Shown here: positions 1 through 64,000 of the stretch, piece by piece
Numbering within the stretch: position 1 is the stretch's first letter
How the letters are laid out: each line of letters opens with the position of its first letter
DNA from: Eubacteriaceae bacterium CHKCI004
GTDB taxonomy: Bacteria > Bacillota > Clostridia > Lachnospirales > Lachnospiraceae
DNA length: 64,000 nucleotides
Direction of reading: 5' to 3'
Assembly (NCBI GenBank): GCA_900016875.1
Contig: FCNR01000017.1
Location: 62,001 to 126,000 of the forward strand
Program-made: the position numbers and the translations under genes
The notes under the pieces: generated by a model
Database searches by the model: none
Seen by the model: only the letters and a program-made list of their open reading frames with translations
What the model was told of the DNA's origin: nothing

Positions 1-745
1 GCATGAAGGCCTCCAGGTCTTCGTCGGACAGCGAAGAAGGAACAGCGTCCGGCCCGGCGGCGATCTGCTCCAGAACCGGGACGAGCTGGCCCCAGAGACT
101 GAGGCCGTACTCGGAAAACATGTGATTATATACGTTTGCTTTCGCGTGCAGGCGGCTCTCCACACAGTGAGCCAGAGCATCCACAGCAGTGTGAATGAGC
201 AGACGTCCATTGGCGGAGGCCAGGTATTTGCCGTCAACCAGAGCCAGTTCCGGATAAATGTTGTAGCTGATGCTCTTTTTTGTCTTAAACGCATGGCGGG
301 TCAGCACCGCATTCGGCGTGACCTCAGAGCCGGTGCCGCAGGTGGTCGGAATGGCGATGACCGGAAGAGCCTTTAAGTCTTTCGGCTCATAAAGGCAGCA
401 GGCGTCTTCCTGCGGATTGGCGATGAGCAGGGCAATGGCCTTGGCGGCGTCCAGCGGCGATCCCCCGCCGATGCCGATGACAAAGTCCGCCTGGAATTCT
501 TTTCCCTCGGCAGCGGCTTTCGCCACGGTCTCCACGGAAGGATTTTCTTCAATGTCATTATAGATGAGATACGGAACAGACGTCTCGTCAAGAACAGCAA
601 GGACATCCGCCAGAGAACCGTTGACCGCAGAGGAATGTTTTCCGGTGATGATAAAAGCCCGCTTTCCGTAGGAGAGCAGTTCCTGTTTATGATTGTCAAC
701 GCAGTTTTTTTCCAGATAAACATGGGTTGGGGCAAAAAATTGCAT
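1..745 (-). CDS. Iron-containing alcohol dehydrogenase, C-terminus beyond window
   Basis: NAD(P)-dependent group III alcohol dehydrogenase, oxidising or reducing a small alcohol/aldehyde in the cytoplasm. About 248 N-terminal residues are visible; the gene runs off the left edge. Seen: the nucleotide-binding motif GIGGGSPLDAAKAIA near residue 95 and TTCGTGSEVTPNAV near residue 140, both typical of the family. The first metal-ligand region lies in the later part that can be seen (an Asp in LALVDGKY). The start is the ATG at 745, preceded by an AGGAAG site on the minus strand. The gene is transcribed divergently from rpe. The substrate cannot be told from sequence; butanol, 1,3-propanediol and lactaldehyde enzymes all share these motifs. 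Confidence 0.88.
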   Translation of the reverse strand, partial: MQFFAPTHVYLEKNCVDNHKQELLSYGKRAFIITGKHSSAVNGSLADVLAVLDETSVPYLIYNDIEENPSVETVAKAAAEGKEFQADFVIGIGGGSPLDAAKAIALLIANPQEDACCLYEPKDLKALPVIAIPTTCGTGSEVTPNAVLTRHAFKTKKSISYNIYPELALVDGKYLASANGRLLIHTAVDALAHCVESRLHAKANVYNHMFSEYGLSLWGQLVPVLEQIAAGPDAVPSSLSDEDLEAFM

Positions 746-861
746 AAATGATTCTTCCTTTCTCAGTGATATTGTGAATTAATATAAGTAATTGGTATCA
801 TTATAACATATCCCGGCCAAGTACGGCAGACGCAGAAAGGATTTTTCAGGAAAACAGTAAT

Positions 862-877
862 AGTTCATTCGTGAACT
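862..877. promoter_or_regulatory. Perfect inverted repeat AGTTCA-TTCG-TGAACT
   Basis: A 6-bp perfect inverted repeat around TTCG lies between the divergent alcohol dehydrogenase and rpe genes, upstream of the rpe promoter. It could be an operator or a small hairpin. There is no T-run directly after it, so I do not call it a terminator. Confidence 0.3.
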
Positions 878-901
878 TTCCGTGTTTTTCCCATTTTCGA
901 C

Positions 902-929
902 TTGCAGTATCGATGATTTATGTTATGAT
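902..929 (+). promoter_or_regulatory. Predicted sigma-A promoter for rpe
   Basis: TTGCAG at 902-907 and TATGAT at 924-929 with a 16-bp spacer, about 100 bp before the rpe start. The transcript would carry the hairpin at 939-984. Confidence 0.5.
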
Positions 930-938
930 GATACAGGG

Positions 939-984
939 TCCAGAAAGTCATGTTTCATGCCTGCATGGAAACATGGCTTTGGAG
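939..984. repeat. Intergenic palindromic repeat, copy A
   Basis: An imperfect hairpin of about 45 nt with outer arms CCAGAAAG / CTTTGG and inner arms CATGTTTCATGC / GCATGGAAACATG. Related elements lie at 6726-6773 and 47224-47278. It sits in the 5' leader of rpe. It has no coding potential that I would trust, although an open frame runs through it into rpe. Confidence 0.6.
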
Positions 985-1028
985 CTGATGAATATGAGGA
1001 AGGCACATTTGTAAAAAGGGGTATCAAT

Positions 1029-1691
1029 ATGAAAACAAAAGAAATAATTCTGGCGCCGTCCATTTTGTCCGCAGATTTTACTAATCTGGGAAGAGATGTG
1101 ATTACTGCCGTTCAGGCGGGGGCAAAATATATACACATTGACGTGATGGACGGAATGTTTGTCCCTCAGATTTCTTTCGGAACGCCGGTGATCAAAGCGC
1201 TGCGGCCGCTCACCGACGCGGTTTTTGACGTGCATATGATGGTCGAGGATCCGGGAAGATATGTGGAAGAATACGCCCGTCTGGGAGCGGATATCATCAC
1301 CGTCCATGCCGAGGCATGCAAACATCTTGACCGGGTCATTCAGCAGATTAAGGCCTGCGGTAAAAAAGCGGCGGTATCTCTGAATCCGTCCACCCCGCTG
1401 GGCGTGCTTGAATATGTGCTGGAAGAACTGGATATGGTTCTTCTCATGACGGTGAATCCGGGATTCGGAGGACAGAAATACATTTCCTATTGCGATGAGA
1501 AGATCCGCGCGCTGCGTGCGATGATCGATGAGAAGGGACTGCCCGTGAAAATTGAGGTGGACGGAGGAGTGAATGCGTCCAACGTAAAGAGACTGGCAGA
1601 ATGCGGCGTTGATATCGTGGTCTGCGGATCGGCCGTTTTTGAAGGAAATATCACAGAAAATATGAAGAAAATCATGGAGCAGCTTGCCTGA
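1029..1691 (+). CDS. rpe: Ribulose-phosphate 3-epimerase
   Basis: Interconverts ribulose 5-phosphate and xylulose 5-phosphate in the pentose phosphate pathway; a cytosolic TIM barrel. The protein has 220 residues, the usual length. Seen: APSILSADF at the N-terminus, HIDVMDG (metal-binding His and catalytic Asp), FDVHMM (second His), MTVNPGFGGQ (phosphate loop) and EVDGGV (second catalytic Asp). I chose the ATG at 1029 because AGGGG lies just upstream and the family begins a few residues before the first strand; the open frame extends upstream to 882 but that part covers a hairpin repeat. The Mrp ATPase gene follows 71 bp downstream. Confidence 0.96.
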   Translation: MKTKEIILAPSILSADFTNLGRDVITAVQAGAKYIHIDVMDGMFVPQISFGTPVIKALRPLTDAVFDVHMMVEDPGRYVEEYARLGADIITVHAEACKHLDRVIQQIKACGKKAAVSLNPSTPLGVLEYVLEELDMVLLMTVNPGFGGQKYISYCDEKIRALRAMIDEKGLPVKIEVDGGVNASNVKRLAECGVDIVVCGSAVFEGNITENMKKIMEQLA

Positions 1692-1762
1692 AAGATCAGG
1701 AGAAAAGCTGTGTCGAAGGAGTGGACGGCGTGTCCGCCCGCATAGAAAGAGAGGTAAGAAAA

Positions 1763-2593
1763 ATGAGTGAATGTACACATGATTGCAGTTCCTGTGGAGA
1801 GAATTGTTCAGAAAGACAGAGCAGCCCGGAGGATTTCCGTGTAAAATTGAGCGAAGGAAGCTCTGTAAAAAAGGTAATTGGCGTCGTATCCGGCAAAGGC
1901 GGCGTGGGTAAGTCTATGGTGACATCCCTGCTGGCATGCGCGACCATGCGGGAAGGGTATAAGACGGCCATTCTTGATGGCGATATCACGGGCCCTTCCA
2001 TTCCGAAGGCGTTCGGCGTTCATCAGAATCTGGTGGGAAATATTGACGGACTGATCGTGCCGGGCTCCACAGCCATGGGTATCGACATGGTTTCCGTAAA
2101 TCTGCTTCTTGCCAACGAGACAGACCCGGTTATCTGGAGAGGACCGGTCCTTGGCGGAGTGATCAAGCAGTTCTGGGGAGAGACCCTGTGGCAGAATATT
2201 GATTATATGTTCGTGGATATGCCTCCGGGAACCGGCGACGTGCCGCTGACCATCTTCCAGTCTCTGCCGCTGGACGGTATCATCATCGTGGCGTCTCCGC
2301 AGGAACTGGTAGGTATGATCGTGGAGAAGGCGGCTAACATGGCAAGAATGATGAATATCCCGATTCTTGGTCTGGTAGAAAACATGAGCTATGTGGAATG
2401 TCCGGACTGCGGCAAAAAGATCTATGTCTTCGGCGAGAGCCATATTGACGAGATCGCGTCTCAGTATCAGGTGCCTGTGCTTGCTAAGATTCCGATGGAT
2501 CCGGAGCTGGCGGCCGCCTGTGACGCAGGAAAGATAGAATTTACAGAAAGAGATTATATGAAGGATGCGGTGGAGCTCCTTGAGAAGCTGTAA
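1763..2593 (+). CDS. Mrp/NBP35-family Fe-S carrier ATPase
   Basis: P-loop NTPase of the MRP (ApbC/NBP35) group, thought to carry and deliver iron-sulfur clusters in the cytosol. 276 residues. Seen: an N-terminal cysteine cluster CTHDCSSCGENC near residues 4-15, as in NBP35-type members; the deviant Walker A SGKGGVGKS; DGDITGPS; DMPPGTGD; and a C-terminal pair CPDCGKK, the conserved CxxC that binds the bridging cluster. The start at 1763 follows a GAGGTAAG site. An in-frame ATG at 1721 lacks a ribosome site and would add 14 unlike residues. ftsH follows 33 bp later. Placement in the family is firm; the client protein is unknown. Confidence 0.92.
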   Translation: MSECTHDCSSCGENCSERQSSPEDFRVKLSEGSSVKKVIGVVSGKGGVGKSMVTSLLACATMREGYKTAILDGDITGPSIPKAFGVHQNLVGNIDGLIVPGSTAMGIDMVSVNLLLANETDPVIWRGPVLGGVIKQFWGETLWQNIDYMFVDMPPGTGDVPLTIFQSLPLDGIIIVASPQELVGMIVEKAANMARMMNIPILGLVENMSYVECPDCGKKIYVFGESHIDEIASQYQVPVLAKIPMDPELAAACDAGKIEFTERDYMKDAVELLEKL

Positions 2594-2626
2594 GCAGCCG
2601 CATCATGGAGGAATGAAGAGGAATAA

Positions 2627-4717
2627 ATGAATAATAATAATCAGAATAATGACCCCAACAAGAAGAAAAATATCAAGTCGGCATTGATTATGCTGGTCAT
2701 CTGTCTGGGGCTTACGGTGCTTTTTTCTACTGTGATGAACCGATACCGCAACGGAGAACAGGAAAAAATCACCTATGATGAATTTATTGACATGCTGGAT
2801 AACAATGAAGTCAAGAGCGTTACGCTGACGGACAGCCGGGTACTCATCGAGCCGAGAGAGCAGGAGAATCCACTGGTGAAGACCGTATATTACACGGTGA
2901 TTTTCCCGGATGCGGAGTTGACAAATCGCCTGCTGGCGGCAGAGGATGTACAGTTTGAGAAAGAAGATGATTCCAGTTCATCGTTATTGACCCAGGTGCT
3001 GGTGGGATGGATTCTTCCGTTCGCTCTGATCTATGCCATGATGTTCTTTGTGATGAGAGGCATTGGCAAAGGCGGCGGCATGATGGGAGGCGTTGGTAAG
3101 AGCAACGCCAAAGTGTATGTGGAGAAAAAAACCGGCGTTACATTTGCGGATGTGGCGGGACAGGATGAAGCGAAGGAGACACTCACGGAGATGGTGGACT
3201 TCCTTCATAATCCGGGTAAATATACAAAAATTGGCGCGAAGCTGCCGAAGGGAGCTCTCCTTGTGGGACCTCCGGGAACCGGTAAGACGCTGCTTGCCAA
3301 GGCGGTGGCCGGCGAGGCAAATGTACCGTTCTTCTCTCTGAGCGGTTCTGACTTCGTTGAAATGTTTGTTGGCGTCGGCGCGTCCCGTGTGCGTGACCTG
3401 TTCAAGCAGGCCCAGTCCATGGCGCCTTGTATTATCTTTATCGACGAGGTGGACGCCATCGGTAAGAGCCGTGATACCGCCTACGGCGGAGGAAACGACG
3501 AGCGGGAACAGACGCTGAACGCCCTTCTGGCAGAGATGGACGGTTTCGATTCTTCCAAAGGTCTGGTCATCCTGGCGGCGACCAACCGTCCGGAAGTCCT
3601 TGACAAGGCGCTGCTTCGTCCGGGACGTTTTGACCGGAGAGTTATCGTGGAGCGCCCGGATCTGAAAGGACGAATCGAGACTCTGAAAGTACATGCGAAG
3701 AACGTACTCATGGATGATTCCGTTGACTTTGAGGAGATCGCCCTGGCGACCTCCGGAGCCGTGGGTTCCGATCTTGCCAACATGGTCAATGAGGCGGCTC
3801 TCGGTGCGGTCAAGGCGGGACGTTCCGTGGTGACCCAGCAGGATCTCATGGAGGCCGTTGAGGTTGTCATCGCCGGTAAGGAGAAGAAAGACCGGATTCT
3901 CGGTGACGAGGAGAAACGGATCGTGGCTTACCATGAGGTGGGTCATGCGGTGACCATCGCCGTGCAGAAACATTCTGAGCCGGTGCAGAAGATCACCATC
4001 GTACCTAGAACCATGGGCGCCCTCGGCTACACCATGCAGATGCCGGAGGAGGAGCGTTACCTCATGAGTAAAGAGCAGATGCTCAGCGAGCTGGTGGGAC
4101 TGTTCGGCGGCCGTGCGGCGGAGGAAGTAGTGTTTAATTCCGTGACCACCGGCGCATCCAACGATATCGAGCGGGCTACACAGATTGCCCGCGCCATGGT
4201 AACCCAGTACGGTATGTCCGATACCTTCGGGCTCATGGGCCTGGAATCTGTTCAGAGCCGTTATCTGGACGGACGTCCGGTGATGAACTGTTCCGACGCC
4301 ACCGGAGCGCTCATCGATAAAGAAGTACAGGGTATTCTCAAGAACGCCTACGACAGAGCCGTGTCCATCATCCGCGAATACCGGGATGCCATGGACGAGA
4401 TCGCAGCCTTCCTTCTGGAAAAGGAGACGATCACCGGCAAGGAGTTCATGAATATCTTCAACAAATATAAGAAAGAAGAACCGGAAGAAGCTAAAAAGGC
4501 TGAGGAAGCACCGGCAATCGAAGCCCCTGCACAGGAAGCAGTTCCGGCAGGAGCGGAAAGCCAAACGTCAGACGCCGCGAATGGTGCTGTGGAAGTCTCA
4601 GCTGCGGCCCCTGAAGTTGAGACTTCGGCGGCGGCAGCCCCTGCGCAGGAAGCAGAGGTTCCGGCAGTTGAAACTGCCGCTCAGGAGACCACACAGTCTT
4701 CTCCGGAAGAAAAATAA
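2627..4717 (+). CDS. ftsH: ATP-dependent zinc metalloprotease FtsH
   Basis: Membrane-anchored AAA+ protease that extracts and degrades membrane and soluble proteins. 696 residues: membrane helix at about 17-37, an extracytoplasmic domain to about 120, second helix at about 125-145, AAA module with Walker A GPPGTGKT (214-221) and Walker B FIDEVD, then the peptidase domain with the zinc motif HEVGH (436-440) and the later Asp ligand in [12 protein letters not shown]. The tail from about residue 625 is rich in Ala, Glu and Pro and is probably disordered; it makes the protein longer than the usual 610-650. The start follows GAGGAA. A strong terminator stands 30 bp downstream. Confidence 0.97.
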
Positions 4718-4746
4718 ATTAAAAACTGATTGATAAGGAATCATGC

Positions 4747-4786
4747 TCCCGGGAATCCCTTCGTGGATTTCCGGGAATTTTTGTGT
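4747..4786 (+). terminator. Rho-independent terminator after ftsH
   Basis: The arms TCCCGGGAATCC and GGATTTCCGGGA, with a 6-nt loop, are followed by ATTTTTG. It separates ftsH from uvrC. Confidence 0.85.
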
Positions 4787-4822
4787 TATGATACAGAAAC
4801 AAAGACGGGAAAGGAGGCTGCC

Positions 4823-6718
4823 ATGTTTGATATACAGGAAGAGCTGAAAAAGCTCCCTGCCAAGCCGGGCGTGTATCTGATGCACAACGCCCAGGACGAG
4901 ATTATTTATGTGGGCAAGGCGCGGATTCTCAAAAACCGGGTGCGGCAGTATTTTCAGAGCAGCTATAAGCGGAGTGTGAAGATTGAACACATGGTTTCAC
5001 ATATCGCATATTTTGAATATATTATCACGGACTCGGAGCTGGAAGCGCTGGTTCTCGAGTGCAACCTCATCAAAGAGCACAGACCTCACTACAACACCAT
5101 GCTCAAGGATGACAAGAGCTATCCATACATCCGGGTGACGGTGCAGGAAGATTATCCAAGGATTTTATTCTGCAGAAATGTAAAGAGGGATAAATCGAAG
5201 TATTTCGGTCCGTATACCAGCGCGGGGGCTGTGAAGGAGACCATAGAACTGATGCACAAGGTCTATAAGATACGGAATTGCAGCCGGGTTCTGCCAAGAG
5301 ATATCGGCAAAGAGCGGCCATGTCTTTATCATCAGATCAGGCAGTGCGACGCGCCCTGCCAGGGATACATTTCCAAGGAACAGTACCGGGAAAATGTGGA
5401 GCAGGCGCTGCGTTTCTTGAACGGCGACGATAAAAAGATTATGAAAGATCTGGAGGAAAAGATGCTGGCGGCGTCGGCGGCCATGGAGTTTGAGGATGCG
5501 GCGGAGTACCGGGACCTGATGAACAGCGTGAAGCGCATCGGGGAGAAACAGAAGATCAACGACACCGGCGGAGACGACCGGGATATCATCGCGCTGGCGA
5601 AGGCGGGCGACGAGGCGGTAGTTGCCATCTTTTTTATCCGCAACGGCAAGCTGCTGGGGAGAGACCATTTCCACATGGGCGGCATCGGGGACAGCGAGAA
5701 AAGCGAGATTCTCATGGATTTCGTGAAGCAGTTTTACATGGGAACGCCGTTTATCCCGAGGGAGATTCTTCTGCAGGAAGAGGTGCCGGACACGGAGATT
5801 CTCGAAAAATGGCTGTCAGATAAGAGGGGCGGCAAGGTTTCCTTCCTCACGCCGAAGAGGGGAACGAAACATAAGATGATGGAGCTTGCCTACAAAAATG
5901 CGCAGAATGTTCTCATCAAGGACAGCGAAAAATTGAAGAGAGAGGAACACCGGACCATCGGCGCTGTCCATGAGCTGGAACAGCTTCTGGGCATCCGGGG
6001 CCTAAACCGGATGGAGGCCTTCGATATCTCCAATACCAATGGTTATGAGAATGTGGCGTCCATGGTTGTTTTTGAGAAGGGCAAGGCGCGCCGGAGCGAT
6101 TATCGTAAGTTTAAGATCCGCACGGTGGCGGGGCCGGACGACTACCGCTGTATGGAGGAGGCTCTCACGCGCCGGTTCTCCCACGGTATCCGCGAGACGG
6201 CCGAGCGCTCGGAGAAGGGGCTTGACCCGTCGCTGGGAAGCTTCACCCGTTTTCCGGATATTCTCATGATGGACGGCGGAAAGGGGCAGGTCAATGTGGC
6301 GCTCAAGGTGCTTGATGATCTGGGACTTTCCATTCCGGTCTGCGGTATGGTGAAGGACGATTATCATCGGACAAGAGGGCTGTATTACAATAATGAGATC
6401 ATCCAGTTTCCAAAGAATTCCGAGGCGTTCCGGATGATTACCCGCCTGCAGGATGAAGCTCATCGCTTTGCCATAGAATATCATAAGAGTCTGCGGAGCA
6501 AGGGACAGGTACATTCGGTTCTTGACGATATCAAGGGCGTCGGCCCGGCGAGAAGGAAAGCGCTCATGCGTTATTTTAAAGATATTGATAAAATCCGTCA
6601 GGCGTCCCCGGATGAACTTATGAAGGCCGAGGGGATCACCGCCAGGGTCGCGGATGAAATCTTTTCGTTTTTTCATGAAAGTGACGTTGTAAAAGAAGAA
6701 CAGCCTGTGATAGAATGA
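4823..6718 (+). CDS. uvrC: Excinuclease ABC subunit C
   Basis: Dual-incision nuclease of nucleotide excision repair, acting with UvrA and UvrB. 631 residues, in the family range. Domains in order: GIY-YIG nuclease (KPGVYLM to the arginine/tyrosine helix, about residues 12-95); a cysteine-rich stretch with CSRVLP and [14 protein letters not shown] (about 150-180); a UVR motif (about 200-235) that contacts UvrB; the RNase H-like second nuclease (about 370-540, with AFDISNTNG); and a tandem helix-hairpin-helix ([14 protein letters not shown], then [11 protein letters not shown]). The ATG at 4823 follows AAGGAGG at an ideal distance; the open frame upstream of it crosses the ftsH terminator and is not coding. 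Confidence 0.97.
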
Positions 6719-6725
6719 TACCAAA

Positions 6726-6773
6726 GGTTCATAAAGTCATGCTTTCACGCTCGTATGAAAAAGCAGGACTGAC
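6726..6773. repeat. Intergenic palindromic repeat, copy B
   Basis: The hairpin arms AGTCATGCTTTCACGC and GTATGAAAAAGCAGGACT lie 8 bp after the uvrC stop. The sequence is clearly related to the elements at 939-984 and 47224-47278 (shared AAAGTC.TGCTTTCACGC core). It may serve as the uvrC 3' end, but lacks a T-run. Confidence 0.6.
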
Positions 6774-6832
6774 GGAATTATAATCGCGGGGAAAGGATAA
6801 ATAAAGAAGAATAATCTATAAAGGAGTATGGC

Positions 6833-7780
6833 ATGTACAAAGTAACACTGACACAGATTATTGAAAAAATGGAATTGAAGAATCTTCTGCCGGACATTGA
6901 CACGGACAGCATCAACGTTAATCAGTCTGGCGTCAACCGGATCGCACTGCAGCTGGCAGGTTTTTTTGAGCATTTTGATTCAGAACGTATCCAGGTGATC
7001 GGAAAGGTGGAATACGCCTATCTGGAACAGTTTGACGAAAAACATATGAAACCGATTTACGAGAAGATTTTTGAGAGCAAGATTCCGTGTATCGTATTTT
7101 GCCGGGGGCTGGAGCCGAGCGATACTATGCTGGATGTGGCAGAGAGAGCCGGCGTGCCGATTCTGATCACTTCCATGACCACTTCGGATTTTATTGCCAG
7201 CGCCGTTCGGTGGCTCAGCGAGCAGCTGGCGCCGCGTATTTCCATTCACGGCGTGCTGGTGGATGTCTACGGCGAAGGTGTGCTGATCATGGGCGAAAGT
7301 GGTATCGGAAAGAGCGAGGCGGCTCTGGAGCTTATCCGCAGAGGCCATCGTCTGGTGTCGGACGATGTGGTGGAGATCCGCAAGGTCAGCAATGATACGC
7401 TTATCGGAACCTCCCCGGATATCACCAGACATTTTATTGAGCTGCGGGGAATCGGCATTGTGGATGTCAAGAGCCTGTTCGGAGTGGAGAGCGTGATGCT
7501 CAATTCATCCATCGATATGGTCATCCGCCTGGAAGACTGGAACCGGGAGGGCAATTATGACCGTCTTGGGCTAGAAGAAGATTACATCGAGTTCCTGGGC
7601 AATAAGGTTGTGTGTTATTCTATCCCGATTCGTCCGGGACGGAACCTGGCGGTTATCGTGGAATCTGCAGCCATCAATTTCCGTGCCAAGAAGATGGGTT
7701 ACAACGCTGCGCAGGAGCTTTACAACCGCGTTACCGGCAGCCTGAAGAAAGCGCAGGATGATGACAGCGCACAGGAATAA
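6833..7780 (+). CDS. hprK: HPr(Ser) kinase/phosphorylase
   Basis: Phosphorylates Ser46 of HPr and Crh using ATP or pyrophosphate, and reverses this with phosphate; the sensor of carbon catabolite repression in Firmicutes. 315 residues, usual length. Seen: the catalytic histidine in SIHGVLVDVYG, the P-loop GESGIGKSE, and the family signature ELRGIGIVDVKSLFG. The start follows AAGGAG. A glucokinase gene follows 15 bp later and a Crh-like gene with Ser46 lies 4 kb downstream, so both a source of sugar phosphate and a likely substrate protein are encoded nearby. Confidence 0.97.
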   Translation: MYKVTLTQIIEKMELKNLLPDIDTDSINVNQSGVNRIALQLAGFFEHFDSERIQVIGKVEYAYLEQFDEKHMKPIYEKIFESKIPCIVFCRGLEPSDTMLDVAERAGVPILITSMTTSDFIASAVRWLSEQLAPRISIHGVLVDVYGEGVLIMGESGIGKSEAALELIRRGHRLVSDDVVEIRKVSNDTLIGTSPDITRHFIELRGIGIVDVKSLFGVESVMLNSSIDMVIRLEDWNREGNYDRLGLEEDYIEFLGNKVVCYSIPIRPGRNLAVIVESAAINFRAKKMGYNAAQELYNRVTGSLKKAQDDDSAQE

Positions 7781-7795
7781 GGGAGGAGAGTTAAT

Positions 7796-8740
7796 ATGAA
7801 AAAATATGCATTTGGTGCAGACATTGGAGGAACCACAGTAAAATTAGGTCTGTTTACCACAGAAGGAGAACTTCTGGAAAAATGGGAGATCACCACAAGG
7901 ACCGGCGAGGAGTTTGATATTCTGCAGGATGTGGCAGATTCCTGCCGGGGAATGATGGAACAGAAAAAACTCGGCAAGGAGGAATTTGCAGGCATCGGCA
8001 TCGGTGTGCCCGGCCCGGTGAGAGATGACGGCTCTGTGGACGTCTGCGTCAATCTGGGATGGGGTAAAAAGCAGGTCAGAGACGAGATGGAAGCGGCCCT
8101 CGGCATGTCGGTAGCGGTAGGTAATGACGCCAATGTGGCGGCCCTCGGAGAAATGTGGCAGGGCGGCGGAAAGGGCTATGAAAATGTAGCCATGGTGACG
8201 CTGGGAACCGGAGTAGGCGGAGGAATCATCGTTGGCGGAAAAATGATTTCCGGCGCTCACGGCTACGGCGGAGAGATTGGACATATGTGCATCAATACCC
8301 ATGAGACAGAGTACTGCAACTGTGGGAAGAGGGGATGTCTGGAACAGTATGCCTCCGCCACGGGTATTGTCCGTATGGCGAAAAAAGCGCTGGAAGCATC
8401 GGAGGAAGACAGTGTGCTGCGCAAGGCGGATTCCCTCACGGCAAAAGATGTGCTGGATGCTGCAAAGTTCGGCGACGCTTTCGCTGTAAAGCTGACGGAA
8501 GATTTCTGCCGGAGACTGGCGAGAGGATTGTCCTTCGTATCCTGCGTGACGGACCCGGATATTTTTGTCATCGGCGGGGGTGTGTCCAAAGCGGGAAGCA
8601 TCATCACAGAGACTGTAAAAAAATATTTTGACGGCTATGTTTTCGGAAGTCAGAAAGATACAAAATTTGGTCTGGCAACCCTCGGAAATGATGCAGGAAT
8701 TTACGGCTGTGCAAAATTAATCATCGGAACCGAAAAGTAA
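7796..8740 (+). CDS. glk: ROK-family glucokinase
   Basis: Probable ATP-dependent glucokinase producing glucose 6-phosphate in the cytosol. 314 residues. Seen: ATP-binding GADIGGTTVKLG at the N-terminus, the catalytic aspartate in VGNDANVAALGE, the ROK signature region VTLGTGVGGGII, and the zinc site CNCGKRGCLEQ with a preceding GHMCI histidine. The start follows GGGAGGAG. It is co-directional with hprK at 15 bp, so probably in one operon. Other ROK sugar kinases (fructose, N-acetylmannosamine) have the same motifs; glucokinase is the most frequent assignment for this architecture in Clostridia. Confidence 0.88.
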   Translation: MKKYAFGADIGGTTVKLGLFTTEGELLEKWEITTRTGEEFDILQDVADSCRGMMEQKKLGKEEFAGIGIGVPGPVRDDGSVDVCVNLGWGKKQVRDEMEAALGMSVAVGNDANVAALGEMWQGGGKGYENVAMVTLGTGVGGGIIVGGKMISGAHGYGGEIGHMCINTHETEYCNCGKRGCLEQYASATGIVRMAKKALEASEEDSVLRKADSLTAKDVLDAAKFGDAFAVKLTEDFCRRLARGLSFVSCVTDPDIFVIGGGVSKAGSIITETVKKYFDGYVFGSQKDTKFGLATLGNDAGIYGCAKLIIGTEK

Positions 8741-8751
8741 TTTGGCGATTT

Positions 8752-8795
8752 ATATAAAGGCAGGCATAAAGTCTGCTTTTATTTTGTGTTTTTTC
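8752..8795 (+). terminator. Possible terminator after glk
   Basis: An imperfect stem AAAGGCAG / CTGCTTT is followed by TATTTTGTGTTTTTT. The stem is short and has one bulge, so this is a moderate call. Confidence 0.45.
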
Positions 8796-8799
8796 AACA

Positions 8800-8828
8800 T
8801 TGTACTTCCCATGGAATTAGAGTATGAT
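8800..8828 (+). promoter_or_regulatory. Predicted promoter for murB-rapZ-whiA
   Basis: TTGTAC at 8800-8805 and TATGAT at 8823-8828, spaced by 17 bp, about 100 bp before murB. Confidence 0.55.
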
Positions 8829-8929
8829 ATAGTATATAACTACATATGGTATGGAAAATATCATTTTCCTCAACCGAATCGGCTTCCATCAGGGAAGACT
8901 GCCAAATGTATTTATAAATAGGAGATACT

Positions 8930-9859
8930 ATGATACAACAGGAATTCTGTCACAAAATTAAAGAAAAGCTCACAGCAGGAACCCTTTTGGAACAGGAACC
9001 AATGAGTAGACATACCAGTTTTCGGATTGGGGGCCCGGCGGATATTTTTGTACAGCCGGCCACAGTCGAGGAACTCTGGGATGTACTCTGCCTTGCCCGG
9101 GAAGAGAAGGTTCCGTTTTTTATTGTGGGCAATGGAAGTAATTTACTCGTATCAGACGAGGGCTTCCGTGGGATGATTCTTCATACGGGAGGTCTTCGCG
9201 ATATTTCCGCAGAGGGCGATGTGATTTACGCCCAGGCAGGAGCGCTGCTCAGCAGTGTTGCCAGGTCAGCGCTGGAGCATGGACTGACCGGAATGGAATT
9301 TGCCGCAGGGATACCGGGAACTCTTGGCGGCGCGGTATGTATGAATGCCGGCGCATACGGCGGGGAGATGAAGGATATTCTCGTGGATGCGGAAGTTTTG
9401 ACCCGGGAAGGAGAACGTTTGGTGCTCCCGGTGGAGGAATTGGATTTATCCTACAGGCACAGTGTTATTTTTGAGAAGGATTACGTTGTGTTGGCAGCGC
9501 ATATCCGTCTTTCAAGGGGGGATAAAACGCAGATCAGAGACAAAATGAATGAATTGGCAGGGGCACGAAAGGCCAAACAGCCTTTGGATTACCCGAGCGC
9601 AGGAAGCACATTTAAGCGTCCGGAAGGATACTTCGCCGGCAAGCTGATCCAGGACGCCGGTTTGAAGGGATATACCGTTGGCGGGGCTCAGGTTTCTGAG
9701 AAGCACAGCGGTTTCGTCATCAACCGGGGCAACGCCACGGCGGAGGAGGTCCTCTTTCTTATCAGACAGGTACGCAAAAAAGTAAAACAGCAGTTTGGTG
9801 TAGAGATGGAGCCTGAGGTCCGTATGCTTGGATTTACAGATACAGAGGTGAAAAAGTGA
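8930..9859 (+). CDS. murB: UDP-N-acetylenolpyruvoylglucosamine reductase
   Basis: FAD/NADPH enzyme that reduces the enolpyruvyl group to form UDP-MurNAc, the second committed step of peptidoglycan synthesis. 309 residues. Seen: TSFRIGGPAD and GNGSNLLVSDEGFRG in the FAD-binding domain, GIPGTLGGAVCMNAGAYGGE, the substrate-binding YRHS, the active-site serine in SAGSTFKRP, and the C-terminal Glu in MEPEVRMLG. It is the type II form common in Firmicutes. It overlaps rapZ by 4 bases (ATGAG..TGA type junction), which points to coupled translation. The first enzyme of the pathway, MurA, is encoded 22 kb downstream. Confidence 0.96.
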   Translation: MIQQEFCHKIKEKLTAGTLLEQEPMSRHTSFRIGGPADIFVQPATVEELWDVLCLAREEKVPFFIVGNGSNLLVSDEGFRGMILHTGGLRDISAEGDVIYAQAGALLSSVARSALEHGLTGMEFAAGIPGTLGGAVCMNAGAYGGEMKDILVDAEVLTREGERLVLPVEELDLSYRHSVIFEKDYVVLAAHIRLSRGDKTQIRDKMNELAGARKAKQPLDYPSAGSTFKRPEGYFAGKLIQDAGLKGYTVGGAQVSEKHSGFVINRGNATAEEVLFLIRQVRKKVKQQFGVEMEPEVRMLGFTDTEVKK

Positions 9860-10713
9860 GATTTGTAATTGTTTCCGGAATGTCCGGTGCAGGAAAAAGT
9901 ACAGCTCTTCACATGCTGGAAGATATGGGGTTCTTCTGTGTGGATAATCTTCCGGTGGCGCTTCTCCCTAATTTCGGGCAGATCGCTTTTGACCGGAAGG
10001 TTGCGGTCAACCAGGTTGCCGTTACAGTGGATATCCGTAGCGGTGACGGGCTGAAAGACTTGTCTGAGCAGCTGGAAGTTCTCAGGGAACTTGGAATCCG
10101 TTATGAGATCCTCTTCCTGGACGCCGACGATGCCACCCTTGTCATGCGGTACAAGGAGACGAGAAGAACGCATCCGCTGGCAGGAGAGGGACGTGTTGAA
10201 AGCGGCCTTCAAAAAGAGAGAGCTCTCATATCTTTCATAAAAGAGCAGGCAGATTATATCATTGATACTTCTTCTCTGCTTACCCGGGAGCTGAAACAGG
10301 AGCTGGAGAAGATCTATGTCAGGGAAGAGAATTATGGAAACTTTATTGTGACCCTTTTGTCCTTTGGCTTCAAATACGGGATTCCCGCAGATACGGATCT
10401 GGTATTTGATGTCCGTTTCCTTCCGAACCCTTACTATGATCCTGATCTGAGAGCGCTGACAGGCAACGACAGAGAGGTTCAGGCATATGTTCTCGGATGC
10501 AAGGAAGCCCATATTTTTCTTGATAAGCTGGAAGATATGCTCAAGTTCCTCATTCCGCTTTATCTGGATGAGGGAAAGTATCATCTGGTTGTGGGTATCG
10601 GATGTACCGGAGGTAAGCACCGTTCCGTCACCATGACCAACGCTATTTATGAGCGGCTTCGGAAGCTGCCGTACAGCATCCGCATGGAACATCGTGATAT
10701 AACGAGCGGATGA
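9856..10713 (+). CDS. rapZ: RNase adapter / nucleotide-binding protein RapZ (YvcJ)
   Basis: P-loop protein of the RapZ/YvcJ family. In E. coli it controls glucosamine 6-phosphate synthesis through small RNAs; in Bacillus YvcJ hydrolyses GTP and affects competence. 285 residues, usual length. Seen: Walker A GMSGAGKST at the N-terminus, FLDADDATLVMRYKETRRTHPL, and the C-terminal ligand-binding region GCTGGKHRSVTM. The start uses GTG (9856), coupled to the murB stop. Order murB-rapZ-whiA is common in Clostridia. The gene for YvcK (MgfK), which often sits between rapZ and whiA, is absent here. Confidence 0.95.
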   Translation: MRFVIVSGMSGAGKSTALHMLEDMGFFCVDNLPVALLPNFGQIAFDRKVAVNQVAVTVDIRSGDGLKDLSEQLEVLRELGIRYEILFLDADDATLVMRYKETRRTHPLAGEGRVESGLQKERALISFIKEQADYIIDTSSLLTRELKQELEKIYVREENYGNFIVTLLSFGFKYGIPADTDLVFDVRFLPNPYYDPDLRALTGNDREVQAYVLGCKEAHIFLDKLEDMLKFLIPLYLDEGKYHLVVGIGCTGGKHRSVTMTNAIYERLRKLPYSIRMEHRDITSG

Positions 10714-10749
10714 TACGGCAGAAATACTGACAGAGAGGAAGTTGGGGCA

Positions 10750-11706
10750 ATGTCATTTTCTTCAGATGTGAAGGAGGAACTGGTTCATCTGTCGGGACAC
10801 GAACTGCATTGTGTTGTGGCGGAGCTGGCAGCGATTATCTGTTTCAGCGCCAAAGTGAGCTGCTCGGAGAGCAGCGGATACCATATCATCCTCGAGACGG
10901 AGAATATTGCCGTGGCGAAGCGTTTTTACCTGCTTCTGAAGAAGGCATTTTGTTTTCAGCCCAGAGTGGTTGTGTCGCAGCATGAGAGCGGAAAGAAAAG
11001 TCATTTTTTTACGATCTCGGCAGAAGGTGCGGCAAATGTTCTTCAGGTGCTGAAGACTGCCGGACTCATGAATAACCGGGGGCAGGTGGATGAAGACGAG
11101 TATCTGACGGATAATCCGGTTCTGCAAAGAACATGCTGCCGGAGAGCGTTCCTGCGGGGAGCATTTCTTGCGGCAGGCTCTGTGACTGATCCGGAGAGAA
11201 ATTATCATTTCGAGATTACCTGTGTGGACGGGCGGGAAGCGGAACAGCTCAGAGATTTTATGCAGTTTTTTGGCTTGGACGCCAAGATCGTGCTCCGAAA
11301 GAAATATTATGTAGTATATTTAAAAGAGGGCTCGATGATTTCAGATGCTCTGAATATCATGGAAGCGCATGTCGCTATGATGAAGTTTGAAAATATACGT
11401 ATCGTAAAAGATGTGCGCAATTCTGTAAATCGGAGAGTCAACTGCGAGGCGGCTAATATCAACAAAACGGTTTCCGCCGCGCGCAGGCAGATAGAGGAAA
11501 TCGAATATATCAGGAAGACTGTCGGACTGGATAAATTACCGGAGAACCTGCGGGATGTTGCTTACGCCAGGCTGGAGGAGCCGGATGCGGCATTAAAAGA
11601 GCTGGGGGAGATGCTTCATCCGCCTGTGGGCAAATCCGGTGTGAATCATAGATTGAGAAAGCTGAGCCAGATGGCGCAGCAGCTAAAAGAGAGTGGCCAT
11701 ATTTAG
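10750..11706 (+). CDS. whiA: DNA-binding protein WhiA
   Basis: WhiA-family protein with an N-terminal domain derived from LAGLIDADG homing endonucleases (about residues 1-220) and a C-terminal helix-turn-helix (about 225-310, VNRRVNCEAANINKT onwards). It controls sporulation division in Streptomyces and affects cell division and chromosome segregation in Bacillus. 318 residues, usual length. Seen: RRAFLRGAFLAAGSVTDPE, the family's recognisable barrel segment. The start is ATG at 10750 after an AGAGGAAG site. It lies 36 bp after rapZ, most likely in the same transcript. Confidence 0.95.
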   Translation: MSFSSDVKEELVHLSGHELHCVVAELAAIICFSAKVSCSESSGYHIILETENIAVAKRFYLLLKKAFCFQPRVVVSQHESGKKSHFFTISAEGAANVLQVLKTAGLMNNRGQVDEDEYLTDNPVLQRTCCRRAFLRGAFLAAGSVTDPERNYHFEITCVDGREAEQLRDFMQFFGLDAKIVLRKKYYVVYLKEGSMISDALNIMEAHVAMMKFENIRIVKDVRNSVNRRVNCEAANINKTVSAARRQIEEIEYIRKTVGLDKLPENLRDVAYARLEEPDAALKELGEMLHPPVGKSGVNHRLRKLSQMAQQLKESGHI

Positions 11707-11841
11707 TGTCATTCCATGACAGAGGTACTGACATAAACGGCTTTCAGCGGCAGTTTTAAGAGAGACAGCATGGGGAGAGACATTTCGCTGCATATGCTGA
11801 AGCCACGCAGACAGCATATTTTATAAAGTAGGAGGTAAATA

Positions 11842-12108
11842 ATGATTACGAAAAGGATGGAAATAAAAATTCCAACAGGTCTGGACCCTAGTACCATTGC
11901 TTTATTTATACAGACGGCAAGTCAGTATGACAGCCGGGTATATGTGGAGGTGGAGAACAAAAAGGTCAATGCCAAAAGCATTATGGGAATGATGACGCTG
12001 GGCTTGGCAGCCGGCGAGGAAATCACTGTGTCAGCGGCCGGTGATGACGAGCAGCAGGCGATTGAACATATAGAGAGATATCTTAATAATGAGATAAAAG
12101 CTCAATAA
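11842..12108 (+). CDS. Crh-like HPr-family protein lacking His15
   Basis: 88-residue HPr-fold protein. In HPr, His15 carries phosphate from enzyme I and Ser46 is phosphorylated by HprK. Here residue 15 is Asp within GLDPSTIA, where HPr has GLHARP, and the neighbouring Arg17 is Ser. Ser46 is kept in AKSIMGMMTLG, the HprK target motif. This is the pattern of Crh (Gln15 in Bacillus), so I infer a purely regulatory protein acting with HprK and CcpA and unable to work in sugar transport. It follows whiA as crh does in Bacillus. The start follows GTAGGAGG. A separate true HPr must be encoded elsewhere to serve FruA. Confidence 0.85.
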   Translation: MITKRMEIKIPTGLDPSTIALFIQTASQYDSRVYVEVENKKVNAKSIMGMMTLGLAAGEEITVSAAGDDEQQAIEHIERYLNNEIKAQ

Positions 12109-12156
12109 ATGTGCTGTGTGTTTGGAGATATCTCCATTGCAAAAAAGTATATAATG

Positions 12157-12204
12157 AAAAAGACGGCAGAGTCATTTTGTTTTGTGACTCTGCCGTCTTT
12201 TTGT
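12157..12204. terminator. Bidirectional terminator after the Crh-like gene
   Basis: The perfect 18-bp arms AAAAAGACGGCAGAGTCA and TGACTCTGCCGTCTTTTT have A-run and T-run ends, so it can work on both strands. It lies between the Crh-like gene and the convergent zinc-ribbon gene. Confidence 0.9.
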
Positions 12205-12279
12205 TTCAGGCGTCTTTCGGCGAAGCTTTCATCGGGCAGCCGACGTCCTGAGCAGCCGATGCCTTTCGCCGGCGCTGTC

Positions 12280-13137
12280 TTACTCCGCCAGCGCGGACAG
12301 CCCGTAATAGCTGTAGAAGAGATCCTCATCCAGAGAAAGAAGGGTCCATTGCCCGTCGGCAATTCCGAAAACGATGGTTCCGTTGGTTTCCGTTGTCGGA
12401 GCGGACTCCCGAAAATCGTCATAGAGAGAAGCGAGAATATCGCTGTTCGATTCCTCTTCATCGGTGCCGTCATGTCCGTGACCGGAAAAAATCGAGGAGA
12501 ATATATCCTGCAGACTATCCCAGAAAGAAGAACTTGAGATATTATCTTCAATCTCCTGGGAAATGGCCTCCGGAAGTGTGGAAAAATCGGTATTTTCTGT
12601 GTGTACAAAGACAGTGCAGCGATTGTAGCTGGTCTGCACATCGGTAATCTCGTAAGCGGCGGACTGAAGTACCTCGTTACAGAGTTCGTCGGTATCAATG
12701 GTAATGCCGGCGCGCTCCAGTATCCCGTCAACTTCGTATTCTTCCAGAGAATCGTTGACATAGTTCCTGACATAATCCCGGATGTTCGGATTCTCCTGCA
12801 GTGCTTCCGGCAGATAGGACGGATCCACAGAAGAAAAATCCATGCTTTTTGCCAGGGAAAAGATCTGATGTACCGCGTCTTCGCATCGTCTTGTTATCGC
12901 ATGTATATAGAGAAAGTAACCGCCGATGCAGCCGCCGGTAAGAAGCAGGAGAATCAGAAGAATAATCAGGAATCTGCGTTTCCTTTTTTTGGCGCTCCCT
13001 TGTCTGCCGGCGTGTTTGCTGCCGGATGGTTCGTTGTCATTGACCGGCGTGTAATGAGCGTTGCTCAGAGGCTGCCCGCAGGACGGACAAATAGTATCCT
13101 CCGCATTGTAAGACGTACCGCAATATGGACATTTCAT
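12280..13137 (-). CDS. Membrane-anchored zinc-ribbon protein of unknown function
   Basis: 285 residues. An N-terminal zinc ribbon (CPYCGTSYNAEDTICPSCG, residues 3-21), a basic linker (KKRKRR), one membrane helix (about residues 54-76, very Leu/Ile-rich), and an extracytoplasmic domain of about 205 residues with the look of a small alpha+beta fold ending in DGQWTLLSLDEDLF, like DUF4878/NTF2-type surface domains. The arrangement suggests an intracellular ribbon tied to an exported domain. The start at 13137 has TAAGGAGG upstream; an open frame extends a further 63 codons but reads as non-coding. It is convergent with the Crh-like gene. No function can be given. Confidence 0.8.
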   Translation of the reverse strand: MKCPYCGTSYNAEDTICPSCGQPLSNAHYTPVNDNEPSGSKHAGRQGSAKKRKRRFLIILLILLLLTGGCIGGYFLYIHAITRRCEDAVHQIFSLAKSMDFSSVDPSYLPEALQENPNIRDYVRNYVNDSLEEYEVDGILERAGITIDTDELCNEVLQSAAYEITDVQTSYNRCTVFVHTENTDFSTLPEAISQEIEDNISSSSFWDSLQDIFSSIFSGHGHDGTDEEESNSDILASLYDDFRESAPTTETNGTIVFGIADGQWTLLSLDEDLFYSYYGLSALAE

Positions 13138-13318
13138 AAATAAAACCTCCTTATGGGTGTTGCTGTGAACCGGCGGAAAAAGCCGGTATGGGGTATGGAA
13201 AGTATAGAGAAAAAAGGCGCTGATGTCAAGAAGCGTCTTTTTTTGTAATTTTACCAGATAAAAAAAGAGATGATAAAACGAGAGGAGCCGGGTAAAATAA
13301 AATGGTGGAGACATGAGA

Positions 13319-13436
13319 TATGACATTTGTCATAAGAAAGATATGACATTTTTCGGCTGGAAGTCGTGACGTTTGTGATGTGCATTATTATGGGTGATTT
13401 GCTATGATATTTTTCGAAAGGAACGGACATTTTTGT
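13319..13436. promoter_or_regulatory. Iterated TGACATTT motif upstream of fruK
   Basis: Five similar 12-mers precede fruK: TGACATTTGTCA (13321), TGACATTTTTCG (13344), TGACGTTTGTGA (13367), TGATATTTTTCG (13405) and GGACATTTTTGT (13425). The first three are exactly 23 bp apart. The first copy extends to a palindrome, TATGACA-TT-TGTCATA (13319-13334). The rest of the 347-bp gap (13138-13318) is A-rich and shows nothing I can name. I infer an operator array for a fructose-responsive regulator; no regulator gene is adjacent. Confidence 0.5.
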
Positions 13437-13484
13437 GAGTGAAACAAAAAGGTTCTGGGCAAAGTAAAAAGGAGGGCTGCAGGT

Positions 13485-14387
13485 ATGATTTACACAGTTA
13501 CATTTAATCCGGCGCTTGACTATGTTGTGTTTCTGGACGGACTGAAACTGGGAGACATCAACAGAACCACAAGAGAGTCCATTTATTACGGAGGAAAGGG
13601 AATCAACGTTTCCACCATTTTAAATACTCTTGGCATGGAGACAACGGCCCTTGGATTTGTAGCCGGATTTACGGGCAAGGCCATTGAGGACGGTCTGAAT
13701 GCTCAGGGGATGCACACGGATTTTATTCATCTGCCGGAAGGAAATTCAAGAATCAATGTAAAGGTCAAACACGGAGACGAGACAGAGATTAACGGTCAGG
13801 GGCCAGTCATAACGCAGGAAGCCATAGATGCTCTTTTTGAGAAACTGAATGCTTTGAGAGAAGAGGATGTGCTGGTTCTGGCGGGCAGTATTCCAAATAC
13901 ACTGCCGGAAGACATTTATGAGAGGATTCTGGCGGCGCTTTCCGGAAAAGGAATCCGAATCGCAGTGGATGCCACCAAGGATCTGCTGCTGAACGTACTG
14001 AAGTATCATCCGTTTTTGATCAAGCCGAATAATCATGAACTGGGAGAAATGTTTCATACCGTCTGTGAGACCAGAGAAGATATCGAACATTATGCCAGAG
14101 AGCTTCAGAAAATGGGAGCGCGGAACGTGCTGATATCCATGGCCGGCGACGGAGCCATCCTTATCACCGAGGACGGCGGAAGTATCCGGATGGGAACGCC
14201 AAAGGGAAAAGTGGTGAATTCTGTCGGAGCGGGAGATTCCATGGTAGCGGGATTTCTTGCCGGATATCTGAAAAACGGAAACTACGAGGAAGCGCTGAAA
14301 ACAGGAACGGCAGCAGGCAGCGCCACAGCATTTTCCGAAGGATTAGCGTCCCGGGAGATGTTTGAGAAAATGCTGGCGCAGCTTTAG
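13485..14387 (+). CDS. fruK: 1-phosphofructokinase
   Basis: Phosphorylates fructose 1-phosphate, the product of the fructose PTS, to fructose 1,6-bisphosphate. 300 residues, PfkB family. Seen: VTFNPALDYV at the N-terminus, the substrate loop YYGGKGINVS, VLAGSIPN, and the catalytic anion-hole motif VNSVGAGDSMVAGF with the base Asp. The start follows AAAGGAGGG. The fructose transporter gene follows 66 bp downstream, which supports 1-phosphofructokinase rather than tagatose 6-phosphate kinase. Confidence 0.94.
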   Translation: MIYTVTFNPALDYVVFLDGLKLGDINRTTRESIYYGGKGINVSTILNTLGMETTALGFVAGFTGKAIEDGLNAQGMHTDFIHLPEGNSRINVKVKHGDETEINGQGPVITQEAIDALFEKLNALREEDVLVLAGSIPNTLPEDIYERILAALSGKGIRIAVDATKDLLLNVLKYHPFLIKPNNHELGEMFHTVCETREDIEHYARELQKMGARNVLISMAGDGAILITEDGGSIRMGTPKGKVVNSVGAGDSMVAGFLAGYLKNGNYEEALKTGTAAGSATAFSEGLASREMFEKMLAQL

Positions 14388-14453
14388 AAATACCGGCGCG
14401 CACACAGAAGTATAATAGCAAACACAAAATCATGATAATGAAGGAGAATAGTT

Positions 14454-16400
14454 ATGAGGATCGTTGACTTACTGAAAAAAGAAGCGGTTGTATTAAACGC
14501 AGATGTCTCCACAAAAGAACAGATGCTTGATCTGCTCATTTCCCTCCACGGCAAGGTGGGAAATGTCGCTGACGAGGCAGAGTTTAAAAAGGGGATTTTG
14601 AAAAGAGAATCCGAGGGACCGACCGCCATTGCAGACGGAATTTGTATTCCGCACTCCAAAAACAGTGCGGTAAAACAGCCGGGTATCGCGGCCATCACTG
14701 TGCCGCAGGGCGTGGACTGTGAGGCTCTCGACGGACAGCCGTCCAACCTGTTTTTCATGATCGCGGCTCCGGCGGAGGGCTCCGATGTCCATCTGGAAGC
14801 TCTTTCCAGATTGTCCACCATTCTGATGGACGCGGCGTTCAGAGAAAGACTTCTCACGGCAGAAAATGTGGATGCCTTTTTGGAAGCCATTGATGAGAAA
14901 GAGGCAGAGAAATATCCGGAGGAGGCCGAAGGTTCAGAAAAAGCGCCGGAAGCAGCACAGCCGGCTTCCGGTTACCGGGTTCTGGCAGTAACTGCCTGCC
15001 CGACCGGTATCGCCCACACGTACATGGCTGCGGAAGCCCTCGAAGAGAAGGGAAAAGAACTGGGAATTCCGGTGAAGGCGGAGACCAACGGTTCTTCCGG
15101 AGCAAAAAATGTACTGACAAAAGAAGAGATTGCCGCCTGCGACGGTATCATCATTGCGGCGGATAAAAATGTGGAGATGGCACGTTTTGACGGAAAGCCT
15201 GTCATCAAGGTAAAGGTTTCCGACGGTATCCACAAGTCGCAGGAACTGATTGAAAAGGTAGTAAACGGAGAAGCTCCGGTTTACCATCATCAGGGCGGCG
15301 CAGGAGCGGAAACTGCAGAGGGAGATGGCGAAGGTCTCGGCCATCAGATCTACAAACATCTGATGAACGGCGTGTCCCATATGCTCCCGTTCGTTATCGG
15401 CGGCGGTATCCTCATCGCCATCGCCTTCCTGCTGGATGACTACAGCATCAATCCGTCGAACTTTGGTAAGAATACGATGCTCGCGGCGTTCTTTAAGACA
15501 GCAGGCGACGCGGCCTTTGGATTTATGCTGCCGATTCTCGCCGGATACATCGCCATGAGTATCGCGGACCGGCCGGGACTGCTTGCCGGTTTCGTGGGCG
15601 GCTACATCGCCAATCAGGGAATCACATTTGCTTCGGCCTTTGATTCCAGTGTGGAAGTGATATCCGGCGGATTCCTCGGCGCACTGTTTGCCGGTTTCGT
15701 GGCAGGATACCTGGTGCTTCTTCTCAAGAAAGCCACAGAAAAGCTTCCGGCATCCATGGACGGTATCCGTCCGATGCTCATTTATCCGGTGCTGGGATTG
15801 TTTGGAATCTCGGTGATCATGTTTGCGGTTAATCCGTTCTTCTCCTGGCTCAATCAGCTTCTGTACAATGGGCTGGGATCTCTGGGCGGAGCGAACTCCA
15901 TTGTGCTGGGTCTGGTTGTTGCAGGTATGATGTCCATCGACATGGGCGGCCCGTTCAACAAAGCAGCTTACGTATTTGGTAATGCGGCGCTGGCGGCACA
16001 GACAGACAGCGGATACATGATCATGGCGGCCGTTATGGTCGGCGGCATGGTTCCTCCGATTGCCATTGCCATTGCCTCCTGGGCATTTAAAAATAAATTC
16101 ACGGACAACGACCGCAAGGCAGCTCCGGTCAACGCTATCATGGGTCTCTGCTTCATCTCTGAGGCAGCCATCCCTTACGCAGCCGGCGACCCGCTTCATG
16201 TGATTCCTTCTTGCGTCATCGGCTCTGCGGCAGCCGGCGCGCTGTCCATGGCATTTGGATGTACGCTCATGGCGCCGCACGGCGGAATCTTTGTATTCCC
16301 GGTAGTAGGAAACGCGTTGATGTATATCGTGGCGCTGCTGGTCGGCTCCGTGGTCGGCGCGGTCATGCTGGGACTTTTAAGAAAACCGGCGGCGAAATAA
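14454..16400 (+). CDS. fruA: PTS fructose transporter subunit IIABC
   Basis: Imports and phosphorylates fructose to fructose 1-phosphate. 648 residues in one chain: EIIA-type domain with the phosphorylated histidine His67 in GICIPHSKN; EIIB with the active cysteine Cys182 in TACPTGIAHTYMAAE; a linker; then the EIIC membrane domain from about residue 300 with some nine helices and the motif DMGGPFNKAAY. The start follows GAAGGAG. fruK is upstream and a terminator downstream, giving a two-gene fructose operon. It needs a His15-type HPr as donor; the HPr-like protein at 11842 cannot provide this. Confidence 0.95.
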   Translation: MRIVDLLKKEAVVLNADVSTKEQMLDLLISLHGKVGNVADEAEFKKGILKRESEGPTAIADGICIPHSKNSAVKQPGIAAITVPQGVDCEALDGQPSNLFFMIAAPAEGSDVHLEALSRLSTILMDAAFRERLLTAENVDAFLEAIDEKEAEKYPEEAEGSEKAPEAAQPASGYRVLAVTACPTGIAHTYMAAEALEEKGKELGIPVKAETNGSSGAKNVLTKEEIAACDGIIIAADKNVEMARFDGKPVIKVKVSDGIHKSQELIEKVVNGEAPVYHHQGGAGAETAEGDGEGLGHQIYKHLMNGVSHMLPFVIGGGILIAIAFLLDDYSINPSNFGKNTMLAAFFKTAGDAAFGFMLPILAGYIAMSIADRPGLLAGFVGGYIANQGITFASAFDSSVEVISGGFLGALFAGFVAGYLVLLLKKATEKLPASMDGIRPMLIYPVLGLFGISVIMFAVNPFFSWLNQLLYNGLGSLGGANSIVLGLVVAGMMSIDMGGPFNKAAYVFGNAALAAQTDSGYMIMAAVMVGGMVPPIAIAIASWAFKNKFTDNDRKAAPVNAIMGLCFISEAAIPYAAGDPLHVIPSCVIGSAAAGALSMAFGCTLMAPHGGIFVFPVVGNALMYIVALLVGSVVGAVMLGLLRKPAAK

Positions 16401-16500
16401 AAGCCGTATTAAACAGGAAACCTGCTAACCATATCTTCTCCATAATTAACCGATAAAACTTTAATACGCCCGGGCTGTGAATCAGACAGAATCCGGACCG

Positions 16501-16546
16501 AAAGGGGCAGCACAGTTCGTATCAGGATTGTGCGGCCCTTTTTTCG
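16501..16546 (+). terminator. Terminator after fruA
   Basis: The stem AAAGGGGCAGCACA / TTGTGCGGCCCTTTT, with one mismatch, is followed by TTTTTTCG. It lies 100 bp after the fruA stop. Confidence 0.75.
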
Positions 16547-16577
16547 TTAAAAAAGCGGCGGTTCAGCCATTAGGGAA

Positions 16578-16606
16578 TTGACCGCCCGTGCGTTGGATTT
16601 TATAAT
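16578..16606 (+). promoter_or_regulatory. Strong predicted promoter of the sensory operon
   Basis: TTGACC at 16578-16583 and a perfect TATAAT at 16601-16606 with a 17-bp spacer. It lies 48 bp before the first solute-binding gene. Confidence 0.7.
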
Positions 16607-16653
16607 GAAAAAAATCGGATGTTGCAAATGATGGAAAAGATAAGGGGAGAAAG

Positions 16654-17637
16654 ATGCTGAGGATGAACAGGAGATACCGGAGGTTGTTCTGGATGCTGCT
16701 GATCGCCGTCAATCTCACGGCGGCAGGAACTGCTTTTTACCTGTATACGTCAGGGAAAGATTATTCAGTCAGCCAGAAGGAACGTGCACATTTTATTGGA
16801 TTGAGCTACATGACTATGAATAACGAGTTTTATAAGATCATCAGTGAGGAGATCAACGCGAGAATTGAAGCCGAGGGAGATCGTATGGTCATGCGGGACC
16901 CGGCTCTGGACGTGGAGCGGCAGATCACGCAGATCGAAGAGATGCTCGATATGGGGATTGATGTTCTGGTGGTCACTCCGGTGGACTCGGAGAAAATCGG
17001 AGATGTGCTGAAAAAGGCCAGAGAGAAAGGCGTTTCCATCGTGGTGCTGGATACGGGAGTATCGGACCAGGAGGTAGCCGACTGTACCATAACATCAGAT
17101 AATTACGGAGCGGGAGCCGCTGTGGGAGAGTATTTCCTGCAGCAGCATGAGACGGCCCGTGTTGTTATCATGACCCATCAGGTGGCCCAGTCCGGCAGAG
17201 ACCGGGTACAGGGCTTTCTGGACGTGGTGTCTGGTCAGGAGGGCATCGAAGTGGTAAAAACCATTGAGTGTGAAGGACAGACAGAGATCGCCATGCCCGG
17301 TATGCAGGAAGCCATCGCGGAGGGGACAGACTTTGATACGGTATTCTGTCTTAATGATCTGGCGGCCGTGGGCGTGGTGGCGGCCCTGGAAGAAAATGAC
17401 ATGCTTGACCAGGTGGACGTGTACGGCGTGGACGGTTCCCCGGACGCCAAAGCAATGATTCACGAGGGGATGATGAGCGCCACGGCAGCCCAGTTCCCGT
17501 CTGAGATCGGAAGCCGGGCGGCAGACGCCATCTACCGGCTGCTGAGTGGAGAAAGCGTCGAGAAGATGACGCTGACGCCGGTACAGCTTATCACGCCGGA
17601 CAACGTGGAGGAATTTGGAATGGATCGCTGGCAGTGA
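16654..17637 (+). CDS. Membrane-anchored sugar-binding protein (type I periplasmic-binding fold)
   Basis: 327 residues. A basic N-terminus and one uncleaved-looking membrane helix (about 11-31) are followed by a ribose/xylose-type binding domain. Seen: HFIGLSYMTMNNEFYKII, IDVLVVTPVDSEKIG, ITSDNYGAGAAVGEY and VYGVDGSPDAKAMI, all landmarks of the LacI/RbsB fold. There is no lipobox cysteine, so it seems tethered by the helix rather than by lipid. No permease or ATPase gene is near. The next gene is a histidine kinase 67 bp downstream, so I infer that this protein presents a bound sugar to the kinase, much as XylFII does for LytS in Clostridium. The ligand is unknown. Confidence 0.85.
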   Translation: MLRMNRRYRRLFWMLLIAVNLTAAGTAFYLYTSGKDYSVSQKERAHFIGLSYMTMNNEFYKIISEEINARIEAEGDRMVMRDPALDVERQITQIEEMLDMGIDVLVVTPVDSEKIGDVLKKAREKGVSIVVLDTGVSDQEVADCTITSDNYGAGAAVGEYFLQQHETARVVIMTHQVAQSGRDRVQGFLDVVSGQEGIEVVKTIECEGQTEIAMPGMQEAIAEGTDFDTVFCLNDLAAVGVVAALEENDMLDQVDVYGVDGSPDAKAMIHEGMMSATAAQFPSEIGSRAADAIYRLLSGESVEKMTLTPVQLITPDNVEEFGMDRWQ

Positions 17638-17704
17638 CGGCCGCCGCGCCGGCAGAGGTGAAAAAGCGTTGCCGCCGGCCATCCCTGATAAGGAGGAGAG
17701 TACA

Positions 17705-19036
17705 ATGACACAACGGCAAATGTCCGACTATGTTCTTATTATCATGAAAAATTTAAATTTGCTGGCAGTTTTATTTCTGGCGGGCGTCATGGCTGCAAGC
17801 ATTCACGGGCATATACAGGCAGGAACCTCCATGGATTTTATGATGACGGCCCGCGGATTCACCTGGGCGGGCTGGAAGATCATCGTGATGGCGGCGGGAC
17901 TATATGTCGCCTGTCTGCTGGTCATGAGTATGCAGAGTGACAGCGCCGCAGGGCTGATTATAAAAATCTCGGTGGAGATTATCCTGGGATTCCTGGTGAG
18001 CTATGTGCTTGGCTTCGGTTACATGGGTGTGATTCTTTTGATACTGGCGGACACCATGAAATACTTTCCGAAATCTAAGCTCAAATTTCCCGTGGCTGTG
18101 GTCATAAGCTTCATTTATCTGTTCATCAATTATGAGTTTATGTCTGTGTACTTTGACGTGATTCCGCTGTCTGTGTATCTGGATTATTTCCAGAGTGACG
18201 CCCGCGCGCTTATGGCGGGGCTGCAGAATGCGCTCACATCTCTCAATACATTTGTTTTCCTCGTATACATGATTTTCCTCCTATGGGCGCAGCTTGATGA
18301 GAAGGAAAGGATCCTCAGTCTGAACCGGCAGTTGAATGAAGCTAACAGCGAGCTGCAGAAAGCCAATCTGCAGCTGGAAAAATATGCGGAGGAAAAAGAA
18401 CAGATGGTGGCGACCAGGGAGAGGAACCGTCTGGCCAGAGAGATTCACGATACGCTCGGGCACGCTCTTACCGGTATTATCACAGGTACTGAGGCAAGTA
18501 TTGCTTTGATGGATGTGGCGCCGGACATGGCAAAGGAGCAGCTCAAAGTGATCGCCGAGGTGGCGAGACAGGGCATCACCGATGTGCGTCGTTCTGTGAA
18601 GGCGCTTCGGCCGGACGCTCTGGAGAAATACGATCTGGAAAAGGCCATTTACAATATCGTGGAGGATATGCGAAATGTGTCGAACATCGATATTGATTAT
18701 CAGTGTCACACATCGCTCAATGGATTTAACAACGACGAGGAAGAGATTATTTACAGGATCGTGCAGGAGAGCATCACAAACGCCGTCCGTCATGGCCACG
18801 CTACAGCCATAAGCATTGATATCAGTCGCAGATACGGCACGCTCATCGTCCGCATTGCGGACAACGGCGTCGGCTGCGCGGATGTGAAGAAAGGATTTGG
18901 CCTTCATCACATGGAGGAACGGCTGAATCTTCTTCAGGGATCTCTTCATTACAGCGGAGATCGGGGATTTACTATAGAAGCCCGCATTCCGATCCGGTGG
19001 GGCGAGAGCGAGGAGGAAGGAGAAAGAAATGATTAA
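17705..19036 (+). CDS. NarL-type sensor histidine kinase
   Basis: 443 residues. The first 200 residues hold about six membrane helices with short loops and no large sensory domain of its own. A coiled-coil segment follows (about 195-240), then HisKA_3 dimerisation with the phospho-accepting His in RNRLAREIHDTLGHALTG, and a HATPase domain (ESITNAVRHGHA, DNGVGCADVKKGFGLHHMEERL). The start at 17705 follows AAGGAGGAG. The stop overlaps the response regulator start by 8 bases. I infer that the upstream and downstream binding proteins act as its sensory inputs. Confidence 0.93.
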   Translation: MTQRQMSDYVLIIMKNLNLLAVLFLAGVMAASIHGHIQAGTSMDFMMTARGFTWAGWKIIVMAAGLYVACLLVMSMQSDSAAGLIIKISVEIILGFLVSYVLGFGYMGVILLILADTMKYFPKSKLKFPVAVVISFIYLFINYEFMSVYFDVIPLSVYLDYFQSDARALMAGLQNALTSLNTFVFLVYMIFLLWAQLDEKERILSLNRQLNEANSELQKANLQLEKYAEEKEQMVATRERNRLAREIHDTLGHALTGIITGTEASIALMDVAPDMAKEQLKVIAEVARQGITDVRRSVKALRPDALEKYDLEKAIYNIVEDMRNVSNIDIDYQCHTSLNGFNNDEEEIIYRIVQESITNAVRHGHATAISIDISRRYGTLIVRIADNGVGCADVKKGFGLHHMEERLNLLQGSLHYSGDRGFTIEARIPIRWGESEEEGERND

Positions 19037-19697
19037 AGTATTGATCGCAGACGACCAGGAGCTTATGAGGAAGAGTCTCCAGATTATTCTGGGAATGGAG
19101 GCTGATATCGAGGTTATTGCCGCCGTGGAAAATGGAACGGAAGTGATCCGGGCGGTGCGCAGAGAGAAGCCGGATGTGATTCTCATGGATATCCGAATGC
19201 CGGAGATGGACGGAGTGGTCTGCACCCAGATCATCAAGGAAAATTACCCGGATATCCGGATTATCATACTGACAACCTTTGATGATGATGAATACGTATT
19301 CAATGCGCTCAAATACGGCGCCAGCGGTTATCTCCTTAAGGGGATCTCCACCCAGGAGCTGGCGGAAGCCATCCGGAAGGTGTATCATGGCACAGCCATG
19401 ATCAACGAAGATATCGCTTCCAAGGTGCTGAAGCTTTTCTCCAGAATGGCTCAGACCAATCTGGCCATTCAGGTGGATGAGCGGCAGACGGCGGATCTCA
19501 AACCCACGGAGTGGAACATCATCGCCCTGGTGGGCAGAGGGATGTCCAATAAGGAAATCGCCGGGAAGCTGGGTCTTTCCGACGGAAGTGTGCGAAACAG
19601 TCTGAGCGCCATTTTGAGCAAGCTTGATCTGCGGGACCGCACCCAGCTTGCCATCTGGGCGGTACAGACGGGGGCGGTCAACCGGGAAGAAAGATAG
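19029..19697 (+). CDS. NarL/LuxR-type response regulator
   Basis: 222 residues. Receiver domain with the acidic pair in IADDQ, the phosphorylated Asp54 in ILMDIRMPEMDG, the Thr in ILTTFDDDEY and the Lys in GYLLKGIS. The C-terminal LuxR-type helix-turn-helix is LKPTEWNIIALVGRGMSNKEIAGKLG in two parts, with a recognition helix DGSVRNSLSAILSKL. All phosphorylation residues are present. Translationally coupled to the kinase gene. Its targets may include its own operon, but no inverted repeat near the promoter is convincing. Confidence 0.93.
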   Translation: MIKVLIADDQELMRKSLQIILGMEADIEVIAAVENGTEVIRAVRREKPDVILMDIRMPEMDGVVCTQIIKENYPDIRIIILTTFDDDEYVFNALKYGASGYLLKGISTQELAEAIRKVYHGTAMINEDIASKVLKLFSRMAQTNLAIQVDERQTADLKPTEWNIIALVGRGMSNKEIAGKLGLSDGSVRNSLSAILSKLDLRDRTQLAIWAVQTGAVNREER

Positions 19698-19721
19698 ACG
19701 AACCGGGAGAAAGGGAAACGT

Positions 19722-21086
19722 ATGAAGGATAACGGACGAAATAAAAATGTAAACGGCAGAAGAAATCTGATTCCGGGGATTTTCTGTGTCCTGCTCTGTT
19801 TGGTCGTGTGGGTTTTGTGGGGCGGTTTTGACCGTTTCCTGGGCGTCGGGAGCAGAGATACGCTGACTATCGGCGTCTTCTCGGACAGCTACTGGAATGT
19901 GCAGAACGGCTACGCCTACCGTATCGTGGACGACGCCATCAAAGTTTTTGAGGAAGAACATCCCGGGGTGACCGTGGAGTACACCAGCGGAATCCTGAAA
20001 GAGGATTATTCGGAATGGCTGGCGGAAGAGCTTATGGCGGAAAAAGCGCCGGACGTTTTTTTCGTTCTGGGAGATGATTTCAGCAGTTTTGTGGACGCCG
20101 GGGCGCTTAAAGATCTGACGCCGCTCATGGAAGCGGATGAGGACTTCCGCAAAGATGCGTTTTATTCCTCCGCTCTGGCCTGTGGTACCTATGATGGAAA
20201 GCAGTATGCCCTTCCTTTTGAATGTGCGCCGAAGCTGATGTTTGTCAACCGGACGATTCTTGATAACGAAGGAATTGCCATGCCGGACAACGACTGGAGC
20301 TGGGAGGATTTCTATAATATCTGTCAGGCGGTGACAAAGGATACCGATGGCGATGGACTTACGGATCAGTTTGGAGAGATCGGATATACCTGGAAAGAAG
20401 CATTTGAATCAAATGGAGTGCAGCTTTTTGACCAGAAAGGAACCGAGTGCCGGCTGACTGCTTCCGGCGTGGAGGAGTCCATCAATTTCATAGAGAAACT
20501 CGATGTGCTGTCAGACGGGTATAACGTCTCGGAGAGAGACTTTGATCTGGGAAATGTGGCTTTTCAGCCTATGTCTTTTTCTGAATTCCGTGCATACCAG
20601 CCGTATCCTTTGAGCGTGAAAAAATATTCTGGTTTTCAGTGGGGCTGTATTCCCATGCCTGCCGGCAGCCAGGGAGACAACATTTCCACTCTGGACAGCC
20701 TGCTCATCGGCATGAACAGGAAGACAGCAAACGAAGAGAACGCCTGGGATTTTATTAAGACCATGACCAGCGATCCGGCCATTCAGGCGGAGATTTTTGA
20801 CTATTCGGAAGGTGTGTCCGTGCTGCGTTCCGTGACCGAATCGGAGCAGACTCTGCAGAGCCTTATTGAGGATTCCGGCAGTGAGGAAAGCCTGAACTTA
20901 TCTATCTTAAGTCAGGTGGTGGAAAAGTCTCTCGTTTCCCTGCGATTTCCGGGATATCCGGAAGCTGAGGAACGGGTCAGTCAGGCGGTCAGCGAAATTA
21001 TCGGAGGCGACGGTAATATCAGTATGGAGCTGATTGTGTGGAACCGGGAGATTAACCGGTTTCTGGGGGAAGAAAAGGGACAGTAG
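19722..21086 (+). CDS. Extracytoplasmic solute-binding protein (carbohydrate, family 1 type)
   Basis: 454 residues. A signal-anchor helix (about 18-36) without a lipobox cysteine is followed by a two-lobed sugar-binding protein of the MalE/UgpB kind. Seen: LTIGVFSDSYWN, FEEEHPGVTVEY, KAPDVFFV, YALPFECAPKLMFVN and DNDWSWEDFYNICQAV. It starts 24 bp after the response regulator, so it ends a four-gene operon. Unlike ordinary transport operons there are no permease genes on either side. I infer a second sensory binding protein, or one that borrows permeases from elsewhere. Confidence 0.85.
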   Translation: MKDNGRNKNVNGRRNLIPGIFCVLLCLVVWVLWGGFDRFLGVGSRDTLTIGVFSDSYWNVQNGYAYRIVDDAIKVFEEEHPGVTVEYTSGILKEDYSEWLAEELMAEKAPDVFFVLGDDFSSFVDAGALKDLTPLMEADEDFRKDAFYSSALACGTYDGKQYALPFECAPKLMFVNRTILDNEGIAMPDNDWSWEDFYNICQAVTKDTDGDGLTDQFGEIGYTWKEAFESNGVQLFDQKGTECRLTASGVEESINFIEKLDVLSDGYNVSERDFDLGNVAFQPMSFSEFRAYQPYPLSVKKYSGFQWGCIPMPAGSQGDNISTLDSLLIGMNRKTANEENAWDFIKTMTSDPAIQAEIFDYSEGVSVLRSVTESEQTLQSLIEDSGSEESLNLSILSQVVEKSLVSLRFPGYPEAEERVSQAVSEIIGGDGNISMELIVWNREINRFLGEEKGQ

Positions 21087-21129
21087 ATCAGGGCGGCCCT
21101 GAAAGGTAAGTACCTCCGTATTCCGGCTC

Positions 21130-21158
21130 TTGACAAAAAGAATGAAACATAGTACAAA
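21130..21158 (+). promoter_or_regulatory. Predicted promoter of the HAD phosphatase gene
   Basis: Consensus TTGACA at 21130-21135, a 17-bp spacer and a weaker TACAAA at 21153-21158. Confidence 0.45.
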
Positions 21159-21203
21159 TCGAAGACGGGAAAAACAATAAGCAGGATAAAGGAAACTATC
21201 ATC

Positions 21204-22031
21204 ATGAAATATAAAGTTATTTGTCTGGACATTGACGGAACTCTTCTGGATAACAGAAAAGTACTCCATCCGAAAGTACGCGAATCCATTGGACGGGCGG
21301 TGGACAGCGGAGCACGTATTGTGCTGAATTCTGCCCGAATGCCTGCCGGAGTGGAGCCAATCGAGCAGGAACTGGGCGTGCCATGCATTAAGATATGCAA
21401 CGGTGGCGCATTCATCCTGGACGGCGGCAAATGTATCAGCGAGAAGCATTTCAGCGCCGGAACCATGGAAGAAATCTATGAACAGTGCATGAAGCCCCGG
21501 CGGCTTCATCTGTGGATTTACTGGAATTATGACTGGTATGTCACGGGGATGGATGTCCGGGCGGAGAGGGAGATTAAAGTCATCGGCTGCCGCCCGCAGA
21601 CAGTGGACATAGAGAAATTGGCGGCATGCTGGAAACAGGAAAATACCGGCCCCAGCAAGCTTCTCATATCTGCGGAGCCGGCTGTCATCACGGAGATTCA
21701 GGAAGAGATGGAGACAAAACTCCGGCAGGGTGCATGGGAAGATATCTCCATGGCAAAATCCGCGCCGTTTTTTCTGGAGATCTTCCCGAGAGGCATTGAC
21801 AAAGGAACTGTCCTGGAAACAGTCTGCAAGTCTCTGGGAATTCCTCCGGCAGAGGCAGCCGCCTTCGGCGACCAGGAGATGGATATCCCGATGATCCGGA
21901 CGGCAGGTCTTGGCGTCGCCATGGAAAACGCCGTGGATGAGTTAAAGGCAGTCGCCGATTACATCACTCTTTCCAATGAAGAGGACGGGGTGGCGGCAGC
22001 CCTTGACAAAATGATGGCGGGCGAGCTGTAG
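21204..22031 (+). CDS. Cof-type HAD-IIB sugar-phosphate phosphatase
   Basis: 275 residues. Mg-dependent phosphatase of the haloacid dehalogenase superfamily, Cof/YidA group, usually active on sugar phosphates or flavin mononucleotide. Seen: motif I CLDIDGTLLDN, motif II NSARMP, and motif IV FGDQEMDIPMI; the C2B cap lies between them. Substrate not predictable. A second member of the family lies at 34353. The intergenic stretch after it carries two copies of a 25-nt degenerate repeat (22060-22112). Confidence 0.9.
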   Translation: MKYKVICLDIDGTLLDNRKVLHPKVRESIGRAVDSGARIVLNSARMPAGVEPIEQELGVPCIKICNGGAFILDGGKCISEKHFSAGTMEEIYEQCMKPRRLHLWIYWNYDWYVTGMDVRAEREIKVIGCRPQTVDIEKLAACWKQENTGPSKLLISAEPAVITEIQEEMETKLRQGAWEDISMAKSAPFFLEIFPRGIDKGTVLETVCKSLGIPPAEAAAFGDQEMDIPMIRTAGLGVAMENAVDELKAVADYITLSNEEDGVAAALDKMMAGEL

Positions 22032-22139
22032 GAGATACGTTTGCAGGAGAGGAAGAGACGCAGAGGCGCAATACATTTGTAGAGCCGCAGGCGTGATACA
22101 TTTGCAGACAGAAATACAGAGTAAGGAGACGCAGTTTTG

Positions 22140-26401
<4,262 letters not shown>

Positions 26402-26419
26402 AAGAATATTGTGAGGATA

Positions 26420-26473
26420 CAGAAAAACCACTCCGGAATTTGGCACAAAAACTTTGGCACAATACGGAGTGGT
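26420..26473 (-). terminator. Terminator of the minus-strand exported-protein gene
   Basis: On the minus strand the arms ACCACTCCG and CGGAGTGGT enclose a 29-nt loop and are followed by TTTTTCTG. The loop holds a direct repeat (TTTGGCACA twice, read on +). It is convergent with lacZ and may serve both genes. Confidence 0.6.
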
Positions 26474-26605
26474 AAATTCAAGTCAAAACTTAGAGTTCTA
26501 CAGTAATATCTTCCAGTATCCTTTTCTATCTGAGCCTACGCGTTCTATATCAGTCACCTTGTTGATTGTTCTGACGATATGCTCCGCGGCAGCAGAAAAA
26601 TATGT

Positions 26606-27040
26606 TCAGTTCACCGGGTGACAGACTATGGCCTCAGGAGATATTTTCAGGAGCTCCTGCGGCGGAGCAGAGCCGTCGGACAGAAAATAATGTCCGTCCT
26701 TGTTTTCGATAACAGCGATTTTTCTGCCGTTTGTATAAAAAATAACATATTTATTTTCGTGAATATGATAGGTTCCTTCGTTAAGGATAATATCTTCAAT
26801 GGTGTACCATTGAAATTTGCCGGAGGAGTCTTCATCAGGAGATGAAGGTATTACGGCAAGGTATTCTGCGTCATCAAAAGCATTTTTCTGATATGTACCG
26901 TATAAATGAGAGTGAATCTCATCGTTGTTCTGTGATGACGGTGAAGGATGTTTAGTATGTGTTTTTGACAGCAGGCAGAGTAAACCGATGGACGTCGCTG
27001 CGGCTGCTGCGATCAGGATGTTCTTTTTTCTTTTATGCAA
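26606..27040 (-). CDS. Small exported protein of unknown function
   Basis: 144 residues. A basic start (HKRKKN), a hydrophobic helix (about 8-25) and a Ser/Pro/His-rich linker suggest export; the rest is a short beta-rich domain (FQWYTIEDIILNEGTYHIHENKYVIFYTNGRK in parts). The start is TTG at 27040, with AGGAGG seven bases upstream and no ATG near it. The frame after the TGA at 26606-26608 stays open and protein-like for 35 more codons to a TAG at 26498, so the gene may have lost its C-terminus. AT-rich compared with its neighbours. No family recognised. Confidence 0.65.
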   Translation of the reverse strand: MHKRKKNILIAAAAATSIGLLCLLSKTHTKHPSPSSQNNDEIHSHLYGTYQKNAFDDAEYLAVIPSSPDEDSSGKFQWYTIEDIILNEGTYHIHENKYVIFYTNGRKIAVIENKDGHYFLSDGSAPPQELLKISPEAIVCHPVN

Positions 27041-27158
27041 TGGATATCCTCCTTTCGGAAGGGAGTCTTATGCTTATGAATTTGAATACCGGAGCAGACT
27101 TATGAGGTGTATAAGTAAAATCACGGTAAACAATGTGTTAATAAAGTCCTATGCTGAT

Positions 27159-27187
27159 ATAGTATAACAAACGGAGGAAAATGGCAA
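27159..27187 (-). promoter_or_regulatory. Predicted promoter of the minus-strand exported-protein gene
   Basis: Read on the minus strand: TTGCCA (27187-27182), a 17-bp spacer and TACTAT (27164-27159), about 120 bp before the TTG start. Confidence 0.4.
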
Positions 27188-27231
27188 GTCTGGGGTGCGT
27201 TTTTTGAGAGTATGTCTCCACCCTTTTTTCA

Positions 27232-27260
27232 TTGACTTTAGAGGAATATATTACTATAAT
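27232..27260 (+). promoter_or_regulatory. Predicted promoter of the tyrosine phosphatase gene
   Basis: TTGACT at 27232-27237 and TATAAT at 27255-27260 with a 17-bp spacer, about 70-90 bp before the gene. Confidence 0.65.
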
Positions 27261-27328
27261 ATCAATATAGATTTTGTAGTTATTTCGGTTTGGCATGACA
27301 ACATGTTTGAAGGATTACCAGAGATTGT

Positions 27329-28237
27329 ATGACAGAAGAAACGGGGGTCATTATGGGAAAGATACCTTTACAGGGAGTGAAGAATGCCAGAGATCTGGGA
27401 GACATTGAGACGGCGGATGGAAAGCGTATCCGGAACAGATGTCTGATCAAATGCGGACAGCTTTGCGGGGCGACGCAGCAGGATATCGAGGTTCTGCGGG
27501 ATCAGTACGGAGTGAAGCTGATTGTGGATCTGCGTACGCAGATGGAGAGGATAAAGTTTCCGGATCCCGAGATAAAAGGGATTGCGAACATATGGAATCC
27601 TATTTTTAAGGAAGACATTCAGGGGGCCGGTGTATTTACTCCTGGAGAGAAGGAGATTCTGGAGAAGCATCTTAAGGCGTTGTTTATTTTGAACCATCGC
27701 TGGGAGAAGATGGGAGAGACGGAGAATGCGGCTGTGGAAGCGGTTCGGGAGATGATTCAGAAGGAGAAGTTTGATCCCGATGCTTACATGGCAAGGATTT
27801 ATCATAAGTTTGTGAATAACCAGGTGATTCAGAAACAGATCAAGCAGTTTTTCTCACTGCTGGTGAACCGTAGAGGCGGCGCGGTGCTCTGGCATTGCGG
27901 GGCAGGTAAGGACAGAAGCGGTATTTGCTGTGCGCTGTTGTTATATGCGCTGGGTGTTCCAAAAGAACAGATCGTTGATTATTATGCGTCCGTGGAGGAA
28001 TCCTCGGAGGATACGGTAGATTATATTCTGGAGAAGCTGTTCCCGGAAAAGGTTCCGGGCAATCGGGAGTATCAGGAACTTGCCCGGAAGATCTTCGGAG
28101 TGAAGAACTGTTATATAGAAGCATTTTTTGATGCTATTGAAAAGGATTATATCAGTGTGGATAACTATCTGCAGAAGGCAGTCGAACTGCATGTGGATAA
28201 TATTGTGAGATTGAAGACGCTGTATCTGAGATCATAA
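27329..28237 (+). CDS. Tyrosine/serine protein phosphatase-like protein
   Basis: 302 residues. Cysteine phosphatase of the bacterial Y_phosphatase3 kind, acting on phosphotyrosine or on phosphoinositide-like substrates. Seen: the N-terminal family motif GVKNARDLGDIET, LIVDLRTQMER (Asp-Leu-Arg, general for this group) and the P-loop HCGAGKDRSG at about residue 189, matching HCxxGxxR. The helical insert between them is longer than in small members. The start may be the ATG at 27353 (MGKIPLQG), which has GGGGG just before it; the ATG at 27329 has a poorly spaced GAAGGA. No partner kinase is nearby. Confidence 0.85.
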   Translation: MTEETGVIMGKIPLQGVKNARDLGDIETADGKRIRNRCLIKCGQLCGATQQDIEVLRDQYGVKLIVDLRTQMERIKFPDPEIKGIANIWNPIFKEDIQGAGVFTPGEKEILEKHLKALFILNHRWEKMGETENAAVEAVREMIQKEKFDPDAYMARIYHKFVNNQVIQKQIKQFFSLLVNRRGGAVLWHCGAGKDRSGICCALLLYALGVPKEQIVDYYASVEESSEDTVDYILEKLFPEKVPGNREYQELARKIFGVKNCYIEAFFDAIEKDYISVDNYLQKAVELHVDNIVRLKTLYLRS

Positions 28238-28248
28238 AATACGAACAG

Positions 28249-28301
28249 AGAAAAGCCAGGATGTCTGCCGGAGAGGTAGTCTGTCCATGGCTTTTCTTTG
28301 T
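28249..28301 (+). terminator. Terminator after the phosphatase gene
   Basis: Arms AGAAAAGCCA / TGGCTTTTCT with an inner self-complementary region, followed by TTTG. It lies 11 bp after the stop. Confidence 0.65.
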
Positions 28302-28333
28302 TTTGCATGGAAACAGATCCGGGGGGTGAAAAA

Positions 28334-30337
28334 ATGAGATATGAGATTGGGCAGGTATTAAAACAAGACAAGGTCATGAAACTGGTTTTCGGGAAATATT
28401 CCATGCCCAGGCATCTGCTTGGAAGACATTTGATTGCCGGAGGGCAAGTGATCGCTGCGTATCATCCCGATGCGGTACGCATGAGGCTGCTGGCTGGCGG
28501 CGGAAAGATCTATGAGATGGATATGGTTGAAAGGCAGCCGGTTTTTGCATTATTTTTACCCCACAGGGAAATATTTTCTTATCAGCTTGAGATATATCTG
28601 CGCGGAGGGAAAAAGATTACCCACTATGATCCGTATAGTTTTTCCTGTCAGATCACGGAGGAAGAGGAACAGGAATTTCTTCGCGGCAGGTGGAGAAACG
28701 CTTATCGGAAAATGGGATGCCATCCTATGGAGATTGACGGCGTGAGAGGAATTTATTTCGCGGTCTGGGCGCCGCGCGCGCAGCGTGTCAGTCTGGTGGG
28801 AGATTTTAATCACTGGGATGGAAGACTTTGCTATATGAACCGCATGGGCCACTCAGATATTTATGAGATTTTTCTTCCTGAGGTCACAGAAGGAACCGGA
28901 TATCAGTACGAAGTGAAAACGATGCAGGAAGAGATAATGCGCGTGGCGGATCCTTATGGGACGGCGCGTCAGTCGGAAAAGACATCGAAAATATTAGATA
29001 TATATGGTTTTCGGTGGGAAGATGATCTCTGGATGGAAAAAAGAGGTCAGGCAGATGTCAGGAACAGCCCGATGGTTATTTATAATATTTCTGACAGAGA
29101 TCCGGCAGAGATGGAAGAAGTATATGAGGATGTTTTTACGCATGTACTGATGAGCAGGAAAAGAAAAAACGCAGTGCAGCAATATAATCCATATTCAGAC
29201 GGCGGAGATTTTTTTGTGCCCCCGGCGTATGGCGGAGAACCGGACGAATTCCGGAAAATGGTGCAGCGGGCGCATAAAAAAGGAATTGGAGTGCTGATGG
29301 AGGTTTCGCTGGAATCAATTCCTTTTGAGAAGCCGCAGGTGGCAGATTTTGTGCTGTCCAATCTGCTTTTCTGGACAAAGGAATACCATATTGACGGTTT
29401 TGCTTTTGACGGCCTTGCCGGCGATTGCCGTCCGTGGGACAACATATTCAATGATATAGAAGTGAGAGAGGACGGGGAAGATGGAGAGTTCGGACTGGAT
29501 GATGAGAGCCGCAGGGCAATTCTCAGGCAGGCCATGATAATGATCCGGGAGGAAGCTCCGGGAGTGATCATTATTTCTGATGAGCAGAATCTTCGTAAGC
29601 CGGGTTCTGATGTCACGGACATGAAAGATGAAGTTTTTGACTTTTACTGGAATTACCATATAAAATGGAGTCTGGATCATTATTTGTCCAGGGATCAGAC
29701 AGGGAGGAAACGGGCGCATTTTAAGCTGACGCTGCCGCTGCAGAAACCGGGACTGGAACGCTCGCTGCTTTTGCTGGATCATAAAAATAAGGACGATCTG
29801 CATCAAACTTCGATTGACAAGTCGGAGGAGGTTTATTATGATATGTTATCAGAGGCGAAATTGTCTTATGCATTTTTGACGGGTATACCGGGAAAGAAAA
29901 TTCTCTCGGACGCTGTCAGGGACGTAAAGATAAAAGAGTACCTGTACCGCCTGTTGGAAATGTACCGTACATATCCGGCTTTGCATAGCTGCGGCGCGGA
30001 GGAGCAGATTTTTGAGTGGGTCAATGGTATGGATGCAGTTTCCTCTGTGATCAGTTTTATCAGAAAGAGTTCTTCCAGCGAGGAACATTTTCTGTTCATC
30101 TGTAATTTTAATAAGGAGACTCTGCCGTCGTATCGTATTGGCGTTCCGTCCTTTGGCAGATATAGTCTGCTGATCAGCAGTGATGCCGCAGAGTTCGGGG
30201 GCAAAGGACGTTTTGTAAGTCAGCAGCCGGTTGTCACACGGCAGCCGTGCGATTTCAGGCCATATTCCATGACGGTTTCCCTGCCGCCGGAATCCGCGTT
30301 GATTTTTGGCTTTGGTCCTGCATTTCACAGTGTTTAG
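28334..30337 (+). CDS. Divergent GlgB-like (1,4-alpha-glucan branching enzyme) protein, probably inactive
   Basis: 667 residues. It has the GlgB layout: an N-terminal module (about 1-95), a CBM48-type module with GIYFAVWAPRAQRVSLVGDFNHWDG, a GH13-like barrel and an all-beta C-terminal domain. The catalytic regions are eroded. Region I reads MEVSLESIP where branching enzymes have DWVPAHF, so the conserved Asp and His are gone. Region II reads DGFAFDGLA, keeping the Asp but not the Arg of RxD. Region III keeps a Glu (ISDEQ). Region IV reads DHKNK instead of SHDE, so the transition-state Asp is gone. I infer a glycogen-binding or regulatory paralog. The start at 28334 follows GGGGGG. No other glycogen genes are near. 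Confidence 0.75.
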   Translation: MRYEIGQVLKQDKVMKLVFGKYSMPRHLLGRHLIAGGQVIAAYHPDAVRMRLLAGGGKIYEMDMVERQPVFALFLPHREIFSYQLEIYLRGGKKITHYDPYSFSCQITEEEEQEFLRGRWRNAYRKMGCHPMEIDGVRGIYFAVWAPRAQRVSLVGDFNHWDGRLCYMNRMGHSDIYEIFLPEVTEGTGYQYEVKTMQEEIMRVADPYGTARQSEKTSKILDIYGFRWEDDLWMEKRGQADVRNSPMVIYNISDRDPAEMEEVYEDVFTHVLMSRKRKNAVQQYNPYSDGGDFFVPPAYGGEPDEFRKMVQRAHKKGIGVLMEVSLESIPFEKPQVADFVLSNLLFWTKEYHIDGFAFDGLAGDCRPWDNIFNDIEVREDGEDGEFGLDDESRRAILRQAMIMIREEAPGVIIISDEQNLRKPGSDVTDMKDEVFDFYWNYHIKWSLDHYLSRDQTGRKRAHFKLTLPLQKPGLERSLLLLDHKNKDDLHQTSIDKSEEVYYDMLSEAKLSYAFLTGIPGKKILSDAVRDVKIKEYLYRLLEMYRTYPALHSCGAEEQIFEWVNGMDAVSSVISFIRKSSSSEEHFLFICNFNKETLPSYRIGVPSFGRYSLLISSDAAEFGGKGRFVSQQPVVTRQPCDFRPYSMTVSLPPESALIFGFGPAFHSV

Positions 30338-30366
30338 TGAGACAAAAAGGAAAGGTGTGAGAAACG

Positions 30367-30780
30367 ATGAAAGATGATTGTTTATTTTGCAAAATAGCCA
30401 GAGGGAAAATATCGTCGGCAACAGTTTATGAGGATAGTCATTTCAGAGTGATTCTCGATGTGAATCCGGCAACAAAAGGCCACTGTTTGATTATTCCAAA
30501 GGAGCACTTCGATAACATTTATGATCTGGATGCGGAAACAGCCGGAAAACTGTTTTCACTGGCAACCTGCATCGCCCGCGCCATGAGAGACGCGCTGGGA
30601 TGTGAGGGACTGAATATTGTTCAGAATAACGGGGAGATTGCGGGACAGACTGTATTTCATTTCCACCTGCATCTGATTCCTCGTTATAAGGATGACGGAG
30701 TGCAGCTTGCGTGGACGCCGCATGAATCTGAAGAAGCGCAGCTGGAAGAGATCCGCGCAGCGATCAGAAAAGCCATATAA
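30367..30780 (+). CDS. HIT-family nucleotide hydrolase (HinT-like)
   Basis: 137 residues. Histidine-triad protein that hydrolyses adenosine phosphoramidates and similar nucleotides. Seen: CLFCKIARG near the N-terminus, GHCLIIPKEHFDNIYDL, and the active site HFHLHLIPRY. The start follows GGAAAGG. It sits 29 bp after the GlgB-like gene and 22 bp before the flavin reductase gene, so the three may be one transcript. The cellular substrate is unknown. Confidence 0.93.
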   Translation: MKDDCLFCKIARGKISSATVYEDSHFRVILDVNPATKGHCLIIPKEHFDNIYDLDAETAGKLFSLATCIARAMRDALGCEGLNIVQNNGEIAGQTVFHFHLHLIPRYKDDGVQLAWTPHESEEAQLEEIRAAIRKAI

Positions 30781-30802
30781 TTAAGGAAAGAAGGAAGAGA
30801 GC

Positions 30803-31381
30803 ATGGGAAAGATTGATTTTAAACCGGGAAATATGTTGTACCCGCTTCCGGCGGTACTGGTAACAGTGAGGGATGCCGAAGGAAGGGATAACATGCTCAC
30901 CATCGCTTGGGTGGGCACGGTGTGTACCAATCCGCCCATGCTCTATATTTCTGTGCGTCCGGAGAGATATTCTTATCACGCGCTGAAGGACAGCGGGGAG
31001 TTTGTGGTGAACCTGACCACTGCGGATATGGCAAGAGCGGTGGATTACTGCGGTGTCCGTTCCGGAAAGGATGTGGATAAGTTTGAAGTCACAGGATTGA
31101 CCCGGAGAGACGCTGCCAAAGTAAATGTGCCGGTCATAGAGGACAGCCCCGTGAACATAGAATGCAGAGTCAGAGATGTATTGGAGCTGGGATCACATCA
31201 TATGTTTCTGGCTGACGTGGTACATGTGGCCGTTGACGATCGCTATATGGATGAAAAAGGTACGTTTCATTTGGAGAGGGCGAATCCGCTGGTCTATTCA
31301 CATGGTATTTATTGTGATATTGGCAATTTTATCGGTACTTTTGGATATTCTGTCAGAAAGAGAAAAAAGAAAAAAAGATAA
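30803..31381 (+). CDS. Flavin reductase-like domain protein
   Basis: 192 residues. FMN-binding split-barrel protein of the flavin reductase family (KIDFKPGNMLYPLPAVLVTV, NMLTIAWVGTVCTNPPMLYISVR in parts, GEFVVNLTT). Members bind FMN and act as flavin reductases or as redox proteins of unknown role in anaerobes. The C-terminus ends in a run of Lys/Arg (RKRKKKKR), which is unusual and may bind nucleic acid or simply be a charged tail. The start follows GGAAAGAAGG. Partner monooxygenase not seen. Confidence 0.87.
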   Translation: MGKIDFKPGNMLYPLPAVLVTVRDAEGRDNMLTIAWVGTVCTNPPMLYISVRPERYSYHALKDSGEFVVNLTTADMARAVDYCGVRSGKDVDKFEVTGLTRRDAAKVNVPVIEDSPVNIECRVRDVLELGSHHMFLADVVHVAVDDRYMDEKGTFHLERANPLVYSHGIYCDIGNFIGTFGYSVRKRKKKKR

Positions 31382-31413
31382 ATGTATTGTTTTTACAAAA
31401 TCTAAATTATGAA

Positions 31414-31442
31414 TTTACAAAAAGAAACATTCTTGATATAAT
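31414..31442 (+). promoter_or_regulatory. Strong predicted promoter of murA-metK
   Basis: TTTACA at 31414-31419, a 17-bp spacer, and a perfect TATAAT at 31437-31442. Transcription would begin near 31449, leaving a leader of about 238 nt before murA. Confidence 0.75.
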
Positions 31443-31448
31443 GAGTTA

Positions 31449-31641
31449 TTGATTGTATCTGTATTCGTACAGAGATCAGGATAAAGCAGCGCTTTATTAT
31501 TCTGAGGAGAGCCGAAGGATATGACCACGGTCTCAGAGACCGTATGACGAGTTTTGAATTGATGGATTGACTGCATAGTTTGGGCAGATTGTCATATCCG
31601 GAGTGCAGCAGAGCAGTGCCGGTTTACCCGGCGTTTTTTGA
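31449..31641 (+). ncRNA. Structured 5' leader RNA of murA, possible riboregulator
   Basis: Helices that can be read directly: hairpin TCTGTA-TTCG-TACAGA (31458-31473); TCAG/CTGA enclosing ATAAAGC-AGC-GCTTTAT (31476-31505); a 9-bp long-range helix GGATATGAC (31517-31525) with GTCATATCC (31591-31599) enclosing ACGGTCT-CAG-AGACCGT (31527-31543) and a short CTGC/GCAG arm (31571-31587); then a terminator hairpin (31618-31639). The layout of aptamer-like junction followed by terminator resembles a riboswitch. By eye it lacks the cores of SAM-I, T-box, glycine and ydaO RNAs. The downstream genes are murA and metK. Confidence 0.55.
31618..31639 (+). terminator. Terminator or attenuator in the murA leader
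   Basis: GCCGG-TTTAC-CCGGC followed by GTTTTTT, 48 bp before the murA start and downstream of the promoter, so it can only act on the leader transcript. This position suggests regulated read-through. Confidence 0.7.
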
Positions 31642-31686
31642 GTTTGATAATTAGTTTTGGTTTGATATAGATATAGAGGTGCAAGA

Positions 31687-33000
31687 ATGGAACAGTATAT
31701 TATTAAGGGTGGTACTCCGTTAGTTGGTGAAGTGGTGATCGGAGGTGCCAAGAACGCAGCACTGGGAATTTTGGCGGCAGCCATCATGACAGACGGGCAG
31801 TGTCTCATCGACAATATGCCGAATGTCAGGGATACGAATGTTCTGCTTCAGGCCATGGAGCAGATCGGGGCCACAGTGGTCCGCAAAGGTGACAATGAAG
31901 TTTTGATCAGCGGTAAATATATCGATTCCAGCGGGGAACTGCTGGTGGATAATGAATATATAAGAAAGATTCGGGCGTCCTACTACTTAATAGGTGCCCT
32001 TCTGGGCAAGTATAAGAAGGCGAAGGTCGTTCTGCCGGGCGGATGTGAGATCGGAAGCCGGCCGATCGACCAGCATATTAAGGGATTCCGTGCGCTGGGC
32101 GCCGAGGTAAAGATTGAGCACGGCATCATTATGGTTGACGCGGAGGAGCTGCGGGGCAGCCACATCTATCTTGATGTGGTATCTGTCGGTGCGACCATCA
32201 ATATCATGATGGCGGCATCGCTGGCTCATGGCAACACCATCATTGAGAACGCGGCCAAGGAGCCGCATATTGTGGATGTTGCCAATTTCCTGAACAGCAT
32301 GGGCGCCAGCATCAAAGGTGCGGGAACCGATGTGATCCGTATCAAAGGTGTGGAGAAGTTCCACGATACGGAGTATTCGATCATCCCGGACCAGATTGAG
32401 GCGGGAACCTTTATGATGGCAGCAGCGGCGACAAGAGGAGACGTTCTTATCAAGAATGTCATTCCGAAACATCTGGAAGCGATTTCTGCCAAGCTCAGCG
32501 AGATCGGTGCAGAGGTGGAGGAATCTGATGACGCTGTGCGGGTTGTGGCAACCCGCAGGCTGAAACACACCCAGATCAAGACGCTGCCGTATCCGGGATT
32601 CCCGACAGATATGCAGCCGCAGATTGCGGTGACTCTGGGACTGTCCAAGGGAACCAGCATCATTACGGAAAGTATTTTTGAAAACCGGTTCCGCTACGTG
32701 GAGGAGATGCGCCGCATGGGCGCCAACATTAAAGTGGTTGACGGTAATACGGCTATTATTTCCGGTGTGGAGAAGTACACAGGAGCTACTGTGGAGACGC
32801 CGGACCTTCGTGCAGGAGCGGCTCTCGTGATTGCCGGACTGGCAGCAGAGGGATATACGACGGTGACGCAGATTGGCTATATCCAGAGAGGTTACGAACG
32901 CTTTGATGAGAAATTGCGCGCGCTCGGAGGCATGATTGAAAAAGTGGATTCCGAGAAGGACGCCAATAAGTTTATTTTTAAGACCGGAACGGTCAGCTAA
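31687..33000 (+). CDS. murA: UDP-N-acetylglucosamine 1-carboxyvinyltransferase
   Basis: Transfers enolpyruvate from PEP to UDP-GlcNAc, the first committed step of peptidoglycan synthesis and the target of fosfomycin. 437 residues in the inside-out alpha/beta barrel fold. Seen: GGAKNAALGILAAAIM at the N-terminus with the conserved Lys-Asn pair, the active-site loop GGCEIGSRPIDQHI in which the catalytic residue is Cys (fosfomycin-sensitive form), and FPTDMQPQ. The start follows AGAGGTG. metK follows 13 bp downstream. Its leader is discussed separately. Confidence 0.96.
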   Translation: MEQYIIKGGTPLVGEVVIGGAKNAALGILAAAIMTDGQCLIDNMPNVRDTNVLLQAMEQIGATVVRKGDNEVLISGKYIDSSGELLVDNEYIRKIRASYYLIGALLGKYKKAKVVLPGGCEIGSRPIDQHIKGFRALGAEVKIEHGIIMVDAEELRGSHIYLDVVSVGATINIMMAASLAHGNTIIENAAKEPHIVDVANFLNSMGASIKGAGTDVIRIKGVEKFHDTEYSIIPDQIEAGTFMMAAAATRGDVLIKNVIPKHLEAISAKLSEIGAEVEESDDAVRVVATRRLKHTQIKTLPYPGFPTDMQPQIAVTLGLSKGTSIITESIFENRFRYVEEMRRMGANIKVVDGNTAIISGVEKYTGATVETPDLRAGAALVIAGLAAEGYTTVTQIGYIQRGYERFDEKLRALGGMIEKVDSEKDANKFIFKTGTVS

Positions 33001-33013
33001 GGAGTGAAGGAAA

Positions 33014-34204
33014 ATGGAAAGAGTGTTGTTTACTTCTGAATCCGTGACAGAAGGACATCCGGATAAGATGTGCGACCAGGTTTCAGATGCGATTTTAGAT
33101 GCGTTGATGGAGAAAGACCCGATGAGCCGTGTGGCCTGTGAGACAGCTATGACGACAGGTCTGGTGCTTGTCATGGGAGAGGTGACCACCAATGCGTACG
33201 TGGACATTCAGAAGATTGTTCGTGATACGGTAAAAGAGATTGGATATACCAGAGGTAAATACGGTTTTGACGCAGATACCTGCGGCGTGATCGTTGCCCT
33301 TGATGAGCAGTCTCCGGATATTGCCATGGGCGTTGACAAAGCGCTGGAGGCGAAGGAGAATAAGATGTCCGATGAGGAGCTGGAAGCTATCGGAGCCGGC
33401 GACCAGGGTATGATGTTCGGTTACGCTACCAATGAGACAGAAGAATATATGCCTTACCCGATCGCTCTTGCCCATAAACTGGCGCTTCAGCTTACCAAGG
33501 TAAGAAAAGACGGTACTCTGCCGTATCTTCGTCCGGACGGTAAGACGCAGGTTACCGTTGAGTACGACGAGAATGGCAAGCCTGCCCGCCTGGACGCTGT
33601 GGTTCTTTCCACACAGCATGACCCGGATGTGACGCAGGAGCAGATTCATGAGGACATTAAGAAATATGTGTTCGACGCCATCATTCCGCAGGACATGGTG
33701 GACGAGGATACCAAATACTTCATTAATCCGACAGGACGTTTCGTTATCGGTGGACCGCACGGTGACAGCGGACTGACAGGACGTAAGATTATCGTAGATA
33801 CTTATGGCGGATACGCCCGTCACGGCGGCGGTGCTTTCTCCGGAAAGGACTGTACCAAGGTAGACCGTTCCGCGGCGTACGCGGCAAGATACGTGGCAAA
33901 GAACATCGTGGCAGCCGGTCTGGCTGACAAATGTGAGATTCAGTTATCTTACGCCATCGGCGTTGCTCAGCCGACGTCCATCATGGTAGATACCTTTGGA
34001 ACCGGAAAATTATCTGAGGAGAAACTGGTGGATATCATTCGCGAGCATTTTGATCTGCGTCCGGCAGGCATTATCAAGATGCTTGATCTTAGACGTCCGA
34101 TCTACAAACAGACAGCCGCTTACGGACATTTTGGACGTAATGATCTTGATCTTCCGTGGGAGAAGCTGGACAAGGTGGACATGCTGAAAGCATATCTGGC
34201 GTAA
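33014..34204 (+). CDS. metK: S-adenosylmethionine synthetase
   Basis: Makes S-adenosylmethionine from methionine and ATP. 396 residues, usual length. Seen: [20 protein letters not shown], the signature [12 protein letters not shown] and the P-loop-like [16 protein letters not shown]. The start follows AAGGAGTGAAGG. It shares a transcript with murA, which is an uncommon pairing; metK in Firmicutes is usually alone behind an S-box. A terminator stands 46 bp after the stop. Confidence 0.97.
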
Positions 34205-34250
34205 GGCAGATGCCGGAGGGCACATATTATAATTTGATCAATGAAAATGA

Positions 34251-34296
34251 ACTTCCTGCTGTTGGAGAGATCTCGCGGCAGGAAGTACTTTTTTGT
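34251..34296 (+). terminator. Terminator after metK
   Basis: Arms ACTTCCTGC / GCAGGAAGT followed by ACTTTTTTG. Confidence 0.85.
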
Positions 34297-34352
34297 TGGA
34301 GGGAATTCTGAGGGAATTCCAGTCAGCAAAAAGATTCACAGGAGTTAAGAAT

Positions 34353-35174
34353 ATGGGAAAATACAAATTGATAGCTTTGGATATGGATGGAACTCTTCTG
34401 AATTCCAAAAAGCAGATAACAGACGGCACGAAAAAAATGATCCGCCGTGCGGCGGAAGAGGGCAAGATCGTGGCGCTTTCCACCGGGAGAGGGCTGGCGG
34501 AACTGCATGAATATCTGGAACAGGTTCCGGAAGTGCGTTATCTGGATTGTACCAGCGGAGCCGTTGTGTATGACTGTCAGGAGAAAAAGGTGATAGCCCG
34601 CCAGACGATTTCTGTCAGCGATATGGAGAAGCTGATGGAGATAGCCAGTCAGGAGGATGTGATGGTACATTTCCTGTCTGAACGGTCCATCGTGCAGAAA
34701 GACAAGGTGGAGAAGATGGAAGAGTATCACATGGGGATTTATAAGACGATGTTTGAGACGAAGGCGGATCACTATGAGGATATCTTCAGGTTTTACAGCG
34801 ATAATCCGGTGCCTATGGAGAAATGCAATATCTATCACCATACGCCGGAGGAGCGGACTGTCACCGAAGAGAAAATAAAGGCGGCAGGACTTCCGGTGGT
34901 CATGGTTCACGCGGAGGAGACCTCCCTTGAGATTACGGCTGAAGGAGTTAACAAGGCAGCCGGCCTTTTAGCGCTCTGCCGTCATCTGGACATTTCTCCG
35001 GAAGAGACCATCGTGGTGGGCGATGCGGACAACGACAAAGAGGTACTGCAGACAGCCGGCCTTGCCATTGCCATGGGCAATGCGGCGGATCACATCAAGG
35101 CGCTGGCCGATGTGGTGGTGGCGGACTGTGATCACGACGGATGCGCGGAAGCTATCGAGAAGTATCTGCTGTAA
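34353..35174 (+). CDS. Cof-type HAD-IIB phosphatase
   Basis: 273 residues. Sugar-phosphate phosphatase of the haloacid dehalogenase superfamily. Seen: motif I ALDMDGTLLNSKKQ, motif II STGRGLAELHE, and motif IV GDADNDKEVLQTAGLAIAMGNAA; cap type C2B between them. The start at 34353 follows AGGAG; the frame extends 20 codons upstream into the metK terminator region. A paralog lies at 21204. Substrate unknown. Confidence 0.92.
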   Translation: MGKYKLIALDMDGTLLNSKKQITDGTKKMIRRAAEEGKIVALSTGRGLAELHEYLEQVPEVRYLDCTSGAVVYDCQEKKVIARQTISVSDMEKLMEIASQEDVMVHFLSERSIVQKDKVEKMEEYHMGIYKTMFETKADHYEDIFRFYSDNPVPMEKCNIYHHTPEERTVTEEKIKAAGLPVVMVHAEETSLEITAEGVNKAAGLLALCRHLDISPEETIVVGDADNDKEVLQTAGLAIAMGNAADHIKALADVVVADCDHDGCAEAIEKYLL

Positions 35175-35202
35175 ATATTTTCAAAAAATCCCAATCTTTT
35201 TA

Positions 35203-35231
35203 TTTACGAAACGCTCCGGGGATGGTATAGT
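35203..35231 (+). promoter_or_regulatory. Predicted promoter of the pantothenate operon
   Basis: TTTACG at 35203-35208, a 17-bp spacer and TATAGT at 35226-35231. The spacer contains ACGCTCCG, whose reverse complement recurs at 35322-35329. Confidence 0.55.
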
Positions 35232-35244
35232 GTAAAGGCAGCGT

Positions 35245-35310
35245 CATGGATGGTATTCGGAAGAAACCATACCGCGTGCAGCACGGATAAATATTGAGCT
35301 TATATCCATG
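35245..35310 (+). promoter_or_regulatory. Folded leader upstream of the pantothenate operon
   Basis: CATGGAT (35245-35251) can pair with ATCCATG (35304-35310). It encloses GGTAT (35252-35256) with ATACC (35269-35273) and the small stem CGTG-CAG-CACG. A bulged hairpin in front of pan genes recalls the described pan RNA motif, but I cannot confirm the match without a covariance model. Confidence 0.35.
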
Positions 35311-35355
35311 GGAATGAGACTCGGAGCGTCACTTTACGAAAGTAAGGTGATAAGA

Positions 35356-36204
35356 ATGCATACAGGAATTATAGGCGCGGGGAAGGTTGGATGTTCCCTC
35401 GCCAAATATTTTGTGTTACGTGGCCTGAGTTTATCAGGCTTTTTTGATGCCGATAAAAATGCGGCCAGAACAGCGGCGGACTTTGCCGGAACAGATTTTG
35501 AAGAGAAACTTGAAGATTTGGTCAGAAAAAGTGACGCTCTGTTTTTGACAGTCCCGGACGGTCTGATCACCACGGTGTGGAATCAGATCAGGGAACTTCC
35601 CATTGAAGGTAAATATATTTGTCATTGCAGCGGTGCTCTGTCTGCGGAGGATGCCTTTCCGGGCATAGCGGACAGAGGAGCCTTCGGATATTCTATCCAT
35701 CCGCTCTTTGCGGTCAGCGACCGGTTTCATTCGTACAAAGAGCTTTCAGACGCATATTTCACAATTGAAGGAGATAAGCGGCATCTCGAAGAGGTGAGAG
35801 ACCTTTTTCAGTCTTTCGGGAATCCGGTCCGTCTCATCGAGGCGGAGGATAAGGTCAAATACCATTGTGCCGCGGCCATCTGCAGCAATCAGGTGATCGC
35901 CCTGATCCAGGAAAGTCTGGATCTGCTTTCTGGCTGCGGTTTTGATGAGGAGAGTGCTCTTGCAGCTCTCAGGCCTCTGATCTCGGGAAATGTAAACAAG
36001 GTTCTCGCCGGTGGCTGCGCTGCCAGTCTCACCGGGCCGGTGGAACGAGGCGATGTGCGGACCGTGCAGAAACATCTGGACTGCCTGGACGAGGAAGACA
36101 GGAAGCTGTATGCGCTTCTGTCGCGAAAACTGCTCTCCGTGGCTGGCAGGAAAAATCCCGACAGGAATTATGGAGAGCTTGAGGCGCTGCTGCGGGAAAT
36201 GTGA
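35356..36204 (+). CDS. Rossmann-fold/DUF2520 protein, probable alternative ketopantoate reductase
   Basis: 282 residues. The N-terminal NAD(P)-binding fold ([17 protein letters not shown], then FFDADKNAA and [10 protein letters not shown]) is followed by a helical DUF2520 domain ([31 protein letters not shown]). It heads an operon with panB, panC, panD and coaBC, and no panE is seen. PanG, a non-homologous-type ketopantoate reductase described in Francisella and reported in some Firmicutes, has to my knowledge this architecture, so I infer that it reduces ketopantoate to pantoate with NADPH. The start at 35356 follows AAGGTGA; an earlier in-frame ATG at 35308 lies in the leader. Confidence 0.75.
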
Positions 36205-36280
36205 CGGCGGCAGACTGGAAGGAAAAATGCTGCGGCAAGAGCCGGAGACATGCGGAAAAGAATTTGGGAGGTATCAATTC

Positions 36281-37108
36281 ATGAAAAACACAGTGACAAC
36301 ATTTCAGCAGATGAAAGAAAAAGGCGAAAAAATTTCCATGCTGACGGCCTATGATTATTCCACAGCGAAGCTGGTGGACGAGGCCGGTGTGAACTCTATT
36401 CTGGTGGGAGATTCTCTGGGAAATGTAATGCTTGGCTATGAGGATACCATCGCTGTGACGGTGGAAGATATGATTCATCACGGCAGGGCGGTGGCAAAAG
36501 GGGCGAAAAATGCTTTGGTCGTTGTGGACATGCCGTTCATGTCCTATCAGACTTCGGTCTACGACGCAGTGGTCAATGCGGGACGCATTATGAAAGAAAC
36601 CCATTGCGGCGCTGTCAAACTGGAGGGTGGCGCGGTGGTCTGCCCGCAGATCAAGGCCATTGTGGACGCGTCCATTCCGGTGTGCGCGCATCTGGGTCTG
36701 ACGCCGCAGTCCATCAATGCATTCGGCGGCTTCAAAGTACAGGGAAAGACGGTGGAAGCCGCGCAGAAGCTCATTGACGACGCCAAAGCGGTGGAAGCCG
36801 CGGGAGCATTCGCGGTAGTGCTGGAGTGTGTGCCGGCCAAGCTTGCCAAGCTGGTTTCCGAGGCAGTCTCCATCCCGACCATCGGCATCGGCGCCGGCAA
36901 CGGCTGTGACGGACAGGTTCTGGTCTATGCCGACATGCTCGCCATGTTTTCTGATTTCTGTCCGAAGTTTGTGCGCAAGTTTGCCAATGTGGGCGAGATC
37001 ATGAGCCAGGCGTTTAAGGACTACGACGCCGCGGTCAAGGATGGCTCTTTCCCGGCGGAAGAGCACACCTATAAGATTGATGATGAAGTGATTGAAAAAT
37101 TATACTAG
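36281..37108 (+). CDS. panB: 3-methyl-2-oxobutanoate hydroxymethyltransferase
   Basis: Converts ketoisovalerate and methylene-tetrahydrofolate to ketopantoate, the first step of pantothenate synthesis. 275 residues, TIM barrel. Seen: [20 protein letters not shown], the metal-binding [29 protein letters not shown] and [16 protein letters not shown]. The start at 36281 follows GGGAGG; the long frame upstream overlaps the DUF2520 gene and is not coding. panC follows 9 bp later. Confidence 0.96.
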
Positions 37109-37117
37109 GAGGAAGTT

Positions 37118-37957
37118 ATGCAGATCGCTTATACAGTGAAAGAAGTGAGGGAACAGGTAAAAGCCTGGAGAAAAGAGGGACTCTCCGTTGGCCTGGTGCC
37201 GACCATGGGATATCTTCACGAGGGTCACGCCAGCCTGATAAAAAAGGCAGTGGAAGATAACGACCGGGTGGTGACAAGCATATTTGTGAATCCGACGCAA
37301 TTTGCGCCAACAGAAGATCTGGAAGCCTATCCGAGAGATATGGAGAAAGACAGCAAGCTTTGTGAGACCCTGGGTGTGGATTTGATCTTCCATCCGGAAC
37401 CGGAAGAAATGTACGCACCGGATTTTTGTACCTGGGTGGATATGGATGTTTTATCCAAAACTCTCTGCGGCAAAAGCCGTCCGATACATTTCCGGGGAGT
37501 CTGTACCGTGGTGAGCAAGCTGTTTCATATTGTCACACCGGACAGAGCCTACTTTGGACAAAAGGACGCCCAGCAGCTTGCGATCATACGCCGTATGGTC
37601 CGCGACCTCAATATGGACATTGAGATCGTAGGATGTCCGATCGTCCGGGAAGAAGACGGGCTGGCCAAGAGCTCCAGAAATACATACCTGAACGAAGAAG
37701 AAAGAAAAGCAGCGCTGATACTCAGCCAGTCCATCTTCCTCGGACAAAAAATGGTGCAGGAAGGCGAGACTGACGCTGCAAAAATCAAGGCAGCCATGGT
37801 GGAGAAAATACAGTCCGAGCCCCTCGCCCGCATCGACTACGTGGAAATCGTGGACGGCCTCTCCATGCAGCCGGTGGACACCGTACAGTCCCCGACCCTC
37901 GCGGCCATCGCCGTCTACATCGGAAAAACTAGACTGATAGATAACTTTATTGTATAA
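37118..37957 (+). CDS. panC: Pantothenate synthetase
   Basis: ATP-dependent joining of pantoate and beta-alanine. 279 residues, class I nucleotidyltransferase fold. Seen: VPTMGYLHEGHASLI (the HIGH-type motif), VTSIFVNPTQF, GKSRPIHFRGVCTVV, YFGQKDAQQLAII and a KSSRN segment in the KMSKS position. The start follows TAGGAGG. After the stop a 283-bp gap with repeats separates it from panD. Confidence 0.96.
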   Translation: MQIAYTVKEVREQVKAWRKEGLSVGLVPTMGYLHEGHASLIKKAVEDNDRVVTSIFVNPTQFAPTEDLEAYPRDMEKDSKLCETLGVDLIFHPEPEEMYAPDFCTWVDMDVLSKTLCGKSRPIHFRGVCTVVSKLFHIVTPDRAYFGQKDAQQLAIIRRMVRDLNMDIEIVGCPIVREEDGLAKSSRNTYLNEEERKAALILSQSIFLGQKMVQEGETDAAKIKAAMVEKIQSEPLARIDYVEIVDGLSMQPVDTVQSPTLAAIAVYIGKTRLIDNFIV

Positions 37958-37978
37958 TGAGCCATGCAGCTACGGGTA

Positions 37979-38018
37979 TATGTCGAGCCCTCGTGCTGGC
38001 ACGAATGGGCAAGACATA
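37979..38018. repeat. Large hairpin between panC and panD
   Basis: Nested arms TATGTC/GACATA, GCCC/GGGC and CGTGC/GCACG around a 2-nt loop, 22 bp after the panC stop. The design resembles the 50-nt elements at 939, 6726 and 47224, but the sequence is only partly alike. No T-run. Confidence 0.5.
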
Positions 38019-38034
38019 TGGCTGGAGCTATAGG

Positions 38035-38228
38035 GCGAATGCCCTAACCGAGATGAGCGGAGCGAATCGAGGTGCATGGCGGGAGCCGGGGCACCAAGGA
38101 AACGCAGGCGAATGCCCTAACCGAGATGAGCGGAGCGAATCGAGGTGCATGGCGGGAGCCGGAGCACCAAGGAAACGCAGGCGAATGCCCTAACCGAGAT
38201 GAGCGGAGCGAATCGAGGTGCATGGCGG
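38035..38228. repeat. 73-bp tandem repeat, 2.66 copies
   Basis: Units at 38035-38107 and 38108-38180 differ by one base (a G/A change in GCCGGGGCACC); a third partial copy covers 38181-38228 and ends 12 bp before the panD start. Each unit begins GCGAATGCCCTAACCGAGAT. Because 73 is not a multiple of three, the open frames through it change register from unit to unit, so I reject coding. The repeat brings copies of an ATG-containing segment close to the panD ribosome site. Confidence 0.92.
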
Positions 38229-38240
38229 AAAGGAATATTC

Positions 38241-38633
38241 ATGCAGATCAATATGTTAAAAGCAAAGATCCATCGCGCCACGGTAACACAGGCGGAACTT
38301 GATTACGTGGGCAGTATCACGGTGGATGAAGATTTACTGGATGCCGCCGGAATTTTAGAATATGAAAAAGTACAGATTGTGGATATTAATAATGGAAATC
38401 GTTTCGAGACTTACACCATTGCCGGAGAACGGGGCAGCGGGGTCATGTGCTTAAACGGAGCGGCAGCAAGATGCGTCAGCGTTCACGATAAGATTATTCT
38501 TATGGCTTATGCGGATATGACGCCGGAAGAGGCCAAAGAGCACAGGCCAACAGTTGTTTTTGTTGATGATAAGAACTCGGTGCATCGCATTACCAGCTAT
38601 GAGAAACATGGCCGTCTCAGCGATATGGAGTAG
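38241..38633 (+). CDS. panD: Aspartate 1-decarboxylase (precursor)
   Basis: Makes beta-alanine from aspartate for pantothenate. 130 residues. The proenzyme cuts itself between Gly and Ser in YVGSITVD to form the pyruvoyl group on the Ser; also seen are [22 protein letters not shown] and [19 protein letters not shown]. The start at 38241 has AAAGGA upstream; MLKAKIH at 38253 is an alternative. The tandem repeat before it separates it from panC, so it may have its own translation control. Confidence 0.95.
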
Positions 38634-38683
38634 GGATATCCGCATGGGAATATAAGACCCTGAAGAAAAGGAATGTGGAGACT

Positions 38684-39886
38684 ATGTTAAAAGGAAAAAC
38701 AGTTGTATTAGGAGTGACAGGGAGCATCGCCGCCTATAAAATTGCCAATCTGGCAAGTATGCTTGTGAAGGCACATTGTGATGTTCATGTTATTATGACG
38801 AAGAACGCAACAAACTTTATCAATCCGATCACATTTGAAACACTGACGAATCATAAATGTCTGGTAGATACCTTTGACCGGAATTTTGAATTTCAGGTGG
38901 AACATGTTTCGCTGGCGCAGAAAGCCGATCTAATGATGATCGCGCCTGCCTCCGCCAACGTGATCGGAAAGGTGGCTCACGGCATTGCCGACGATATGCT
39001 GACCACGACGATCATGGCCTGTCCCGGAAAGGTGATTTTTTCTCCGGCCATGAATACGCATATGTTTGAGAATCCGATTCTTCAGGATAATCTGGAGACC
39101 CTGAGAAGATATGGATATGAGATTGTGGATCCGGCTGTGGGTTATCTTGCCTGCGGAGATACGGGAGCCGGAAAGATGCCGGAGCCGGAGACGCTGTATC
39201 AGTACATTTTACGAGAGCTTGCCTGCGAGAAGGATATGAAAGGGCTGCATGTTCTTGTGACTGCGGGACCGACCCAGGAGGCCATTGATCCGGTGCGCTA
39301 TATCACCAATCATTCTTCCGGCAAGATGGGATACGCCATCGCCAGAGATGCCATGCTCCGGGGAGCGGAGGTGACGCTGGTGTCGGGGCCGGTTGCCCTT
39401 CCGGCCGTTCCGTTTGTCCATACGGTTCCGGTGACCACCGCGCAGGATATGTTTGAGGCGGTCAGAGATCATCTGGGGAGTCAGGATATTTTGGTGAAAT
39501 CTGCGGCTGTGGCTGATTACCGTCCGTCTCAGGTCAGTGAGGAAAAGGTAAAGAAGTCTGACGGTGAAATGAACATTCCGTTGGAGAGAACACAGGACAT
39601 TCTTGGATATGTGGCTGAGCACCGCCGGGATGATCAGGTCATCTGCGGTTTTTCTATGGAAACCCAGAATATGCTGGAAAATTCCCGGAAAAAACTGAAA
39701 AAGAAAAATCTTGATATGATCGCAGCCAATAATCTGAAAGATGCCGGGGCCGGATTTGCCACGGATACCAATCTTATAACGATTATTATGGAAAAGGAAG
39801 AGAAACAGCTTCCGTTAATGTCAAAAGACGAGGCGGCTCATGAGCTGCTGACCTGCATTCTGGAGTACCGGAAAGACAGGGTGTAG
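38684..39886 (+). CDS. coaBC: Bifunctional phosphopantothenoylcysteine decarboxylase/synthetase
   Basis: 400 residues. The N-terminal flavoprotein half (CoaC, about 1-180) has VTGSIAAYKIANL, the active-site His in FQVEHVSLA, APASANVIGK, PAMNTHMFENP and the Cys in YLACGDTGAGKM. The C-terminal half (CoaB) has VTAGPTQEAIDPVRYITNHSSGKMGYA, SAAVADYRP and the reactive Lys in KVKKSDGEM. It adds cysteine to phosphopantothenate and decarboxylates the product, linking pantothenate synthesis to CoA. It starts 50 bp after panD. The start is ATG 38684; a GTG three codons earlier (38675) is also possible. Confidence 0.95.
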   Translation: MLKGKTVVLGVTGSIAAYKIANLASMLVKAHCDVHVIMTKNATNFINPITFETLTNHKCLVDTFDRNFEFQVEHVSLAQKADLMMIAPASANVIGKVAHGIADDMLTTTIMACPGKVIFSPAMNTHMFENPILQDNLETLRRYGYEIVDPAVGYLACGDTGAGKMPEPETLYQYILRELACEKDMKGLHVLVTAGPTQEAIDPVRYITNHSSGKMGYAIARDAMLRGAEVTLVSGPVALPAVPFVHTVPVTTAQDMFEAVRDHLGSQDILVKSAAVADYRPSQVSEEKVKKSDGEMNIPLERTQDILGYVAEHRRDDQVICGFSMETQNMLENSRKKLKKKNLDMIAANNLKDAGAGFATDTNLITIIMEKEEKQLPLMSKDEAAHELLTCILEYRKDRV

Positions 39887-40097
39887 CGCAGAATTTTATT
39901 GTTTTATAAATATACTGATTTAATTTCACAAAAAAATATAGTGATTTCGGAAAATATAGAAAAAAAGTACAATTAATGCGGAAAATGCATAAACAAATTA
40001 TTAAAATTAGAAGAAAAAAGCAGAATGATATGTTATAATATACTGTGTTGCCGGGAATTGCATGAAAAAATGAAAGCAAGGTGCATGGAGAAATATT

Positions 40098-40814
40098 ATG
40101 GAACATATTTTAGTTATCGATAATGATACTTCCGCAACAGAGCTGGAGCGCGATTATCTGGAGATAAATTCCTATAAAGTGACAATTGAAAAAAGCGGTG
40201 TATCCGGGTTTCAAAGAGCCTTGCAGGATGATATTAACCTGGTTATCACAGAATTAAATCTGGATGATCTGAATGGATTTGAACTGTGCAGGGAGCTTAG
40301 AAGCCGACGCGATATACCGATTATTATTGTTTCGTCAAAAAGCAGCGAGGTTGATAAAGTGCGGGGGCTGGGAGTAGGGGCCGACGATTACGTGACCAAA
40401 CCTTTTGCTCCCAATGAGCTGATTGCCAGGGTGAAGGCAAACCTGAATCAATATAATCGGCTGGTAAAAAAGAGAAGCCAGAAAAATGATTGTATCGTTC
40501 TGGACCAGGTACGAATTGACAGAACAGCGAGACGGGTTACGGTGTGCGGCGAGGAGATTACATTTACCACAAAGGAATTTGATCTGCTCGTCTTTCTGGC
40601 GTCCCATCCTAACAGAGTTTTCTCCAAAGAGGAACTTTTCCGGGAAGTATGGGGCATGCATTCCATCGGGGATGTGGCGACAGTGACCGTACATATCAAA
40701 AAGATTCGCCAAAAGCTTGAAAAATATGCGGGTGCGGCCAGTTTGATAGAGACGGTGTGGGGAGCCGGATACCGTTTTCAAATGTCCGGGACACTAAAAG
40801 TACAGAACTTTTAA
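40098..40814 (+). CDS. Atypical OmpR-type response regulator with Glu at the phosphorylation site
   Basis: 238 residues: receiver (1-120) and winged-helix DNA-binding domain (about 135-230, TTKEFDLLVFLASHPNRVFSKEELFREVWG in parts, GYRFQM). The residue normally phosphorylated is Glu52 (VITELNLDDLNG, where others have LLDxxLPxxDG). The N-terminal acidic pair is DN (VIDND) rather than DD. The Lys in VTKPFAP is kept. No histidine kinase gene is adjacent. I infer a regulator that works without phosphorylation, perhaps held in an active-like state by the Glu. It stands alone behind an AT-rich 211-bp gap that has a TATAAT (near 40034) but no convincing -35. Confidence 0.85.
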   Translation: MEHILVIDNDTSATELERDYLEINSYKVTIEKSGVSGFQRALQDDINLVITELNLDDLNGFELCRELRSRRDIPIIIVSSKSSEVDKVRGLGVGADDYVTKPFAPNELIARVKANLNQYNRLVKKRSQKNDCIVLDQVRIDRTARRVTVCGEEITFTTKEFDLLVFLASHPNRVFSKEELFREVWGMHSIGDVATVTVHIKKIRQKLEKYAGAASLIETVWGAGYRFQMSGTLKVQNF

Positions 40815-40870
40815 AATGTATCAAAGAAGAAAGGAAGCTTCCGCCGAAAAGACAGGAAGCAGGTGACAAG

Positions 40871-41584
40871 ATGCTGGGGAAGAAAAAGATTCCGATTGTA
40901 TTCGAGGATGACAGCGTTCTGGTATGCGAAAAGCCGGCGGGGATGCCGGTACAGCCGGATACCAGTGGAAATGTAGATGTGGAAACCTATTTGAAGCATT
41001 ATCTTTTTGAAAAGCAGGAGGGAAATGAAGAACCGTATCTTACAGCCGTACATCGGCTGGACCGTCCGGTGGGAGGTCTGATGGTTTTTGCAAAGACCAG
41101 AGAAGCTGCGGCTGAGCTGAGCAGACAGATTCAGGATCATGAATTTGAAAAATGCTATCAGGCTGTGGTCTGCGGCGATCTGCCGGAGGAGTTCGGAACT
41201 TTTGAGGATACCCTGCTTCGGGACGGAAAGACCAACACCACCAGGGTAGTCCCGGAAGGAACAAAAGGCGGAAAACATGCGGTGCTGGATTACGAGCTGA
41301 TCGATCAGATCGAGACTCGCGACGGCATACTGTCCTGGGTGCTGATCATTCTGTATACAGGACGGCATCATCAAATCCGGGTACAGTTCTCTTCCCGTGG
41401 CCTTGGTCTATACGGTGATACTAAATACAATCCGAAATTTCAGAATACAAAGAAAAAATATATGCAGCTGGGACTGTATTCCACCAGGCTGGCGTTCCGT
41501 CATCCTGTGACCGGCGAAGAGCTTGTATTTAAAACCGAACCGCAGGGGGAGGCGTTTGAAAAAATGGATGTGGAGGCATATTGA
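40871..41584 (+). CDS. RluA-family pseudouridine synthase
   Basis: 237 residues. Converts uridine to pseudouridine in rRNA or tRNA. Seen: VLVCEKPAGMPVQPD, the catalytic Asp in AVHRLDRPVGGLMVFAKT, and TGRHHQIRVQFSSRGLGLYGD. No S4 domain, so closer to RluA/RluC short forms such as YtzF/TruC-like proteins. The start at 40871 follows AGGTGA. The stop codon lies inside its own terminator hairpin. Confidence 0.92.
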   Translation: MLGKKKIPIVFEDDSVLVCEKPAGMPVQPDTSGNVDVETYLKHYLFEKQEGNEEPYLTAVHRLDRPVGGLMVFAKTREAAAELSRQIQDHEFEKCYQAVVCGDLPEEFGTFEDTLLRDGKTNTTRVVPEGTKGGKHAVLDYELIDQIETRDGILSWVLIILYTGRHHQIRVQFSSRGLGLYGDTKYNPKFQNTKKKYMQLGLYSTRLAFRHPVTGEELVFKTEPQGEAFEKMDVEAY

Positions 41585-41598
41585 TGCCTCCTTTTTTG
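41572..41598 (+). terminator. Terminator overlapping the pseudouridine synthase stop
   Basis: GGAGGCA-TATTGA-TGCCTCC followed by TTTTTTG. The TGA is in the loop. Confidence 0.85.
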
Positions 41599-41615
41599 CG
41601 CGTGCAGAGTTTGTG

Positions 41616-41644
41616 TTGACAAAAATCCATGTGTATTCTAAAAT
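41616..41644 (+). promoter_or_regulatory. Predicted promoter of proS
   Basis: Consensus TTGACA at 41616-41621, a 17-bp spacer and TAAAAT at 41639-41644. The leader contains TCTGCG...CGCAGA, a possible hairpin, but no T-box core (no GGTGGNACCGCG). Confidence 0.65.
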
Positions 41645-41761
41645 AAACCGGTATATTTATGCGATAATCTGACAGATGTTTTAACCATGGTTTCTGCGGT
41701 GCGCCCTGCGGCGGCAGTTTCGCAGAGACCAATAAAAGAGAGTGCAGGAAAGGAAAAAATT

Positions 41762-43198
41762 ATGGCCAAAGAAAAGAAGCTTGTGGAAGCAATTACCCCA
41801 ATGGATGAAGATTTCGCCCAGTGGTATACCGATGTGGTGACTAAGGCGGAGCTGGTGTCCTACTCCAATGTGAAAGGATGTATGATCATCCGTCCTAGAG
41901 GCTACGCCATCTGGGAGAATATTCAGAAAGAACTGGACAGAAGATTTAAAGAGACCGGCGTGGAAAATGTATATCTGCCGATGCTGATTCCGGAGAATCT
42001 TCTTCAGAAAGAGAAAGACCATGTGGAAGGATTTGCGCCGGAGGTAGCATGGGTAACACAGGGCGGCGAGGAAAAGCTGGCGGAGAGACTCTGTATCCGT
42101 CCGACATCCGAGACTCTGTTCTGCGATCATGTGAAAGATATCGTCCATTCCCACAGAGACCTGCCGGTAGTATATAATCAGTGGTGTTCCGTACTTCGCT
42201 GGGAAAAGACCACCCGTCCGTTCCTTCGTTCCGCGGAGTTCTTATGGCAGGAAGGACATACTTTCCATGCAACGCCGAAAGAGGCAGAAGAGAGAACCGA
42301 GCAGATGCTCAATGTATATGCAGATTTCTGCGAAGAGATTCTGGCAATCCCTCTGGTAAAAGGAAAGAAGACTGACAAAGAAAAGTTTGCCGGCGCAGAG
42401 GCTACCTATACCATCGAGGCGCTGATGCACGACGGAAAGGCTCTTCAGTCTGGTACCAGCCACAACTTCGGTTCCGGTTTCGCGGAAGCCTTCGGTATTC
42501 AGTATGCCAATAAAGAGAATAAGCTGTCTCCGGTTTATGAGACGTCATGGGGTATGTCCACCCGTATCATCGGCGCCATCATCATGGTACACGGTGATGA
42601 CAGCGGTCTGGTACTGCCGCCGAGAATTGCACCGGTGCAGACCATGATCATTCCGATTCAGCAGAAGAAAGAAGGCGTGCTTGACAAAGCATTTGAGATC
42701 CGCGACATGCTGAAAGGCGACTACTCCGTCAAAGTAGATGATTCCGACAAGTCTCCGGGATGGAAGTTCAGCGAACAGGAGATTCAGGGTATCCCGACCC
42801 GTATCGAGATCGGACCGAAGGATATCGAGAAGAATCAGGCGGTGATCGTCCGCCGAGATACCCGCGAGAAGATCGTGGTATCCATCGATGAGCTGCCGGT
42901 AAGGCTGGGTGAGGTTCTGGAAGAAATGCAGAAAGATATGTATGACAGAGCCAAAGCGCATCTGGACGCTAACACCCATGTGGCTCATAACTGGGATGAG
43001 TTCCAGGATTTCTTAAATACAAAACAGGGCTTTATCCGCGCTATGTGGTGCGGCGACAGAGCCTGCGAGGAAGCCATCAAAGAAGAGACCGGCGCTACTA
43101 CCCGCTGTATGCCGTTTGAGCAGGAGAAACACGGTGATGTGTGCGTACACTGCGGCAAGCCGGCAAAATGTGAAGTATACTTCGGAAAAGCATATTAA
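41762..43198 (+). CDS. proS: Prolyl-tRNA synthetase, archaeal/eukaryotic type
   Basis: Charges tRNA-Pro with proline. 478 residues, the short form without the bacterial editing insert. Seen: class II motif 2 region [23 protein letters not shown] in parts, [16 protein letters not shown], motif 3 region [14 protein letters not shown], the anticodon-binding domain, and a C-terminal zinc-like domain [19 protein letters not shown] ending in Tyr, as in archaeal-type enzymes. The start at 41762 follows AGGAAAGGA; the upstream frame covers the promoter leader. This form is frequent in Clostridia. Confidence 0.96.
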
Positions 43199-43211
43199 TT
43201 ATTAAACAGAA

Positions 43212-43241
43212 ACAGGAGGTTTTACGCCTCCTGTTTTTTTA
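43212..43241 (+). terminator. Terminator after proS
   Basis: ACAGGAGG-TTTTAC-GCCTCCTGT followed by a T-run. Confidence 0.9.
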
Positions 43242-43310
43242 CAGGAAATTCCGGTGGAACAGCCATAAATTTTCTTAGCCGAATCTTTAGTGATGAAAGA
43301 ATTTCCTCTG

Positions 43311-43339
43311 TTGTGATTTCAAAAAGACTGTGCTATACT
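43311..43339 (+). promoter_or_regulatory. Predicted promoter of the V-ATPase operon
   Basis: TTGTGA at 43311-43316, a 17-bp spacer and TATACT at 43334-43339, about 130 bp before the first gene. Confidence 0.6.
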
Positions 43340-43470
43340 AACGAAAGTTGGAATATTTTCTTGTCTGAATTTGTTTATTTTTACCTTATATTCACAAAAT
43401 ACTTCTAAATTATATGTGAATAGAATGGGGTATGAAAAAACAAAATATTGTCATAAACAGGAGGGTTGAT

Positions 43471-43782
43471 ATGGACTCAATTATCAATAGATTGACAGAG
43501 ATTGAGGAGACTGCTTCTTCCATTGTGGAACACGCCGAGGAGCAGAAGGCGGTTCTGGACAAAGAATATGACGAAAAACGCAGGCGCTTTGACGAGGAAC
43601 TGGAAGAGAAGACTCGGGCACGGATTCAGACAATCCAGAGTAAATTGGATAAGGATACCTCAGAGATTCTTGACGGACAAAACGGCGCAGGCGGAAAAGA
43701 GATTCAGGCGCTGAAGGAGGACTACGCCGAACGTCATACAGAATATGCCAAAAATATTTTGAAACGGATTACCGAGGTGTAG
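43471..43782 (+). CDS. V-type ATPase peripheral-stalk subunit (G/H type)
   Basis: 103 residues, almost all predicted helix and coiled coil with high Glu/Lys/Arg content (EEKTRARIQTIQSKLDKD). By position at the head of the operon and by size it matches the G/H (NtpF-like) stalk subunit that pairs with subunit E. The start at 43471 follows AGGAGGG; an earlier in-frame ATG at 43432 has no ribosome site. Sequence alone cannot prove the identity, since any short coiled coil looks similar. Confidence 0.75.
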   Translation: MDSIINRLTEIEETASSIVEHAEEQKAVLDKEYDEKRRRFDEELEEKTRARIQTIQSKLDKDTSEILDGQNGAGGKEIQALKEDYAERHTEYAKNILKRITEV

Positions 43783-43785
43783 CTT

Positions 43786-44832
43786 ATGGGAAATTTACTA
43801 GCTTACAGCGGGATCGTGACCAAGGCGCGGGCAATGGAAGGGAAGCTGCTGAGCAGTCAGCAGTTTGAGATTATTGCGGGACTTGGAAGTGTGCCGGAAA
43901 TTGTGGAGTATCTGAAGAAAAATACAGCATATGTGGATGTGCTGGATACCCTGGAGGAAGAGCAGATTCACCGTGGAAATATTGAAAAGGTGCTGATACA
44001 GTCGTTGTATCATGATTATACGAAACTGTACCGGTTTTGTGGGCAGAAGCAGCGGCGTTTTATGCGTCTGATCATGAAATCCTATGAGATAGATCTGATA
44101 AATTACTGTCTGCGGATTGTCATTAATCATTATAAGCAGCCATTCGATCTGGCGTATAAACAGCCATTTTTTGACCGCTATTCACAAATATCCATCGAAA
44201 GGCTGATTACATCCCGGACAACGGATGAGCTGGTGGAGAATCTTAGGGACACGGAATATTATGAACCTCTGAAGAAACTCAGGGATTCTCAGAATGTTAC
44301 TCTCTATGATTACGACCTGACACTGAATCTCTATTACTTTACATCTATATGGAAGGAACAGAGAAAGATACTGAAGAAGGCGGACCGGGAGCTGTTTACC
44401 AGAGACTGCGGGTCTAAGATCGATCTGCTTAATATGCAGTGGATATACCGGGCAAAAAAGTATTATAATATGAAGCCTGCGGATATTTATCTGCTGCTGA
44501 TTCCGATTCATTACAAACTGTCTGTGGACAGTATCAAAAATATGGTGGAAGCGCCGGGACTTGATGAGCTGCAGGCTGCGGTGGACAGGACAACTTACGC
44601 CCGTCATTACGACTTTCATCAGAACATGACCATAGAGCAGATGTATGCGGATTGTCTGCATTATCTGTACACTGTGGACCGGCGGCGGAATCCTTATTCT
44701 ATAGCGGCGGTAAATACCTATCTTTTTCTGAAAGAAGAGGAAATCAAGAAACTGACTACTGCCATGGAATGTGTACGGTACAGTCTGACTCCGGGCGAGA
44801 CGCTGGCATACATTGGAGGTAGAACACAATGA
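43786..44832 (+). CDS. V-type ATP synthase subunit C
   Basis: 348 residues, all-helical, of the V-ATPase d/AC39 (NtpC) family. It forms the funnel that joins the central stalk to the membrane ring. Seen: AYSGIVTKARAMEGKLL at the N-terminus and three repeated helical segments, each near a YDLxLNLYYF or PADIYLLLIPIHYKL pattern. It starts 3 bp after the G/H gene stop and its end overlaps subunit I by 4 bases, so the first three genes are tightly coupled. Confidence 0.9.
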   Translation: MGNLLAYSGIVTKARAMEGKLLSSQQFEIIAGLGSVPEIVEYLKKNTAYVDVLDTLEEEQIHRGNIEKVLIQSLYHDYTKLYRFCGQKQRRFMRLIMKSYEIDLINYCLRIVINHYKQPFDLAYKQPFFDRYSQISIERLITSRTTDELVENLRDTEYYEPLKKLRDSQNVTLYDYDLTLNLYYFTSIWKEQRKILKKADRELFTRDCGSKIDLLNMQWIYRAKKYYNMKPADIYLLLIPIHYKLSVDSIKNMVEAPGLDELQAAVDRTTYARHYDFHQNMTIEQMYADCLHYLYTVDRRRNPYSIAAVNTYLFLKEEEIKKLTTAMECVRYSLTPGETLAYIGGRTQ

Positions 44833-46769
44833 TTGTAAAAATGAAATTTGTCAATATATCCGGACCCCGGAACGATATAGACCGGGTGACGGATCTGTAT
44901 CTGTCCAGATATGAGATACAGCTTGAATCTGCGCTGTCAGAACTCAGGACCGTGGATAATCTGAGGCCTTTTGTAGAGATTAATCCTTATCGTGATGTTT
45001 TAAATAAGGCATCGGAGTTTGTGGGTTATCTGCCGGATGCGGATGAGGTGGAGCCGGATACTTCTCTCGGACTTGACGATATGTTCGCAGTGGTGCGGCA
45101 GGCCGGAGAGGATTATCAGTCTCTGCAGGAGAAAAAAGAAAAATTAAAGAAGCGCAGCGAGGAGATTCACGCAAAACAGCGCGTTATCGCTCCGTTCCGT
45201 CCGCTGGACTGCAATCTTCATAAGGTGCTGCACTACAAATATATTACCTACCGCTTCGGGCGCATTGCCGTTGAATTTTATCAGAAAATGCAGAAATATC
45301 TGATGGATGATCTGGGAGCGATTTTTGTGGAAGGGCAGCGGGACGAAAGCTACGTATACGGAGCGTATTTTGTTGCGCCGGCGGAAACGCAGAAAGTGGA
45401 CGCTGTATTCCGGTCTCTCCATTTTGAGAGAATCGAACTCAAGGATGAGTTTGAGGGAACGCCAGAGCAGGCATATCGTTCTCTGGACCGGGAAGACGCG
45501 AAGATCGCCGGGGAGCTCAGCGATTTGGATAAGGAGGCAGGGAAAATGCTTGCCGACAGGGCGCCGCAGCTTGTCGCAGCCAAAAATCGTCTGGAAGAAC
45601 TCTCCAATAACTTTGATGTCCGTAAGCTGGCCGCACGAATGGAAGATAATAAAGAAGATTATTATATTCTCTGCGGCTGGATGGCAGAAGACGATGTGGA
45701 TAAGTTTGTAAAAGAGATTCAGGATGACGATAAGGTCTTTGTAGTTGTGGAAGATGACCATGATGCGTATTTTGGAGAGCCTCCGACAAAGCTGGAGAAT
45801 CCGAAGCTTTTCAAACCATTTGAGATGTTTGTGCAAATGTACGGGCTGCCGGCACATAATGAGCTTGATCCGACTCTGTTTGTGGGAATCACATACTCCC
45901 TGATCTTCGGTATCATGTTCGGAGACGTGGGACAGGGATTGCTTCTTCTCATCGGAGGAGCGCTTATTTATCACTTTAAGAAAGCTCCGCTGGCAGGAAT
46001 CATTTCCACAGCCGGTTTCTTTTCAACGATTTTTGGTTTTGTGTTCGGAAGTGTGTTTGGGTTTGAAAATGTACTGGAACCCCTTTGGATACGGCCTATT
46101 GACAATATGACGACTCTGCCGTTTCTGGGAAAGCTAAATACGGTCTTTGTAGTTGCGGTGGCTTTTGGAATGTTCCTGATTATTGTTGCCATGGTGCTTC
46201 ACATCATCAACGCGCTTCGGGACAGAGACATCGGCAGTGCATGGTTTGATGCCAATGGCGCGGCGGGACTTGTGTTCTATGCGGCGGTTGTCGTTACTAT
46301 TGTTTTGTTCCTGACCGGCAATCCGCTTCCTGCGGGTATCGTTATGGCGGTGATGTTTGGCGTGCCTCTTCTTCTGATTTTGTTTAAGGAGCCGCTGACC
46401 AGGCTTATACGGAAGCAGAGCGGAAAGATGGAGGAGAGCAAGGCGATGTTTCTGGTGGAAGGTTTTTTTGAAATGTTTGAGACATTGCTCAGCTACTTTT
46501 CCAATACGATTTCCTTTATCCGTATCGGAGCCTTTGCAGTCAGCCACGCGGCCATCATGGAAGTGGTGCTGCAGCTGGCCGGAGCGGAGAGTGGAAATCC
46601 GAACTGGATCGGCGTGATACTCGGCAACCTTTTTGTATGCGGATTTGAGGGGCTCATCGTCGGTATACAGGTGCTTCGACTGGAATATTATGAAATGTTC
46701 AGCCGTTTTTATAAAGGCAGCGGACATGCCTTTACTCCATATACGAAAAAGAAAACCAATAAAAAGTAG
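44829..46769 (+). CDS. V-type ATP synthase subunit I
   Basis: 646 residues, the a-subunit (NtpI) holding the ion half-channels. The first 340 residues are cytoplasmic and form the stalk-binding arm with coiled coils. From about residue 350 there are 7-8 membrane helices (GITYSLIFGIMFGDVGQGLLLL, the family's most recognisable helix). The conserved channel arginine is probably that in SFIRIGAFAVSHAAIM. Coupled to subunit C (ATG inside its stop region). Confidence 0.94.
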   Translation: MIVKMKFVNISGPRNDIDRVTDLYLSRYEIQLESALSELRTVDNLRPFVEINPYRDVLNKASEFVGYLPDADEVEPDTSLGLDDMFAVVRQAGEDYQSLQEKKEKLKKRSEEIHAKQRVIAPFRPLDCNLHKVLHYKYITYRFGRIAVEFYQKMQKYLMDDLGAIFVEGQRDESYVYGAYFVAPAETQKVDAVFRSLHFERIELKDEFEGTPEQAYRSLDREDAKIAGELSDLDKEAGKMLADRAPQLVAAKNRLEELSNNFDVRKLAARMEDNKEDYYILCGWMAEDDVDKFVKEIQDDDKVFVVVEDDHDAYFGEPPTKLENPKLFKPFEMFVQMYGLPAHNELDPTLFVGITYSLIFGIMFGDVGQGLLLLIGGALIYHFKKAPLAGIISTAGFFSTIFGFVFGSVFGFENVLEPLWIRPIDNMTTLPFLGKLNTVFVVAVAFGMFLIIVAMVLHIINALRDRDIGSAWFDANGAAGLVFYAAVVVTIVLFLTGNPLPAGIVMAVMFGVPLLLILFKEPLTRLIRKQSGKMEESKAMFLVEGFFEMFETLLSYFSNTISFIRIGAFAVSHAAIMEVVLQLAGAESGNPNWIGVILGNLFVCGFEGLIVGIQVLRLEYYEMFSRFYKGSGHAFTPYTKKKTNKK

Positions 46770-46780
46770 GAGGTCCTATC

Positions 46781-47218
46781 ATGACAGTAATAACCAAGAT
46801 TCTTTTAATGGCAGCATTAATTTTAAGTATTGTTCTTCCGTTTTGTTATTTTTATCTGGGAGAGAAATGTAAAAAACGTTATAAAAAGACACTGGGCGTC
46901 AACACCGTATTTTTCTTCGGCACATTGCTCGTTGCCATCGTGGTGATGTTCAGCGGTCAGAATGTGGAAGCAGCCGAGACAGCCGCGGCGTCGGCATCCG
47001 GCATCGCCACAGGACTTGGATATCTGGCGGCAGCCCTTGTAACCGGTCTGTCCTGTATCGGCGGCGGTATCGCCGTGGCCAGCGCGGCCAGCGCCGCACT
47101 GGGAGCGTTAAGTGAAGATTCCAGTATTCTTGGTAAGTCGCTGATCTTTGTAGGTCTGGCAGAGGGTGTCTGCCTGTATGGACTGATCATCTCCTTCATG
47201 ATTCTTGGAAACCTGTAA
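46781..47218 (+). CDS. V-type ATP synthase subunit K (membrane ring)
   Basis: 145 residues with four helices (about 5-25, 43-60, 76-105, 118-142). The ion-binding carboxylate is Glu128 in VGLAEGVCLYGLII. The second hairpin is a normal c-type pair (GLGYLAAALVTGLSCIGGGIAVASA in parts). The first hairpin lacks the Gly/Ala-rich packing pattern and reads more like a plain membrane hairpin with a charged loop (EKCKKRYKKT). Thus only one binding site per four helices. It starts 11 bp after subunit I. Whether it carries protons or sodium cannot be settled; I see no Gln partner in helix 3. Confidence 0.9.
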   Translation: MTVITKILLMAALILSIVLPFCYFYLGEKCKKRYKKTLGVNTVFFFGTLLVAIVVMFSGQNVEAAETAAASASGIATGLGYLAAALVTGLSCIGGGIAVASAASAALGALSEDSSILGKSLIFVGLAEGVCLYGLIISFMILGNL

Positions 47219-47223
47219 CACCA

Positions 47224-47278
47224 GGCTCCAGAAAGTCGGGCTTTCACGCTAGCGTGAAGAAGCATGGCTTTGGGAGCC
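47224..47278. repeat. Intergenic palindromic repeat, copy C, inside the V-ATPase operon
   Basis: The best-preserved copy: outer arms GGCTCCAGAAAG / CTTTGGGAGCC and inner arms GGGCTTTCACGC-TA-GCGTGAAGAAGC. It begins 6 bp after the subunit K stop. Related to 939-984 and 6726-6773. Confidence 0.7.
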
Positions 47279-47328
47279 GCCACCACATGAGCATGGAGCA
47301 CGATAGTGTGGGAATGCGAATGTGGGAA

Positions 47329-47360
47329 GGATTGCGGGAGCGCAGTGCGCGGAGCAATCC
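47329..47360. repeat. Second hairpin in the K-F gap
   Basis: GGATTGC / GCAATCC arms around an inner GCGC-AGT-GCGC. It lies 50 bp after copy C; flanking GTGGGAATGCGAA occurs twice (near 47318 and 47382). Together the two hairpins fill most of the 189-bp gap before subunit F. Confidence 0.6.
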
Positions 47361-47407
47361 GTGGTGTTACCGTATACAGGAGTGGGAATGCGAAGGAGGC
47401 GATATCC

Positions 47408-47716
47408 ATGAAAATGTATCTCATCAGCGATAATGTGGATACCTATACGGGGATGCGCCTGGCAGGAGTTGACGGTGTGGTGGTTCACGAGAGAGAGGAG
47501 CTCAGGGAAGAACTGGAGAAGGTCCTCAAAGACAAGAGCGTCGGTATCGTGCTTTTGACGGAGAAGTTCGGAAGAGAATTTCCGGATATCATTGATACTT
47601 TCCGGCTGGAGCGAAAGATGCCGCTTCTGGTGGAAATACCCGACCGGCATGGAACCGGCAGGCAGAAAGATTTTATCACATCCTATATTACGGAGGCCAT
47701 CGGACTTAAACTGTGA
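47408..47716 (+). CDS. V-type ATP synthase subunit F
   Basis: 102 residues, the small central-stalk subunit (NtpG/F) that binds subunit D. Seen: MKMYLISDNVDTYTGMRLAG, the alternating alpha/beta pattern of the family, and VGIVLLTEKFG. The start at 47408 follows GAAGGAGG; the frame opens at 47306 but that part runs through hairpin repeats. Separated from subunit K by repeats, and from E by 89 bp with a smaller hairpin (GGTTACTG / CAGTGACC). Confidence 0.9.
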   Translation: MKMYLISDNVDTYTGMRLAGVDGVVVHEREELREELEKVLKDKSVGIVLLTEKFGREFPDIIDTFRLERKMPLLVEIPDRHGTGRQKDFITSYITEAIGLKL

Positions 47717-47805
47717 TGGGAGCAGACAGGTAATCACTGGTTACTGTTCATGCAGTGACCGGTAACAATCACTGTATATTTAATGACATAAAGGAGGGAT
47801 TCCTC

Positions 47806-48393
47806 TTGACTTTAGAAGAAAAAATCGCACACCTGCAGAGCTCGTCCATGGAGCAGGCGCGGGCGGAGGGCAATGCCATCATTGACTCTCACCGGGAGAG
47901 ACTGGAAAAGGAGCTGGCAGATCATAAGAAGGAATCGATGCATCAGTCCAAGCTCCGGATCATGGAGGAGAAAACTAAGGCGAAGCTGGCGTTGAATCAG
48001 GCCAGGGCAAAGTTTCAGCTGGAACAGAGACGCCGGCGCGGCAAGGTGCAGCAGGAGCTGAAGGATAAGATTTTTGATGAGGCAAAACAACTGGTTGCAG
48101 AATATATGAAGACGGAGGCATATGATGAATTTCTTGTGAAATGCATCAGGCAGGCCGAGAAGTACGCCGGCGACGAACTGGTTACCATATATATCAACGG
48201 GTCCGATGAGGCGAAACGGGAAGAGCTGGAAGAATTGACCGGCGTTTCGCTGACAGTCAGTGAGGAGGACTTCATCGGCGGGGTGCGCGCGGTGATTTCA
48301 AGCCGCAACATTCTCATCGACCATTCTTTCCGGACACAGCTTCGGGATGAGTATGAGAAGTTTTTGTTTTTAGGAGGTGACGGCGTTGCTTAA
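47806..48393 (+). CDS. V-type ATP synthase subunit E
   Basis: 195 residues. The N-terminal two thirds is a long charged helix (EKIAHLQSSSMEQARAEGNAII, in parts) that pairs with the G/H subunit in the peripheral stalk. The C-terminal domain has GGVRAVISSRNILIDHSFRTQL, typical of subunit E. The start is TTG at 47806, with AAGGAGGG eight bases upstream; the frame extends further but without a ribosome site. Its end overlaps the start region of subunit A. Confidence 0.9.
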   Translation: MTLEEKIAHLQSSSMEQARAEGNAIIDSHRERLEKELADHKKESMHQSKLRIMEEKTKAKLALNQARAKFQLEQRRRRGKVQQELKDKIFDEAKQLVAEYMKTEAYDEFLVKCIRQAEKYAGDELVTIYINGSDEAKREELEELTGVSLTVSEEDFIGGVRAVISSRNILIDHSFRTQLRDEYEKFLFLGGDGVA

Positions 48394-50152
48394 AACCGGA
48401 AAGATTTATGGAATTAACGGCCCTGTCGTCTATCTGAAAGGTAATACAGGATTTCGTATGGCGGAGATGGTCTATGTCGGCAGACAGAAGCTGGTGGGCG
48501 AGGTCATTGCTCTTGATAAAGACAGAACCACCGTGCAGGTGTATGAAGAGACTACGGGCCTGCGTCCGGGAGAAGAAGTGGTGGCAAGCGGCAGCGCCGT
48601 TTCCGTTACCCTTGCCCCCGGGATTCTCAACAACATTTTTGATGGTATCGAACGGCCGCTGGAGCGGATCGCAGAGTCGGCAGGAGCATTTATTACCCGC
48701 GGAGTCAGTGTAGACTCTCTGGATCGCCAGAAAAAATGGAAAGCGCATATTACGGTTGAAAAAGGACAATATCTCCATGGCGGGGATATTATTGCAGAGG
48801 TTCCGGAAACCCGGGCTATCATTCATAAATGTATGGTTCCTCCCGATGTGGAAGGAACGGTCGTGGAGACAGTGCCGGACGGGACTTACACCATTGATGA
48901 GTCCCTTGTGGTGCTGAAGCTCTCTGACGGGACAGAAAGGAAGCTGACCATGACGCAGCACTGGCCGATCCGGACAGCGAGACCCTGCCATCACCGGTTC
49001 CCGGTTTCTGTGCCTCTGGTCACAGGACAGCGTATCATCGATACGATGTTTCCCATCGCGAAGGGCGGAACGGCGGCTATTCCGGGAGGTTTCGGAACGG
49101 GTAAGACCATGACGCAGCACCAGATCGCCAAATGGGCGGATGCGGATATCATAATCTATATCGGATGCGGAGAGCGAGGCAATGAGATGACGCAGGTTCT
49201 GGAGGAGTTCAGTGAACTGATGGATCCCAGAAGCGGACAGCCGCTCATGGACCGGACGACACTCATTGCTAATACTTCCAATATGCCGGTGGCAGCCAGG
49301 GAGGCCAGCATATACACCGGACTGACTTTGGCTGAATATTACCGGGATATGGGTTATGATGTGGCCATCATGGCAGATTCCACTTCCCGCTGGGCGGAAG
49401 CGCTCCGTGAGTTGTCCGGCCGTCTGGAAGAGATGCCGGCAGAGGAAGGTTTTCCGGCGTATCTGGCTTCTCGTCTGTCAGCCTTTTATGAGAGAGCCGG
49501 CATGATGCATAACCTCAACGGAACTAACGGTTCCGTCACCATCATCGGCGCGGTTTCCCCGCAGGGCGGAGACTTTTCCGAGCCGGTCACTCAGAATACA
49601 AAGCGCTTTGTCCGATGTTTCTGGGGACTGGATAAGAGCCTTGCCTACGCGAGACATTTTCCGGCTATTCACTGGCTTACCAGTTACAGCGAGTATCTGG
49701 GCGATTTAAGCCCGTGGTACAGAGACAATGTTTCCCCGCAGTTTGTGGAATACCGCAACCGCCTCATGGCGCTGCTCAATCAGGAGAGCAGTCTTCTCGA
49801 GATCGTCAAGCTCATCGGAAGCGACGTGCTTCCGGATGACCAGAAGCTGGTGCTTGAGATCGCCCGTGTCATCCGGCTGGGATTTTTACAGCAGAATGCC
49901 TTTCATCAGGAGGATACCTGCGTATCCATGGAAAAGCAGTTCCTGATGATGGATATCATATTGTATCTTTATAAACTTGCCCGCACCCTTGTGTCCATGG
50001 GACACCCGATGTCTGTGCTTAAGGAAGAGAAAATATTTGATAAGATCATTGCCATCAAATATGATGTGCCGAACGACCAACTGGAAATGTTTGCGCAGTA
50101 CCGCCGGGATATCGATGCATTTTATCAGAGGGTGCTGGAGAAAAACGCATAA
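48386..50152 (+). CDS. V-type ATP synthase subunit A (catalytic)
   Basis: 588 residues, the ATP-hydrolysing subunit. Seen: [15 protein letters not shown] at the N-terminus, the bulge domain characteristic of A subunits (about 110-190), P-loop GGFGTGKT (234-241), [19 protein letters not shown] with the catalytic Glu, and [23 protein letters not shown]. The start is TTG at 48386, eight bases after AGGAGG; the GTG at 48377 overlaps the ribosome site itself and is rejected. It overlaps subunit E by 8 bases. Confidence 0.96.
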
Positions 50153-50167
50153 GGAGGGACCGGAAAT

Positions 50168-51553
50168 ATGTCAATTGAATATTTAGGCCTGAGCAGCGTT
50201 AATGGCCCTCTGGTTGTTCTGGAAGGCGTACAGGACGCCTTCTTTGATGAGATCGTGGAGTTCGTCATAGACGGCTCCGAGAGAAAAATAGGACGTATCG
50301 TGGAACTGTATGAAGATAAGGCGGTCATCCAGGTGTTTGAGGGCACGGAGAGTATGTCGCTTATGAATACCCACACGAAGCTGACCGGACATCCCATGGA
50401 AATTGCTCTGTCACCGGATATGCTGGGACGGACTTTCAACGGGATTGGTCAGCCCATTGATGATCTGGGTCCTATCGTATCCACACTCAAACGGGATGTC
50501 AACGGCCTGCCGTTAAATCCGGTCTGCCGTGAGTACCCGAGAAACTATATTCACACCGGAATCTCCGCCATCGACGGATTGACAACGCTGATCCGCGGAC
50601 AGAAGCTGCCGATTTTCTCCGGCAACGGTCTGCCACATGATCAGCTGGCCGCCCAGATTGTAAAACAGGCGTCTTTGGGCGAGGACTCTGATGAGGAGTT
50701 TGCTATCGTTTTTGCCGCCATGGGCGTCAAGCATGACGTGGCGGACTTTTTCCGGCATACCTTTGAGGAGAGCGGCGTGGCCGACCACGTGGCCATGTTC
50801 CTGAATCTGGCCAACGATCCGGTGGTGGAGCGTCTCATCACTCCGAAGGTGGCGCTGACCGTGGCGGAATATCTGGCCTTTGAGCAGCACATGCATATCC
50901 TTGTTATTCTGACGGATATGACTTCCTTTGCCGAGGCCATGCGTGAGGTATCCTCCTCCAAGGGAGAAATCCCGAGCCGGAAAGGTTTTCCGGGTTATCT
51001 TTACAGCGAGCTGGCGGCCATCTATGAGCGTGCAGGTATCGTGCGGGGAGTGGAAGGCTCTGTGACGCAGCTGCCGATTCTCACCATGCCCAACGATGAC
51101 ATCACCCATCCGATCCCCGACCTGACCGGATATATCACCGAGGGACAGATCGTTCTGGATCGTCCGCTGAACGGCCAGTCCATTTACCCTCCTATCAATA
51201 TCCTGCCGTCGCTGTCCCGTCTTATGAAGGACGGTATCGGAGAAGGCTACACGAGAGAAGACCATCAGGACCTTTCCAATCAGCTTTTCTCCGCCTACGC
51301 AAAGGTGGGCGACGCCAGAAATCTGGCCTCCGTCATCGGTGAGGATGAGTTGTCGCCGATTGATAAGAAATATCTGGAATTCGGAAAGGAATTTGAGGAA
51401 AGATATATCGGCCAGGGGCCGGAAGAAAACCGAACCATGGAAGAGACCCTGAATCTCGGCTGGGAGCTCCTCGGCAAGCTGCCGCGGGAGGAGCTGGATC
51501 GGGTGGACACCAGGCTGCTTGATAAGTATTATAAGCCGGCGCCGGAGGAGTAA
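50168..51553 (+). CDS. V-type ATP synthase subunit B
   Basis: 461 residues, the non-catalytic nucleotide-binding subunit. Seen: [26 protein letters not shown] in the place of the P-loop (degenerate, as in all B subunits), [37 protein letters not shown] in parts, and [27 protein letters not shown] in parts. The start follows AAGGAGGG. It lies 15 bp after subunit A. Confidence 0.96.
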
Positions 51554-51565
51554 AGGAGGGGTTTT

Positions 51566-52186
51566 ATGGATCCACGTACATTTCCCACCAAAGGAAATCT
51601 GATGCTGGCGAAGAATTCGCTGGCCCTTGCCAAGCAGGGATATGATCTGATGGACCGGAAGAGGAACATTCTCATCCGGGAGCTGATGGATCTGATCGAC
51701 GAGGCCCGGAGCATCCAGGAGGAGATTGACAGTACATTTACCTATGCGTATCAGTGCCTCCAGCGGGCCAACATCGAAAACGGAATCAGCACCGTGGAGC
51801 AGCTTGCCTACACAGTGCCCATCGAAAACTCCATCACCATTCAGGTGAGAAGCATCATGGGAACGGAGATTCCTCATGTGAAGTACACGCCTGACGCCGG
51901 AAAGCCGACCTACGCTTTCAGTACGACCCACGAGTCCATCGACATCGCCAGGGAGGCCTTCAGCCGGGTGAAAGACCTGACCGTAAAGCTGTCCATGGTG
52001 GAGAATGCCGCTTACCGCCTGGCCAGCAACATCAAAAAGACACAGAAGCGCGCCAACGCGCTGCAAAATATCACCATCCCCATGTACACGTCTCTGGTAT
52101 ATACCATCACCAATGCCCTGGAAGAAAAAGACAGGGAGGAATTTACGAGACTGAAAGTAATCAAACGGATGAAGATGAAGGAATAA
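51566..52186 (+). CDS. V-type ATP synthase subunit D
   Basis: 206 residues, the central rotor shaft. It is an antiparallel coiled coil: N-terminal FPTKGNLMLAKNSLALAKQGYDLMDRKR (in parts), a middle globular part, and C-terminal NIKKTQKRANALQNITIP, the family signature. The start follows AAAGGAGGGG. Last gene of the operon. Confidence 0.95.
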   Translation: MDPRTFPTKGNLMLAKNSLALAKQGYDLMDRKRNILIRELMDLIDEARSIQEEIDSTFTYAYQCLQRANIENGISTVEQLAYTVPIENSITIQVRSIMGTEIPHVKYTPDAGKPTYAFSTTHESIDIAREAFSRVKDLTVKLSMVENAAYRLASNIKKTQKRANALQNITIPMYTSLVYTITNALEEKDREEFTRLKVIKRMKMKE

Positions 52187-52194
52187 GAATAAAT

Positions 52195-52236
52195 AAAAAT
52201 GCCCGTTGTCGGCTGTGTGCTGACAGCGGGTATTGT
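52195..52236 (-). terminator. Terminator between V-ATPase and the convergent LysR gene
   Basis: Arms ATGCCCGTTGTC / GACAGCGGGTAT with one internal mismatch. Read on the minus strand it is followed by TTTTTATTTATT, so it ends the LysR transcript; it may also stop the V-ATPase transcript. Further GC-rich partial pairing (GCCCGT / ACGGGC) fills 52250-52297. Confidence 0.6.
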
Positions 52237-52303
52237 ATTGTGCGATACGCCCGTTGGACGGTCGCCGTGTTTGCACGGGCGGACGCCTGACGGGCAACGG
52301 AGA

Positions 52304-53206
52304 TTATTCAAACTTTTCCTGCTGAAACATCTCCTGCAGTGTCTGTATAAACTTATCGGCGGCCCGGGAAAAGACCGGGTACTTCTTCCAGACCAGAAAG
52401 GCGGTGGCTTCCAGGCGCGGGGAGAGGGGACGGAAGCAGAGATTGCTGTCGCCGCTGGTGTTGATGAGCTTGTCCAGGCAGATGGCGTAGCCCATGCCCT
52501 CGTCCACCAGAAGGGAGGCGTTGAAGATCAGGTTGTAGGTGGCTGCCACGTGCAGCCGGGAAATGTCCTGCTTCATCCAGAGAGACAGCTCGCTGCTCTG
52601 ATTTTCCTGCTCCGAGAGAATCAGAGGCTTGTCCCACAGATCTTCCGGAGTGACAGATTCCTTTTCGGCCAGAGGGGAATCTTTCCGCATCAGCACACCC
52701 CACACATCCGGAATCGGAATCCGCATGGAATCGTATTTATTCCCGTCCACAGAATCATAAAGAATCCCAAAGTCAATGAGTCCCTTATCAAGCTGCTCCA
52801 TGACAAAGGTCGCGTTTCCGCTGGAAATATGATAATGGATGTCCGGGTATTTCTCCCGGAGCGACTGCGCCGCCCGGGCCAGCAGCCGCACGATGTCGGT
52901 CTCGCCGGAACCGATGTACACATCGCCCGCCACCACCTCATCGGAAAGAGCAATCTCATTTTCCGTCATGTGAACCAGCCCAAGAATCTCCTCCGCCCGC
53001 TTGCGAAGCAGCATTCCTTCCTCGGTCAGAAGCACCTTGCGGGAGCCTTTGGTGCCGCGGATCAGCAGCTGTTTGCCAAGCTCCTGTTCAAGATGTTTCA
53101 GCTGTGTGGAGAGAGTGGGCTGAGAGAGGTGCAGCGACTGCGCCGCGCTGGAGATGCTCTGCTCCCTGGCCACAGCCAGAAAATATTGTAATATACGAAG
53201 TTCCAA
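52304..53206 (-). CDS. LysR-family transcriptional regulator
   Basis: 300 residues. N-terminal winged helix (ELRILQYFLAVAREQSISSAAQSLHLSQPTLSTQLKHLE in parts) and a two-lobed effector domain (GDVYIGSGETDIVRLLA; VWGVLMRKDSPLAEKESVTPEDLWDKPLIL in parts). The start is TTG at 53206 with AGGAGG eight bases before it. It is divergent from a metallo-beta-lactamase-fold gene, the usual geometry for a LysR regulator and its target. It is closely similar in layout to the second LysR protein at 55758. Confidence 0.93.
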   Translation of the reverse strand: MELRILQYFLAVAREQSISSAAQSLHLSQPTLSTQLKHLEQELGKQLLIRGTKGSRKVLLTEEGMLLRKRAEEILGLVHMTENEIALSDEVVAGDVYIGSGETDIVRLLARAAQSLREKYPDIHYHISSGNATFVMEQLDKGLIDFGILYDSVDGNKYDSMRIPIPDVWGVLMRKDSPLAEKESVTPEDLWDKPLILSEQENQSSELSLWMKQDISRLHVAATYNLIFNASLLVDEGMGYAICLDKLINTSGDSNLCFRPLSPRLEATAFLVWKKYPVFSRAADKFIQTLQEMFQQEKFE

Positions 53207-53286
53207 GGGAATGCCTCCTTTCGGGGTGGGAATGGGTATGAAATGATTTTACATGGGGGTGAAGAAAAAGGCAAGGGATTTCATTC

Positions 53287-53316
53287 TTGACCCGCAGGGA
53301 GAGAATTTGTTATCCT
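53287..53316 (+). promoter_or_regulatory. Predicted promoter of the metallo-beta-lactamase-fold gene
   Basis: TTGACC at 53287-53292 and TATCCT at 53311-53316, 18-bp spacer, in the 176-bp divergent gap with the LysR gene. Confidence 0.45.
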
Positions 53317-53382
53317 ATGGTTAAAAAAGAGTATATCAGGAGTTTTTTGCGCGAAAACAGAAAGGCAGGTTAAAGAAAAATT

Positions 53383-54384
53383 ATGGTTGAATTAATACAT
53401 CGCAGCCCGGACATTTACAAGATCGATGTCCCCCTGACGGGGAACCCGTTAAAGAATCTCAATTGTTACGTTATAAAGGACGGCGGGGAAAGCGCCGTCA
53501 TTGATACCGGCTTCCGCACGGAGGAATGCTGGCAGGCGCTGAAAGGCGGCCTCAGCGAGATCGGCGTGTCGCCGGAGCACACGAAGCTGCTCGTTACGCA
53601 TCTTCATTCGGATCATATCGGACTGGCGGGATATTTTAATTATCCGGATACCACTATCTATATGGGAAAGGTGGAGTATGAGTATTACCGCCGCATGAAA
53701 GAGGGAGATCTTATGGGGCGAATTGACCAGCAGTATCGTCTGGAAGGATTTCCGGAGGATGAGCTTCAGGATGCCATCAAGACAAATCCTGCCAGTATTT
53801 ATCTGCCGGACGCCACATTTCCGGTGACGACCCTACAGGAAGGCGATACCGTCACTGTGGGAGGCACGACGCTTACTGCGATTTTCATGCCGGGACATAC
53901 GCCGGGACAGATGATCTTCTATATTGCTGACAAAAAGATCATGTTCCTGGCAGACCACCTTCTGTTTGACATCACGCCAAACATTACCAAATGGTCGGGG
54001 ATTGACGATTCCCTGCGGCAATACATGAATAATCTGGAGCGGCTGCTGGATTTTGATGTTGACCTGCCTCTCCCTGCGCATCGTAATCTCTCAAACAAAA
54101 CGCTGGAAGACAGAGTGGCGGAGATCCTCGCTCACCATGCGGTCCGCCTTAATCAGATTCTTAAAGTGTTGGAAAAACAGCCGGGAGCGACCGGATATGA
54201 AGTGGCTGGCGGTCTAACCTGGTCCATGCGCGGCAGAGCATGGAAAGACGCCCCGAACCGACAGAAATGGTTTGCGGTGGGCGAGACGCTGGCACACATC
54301 GAATATCTGATGGCAGAGAATAAAGTCTGCCGTGTTAAAAAAGAGAGAAACGGGAAAATGATTCATACCTATGAGCTGGTGTGA
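53383..54384 (+). CDS. MBL-fold metallohydrolase
   Basis: 333 residues. Metallo-beta-lactamase fold with the two-metal site VTHLHSDHIGLAG (HxHxDH), MPGHTPGQM, FLADHLLF and a late His in PLPAHRN; a C-terminal helical winged-helix-like part (about 235-325) resembles the extra domain of the LACTB2/DUF-type members. The fold hydrolyses thioesters, lactones or phosphodiesters; the substrate is unknown. No clear ribosome site precedes the ATG at 53383. Probably controlled by the divergent LysR. Confidence 0.88.
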   Translation: MVELIHRSPDIYKIDVPLTGNPLKNLNCYVIKDGGESAVIDTGFRTEECWQALKGGLSEIGVSPEHTKLLVTHLHSDHIGLAGYFNYPDTTIYMGKVEYEYYRRMKEGDLMGRIDQQYRLEGFPEDELQDAIKTNPASIYLPDATFPVTTLQEGDTVTVGGTTLTAIFMPGHTPGQMIFYIADKKIMFLADHLLFDITPNITKWSGIDDSLRQYMNNLERLLDFDVDLPLPAHRNLSNKTLEDRVAEILAHHAVRLNQILKVLEKQPGATGYEVAGGLTWSMRGRAWKDAPNRQKWFAVGETLAHIEYLMAENKVCRVKKERNGKMIHTYELV

Positions 54385-54395
54385 GGATGAAGAGT

Positions 54396-54441
54396 AAAAG
54401 ACAGAGAAATGTACGGGAATATGTTTCTCTGTCTTTCTTTA
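54396..54441 (+). terminator. Terminator after the MBL-fold gene
   Basis: AAAGACAGAGAAAT / ATGTTTCTCTGTCTTT, 14 bp of near-perfect stem, followed by CTTTAT. Confidence 0.85.
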
Positions 54442-54733
54442 TCTGGTTTGCTTTCTTTGTTGTGATTCTTTGATTGTGGCAATTGATTGTGGTCGTTGAT
54501 AGTAATCAGTGGTCATGGGATTGGACATGGCCGTTGGTTATTGAAATCGCAGATTTTGCATAGGCAAAAACTATACATTTACATAAAGAACAAATATTTG
54601 CTATTGGTCCTCCGAAGGAATATAGTGTAATTGAGAGAAGAAACAGACAACCGTTCCCGATTCCATGGACGGAAACGGGGCACATTTGCCGGCAAAGATC
54701 ACATCGGTGACTGGTGGAAGGAGGACATATATA
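54442..54733. other. AT-rich gap before the cyclophilin-like genes
   Basis: 292 bp with degenerate repeats of TTGATTGTGG/GGTCRTTG (54470-54540) and no reading frame I would support. Possible but weak promoter elements (TTTACA near 54577). Nothing else seen. Confidence 0.3.
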
Positions 54734-55114
54734 ATGGAAGGAAAAAATAAGATAAATATCCAGATTGGAGAAAATGTACTGACAGCGACGCTGGTGGAGA
54801 ACTCTTCCGCAGAAGCGCTTTTTGCCATGCTGGAGGCAGGTCCGCTGACCATTCACATGAACGATTACGCCGGCATGGAAAAGGTAGGCTCCATTGGAAA
54901 GCTGCTGCCGACCAACGACCAGCACATCAAGGCGAAACCATGCGACTTGATTCTGTATCTGGGAGACTCCCTGGTCATCTACTACGAGTCAAATTCCTGG
55001 AACTTTACCCGCCTGGGCAGGATTGAAGGCGTGACTCAGAAAGAACTGAAGATGATTCTCGGCAGAGGAGATGTTACCGCAGTGCTCACACCTGCCGAAA
55101 AGGAGACAAACTGA
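54734..55114 (+). CDS. Cyclophilin-like fold protein
   Basis: 126 residues. Matches the bacterial cyclophilin-like family (Cyclophil_like, formerly DUF369): INIQIGENVLTATLVENSSAEALFAMLEAGPLTIHMNDYAGMEKVGSIG (in parts), then the glycine/aspartate loop KPCDLILYLGDSLVIYYESNSWNFTRLGRIEG in parts. It is predicted cytosolic. Family members have no proven prolyl isomerase activity and are often found next to flavodoxins, as here. The start at 54734 follows GGAAGGAGG; its stop overlaps the next ATG by one base. Confidence 0.87.
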   Translation: MEGKNKINIQIGENVLTATLVENSSAEALFAMLEAGPLTIHMNDYAGMEKVGSIGKLLPTNDQHIKAKPCDLILYLGDSLVIYYESNSWNFTRLGRIEGVTQKELKMILGRGDVTAVLTPAEKETN

Positions 55115-55719
55115 TGGAAAGAGACGCCTGCCGGGAAAAGGTCGGGGCGGAGCGATCAGATATCCGCCGGAAAGCGGGCAGAAGGAAGCGGACAGCCATC
55201 GTTTTATGTGCCCTGGTACTTGCCCTAGGGCTGACTGCCTGCGGTCAGACAGGGCAGAACAAGCAGACCGGCCAGGGCGGCCAGGACAGCGCCCCGGCGG
55301 GAACGACAGCAGCCGCGCCGGAAACCGCCGAAGAGAGTACCGGAACCTCATCGGACAGCGCCCGGAATACAATCTCCCTCCGCCTTACCACAGAAGACGG
55401 AACCGTCATCGAGTACGCCCTCAACGACAGTCAGGCTGCTGCGGACTTATACAGTCAGCTGCCGCGCACCATAGAGGTGGAGGATTACAGCACCAATGAG
55501 AAGATTTTTTATCCGCCGGAGGAACTGGATACCGGGGATGCGCCGGAAGCAGCCGGAGGAGCAGGCGTGCTGGCGTATTATGAGCCGTGGGGCGACGTGG
55601 TCATGTTTTATGATGATTTTAGCACGGCGTCAGGGCTGTATGAACTGGGAACAGTGACTTCCGGCAGCGAAAATATCTCCGAGCTGTCCGGCAGTGTTCT
55701 GATAGAACAGGCAGAATAA
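55114..55719 (+). CDS. Lipoprotein with cyclophilin-like fold
   Basis: 201 residues. A basic N-terminus and a membrane segment end in the lipobox LGLTAC (Cys near residue 43), followed by a Gln/Gly/Thr/Ser-rich linker (about 44-85). The last 115 residues resemble the previous protein's fold: TISLRLTTEDGTVIEYALNDSQAAADLYSQLP (in parts), IFYPPEELDTGDAPEAAGG, GVLAYYEPWGDVVMFYDDF. So one cytosolic and one surface-bound copy are made from an overlapping gene pair (TGATG junction). The N-terminal extension before the hydrophobic segment (about 25 residues) is long for a lipoprotein signal. Confidence 0.82.
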   Translation: MERDACREKVGAERSDIRRKAGRRKRTAIVLCALVLALGLTACGQTGQNKQTGQGGQDSAPAGTTAAAPETAEESTGTSSDSARNTISLRLTTEDGTVIEYALNDSQAAADLYSQLPRTIEVEDYSTNEKIFYPPEELDTGDAPEAAGGAGVLAYYEPWGDVVMFYDDFSTASGLYELGTVTSGSENISELSGSVLIEQAE

Positions 55720-55757
55720 TCGATAACTGATATATAGGGGAAACAGGAGGAACGTTT

Positions 55758-56678
55758 ATGGAACTTCGCACACTGCGTTATTTTCTTACCACAGCCGATG
55801 AAGGAAACATCACGAGAGCCGCCCATATTCTGCATGTGACCCAGCCGACATTAAGCCGTCAGCTCATGGAGTTGGAGAGAGAACTGGGAACGGTGCTGAT
55901 CGTCAGAGGCAAAAAAGGTGTTACTTTGACGGATGACGGAATGCTTTTTCGGCAGAGGGCAGAAGAAATCGTGGAGCTTGCCGACCGGGCGGAAAAGACC
56001 TTTGTGGAAAGAGAAAACACTGTGAGCGGCATTGTATCCATAGGAGCAACGGAGGCCGTGGGCAGCCGTCTGCTCGCCAGGATTATGAAGAAATTCTCTG
56101 ACAAATATCCTTTGATTCAGTTTCATCTCTATAATGAGATGGCGGACAACATCAAAGAGCGCATGGACAAAGGACTGGTAGACGTGGGGCTTCTGTTGGA
56201 ACCGGTGGACACGACAAAATATGACTTTGTCCGTCTCTCCCAGAAAGAAACCTGGGGTGTTCTCATGCGCAAAGACCACCCTCTTTCCCAACGGGAATCG
56301 GTGACGCCGCAGGAGATGGCGAAGTACCCACTGATTCTTCCTCTTCGGGAAAATGTGCGGGCGGACATTATAAACTGGCTGGGAAAAGAAGAACGGGAAT
56401 TAAAGATTCCTCTGGGCTACACCCTCCTTTCCAACGCTGTGCTCATGGTGGAGGAGGGAATGGGCTGCGCCTTCTGCCTGGACGGCGCGCTTGCCATTCA
56501 CAGCAGCCCGAATCTCAAATTTATTCCCATTTCACCGGAACACACCACCCGGAGCGTGCTTCTCTGGAAGAAAAACCATCTGTTCACACCCGCCACTTCA
56601 CTGTTTATTCAGGAAATCAATATGTTAAAGACGCCGATAAGCCGGCGTCAATTAGAGGAATTTTCCTCCGGATTATGA
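55758..56678 (+). CDS. LysR-family transcriptional regulator
   Basis: 306 residues. N-terminal helix-turn-helix (ELRTLRYFLTTADEGNITRAAHILHVTQPTLSRQLMELE in parts) and effector domain (GIVSIGATEAVGSRLLARI; LMRKDHPLSQRESVTPQEMAKYPLIL in parts). A close paralog of the LysR at 52304, including the LMRKD.PL segment. The start follows AGGAGG. The end is unusual: the stop codon TGA is the loop of a perfect hairpin (CCGGATTA-TGA-TAATCCGG), and the sequence after it is the remnant of a flavodoxin gene. Confidence 0.93.
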   Translation: MELRTLRYFLTTADEGNITRAAHILHVTQPTLSRQLMELERELGTVLIVRGKKGVTLTDDGMLFRQRAEEIVELADRAEKTFVERENTVSGIVSIGATEAVGSRLLARIMKKFSDKYPLIQFHLYNEMADNIKERMDKGLVDVGLLLEPVDTTKYDFVRLSQKETWGVLMRKDHPLSQRESVTPQEMAKYPLILPLRENVRADIINWLGKEERELKIPLGYTLLSNAVLMVEEGMGCAFCLDGALAIHSSPNLKFIPISPEHTTRSVLLWKKNHLFTPATSLFIQEINMLKTPISRRQLEEFSSGL

Positions 56679-56691
56679 TAATCCGGGGGAA
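56663..56691. repeat. Perfect hairpin spanning the LysR stop codon
   Basis: Arms TTTCCTCCGGATTA and TAATCCGGGGGAAA with TGA as the loop. No T-run, so not a normal terminator. It marks the junction between the intact LysR gene and flavodoxin remains. Confidence 0.6.
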
Positions 56692-56934
56692 ACTCTGGTG
56701 GTATATTATTTGGCAACAAGAAATACAGAAGCAGTCATAGATTATATTGTGGAAGATATAGGAAGAGGTTTAGTTGAACTGGAGCCGCCAGAATCTTATA
56801 CAGATGCAGATATGGAATAGACAGATGATATCAGCCGTGTGTCTCAGGAACATGAAAGTCTGAGATGCGAAAGATTCCAGTTAAGTGATTTTGAATAGGA
56901 TGTCCAGATGTGGATTGAAGGACTTGGATTATAA
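56686..56934 (+). pseudogene. Decayed flavodoxin gene
   Basis: One frame reads GETLVVYYLATRNTEAVIDY and on to ELEPPESYTDADME, a recognisable flavodoxin start with the FMN loop (normally SATGNTE), then TAG (56818-56820), then TDDISRVSQEHESLR as expected next in the family, then a second TAG (56896-56898), then DVQMWIEGLGL and TAA, which matches a flavodoxin C-terminus. The middle of the protein is missing and no start codon remains. It is therefore a gene reduced by a large internal deletion and two stops. Intact flavodoxins lie at 58854 and 59759. Confidence 0.75.
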
Positions 56935-56950
56935 AGTAATATTAAAGTAT

Positions 56951-56986
56951 AAAAAAGCATGATTCATAGGAGTCATGCTTTTTTCT
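56951..56986 (+). terminator. Terminator after the flavodoxin remnant
   Basis: AAAAAAGCATGA / TCATGCTTTTTTC with a 10-nt loop; symmetrical A and T runs suggest it works both ways. Confidence 0.85.
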
Positions 56987-57221
56987 TGATATTAATTGTA
57001 AGTAGTAATGGAATAATATAAGGATAAGCGTTATAATATATTTACAATATGTTCAGGGATAAAAGAAAGCGGATTATTATTTGATATATGCCATTCAAAA
57101 AAATATTGCATTGAAAGAAAAATAGGGAGTAAAAAGTGAGCAAGGGTAATGATGCAACGTCTACATGGAAACAGTAATGGGCGAAGAATAAGAGTTCAAA
57201 ATTAAATTGGGGAGGAAATGT
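56987..57221. other. AT-rich gap upstream of the AlbA_2 gene
   Basis: 235 bp of very AT-rich sequence with no supportable reading frame. Several TATATTT-like strings but no well-spaced promoter. Base composition changes here compared with the V-ATPase region, suggesting acquired DNA. Confidence 0.3.
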
Positions 57222-58580
57222 ATGTCAGAAAACCAAAATACAGAATGGAAAGAATCCTGGCGTGATGAGTATTTAAAATGGATTTGTGGTTTTGCAAATG
57301 CTCAGGGCGGCAAGATATATATCGGAACCGATGATAATGGAAATATCATCGGTGTACAGGATAGTAAAAAGCTGTTAGAAGACATCCCCAATAAAGTGAG
57401 GGATATTCTTGGCATTATCGTGGATGTCAATCTGCTGACCCAAGATGGTAAAGATTACATTGAGATATGTGTGAATCCGAGCAGTTATCCTGTGAATTAT
57501 AAGGGTGAGTACCATTATCGCAGCGGCAGTACAAAGCAGCTTCTCAGAGGAGCTGCTTTGACAGAGTTTTTATTGTCTAAAACCGGATATAAATGGGATG
57601 CAGTTCCGGTGGATGGCGTTACGGTTGACGATCTGGACAAAGAGAGTTTCGATATTTTTCGGCGTGAAGCCCTGCGAAGTGGTCGTATGACAGAAGAAGA
57701 TTTGAATATGAGTAATGAGCAGCTTTTAGATAATCTCGGTCTTCTTGAACATGGTAGGCTGAAACGAGCAGCAATTCTCTTATTCCATCGAAATCCGGAA
57801 AAGTGGGTTACGGGGGCGTATATCAAAATAGGATATTTTGGCGAAGGGTCTGATCTGCGTTATCAGGATGAGATTCATGGTTCTTTATTTATTCAGGCAG
57901 ACAGGGTTATAGAGCTGATATATCTGAAATATATGAAAGCAATGATATCGTATGACAATGTTACAAGAATCGAGACGTATCCACTTCCTAAAGCAGCTGT
58001 CAGAGAGGCGGTATATAATGCGATTATCCATTCCAATTATGCGGCGCTAGTTCCAATACAGATTCGGATACATGAGGATGCGGTGTATATCAGTAATGAT
58101 TGTGTTTTTCCGGTTGGATGGACTGTGGAAACATTGATGGAGCGTCATCGGTCACAGCCCTATAATCCCAATATTGCCAATGGATTTTTTCGGGCAGGAT
58201 ATGTGGAAACATGGGGACGCGGGATAGAAAAAATATGTGAAGCCTGTAAAAAACATGGTGTTCCAATGCCGGAATATACGCTTCATTTAGAAGATATTAT
58301 GGTGAAATTTACGCCTTTAGGATATCAGGACACTTTAAAAGATCAAAATGTCCTGATAAATGACCCATTAAATGTCCTAATAAATAATTCTTTAGAGGAA
58401 AAAGTATTATCAGCAATAAAAGAAAATTCTCACATAACGCAGGCGCAGCTGTCCGCAAAACTAAATCGCTCTGACAGACAGATCAGAAGAGTTTTAAAAG
58501 AACTGAGAGAAAAGGGGGTTATTGAGCGTATTGGCAGCCGCAAATCAGGAGAATGGATTGTAAAATCAATAAAGAATTGA
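57222..58580 (+). CDS. Schlafen/AlbA_2 domain ATP-binding protein
   Basis: 452 residues. N-terminal AlbA_2 domain (ESWRDEYLKWICGFANAQGGKIYIGTDDNGNIIG in parts, the family signature), a middle part, a HATPase_c_4 domain (LPKAAVREAVYNAIIHSNYA with the Asn-box region, and GFFRAGYVETWGRGI), and a C-terminal winged helix (TQAQLSAKLNRSDRQIRRVLKELREKG in parts). A repeat (DQNVLIND, then LNVLINN) sits in the linker. Such proteins act as regulators or as parts of phage-defence and mobile modules; no partner is evident. The start follows GGGGAGG. AT-rich compared with its neighbours, which suggests transfer. Confidence 0.88.
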   Translation: MSENQNTEWKESWRDEYLKWICGFANAQGGKIYIGTDDNGNIIGVQDSKKLLEDIPNKVRDILGIIVDVNLLTQDGKDYIEICVNPSSYPVNYKGEYHYRSGSTKQLLRGAALTEFLLSKTGYKWDAVPVDGVTVDDLDKESFDIFRREALRSGRMTEEDLNMSNEQLLDNLGLLEHGRLKRAAILLFHRNPEKWVTGAYIKIGYFGEGSDLRYQDEIHGSLFIQADRVIELIYLKYMKAMISYDNVTRIETYPLPKAAVREAVYNAIIHSNYAALVPIQIRIHEDAVYISNDCVFPVGWTVETLMERHRSQPYNPNIANGFFRAGYVETWGRGIEKICEACKKHGVPMPEYTLHLEDIMVKFTPLGYQDTLKDQNVLINDPLNVLINNSLEEKVLSAIKENSHITQAQLSAKLNRSDRQIRRVLKELREKGVIERIGSRKSGEWIVKSIKN

Positions 58581-58594
58581 GAAGAGAGACGAAA

Positions 58595-58632
58595 GAGGCT
58601 GTTTGGAATTATCTATTTTCCAACAGCCTCAC
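58595..58632 (+). terminator. Terminator-like hairpin after the AlbA_2 gene
   Basis: GAGGCTGTTTGGAA / TTCCAACAGCCTC. A second hairpin, CAGAACACTGTG / CACTGTGTTCTG, lies at 58662-58688. Neither has a good T-run. The rest of the gap to 58853 shows only the ribosome site of the next gene. Confidence 0.5.
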
Positions 58633-58853
58633 TTTGTCTACAGTCAGAGAGTTCTGCTGGGCAGAACACTGTGGAACACTGTGTTCTGACAATGTATTCT
58701 TTCCATGCATGGAAAAGGATAAAGAACAGGCATTAGACATTATGGAACCTCCTTTTTATAATGAATTCATAAGGTAATCGTAATCAATTACCGCTGGCGC
58801 CATCAAAAAGAAAGATGAAGTTAAGGAATAAAAAGTAGATAAGGAGGAATCCC

Positions 58854-59732
58854 TTGACGAAAAAAGCAGAAAATGTAAAGAAAATCATTTCTTCAAAAAG
58901 AATAGTATCCACAGAAAGATTAATGTCTCCGAAAAGGATAACAGCCTTGCTGATAACGGGCATACTTCTGATGACAGCCGCCGGCTGCGGCAATGCCGGA
59001 ACACAGGGCGACGGAAACTCGCAGCCGGAAAATACCCAGAGCCAGACGGTAGAAAGCACGCAGGCGCAGCAGGACAACGCGCTGGAATCGGAAACGACAG
59101 CTGCGCAGGATACCGGAGCCGCAGCTTCTGATAACTCGCAGGTTGACGGGCAGGAAGAAAATTCCGAAGCGTCCGGAACCGCTGCCAATGGCGATTCCAA
59201 TATTTTGGTCGCCTATTTTTCCTGGGCGGACAACGCCATTCTGGAAGAGGACGTGGACGCCGTGACTTCCCCGAGTGTCATAGCCCCGGGAAATGTACAG
59301 GAACTGGCAGGCTGGGTGCAGGAACAGACGGAAGGAGACCTGTTCTCCATCCGCGTGGCGGAGCCGTATTCCAGCGACTGGGATGAATGTCTGAGTCGTG
59401 CCAATGATGAGAGAGGCGAGGATGCCCGGCCGGAGCTTGTGGAAAATGTGGAGAACCTGGACCAGTATGACACCGTATTTCTGGGGTATCCGAACTGGTG
59501 GTACGGTGTGCCGATGGCGCTTCTTTCCTTCCTGGAAGAAAATGATCTGTCCGGTAAGCAGGTTTATCTTTTCTGCTCCCACGGCACAGGAGGAGTGGCC
59601 GACAGCGTGGACATCATTGAGGAGGCGATACCAAATGCAGAAATATCTGACAACGTATTCGACTGTTATGAGGAAGACGCTTCCTCCTCTCAGGATGAAA
59701 TCCAGAGCTGGCTTGGCGAGCTGGGCTATTAA
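58854..59732 (+). CDS. Flavodoxin-domain lipoprotein
   Basis: 292 residues. A long basic N-terminus, then a hydrophobic segment with the lipobox TAAGC (Cys near residue 45), a Gln/Ser/Thr/Glu-rich linker to about 120, and a flavodoxin domain (ILVAYFSWADNAILEEDVDAV, LDQYDTVFLGYPNWWYGVPMAL, LFCSHGTGGVADSVDII). The phosphate loop SWADNA departs from the usual SxTGNT, so FMN binding may be altered. Exported flavodoxins are thought to work in extracytoplasmic electron transfer. The start is TTG at 58854, seven bases after AAGGAGG. Confidence 0.88.
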   Translation: MTKKAENVKKIISSKRIVSTERLMSPKRITALLITGILLMTAAGCGNAGTQGDGNSQPENTQSQTVESTQAQQDNALESETTAAQDTGAAASDNSQVDGQEENSEASGTAANGDSNILVAYFSWADNAILEEDVDAVTSPSVIAPGNVQELAGWVQEQTEGDLFSIRVAEPYSSDWDECLSRANDERGEDARPELVENVENLDQYDTVFLGYPNWWYGVPMALLSFLEENDLSGKQVYLFCSHGTGGVADSVDIIEEAIPNAEISDNVFDCYEEDASSSQDEIQSWLGELGY

Positions 59733-59758
59733 AATGTGGTGGTGAAAGGACGAGAAGA

Positions 59759-60316
59759 ATGACAAATGTATGTGAAAATGGAAATGCAAAAAAGATTTTG
59801 ATCGTATCCTATTCCTATTCAGGAAACACTCACCGGATCGCGAAAGAAATCCGGATGGCAGTCGGAGGAGACAGCTATACGATTTTTCCGTGGCAGCCAT
59901 ATCCCATGGAATTTTCGGAACTGCTCAGGCAGGTGAAAGAAGAGGTGAAGACAAAATACCGTCCCCGCCTGCTGCCTGTGAATGTTGTCTCTGCGAACTA
60001 TGATATTATTTTTGCTGGTTCTCCCAACTGGTGCGGAACTATCGCGCCTCCACTTTATTCCTGGCTGTATTACAGCAAGCTGGATGGGAAAATCATACTG
60101 CCATTTGTTTCCCATTGCGGCGGTACGCAGGGAGATATTCAAAAAGATATTTCCCGGCTTTGTCCTAAATCAGAGGTGCGTGAGACGCTTTATGTACTGG
60201 ATAGTACACTGGACGATGGAAGAACATTTCCTGATCTGCTGGCCCGCTGGCTGGAGAAAAATCAAATCCCTCATAAGAAGAAGGGAAAAGAAAACGACGA
60301 TAAGCGACTGGTGTAA
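59759..60316 (+). CDS. Flavodoxin
   Basis: 185 residues, cytosolic. FMN phosphate loop SYSYSGNTHRIAKEI, then YDIIFAGSPNWCGTIAPPLYSWL and LPFVSHCGGTQGDI. An ordinary electron carrier of the long type with a charged C-terminal tail. It begins 27 bp after the flavodoxin lipoprotein gene, so the pair is probably co-transcribed: one exported, one soluble. The start follows AAGGACGAG. Confidence 0.9.
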   Translation: MTNVCENGNAKKILIVSYSYSGNTHRIAKEIRMAVGGDSYTIFPWQPYPMEFSELLRQVKEEVKTKYRPRLLPVNVVSANYDIIFAGSPNWCGTIAPPLYSWLYYSKLDGKIILPFVSHCGGTQGDIQKDISRLCPKSEVRETLYVLDSTLDDGRTFPDLLARWLEKNQIPHKKKGKENDDKRLV

Positions 60317-60393
60317 ATGGAACTAATGTTTTTTAAGATTAAACAAAATACAAGGATAAATCTTTGATAAAGTGATTCGGGAGGAATGATTTT

Positions 60394-60933
60394 ATGAAAA
60401 TTGTTGTACTGGAAGGAAGTCCCAATAAAAACGGTTCATCCAATATGCTGGCAGGAGAATTTATGCGGGGAGCACAGGAGGCAGGGCACAGTGTACAGGT
60501 GATAGATGCGGCTCATGACAATATTCATTCCTGCACAGGATGCATACATTGCGGATATGAAGGGCCGTGTGTGCAGAAGGATGATGTGGAAAAGTTCCGG
60601 AAAGAAATTCTTGCAGCGGATATGATGGTATTTGTGACGCCGTTATATTATTACGGTATGTCGGCGCAGCTAAAAACTCTTATTGACCGGTTCTGCGCTT
60701 TTAACAGCAGCCTTCAGCGCAAAGGGATGAAAGCCGCCATTCTTTCTGCCGCGTGGAACAGTGACAATTGGACATTTGACGCTCTGGAAGCGCACTATGA
60801 GACGCTGCTGCGGTATCTGAATCTCACAGATATGGGAAGAATATGGGGAAGAGGATGCGGTACTCCGTCCATGACAAAACGCTCCGCCTATATGAGGATG
60901 GCGTATGAGCTGGGAAAGAACCTGAATAAATAA
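60394..60933 (+). CDS. NADPH-dependent FMN reductase-type flavoprotein
   Basis: 179 residues of the flavodoxin-like NAD(P)H oxidoreductase family (iron-sulfur flavoprotein relatives). Seen: LEGSPNKNGSSNMLAGEF (phosphate-binding loop), a cysteine cluster CTGCIHCGYEGPC, and VFVTPLYYYGMSAQLKTLIDRF. The cysteines may bind a cluster as in iron-sulfur flavoproteins or may be redox-active thiols. The start follows GGGAGGAA. It continues the run of redox genes. Confidence 0.9.
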   Translation: MKIVVLEGSPNKNGSSNMLAGEFMRGAQEAGHSVQVIDAAHDNIHSCTGCIHCGYEGPCVQKDDVEKFRKEILAADMMVFVTPLYYYGMSAQLKTLIDRFCAFNSSLQRKGMKAAILSAAWNSDNWTFDALEAHYETLLRYLNLTDMGRIWGRGCGTPSMTKRSAYMRMAYELGKNLNK

Positions 60934-60983
60934 AAAATGTACGAAAAACGATGGATATGATTGCAGGGAGGAATGAACAGAAA

Positions 60984-61502
60984 ATGATGAATGTGTCAAA
61001 AGAAGGAAAAATGCGGCTGCATAATGGAATTATTGTTGTCTTTTTACTGTCTTTTCTGCTGGCAGAATTTCATAACAGAATGTGGCATGAAGTTTTTGCG
61101 TCTGTCGTACCGGAAAGAGAGAAGTCTGAAGGATTTCTGGTGGAGGAAAGAAAAACAGAGGTAACAGTATATACATACGGGGGAGAAATCTACACGATCA
61201 TGGGCAATCTGAAAGTGGATGCTCCGGAAGCCGGCGGGAGTGAATATCTGTTGGAAATAAACGGCAGTGTCGATGTACAGACTTCTGATGAAATGAATCA
61301 GGAAAAAGCCGTGAGTATGGAAGAAAACGAACAAAATGAGCCTTCTGGCGATGGCAGTGTTTCTCTTACCGTGTACTGCGAAAACAAAATTTATGGATTT
61401 TATGGGACAGCAGAAGTAATTGAGCGGCAGGAAAACAATGTGCAGAAAATAGAACTGCACGGGCATAAGGAAGGATTTTACGATAGCGAAGAGGCCCTCT
61501 GA
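60984..61502 (+). CDS. Small membrane-anchored protein of unknown function
   Basis: 172 residues from the chosen start. One hydrophobic segment (NGIIVVFLLSFLLAEF) near the N-terminus, then an acidic, Glu/Asn-rich extracytoplasmic part with beta-type stretches (TEVTVYTYGGEIYTIMGNLKVDA; SVSLTVYCENKIYGFYGTAEVIE in parts). The two halves of that part look weakly alike (VTVYTYGGEIYTIMG and LTVYCENKIYGFYG), as in a duplicated small domain. GGGAGG lies upstream of 60984; 61011 is an alternative start with AGAAGGA. No family recognised. Confidence 0.6.
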   Translation: MMNVSKEGKMRLHNGIIVVFLLSFLLAEFHNRMWHEVFASVVPEREKSEGFLVEERKTEVTVYTYGGEIYTIMGNLKVDAPEAGGSEYLLEINGSVDVQTSDEMNQEKAVSMEENEQNEPSGDGSVSLTVYCENKIYGFYGTAEVIERQENNVQKIELHGHKEGFYDSEEAL

Positions 61503-61581
61503 TACTGGCACACGCATAACAAACTGGTCTTGGAAGCAGGGAGCATTCTCTGGCGGATATTGATGAGAGGAGATAACAAGG

Positions 61582-62625
61582 ATGAAGTATGCAAAACTTG
61601 GCAATTCAGAACTTATGGTTTCCCGCATCTGCATGGGATGTATGGGATTTGGCGACGCAAAAAACGGACAGCACAGCTGGACTCTTGATGAGGAACATTC
61701 CCGCGAAATCATTCGACGTGGATTGGAATTAGGAGTGAATTTCTTTGATACGGCCATCGGCTATCAGAGCGGCACCAGCGAACAGTATCTGGGGAGAACA
61801 CTCCGGGACGCCGCAAGACGGGATGATGTGGTCGTAGCCACAAAGTTCGTGCCGCGGACCCAGGAAGAGATCGACGCGGGAATTACCGGACAGCAGCACA
61901 TTGAACGGCTGCTGAATAAGAGCCTGTCCAACCTGGGAATGGATTATGTGGATCTGTACATTTATCATATGTGGGACTATCAGACGCCCCTTTACGACAT
62001 CATGGACGGACTGAACCGAATGGTAAAGGCAGGGAAAGCACGTTACATTGGAATATCCAACTGCTTTGCATGGCAGCTGGCCAAAGCCAATGCTCTGGCA
62101 GAAAAAGAAGGCTTTGCCAAATTCGTTTCTGTACAGGGACATTATAATCTGATATTCCGGGAAGAAGAACGAGAGATGGCAAAACTCTGCGCCGAGGACA
62201 ACATCGCCATGACGCCTTACAGCTCCCTGGCGGGCGGACGCCTGTCCAAACACCCGGGCGAGACCTCCAAGCGACTGGAAGAAGACAGCTACGCCCGCTT
62301 CAAATACGACGCCACCGCAGAGCAGGACGCCATCATCATTGACCGGGTGGCAGAGCTGGCGGACAAACACGGTGTGACCATGACAGAAATTTCCCTGGCA
62401 TGGCTTCTCACCAAAGTGACTGCTCCGGTAGTGGGCGCTACAAAGCTTCATCACATCGAAGGCGCGGCCAAAGCCGTAGACCTGACGCTCAGCGACAGCG
62501 AGATCGCTTATCTGGAGGAAATGTACGTGCCACACAAGCTGGTGGGCGTCATGGCGCAGAACACGCCGGAAGCCGCCAAAGAAAAACATGTGTGGGGCAC
62601 CGGGAACCAGAAGCTGGATGACTGA
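61582..62625 (+). CDS. Aldo/keto reductase
   Basis: 347 residues, NADPH-dependent reductase of the AKR superfamily, YhdN/IolS-like group. Seen: FFDTAIGYQSGTSEQYLGR with the catalytic Asp and Tyr, VVVATKF with the Lys, DLYIYHMWDYQTPLYDIM with the His, GISNCFAWQLAKA, and PVVGATKLHHIEGA near the cofactor site. The start follows GAGGAGA. It is the last gene of the redox cluster. The substrate is unknown; in clostridial gut species such enzymes often reduce small aldehydes or sugars. Confidence 0.93.
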   Translation: MKYAKLGNSELMVSRICMGCMGFGDAKNGQHSWTLDEEHSREIIRRGLELGVNFFDTAIGYQSGTSEQYLGRTLRDAARRDDVVVATKFVPRTQEEIDAGITGQQHIERLLNKSLSNLGMDYVDLYIYHMWDYQTPLYDIMDGLNRMVKAGKARYIGISNCFAWQLAKANALAEKEGFAKFVSVQGHYNLIFREEEREMAKLCAEDNIAMTPYSSLAGGRLSKHPGETSKRLEEDSYARFKYDATAEQDAIIIDRVAELADKHGVTMTEISLAWLLTKVTAPVVGATKLHHIEGAAKAVDLTLSDSEIAYLEEMYVPHKLVGVMAQNTPEAAKEKHVWGTGNQKLDD

Positions 62626-62713
62626 GACAACATTCTGTTGAAAAGATAGCGGATGAGGATGCCACTCCTTCAGGATTCTTGTTTACAAAAAGTCGAAATA
62701 AAATATTTTATGC

Positions 62714-62743
62714 TTGATTTATGTATAAACGACAATTTATAAT
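62714..62743 (+). promoter_or_regulatory. Predicted promoter before the Rpn remnant
   Basis: TTGATT at 62714-62719 and TATAAT at 62738-62743 with an 18-bp spacer. Confidence 0.4.
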
Positions 62744-62796
62744 AAAGGTAATTATCTGACCAGATTTTCATATCTCAAATGAAAACGCTGTACTGA

Positions 62797-63024
62797 AATG
62801 CGGAACAGAAAAGATATCTGAAAGAGGACCAGGAGGGAGTGAGAACTATGATGGGAGTGATGGAGAAGCTGCTCAGCGAGGAGCGCGATGAAGGACGAAT
62901 GGAAGGCAAAATGGACACTTTAGTGCAGCTGGTCTGCGAGGGAATTCTTACGATTTCGGATGCGGCTGCCAGATTATCCATGTCGGAAGAACAGTTTCGA
63001 AGACTCATGGATGAAAGGAAGTAA
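62797..63024 (+). pseudogene. C-terminal remnant of an Rpn/PD-(D/E)XK nuclease-transposase protein
   Basis: The frame reads NAEQKRYLKEDQEGVRTMMG, then VMEKLLSEERDEGRMEGKMD and a short tail TISDAAARLSMSEEQFRRLM. This is the usual C-terminal pattern of Rpn-family (recombination-promoting nuclease) proteins, where the charged Glu/Gly/Arg repeat precedes a small helical tail. An in-frame TGA (62794-62796) closes it upstream, and the nuclease core is absent. A 58-residue peptide could still be made from ATG 62848, which has AGGAGGGAG upstream. Confidence 0.6.
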
Positions 63025-63087
63025 TTACGTGTAGTGACAAGTGGATAACAATGATATACGCGGGGCAGCGGCACTGAAATGATCAGG

Positions 63088-63152
63088 ATGCTCTCTTTCG
63101 GGCAGGCAGGTAAAATAATAAAACTTGCCGTCCGGGAGAGGGCATTTTTTAT
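63088..63152 (+). terminator. Terminator after the Rpn remnant
   Basis: Arms ATGCTCTC...TCGGGCAGGCAGGT and ACTTGCCGTCCGGGAGAGGGCAT in outline, with an AT-rich loop, followed by TTTTTTATG. Confidence 0.75.
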
Positions 63153-63304
63153 GCCCCATTTTTGTCCAAGGGTTTTGCCCAAGAATATTTTTAGCATAAC
63201 TAAAACCTATGACTCTGCATATAAACCAAGTATTGGCTATTTTAAATTTTCGGTGCTATAGTAAAAACAGAACAAAGGAAATGCCGGCAGAGAGAGGTGA
63301 AGCA

Positions 63305-63538
63305 ATGATTGGTTACTCGGAGAAGATGGTCGTCCGGAATCTGAAGGACGCCGGGTGCAGCCCGGAGATGATTATAAAATTTATGGGTTATGCGCAGGAA
63401 AGTAAAAAGGAAGAACAGCTTTCACTGCTGGAAAAGCACCGGAAAGAGCTGTTGGATAAAGTTCACGTAGAAGAAAAAAGAATTGACTGTCTGGACTATC
63501 TGATTTATCAGGTGCGGCAGAACAGGATTCGGATTTGA
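63305..63538 (+). CDS. Small helical protein, MerR C-terminal-like
   Basis: 77 residues. It reads as a short helix pair and a coiled coil (LKDAGCSPEMIIKFM; EEQLSLLEKHRKELLDKVHVEEKRIDCLDYLIYQ in parts), much like the dimerisation helix of MerR regulators but without the DNA-binding domain. The start at 63305 follows GAGAGGTGA. It stands 35 bp before the DUF3737 gene, probably co-transcribed. It could be a regulator fragment or a small partner protein. Confidence 0.7.
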   Translation: MIGYSEKMVVRNLKDAGCSPEMIIKFMGYAQESKKEEQLSLLEKHRKELLDKVHVEEKRIDCLDYLIYQVRQNRIRI

Positions 63539-63573
63539 ACAGCAAAGTAGATATATTAGTAGGAGGAAGAAAA

Positions 63574-64000
63574 ATGCAGAGAATAGAGAATAAAACATTT
63601 GATGAGGAGCGGGCGCTCTATGGAAGTCATGGAATTATACTGAATCACTGCGCGTTTGACGGTCCGGCGGACGGGGAGAGTGCGCTGAAGGAAAGCAGCG
63701 ACATTACCGTGCAGAACACCTTTTGTAATCTGCGGTACCCGTTCTGGCATGACAGCGAACTCAGAATTGAGGATTCGGAGATGACGGAGCTTTGCCGGGC
63801 GGCGCTCTGGTATTCGGACAATGTGAAGATTACCGGCACAAAGATGCATGGAATCAAGGCGCTTCGGGAATGCAGCAATGTAAAGATAGAGGAATGCGAT
63901 ATCGTTTCTCCGGAGTTTGGATGGTCAGTGAAAAATATTGAGATGCGCCGCTGCCACGCTGAGAGTGAATATTTTATGATGCGTTCGGAGAATATTCGTT
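63574..64000 (+). CDS. DUF3737 family protein, right-handed beta-helix type, cut by window edge
   Basis: The first 142 residues are visible and the gene continues past the right edge. The repeated short strands (SSDITVQNTFCNLRYPFWHD, DNVKITGTKMHGIKALRECSN in parts, IEECDIVSPEFGWSVKNIEM) are the rungs of a parallel beta helix, as in the pectin-lyase fold. DUF3737 proteins are common in gut Firmicutes and have no proven role. The start follows AGGAGGAAG. Confidence 0.85.
   Translation, partial: MQRIENKTFDEERALYGSHGIILNHCAFDGPADGESALKESSDITVQNTFCNLRYPFWHDSELRIEDSEMTELCRAALWYSDNVKITGTKMHGIKALRECSNVKIEECDIVSPEFGWSVKNIEMRRCHAESEYFMMRSENIR

Follow-up and report, generated by a model that had tools for sequence, protein, structure and literature searches.

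The murA-metK leader of Eubacteriaceae bacterium CHKCI004 contains a three-way-junction core that is conserved, is compatible with a common fold, and has a fixed location: in no genome searched was it found outside the leader of murA. The element is real and selectively kept, and it most likely has a cis-regulatory role. The leader element is probably a fast-evolving, clade-restricted, cis-acting structured RNA of the murA-metK mRNA. The DNA analyzed, hereafter the window, is a stretch of 64,000 nt (assembly GCA_900016875.1, contig FCNR01000017.1, positions 62,001–126,000 of the forward strand). A first-pass annotation had placed here a promoter, a leader of about 238 nt, a TTCG hairpin, an ATAAAGC hairpin, a 9-bp junction helix, a perfect 7-bp hairpin and a terminator-like hairpin, and all of these were found where it had put them. 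In window positions, the features are:

31414–31442, + strand: promoter, comprising TTTACA (31414–31419), a 17-nt spacer, TATAAT (31437–31442) and an extended TG; 11 of 12 consensus matches
31458–31473, + strand: 5′ hairpin TCTGTA-TTCG-TACAGA, from sequence and fold; by eye, a similar stem in G009 and G022 only
31480–31498, + strand: hairpin GATAAAGC-AGC-GCTTTATT, not conserved across the core clade
31499–31643, + strand: possible alternative helix P0 (31499–31514 with 31629–31643), which excludes the terminator; −56.2 versus −54.9 kcal/mol
31516–31600, + strand: conserved three-way-junction core
31517–31525, + strand: 5′ strand of P1, GGATATGAC; P1 is paired in 53 of 54 hand-anchored cells
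31527–31543, + strand: P2 hairpin ACGGTCT-CAG-AGACCGT, paired in 32 of 36 cells; invariant CGG/CCG base, variable upper stem and length
31544–31570, + strand: J2/3, GAYGAGTTTTRRWTTGA, a stretch conserved in the alignment, without a conserved helix
31571–31587, + strand: P3 hairpin CTGC/GCAG, paired in 24 of 24 cells and almost invariant
31591–31599, + strand: 3′ strand of P1, GTCATATCC, pairing with 31517–31525 (hand-anchored count)
31615–31639, + strand: terminator-like hairpin (31615–31635) with a following T-run; the other five core-bearing leaders gave no such site in the scan
31642–31686, + strand: conserved pre-RBS stretch with TAGTTTTGGTTTGATATAGATATAGAGGTG; these last 45 nt are 63–89% identical in the core clade, a figure without shuffle control
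31687–33000, + strand: murA (NCBIfam TIGR01072, 543.5 bits)
33014–34204, + strand: metK (NCBIfam TIGR01034, 612.4 bits)

The abstract of PMC12993851 places MurA at the first step of peptidoglycan synthesis and names it as the target of fosfomycin. MurA was found in 23 of the 24 genomes of the genus (E ≤ 1e-100). In the window, metK starts 13 nt behind murA; it lies directly behind murA at 21 of the 24 genus loci (L015–L038), and the remaining three (L029, L035, L036) end at contig ends there. Outside the genus, metK was located within 300 nt of murA in seven among the 80 loci listed, none of which is from the genus. The strict form of the promoter (TTTACA-17/18-TATAAT with TG) precedes murA at 22 of the 24 genus loci, with a spacer of 17 nt in 20 and of 18 nt in two, and is the most widely shared feature of the murA leader in the genus. 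The genus as a whole is thus characterized by a murA-metK run behind a single strong promoter, and one clade inside it by the structured core. The leader is presumably transcribed, with a start that would lie about 7 nt past 31442, judging from the promoter. A promoter-proximal stretch like TGTGTCGAAAAGTACATA, with changes, was seen by eye in the first 60 nt of nine core-less leaders (L019, L021, L022, L024, L025, L027, L028, L030, L032).

The core occurs upstream of murA in six distinct sequences: that of the window (identical in contig 288 of G014), and those of G009, G022, G008, G007 and contig 208 of G014. A covariance model of these six, used to score at most 150 first-look candidates per genome, identified seven loci at E ≤ 1e-15, all of them immediately ahead of murA, in six of the 24 genomes of the genus. 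Five further model matches, with E values of 0.39–0.77, were taken as noise. The core was single-copy and was not found elsewhere in the 24 genus genomes. Among 397 genomes drawn from the family, searched with the model under strict filters and with an exact pattern, only the window's own core was found; the draw included two genus genomes only and thus speaks about other genera. In a murA tree of 25 rows (22 from the genus and three from outside), the six core sequences formed one clade with a support of 89/91, below the program's mark of 95/80. The genome G014 (L014, L037) has two murA loci, one of them identical to the window over leader and MurA; with a contamination of 7%, it may be a mixed assembly.

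Over the 79–88 nt of the core, the six sequences are 69–95% identical (49–51% when shuffled), and in all 15 pairs the identity exceeds that of fourfold-degenerate murA sites, which is 44–73%. Conservation of the helices in relatives had been set as a test in the first-pass annotation, and the core is indeed kept by selection across the six sequences. Purifying selection above the level of neutral sites, combined with a fixed place before one gene, qualifies the core as a putative structured cis-regulatory RNA. The length of the leader varies from 76 to 593 nt across 22 genus leaders. Elsewhere in the genus, the murA leaders lack the core, and two of them measure just 76 and 92 nt, so expression of murA does not generally depend on the core.

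The predicted structure is one in which P1 closes a three-way junction with P2, P3 and the long conserved J2/3. Over the six sequences, 109 of the 114 hand-anchored cells of P1, P2 and P3 remain paired, one bulged base in G008 having been set aside in the P1 count. In the MAFFT alignment, 92.7% of the cells pair, compared with 22.9–50.0% after sliding by 1–3 columns. Changes on both sides of a pair were found in two pairs of P1 and two pairs of P2 (none in P3), but they did not reach significance with six related sequences. In the MAFFT alignment, the covariation score was reached by 46 of 500 shuffles and the paired share by 152 of 500. When the 3′ arms were permuted, the observed covariation values were equaled in 16% of the cases for P1, in 16–72% for P2, depending on the measure, and in 100% for P3. 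With six related sequences, the covariation is suggestive only.

That the element exceeds chance is shown mainly by its conservation. The core of the window, folded alone, is more stable than its shuffles (z −2.33; 0 of 200 as good). For the cores of the five other species, 19, 2, 40, 3 and 4 of 200 shuffles were as good, so two of the six cores (19 and 40 of 200) were not more stable than shuffles by a 5% criterion. In the full leader, P1 forms with a pair probability of 0.64–0.99 in five species; in G007, a competing helix displaces it and the probability is 0. The minimum-energy fold of the window's leader contains both 5′ hairpins, P1, P2 and P3, and the leader as a whole has a slight stability advantage over its shuffles (z −1.48, with 15 of 200 as stable). 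Within J2/3, the motif GAGTTTT is invariant in all six sequences. In the core alignment, which is the trimmed version, gaps are confined to upper P2 and the loop of P3, apart from a single one in J2/3.

In the part of the leader before the core, a clear excess of identity over shuffles was found in three of 15 pairs (those of the window, G009 and G022; 65–66% versus 48–52%), while the other 12 pairs were within 0.02. In the part after the core, which includes the last 45 nt, identity was 0 to 0.21 above shuffles. What is conserved is thus the promoter, the core and the pre-RBS stretch; neither the two 5′ hairpins nor the terminator belongs to these units. By eye, two hairpins resemble the one at 31480–31498: a terminator-like one in G001 and, in G009, an AU-rich one with T behind it. 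Positions 31550–31563 of J2/3 (AGTTTTGAATTGAT) and 31653–31666 of the pre-RBS stretch (AGTTTTGGTTTGAT) are alike, as judged by eye only.

The first-pass annotation had read the leader as riboswitch architecture. One part of this reading, the conserved junction, stood; the other, an aptamer and a terminator forming a conserved unit, did not, as the terminator is found in one of six core-bearing leaders and P0 is matched by about 15% of shuffles. Terminator-like sites numbered one in 1000 bases, against a shuffled mean of 0.6. Among the 22 leaders, five (G000, G001, G002, G004, G012) have such a site, at differing places. The scan requires three G-C pairs and misses AU-rich terminators; in G009, an AU-rich hairpin followed by TTTTT was seen by eye ahead of the core, outside the scan criteria. 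The energy gap between P0 and the terminator was matched in 15% of shuffled and 14% of random 5′ arms (300 trials each). Attenuation is possible in the window species, and it is not a conserved property of the element.

The first-pass annotation recognized no SAM-I, T-box, glycine or ydaO core in the leader, and the Rfam scan that it recommended gave no match at threshold there. At the gathering threshold, Rfam 15 yielded no family in the leader and only Clostridiales-1 and a pan motif elsewhere in the window. At E ≤ 10, the leader had eight matches, all below gathering, the best being a snoRNA with 18.4 bits versus 45; a sub-threshold Lysine match at the murA start had 13.8 versus 30 bits. 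No SAM family was among the eight, and the 4227 models scanned presumably included SAM-III and SAM-VI. Of the 25 murA loci, 20 were scanned with Rfam at gathering, and pan motifs were all that it gave in them. SAM-I (RF00162) was found neither in the window at gathering nor in G000 at E ≤ 0.001, and occurred in one of the 24 genus genomes (G003). The Clostridiales-1 RNA (RF01699) lies at 47216–47369 (+ strand, 118.6 bits) and the pan motif (RF01749) at 35247–35326 (+ strand, 44.1 bits). The reading frames after the latter are presumably pantothenate genes, and pan motifs are also present in L019, L022 and L027.

Coding readings of the core were also considered and set aside. Every plus-strand frame has a stop in five or six of the six sequences. 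A leader peptide starting at an ATG inside P1 is not supported: the frames are 8–12 codons long, unlike in sequence and, by eye, without a well-spaced SD. One minus-strand frame is open in five of the six cores; it is interrupted by a stop in G008, its residues in G007 are quite different, and it was ascribed to composition.

In two genomes without a core match in the murA leader, G002 and G010, the region between promoter and murA is occupied by a different block of 98 nt. The two blocks are 96% identical, while the fourfold murA sites agree at 96 of 195 (49%). Like P1, the block is flanked by GGATAT and ATATCC. A loosened GGATAT...ATATCC pattern was present in eight of the eight leaders with a core or block and in none of the 14 others, the pattern having been framed after the sequences were seen. 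The likeness of J2/3 to the leaders of G002 and G010 is weak: with a consensus query, 17 and 29 of 200 shuffles were as good, and with a six-stretch query, 59 and 28 of 500. No Rfam match to the block was found at E ≤ 5. The next matches to it in the genus are partial (G001, E 0.0016; G019, E 0.063), and three of 200 shuffles folded as well as the G010 block. Homology between block and core is taken as likely, on suggestive evidence. By eye, the block (L019, L021) contains the mini-frame ATG/GTG AGT GGT TTG AAT AGA TAG.

How might the element act? Most likely, the junction would be a putative binding site for a trans factor (a protein, an RNA or a small molecule), whose binding would stabilize P1. 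In the window species, the output could then be readthrough or termination at 31615–31639. The other five core-bearing leaders, which have no terminator by the scan, would have a different output (RNA stability or translation), or else the window terminator would be a local addition. The predicted regulatory effect could come about in two specific forms, both of which fall under the preferred reading of a cis-acting structured RNA, so that the confidence placed in them overlaps with that placed in it. One is a leader-binding protein or an antisense RNA, with the C-poor J2/3 (GAGUUUUGAAUUGAU) as its site; since J2/3 resembles the pre-RBS stretch (UAGUUUUGGUUUGAU), one factor would be able to touch both. 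Few parts of the leader are as well conserved as J2/3 and the last 45 nt, but their likeness sits in low-complexity sequence, and we regard this form as unlikely. The other, rather unlikely, is a metabolite riboswitch with transcription attenuation, the junction being the aptamer (for SAM, UDP-GlcNAc, PEP or similar) and the terminator the output. It would account for the junction with its long conserved J2/3 and for the mutual exclusion of terminator and P0 in the window; metK and murA are both plausible targets, and SAM-I was not found in 23 of the 24 genus genomes. Against it stand the single terminator-like site among six core-bearing leaders, the ease with which shuffles match the alternative helix, and the narrow distribution: the core was not found in the 396 other family genomes drawn (strict filters or exact pattern), whereas riboswitch aptamers are widely spread as a rule. 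As for the wall precursor or SAM-linked signal suggested in the first-pass annotation, nothing beyond gene position points to either.

Two further explanations would dispense with a regulatory junction. The variable leader length and the dispensability of the core outside one clade would fit a passive 5′ UTR structure with no role beyond shielding the message from decay or setting the distance between promoter and gene. This explanation is quite unlikely; in J2/3 the letters themselves are kept and not the stems alone (GAGTTTT in all six sequences), beyond the needs of a passive hairpin. A stand-alone small RNA gene that ends at the terminator, with murA reached via readthrough, is very improbable: promoter, compact fold and terminator-like site do form a unit of about 190 nt in the window, but the other five core-bearing leaders had no terminator, and the core is just before murA in all seven loci. 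The preferred reading of a clade-restricted structured RNA could also be extended to a narrowly distributed new riboswitch class that would govern wall synthesis, at its first committed step, together with SAM synthesis, in a genus that joined murA and metK and had SAM-I in one of 24 genomes; the G002/G010 block would be a diverged version of the same sensor. We consider this extension improbable.

Among the articles listed for murA, its leader, transcript, mRNA and operon, and riboswitches of Lachnospiraceae, none concerned a leader RNA, and a structured leader RNA that controls murA was not found there or by term in two papers on orphan riboswitch candidates. Should the element prove regulatory, the supply of wall material and of SAM would be coupled in one bacterial genus. 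The same place holds two different blocks, each very conserved internally, which makes the locus a compact test case for the turnover of cis-regulatory RNA between related species.

Several known systems invite comparison. SAM-responsive riboswitches (SAM-I, SMK/SAM-III and SAM-VI) are linked to metK, and SMK and SAM-VI are small junctions. The element described here shares with them a structured leader of a metK-holding operon; unlike them, it matches no SAM family at E ≤ 10, it has metK as the second gene, and it belongs to a genus with SAM-I in one of 24 genomes. BglG/LicT-type RAT antiterminators are another known leader-RNA system. By eye, GGATTGACTGCAT...GCAG of the window resembles one half of a RAT hairpin; however, the partner strand of the hairpin is missing here and the likeness is lost in G007, and this reading was set aside by eye. 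By term, PMC11109978 and PMC8632094 have no murA, metK, Lachnospiraceae or Blautia entry in the main text; the one occurrence of 'mura' in each belongs to muramidase or an author name. With the orphan riboswitch candidates of these two papers, the murA element has in common that a conserved structured element lies in a long leader, and it differs from them in its much narrower distribution.
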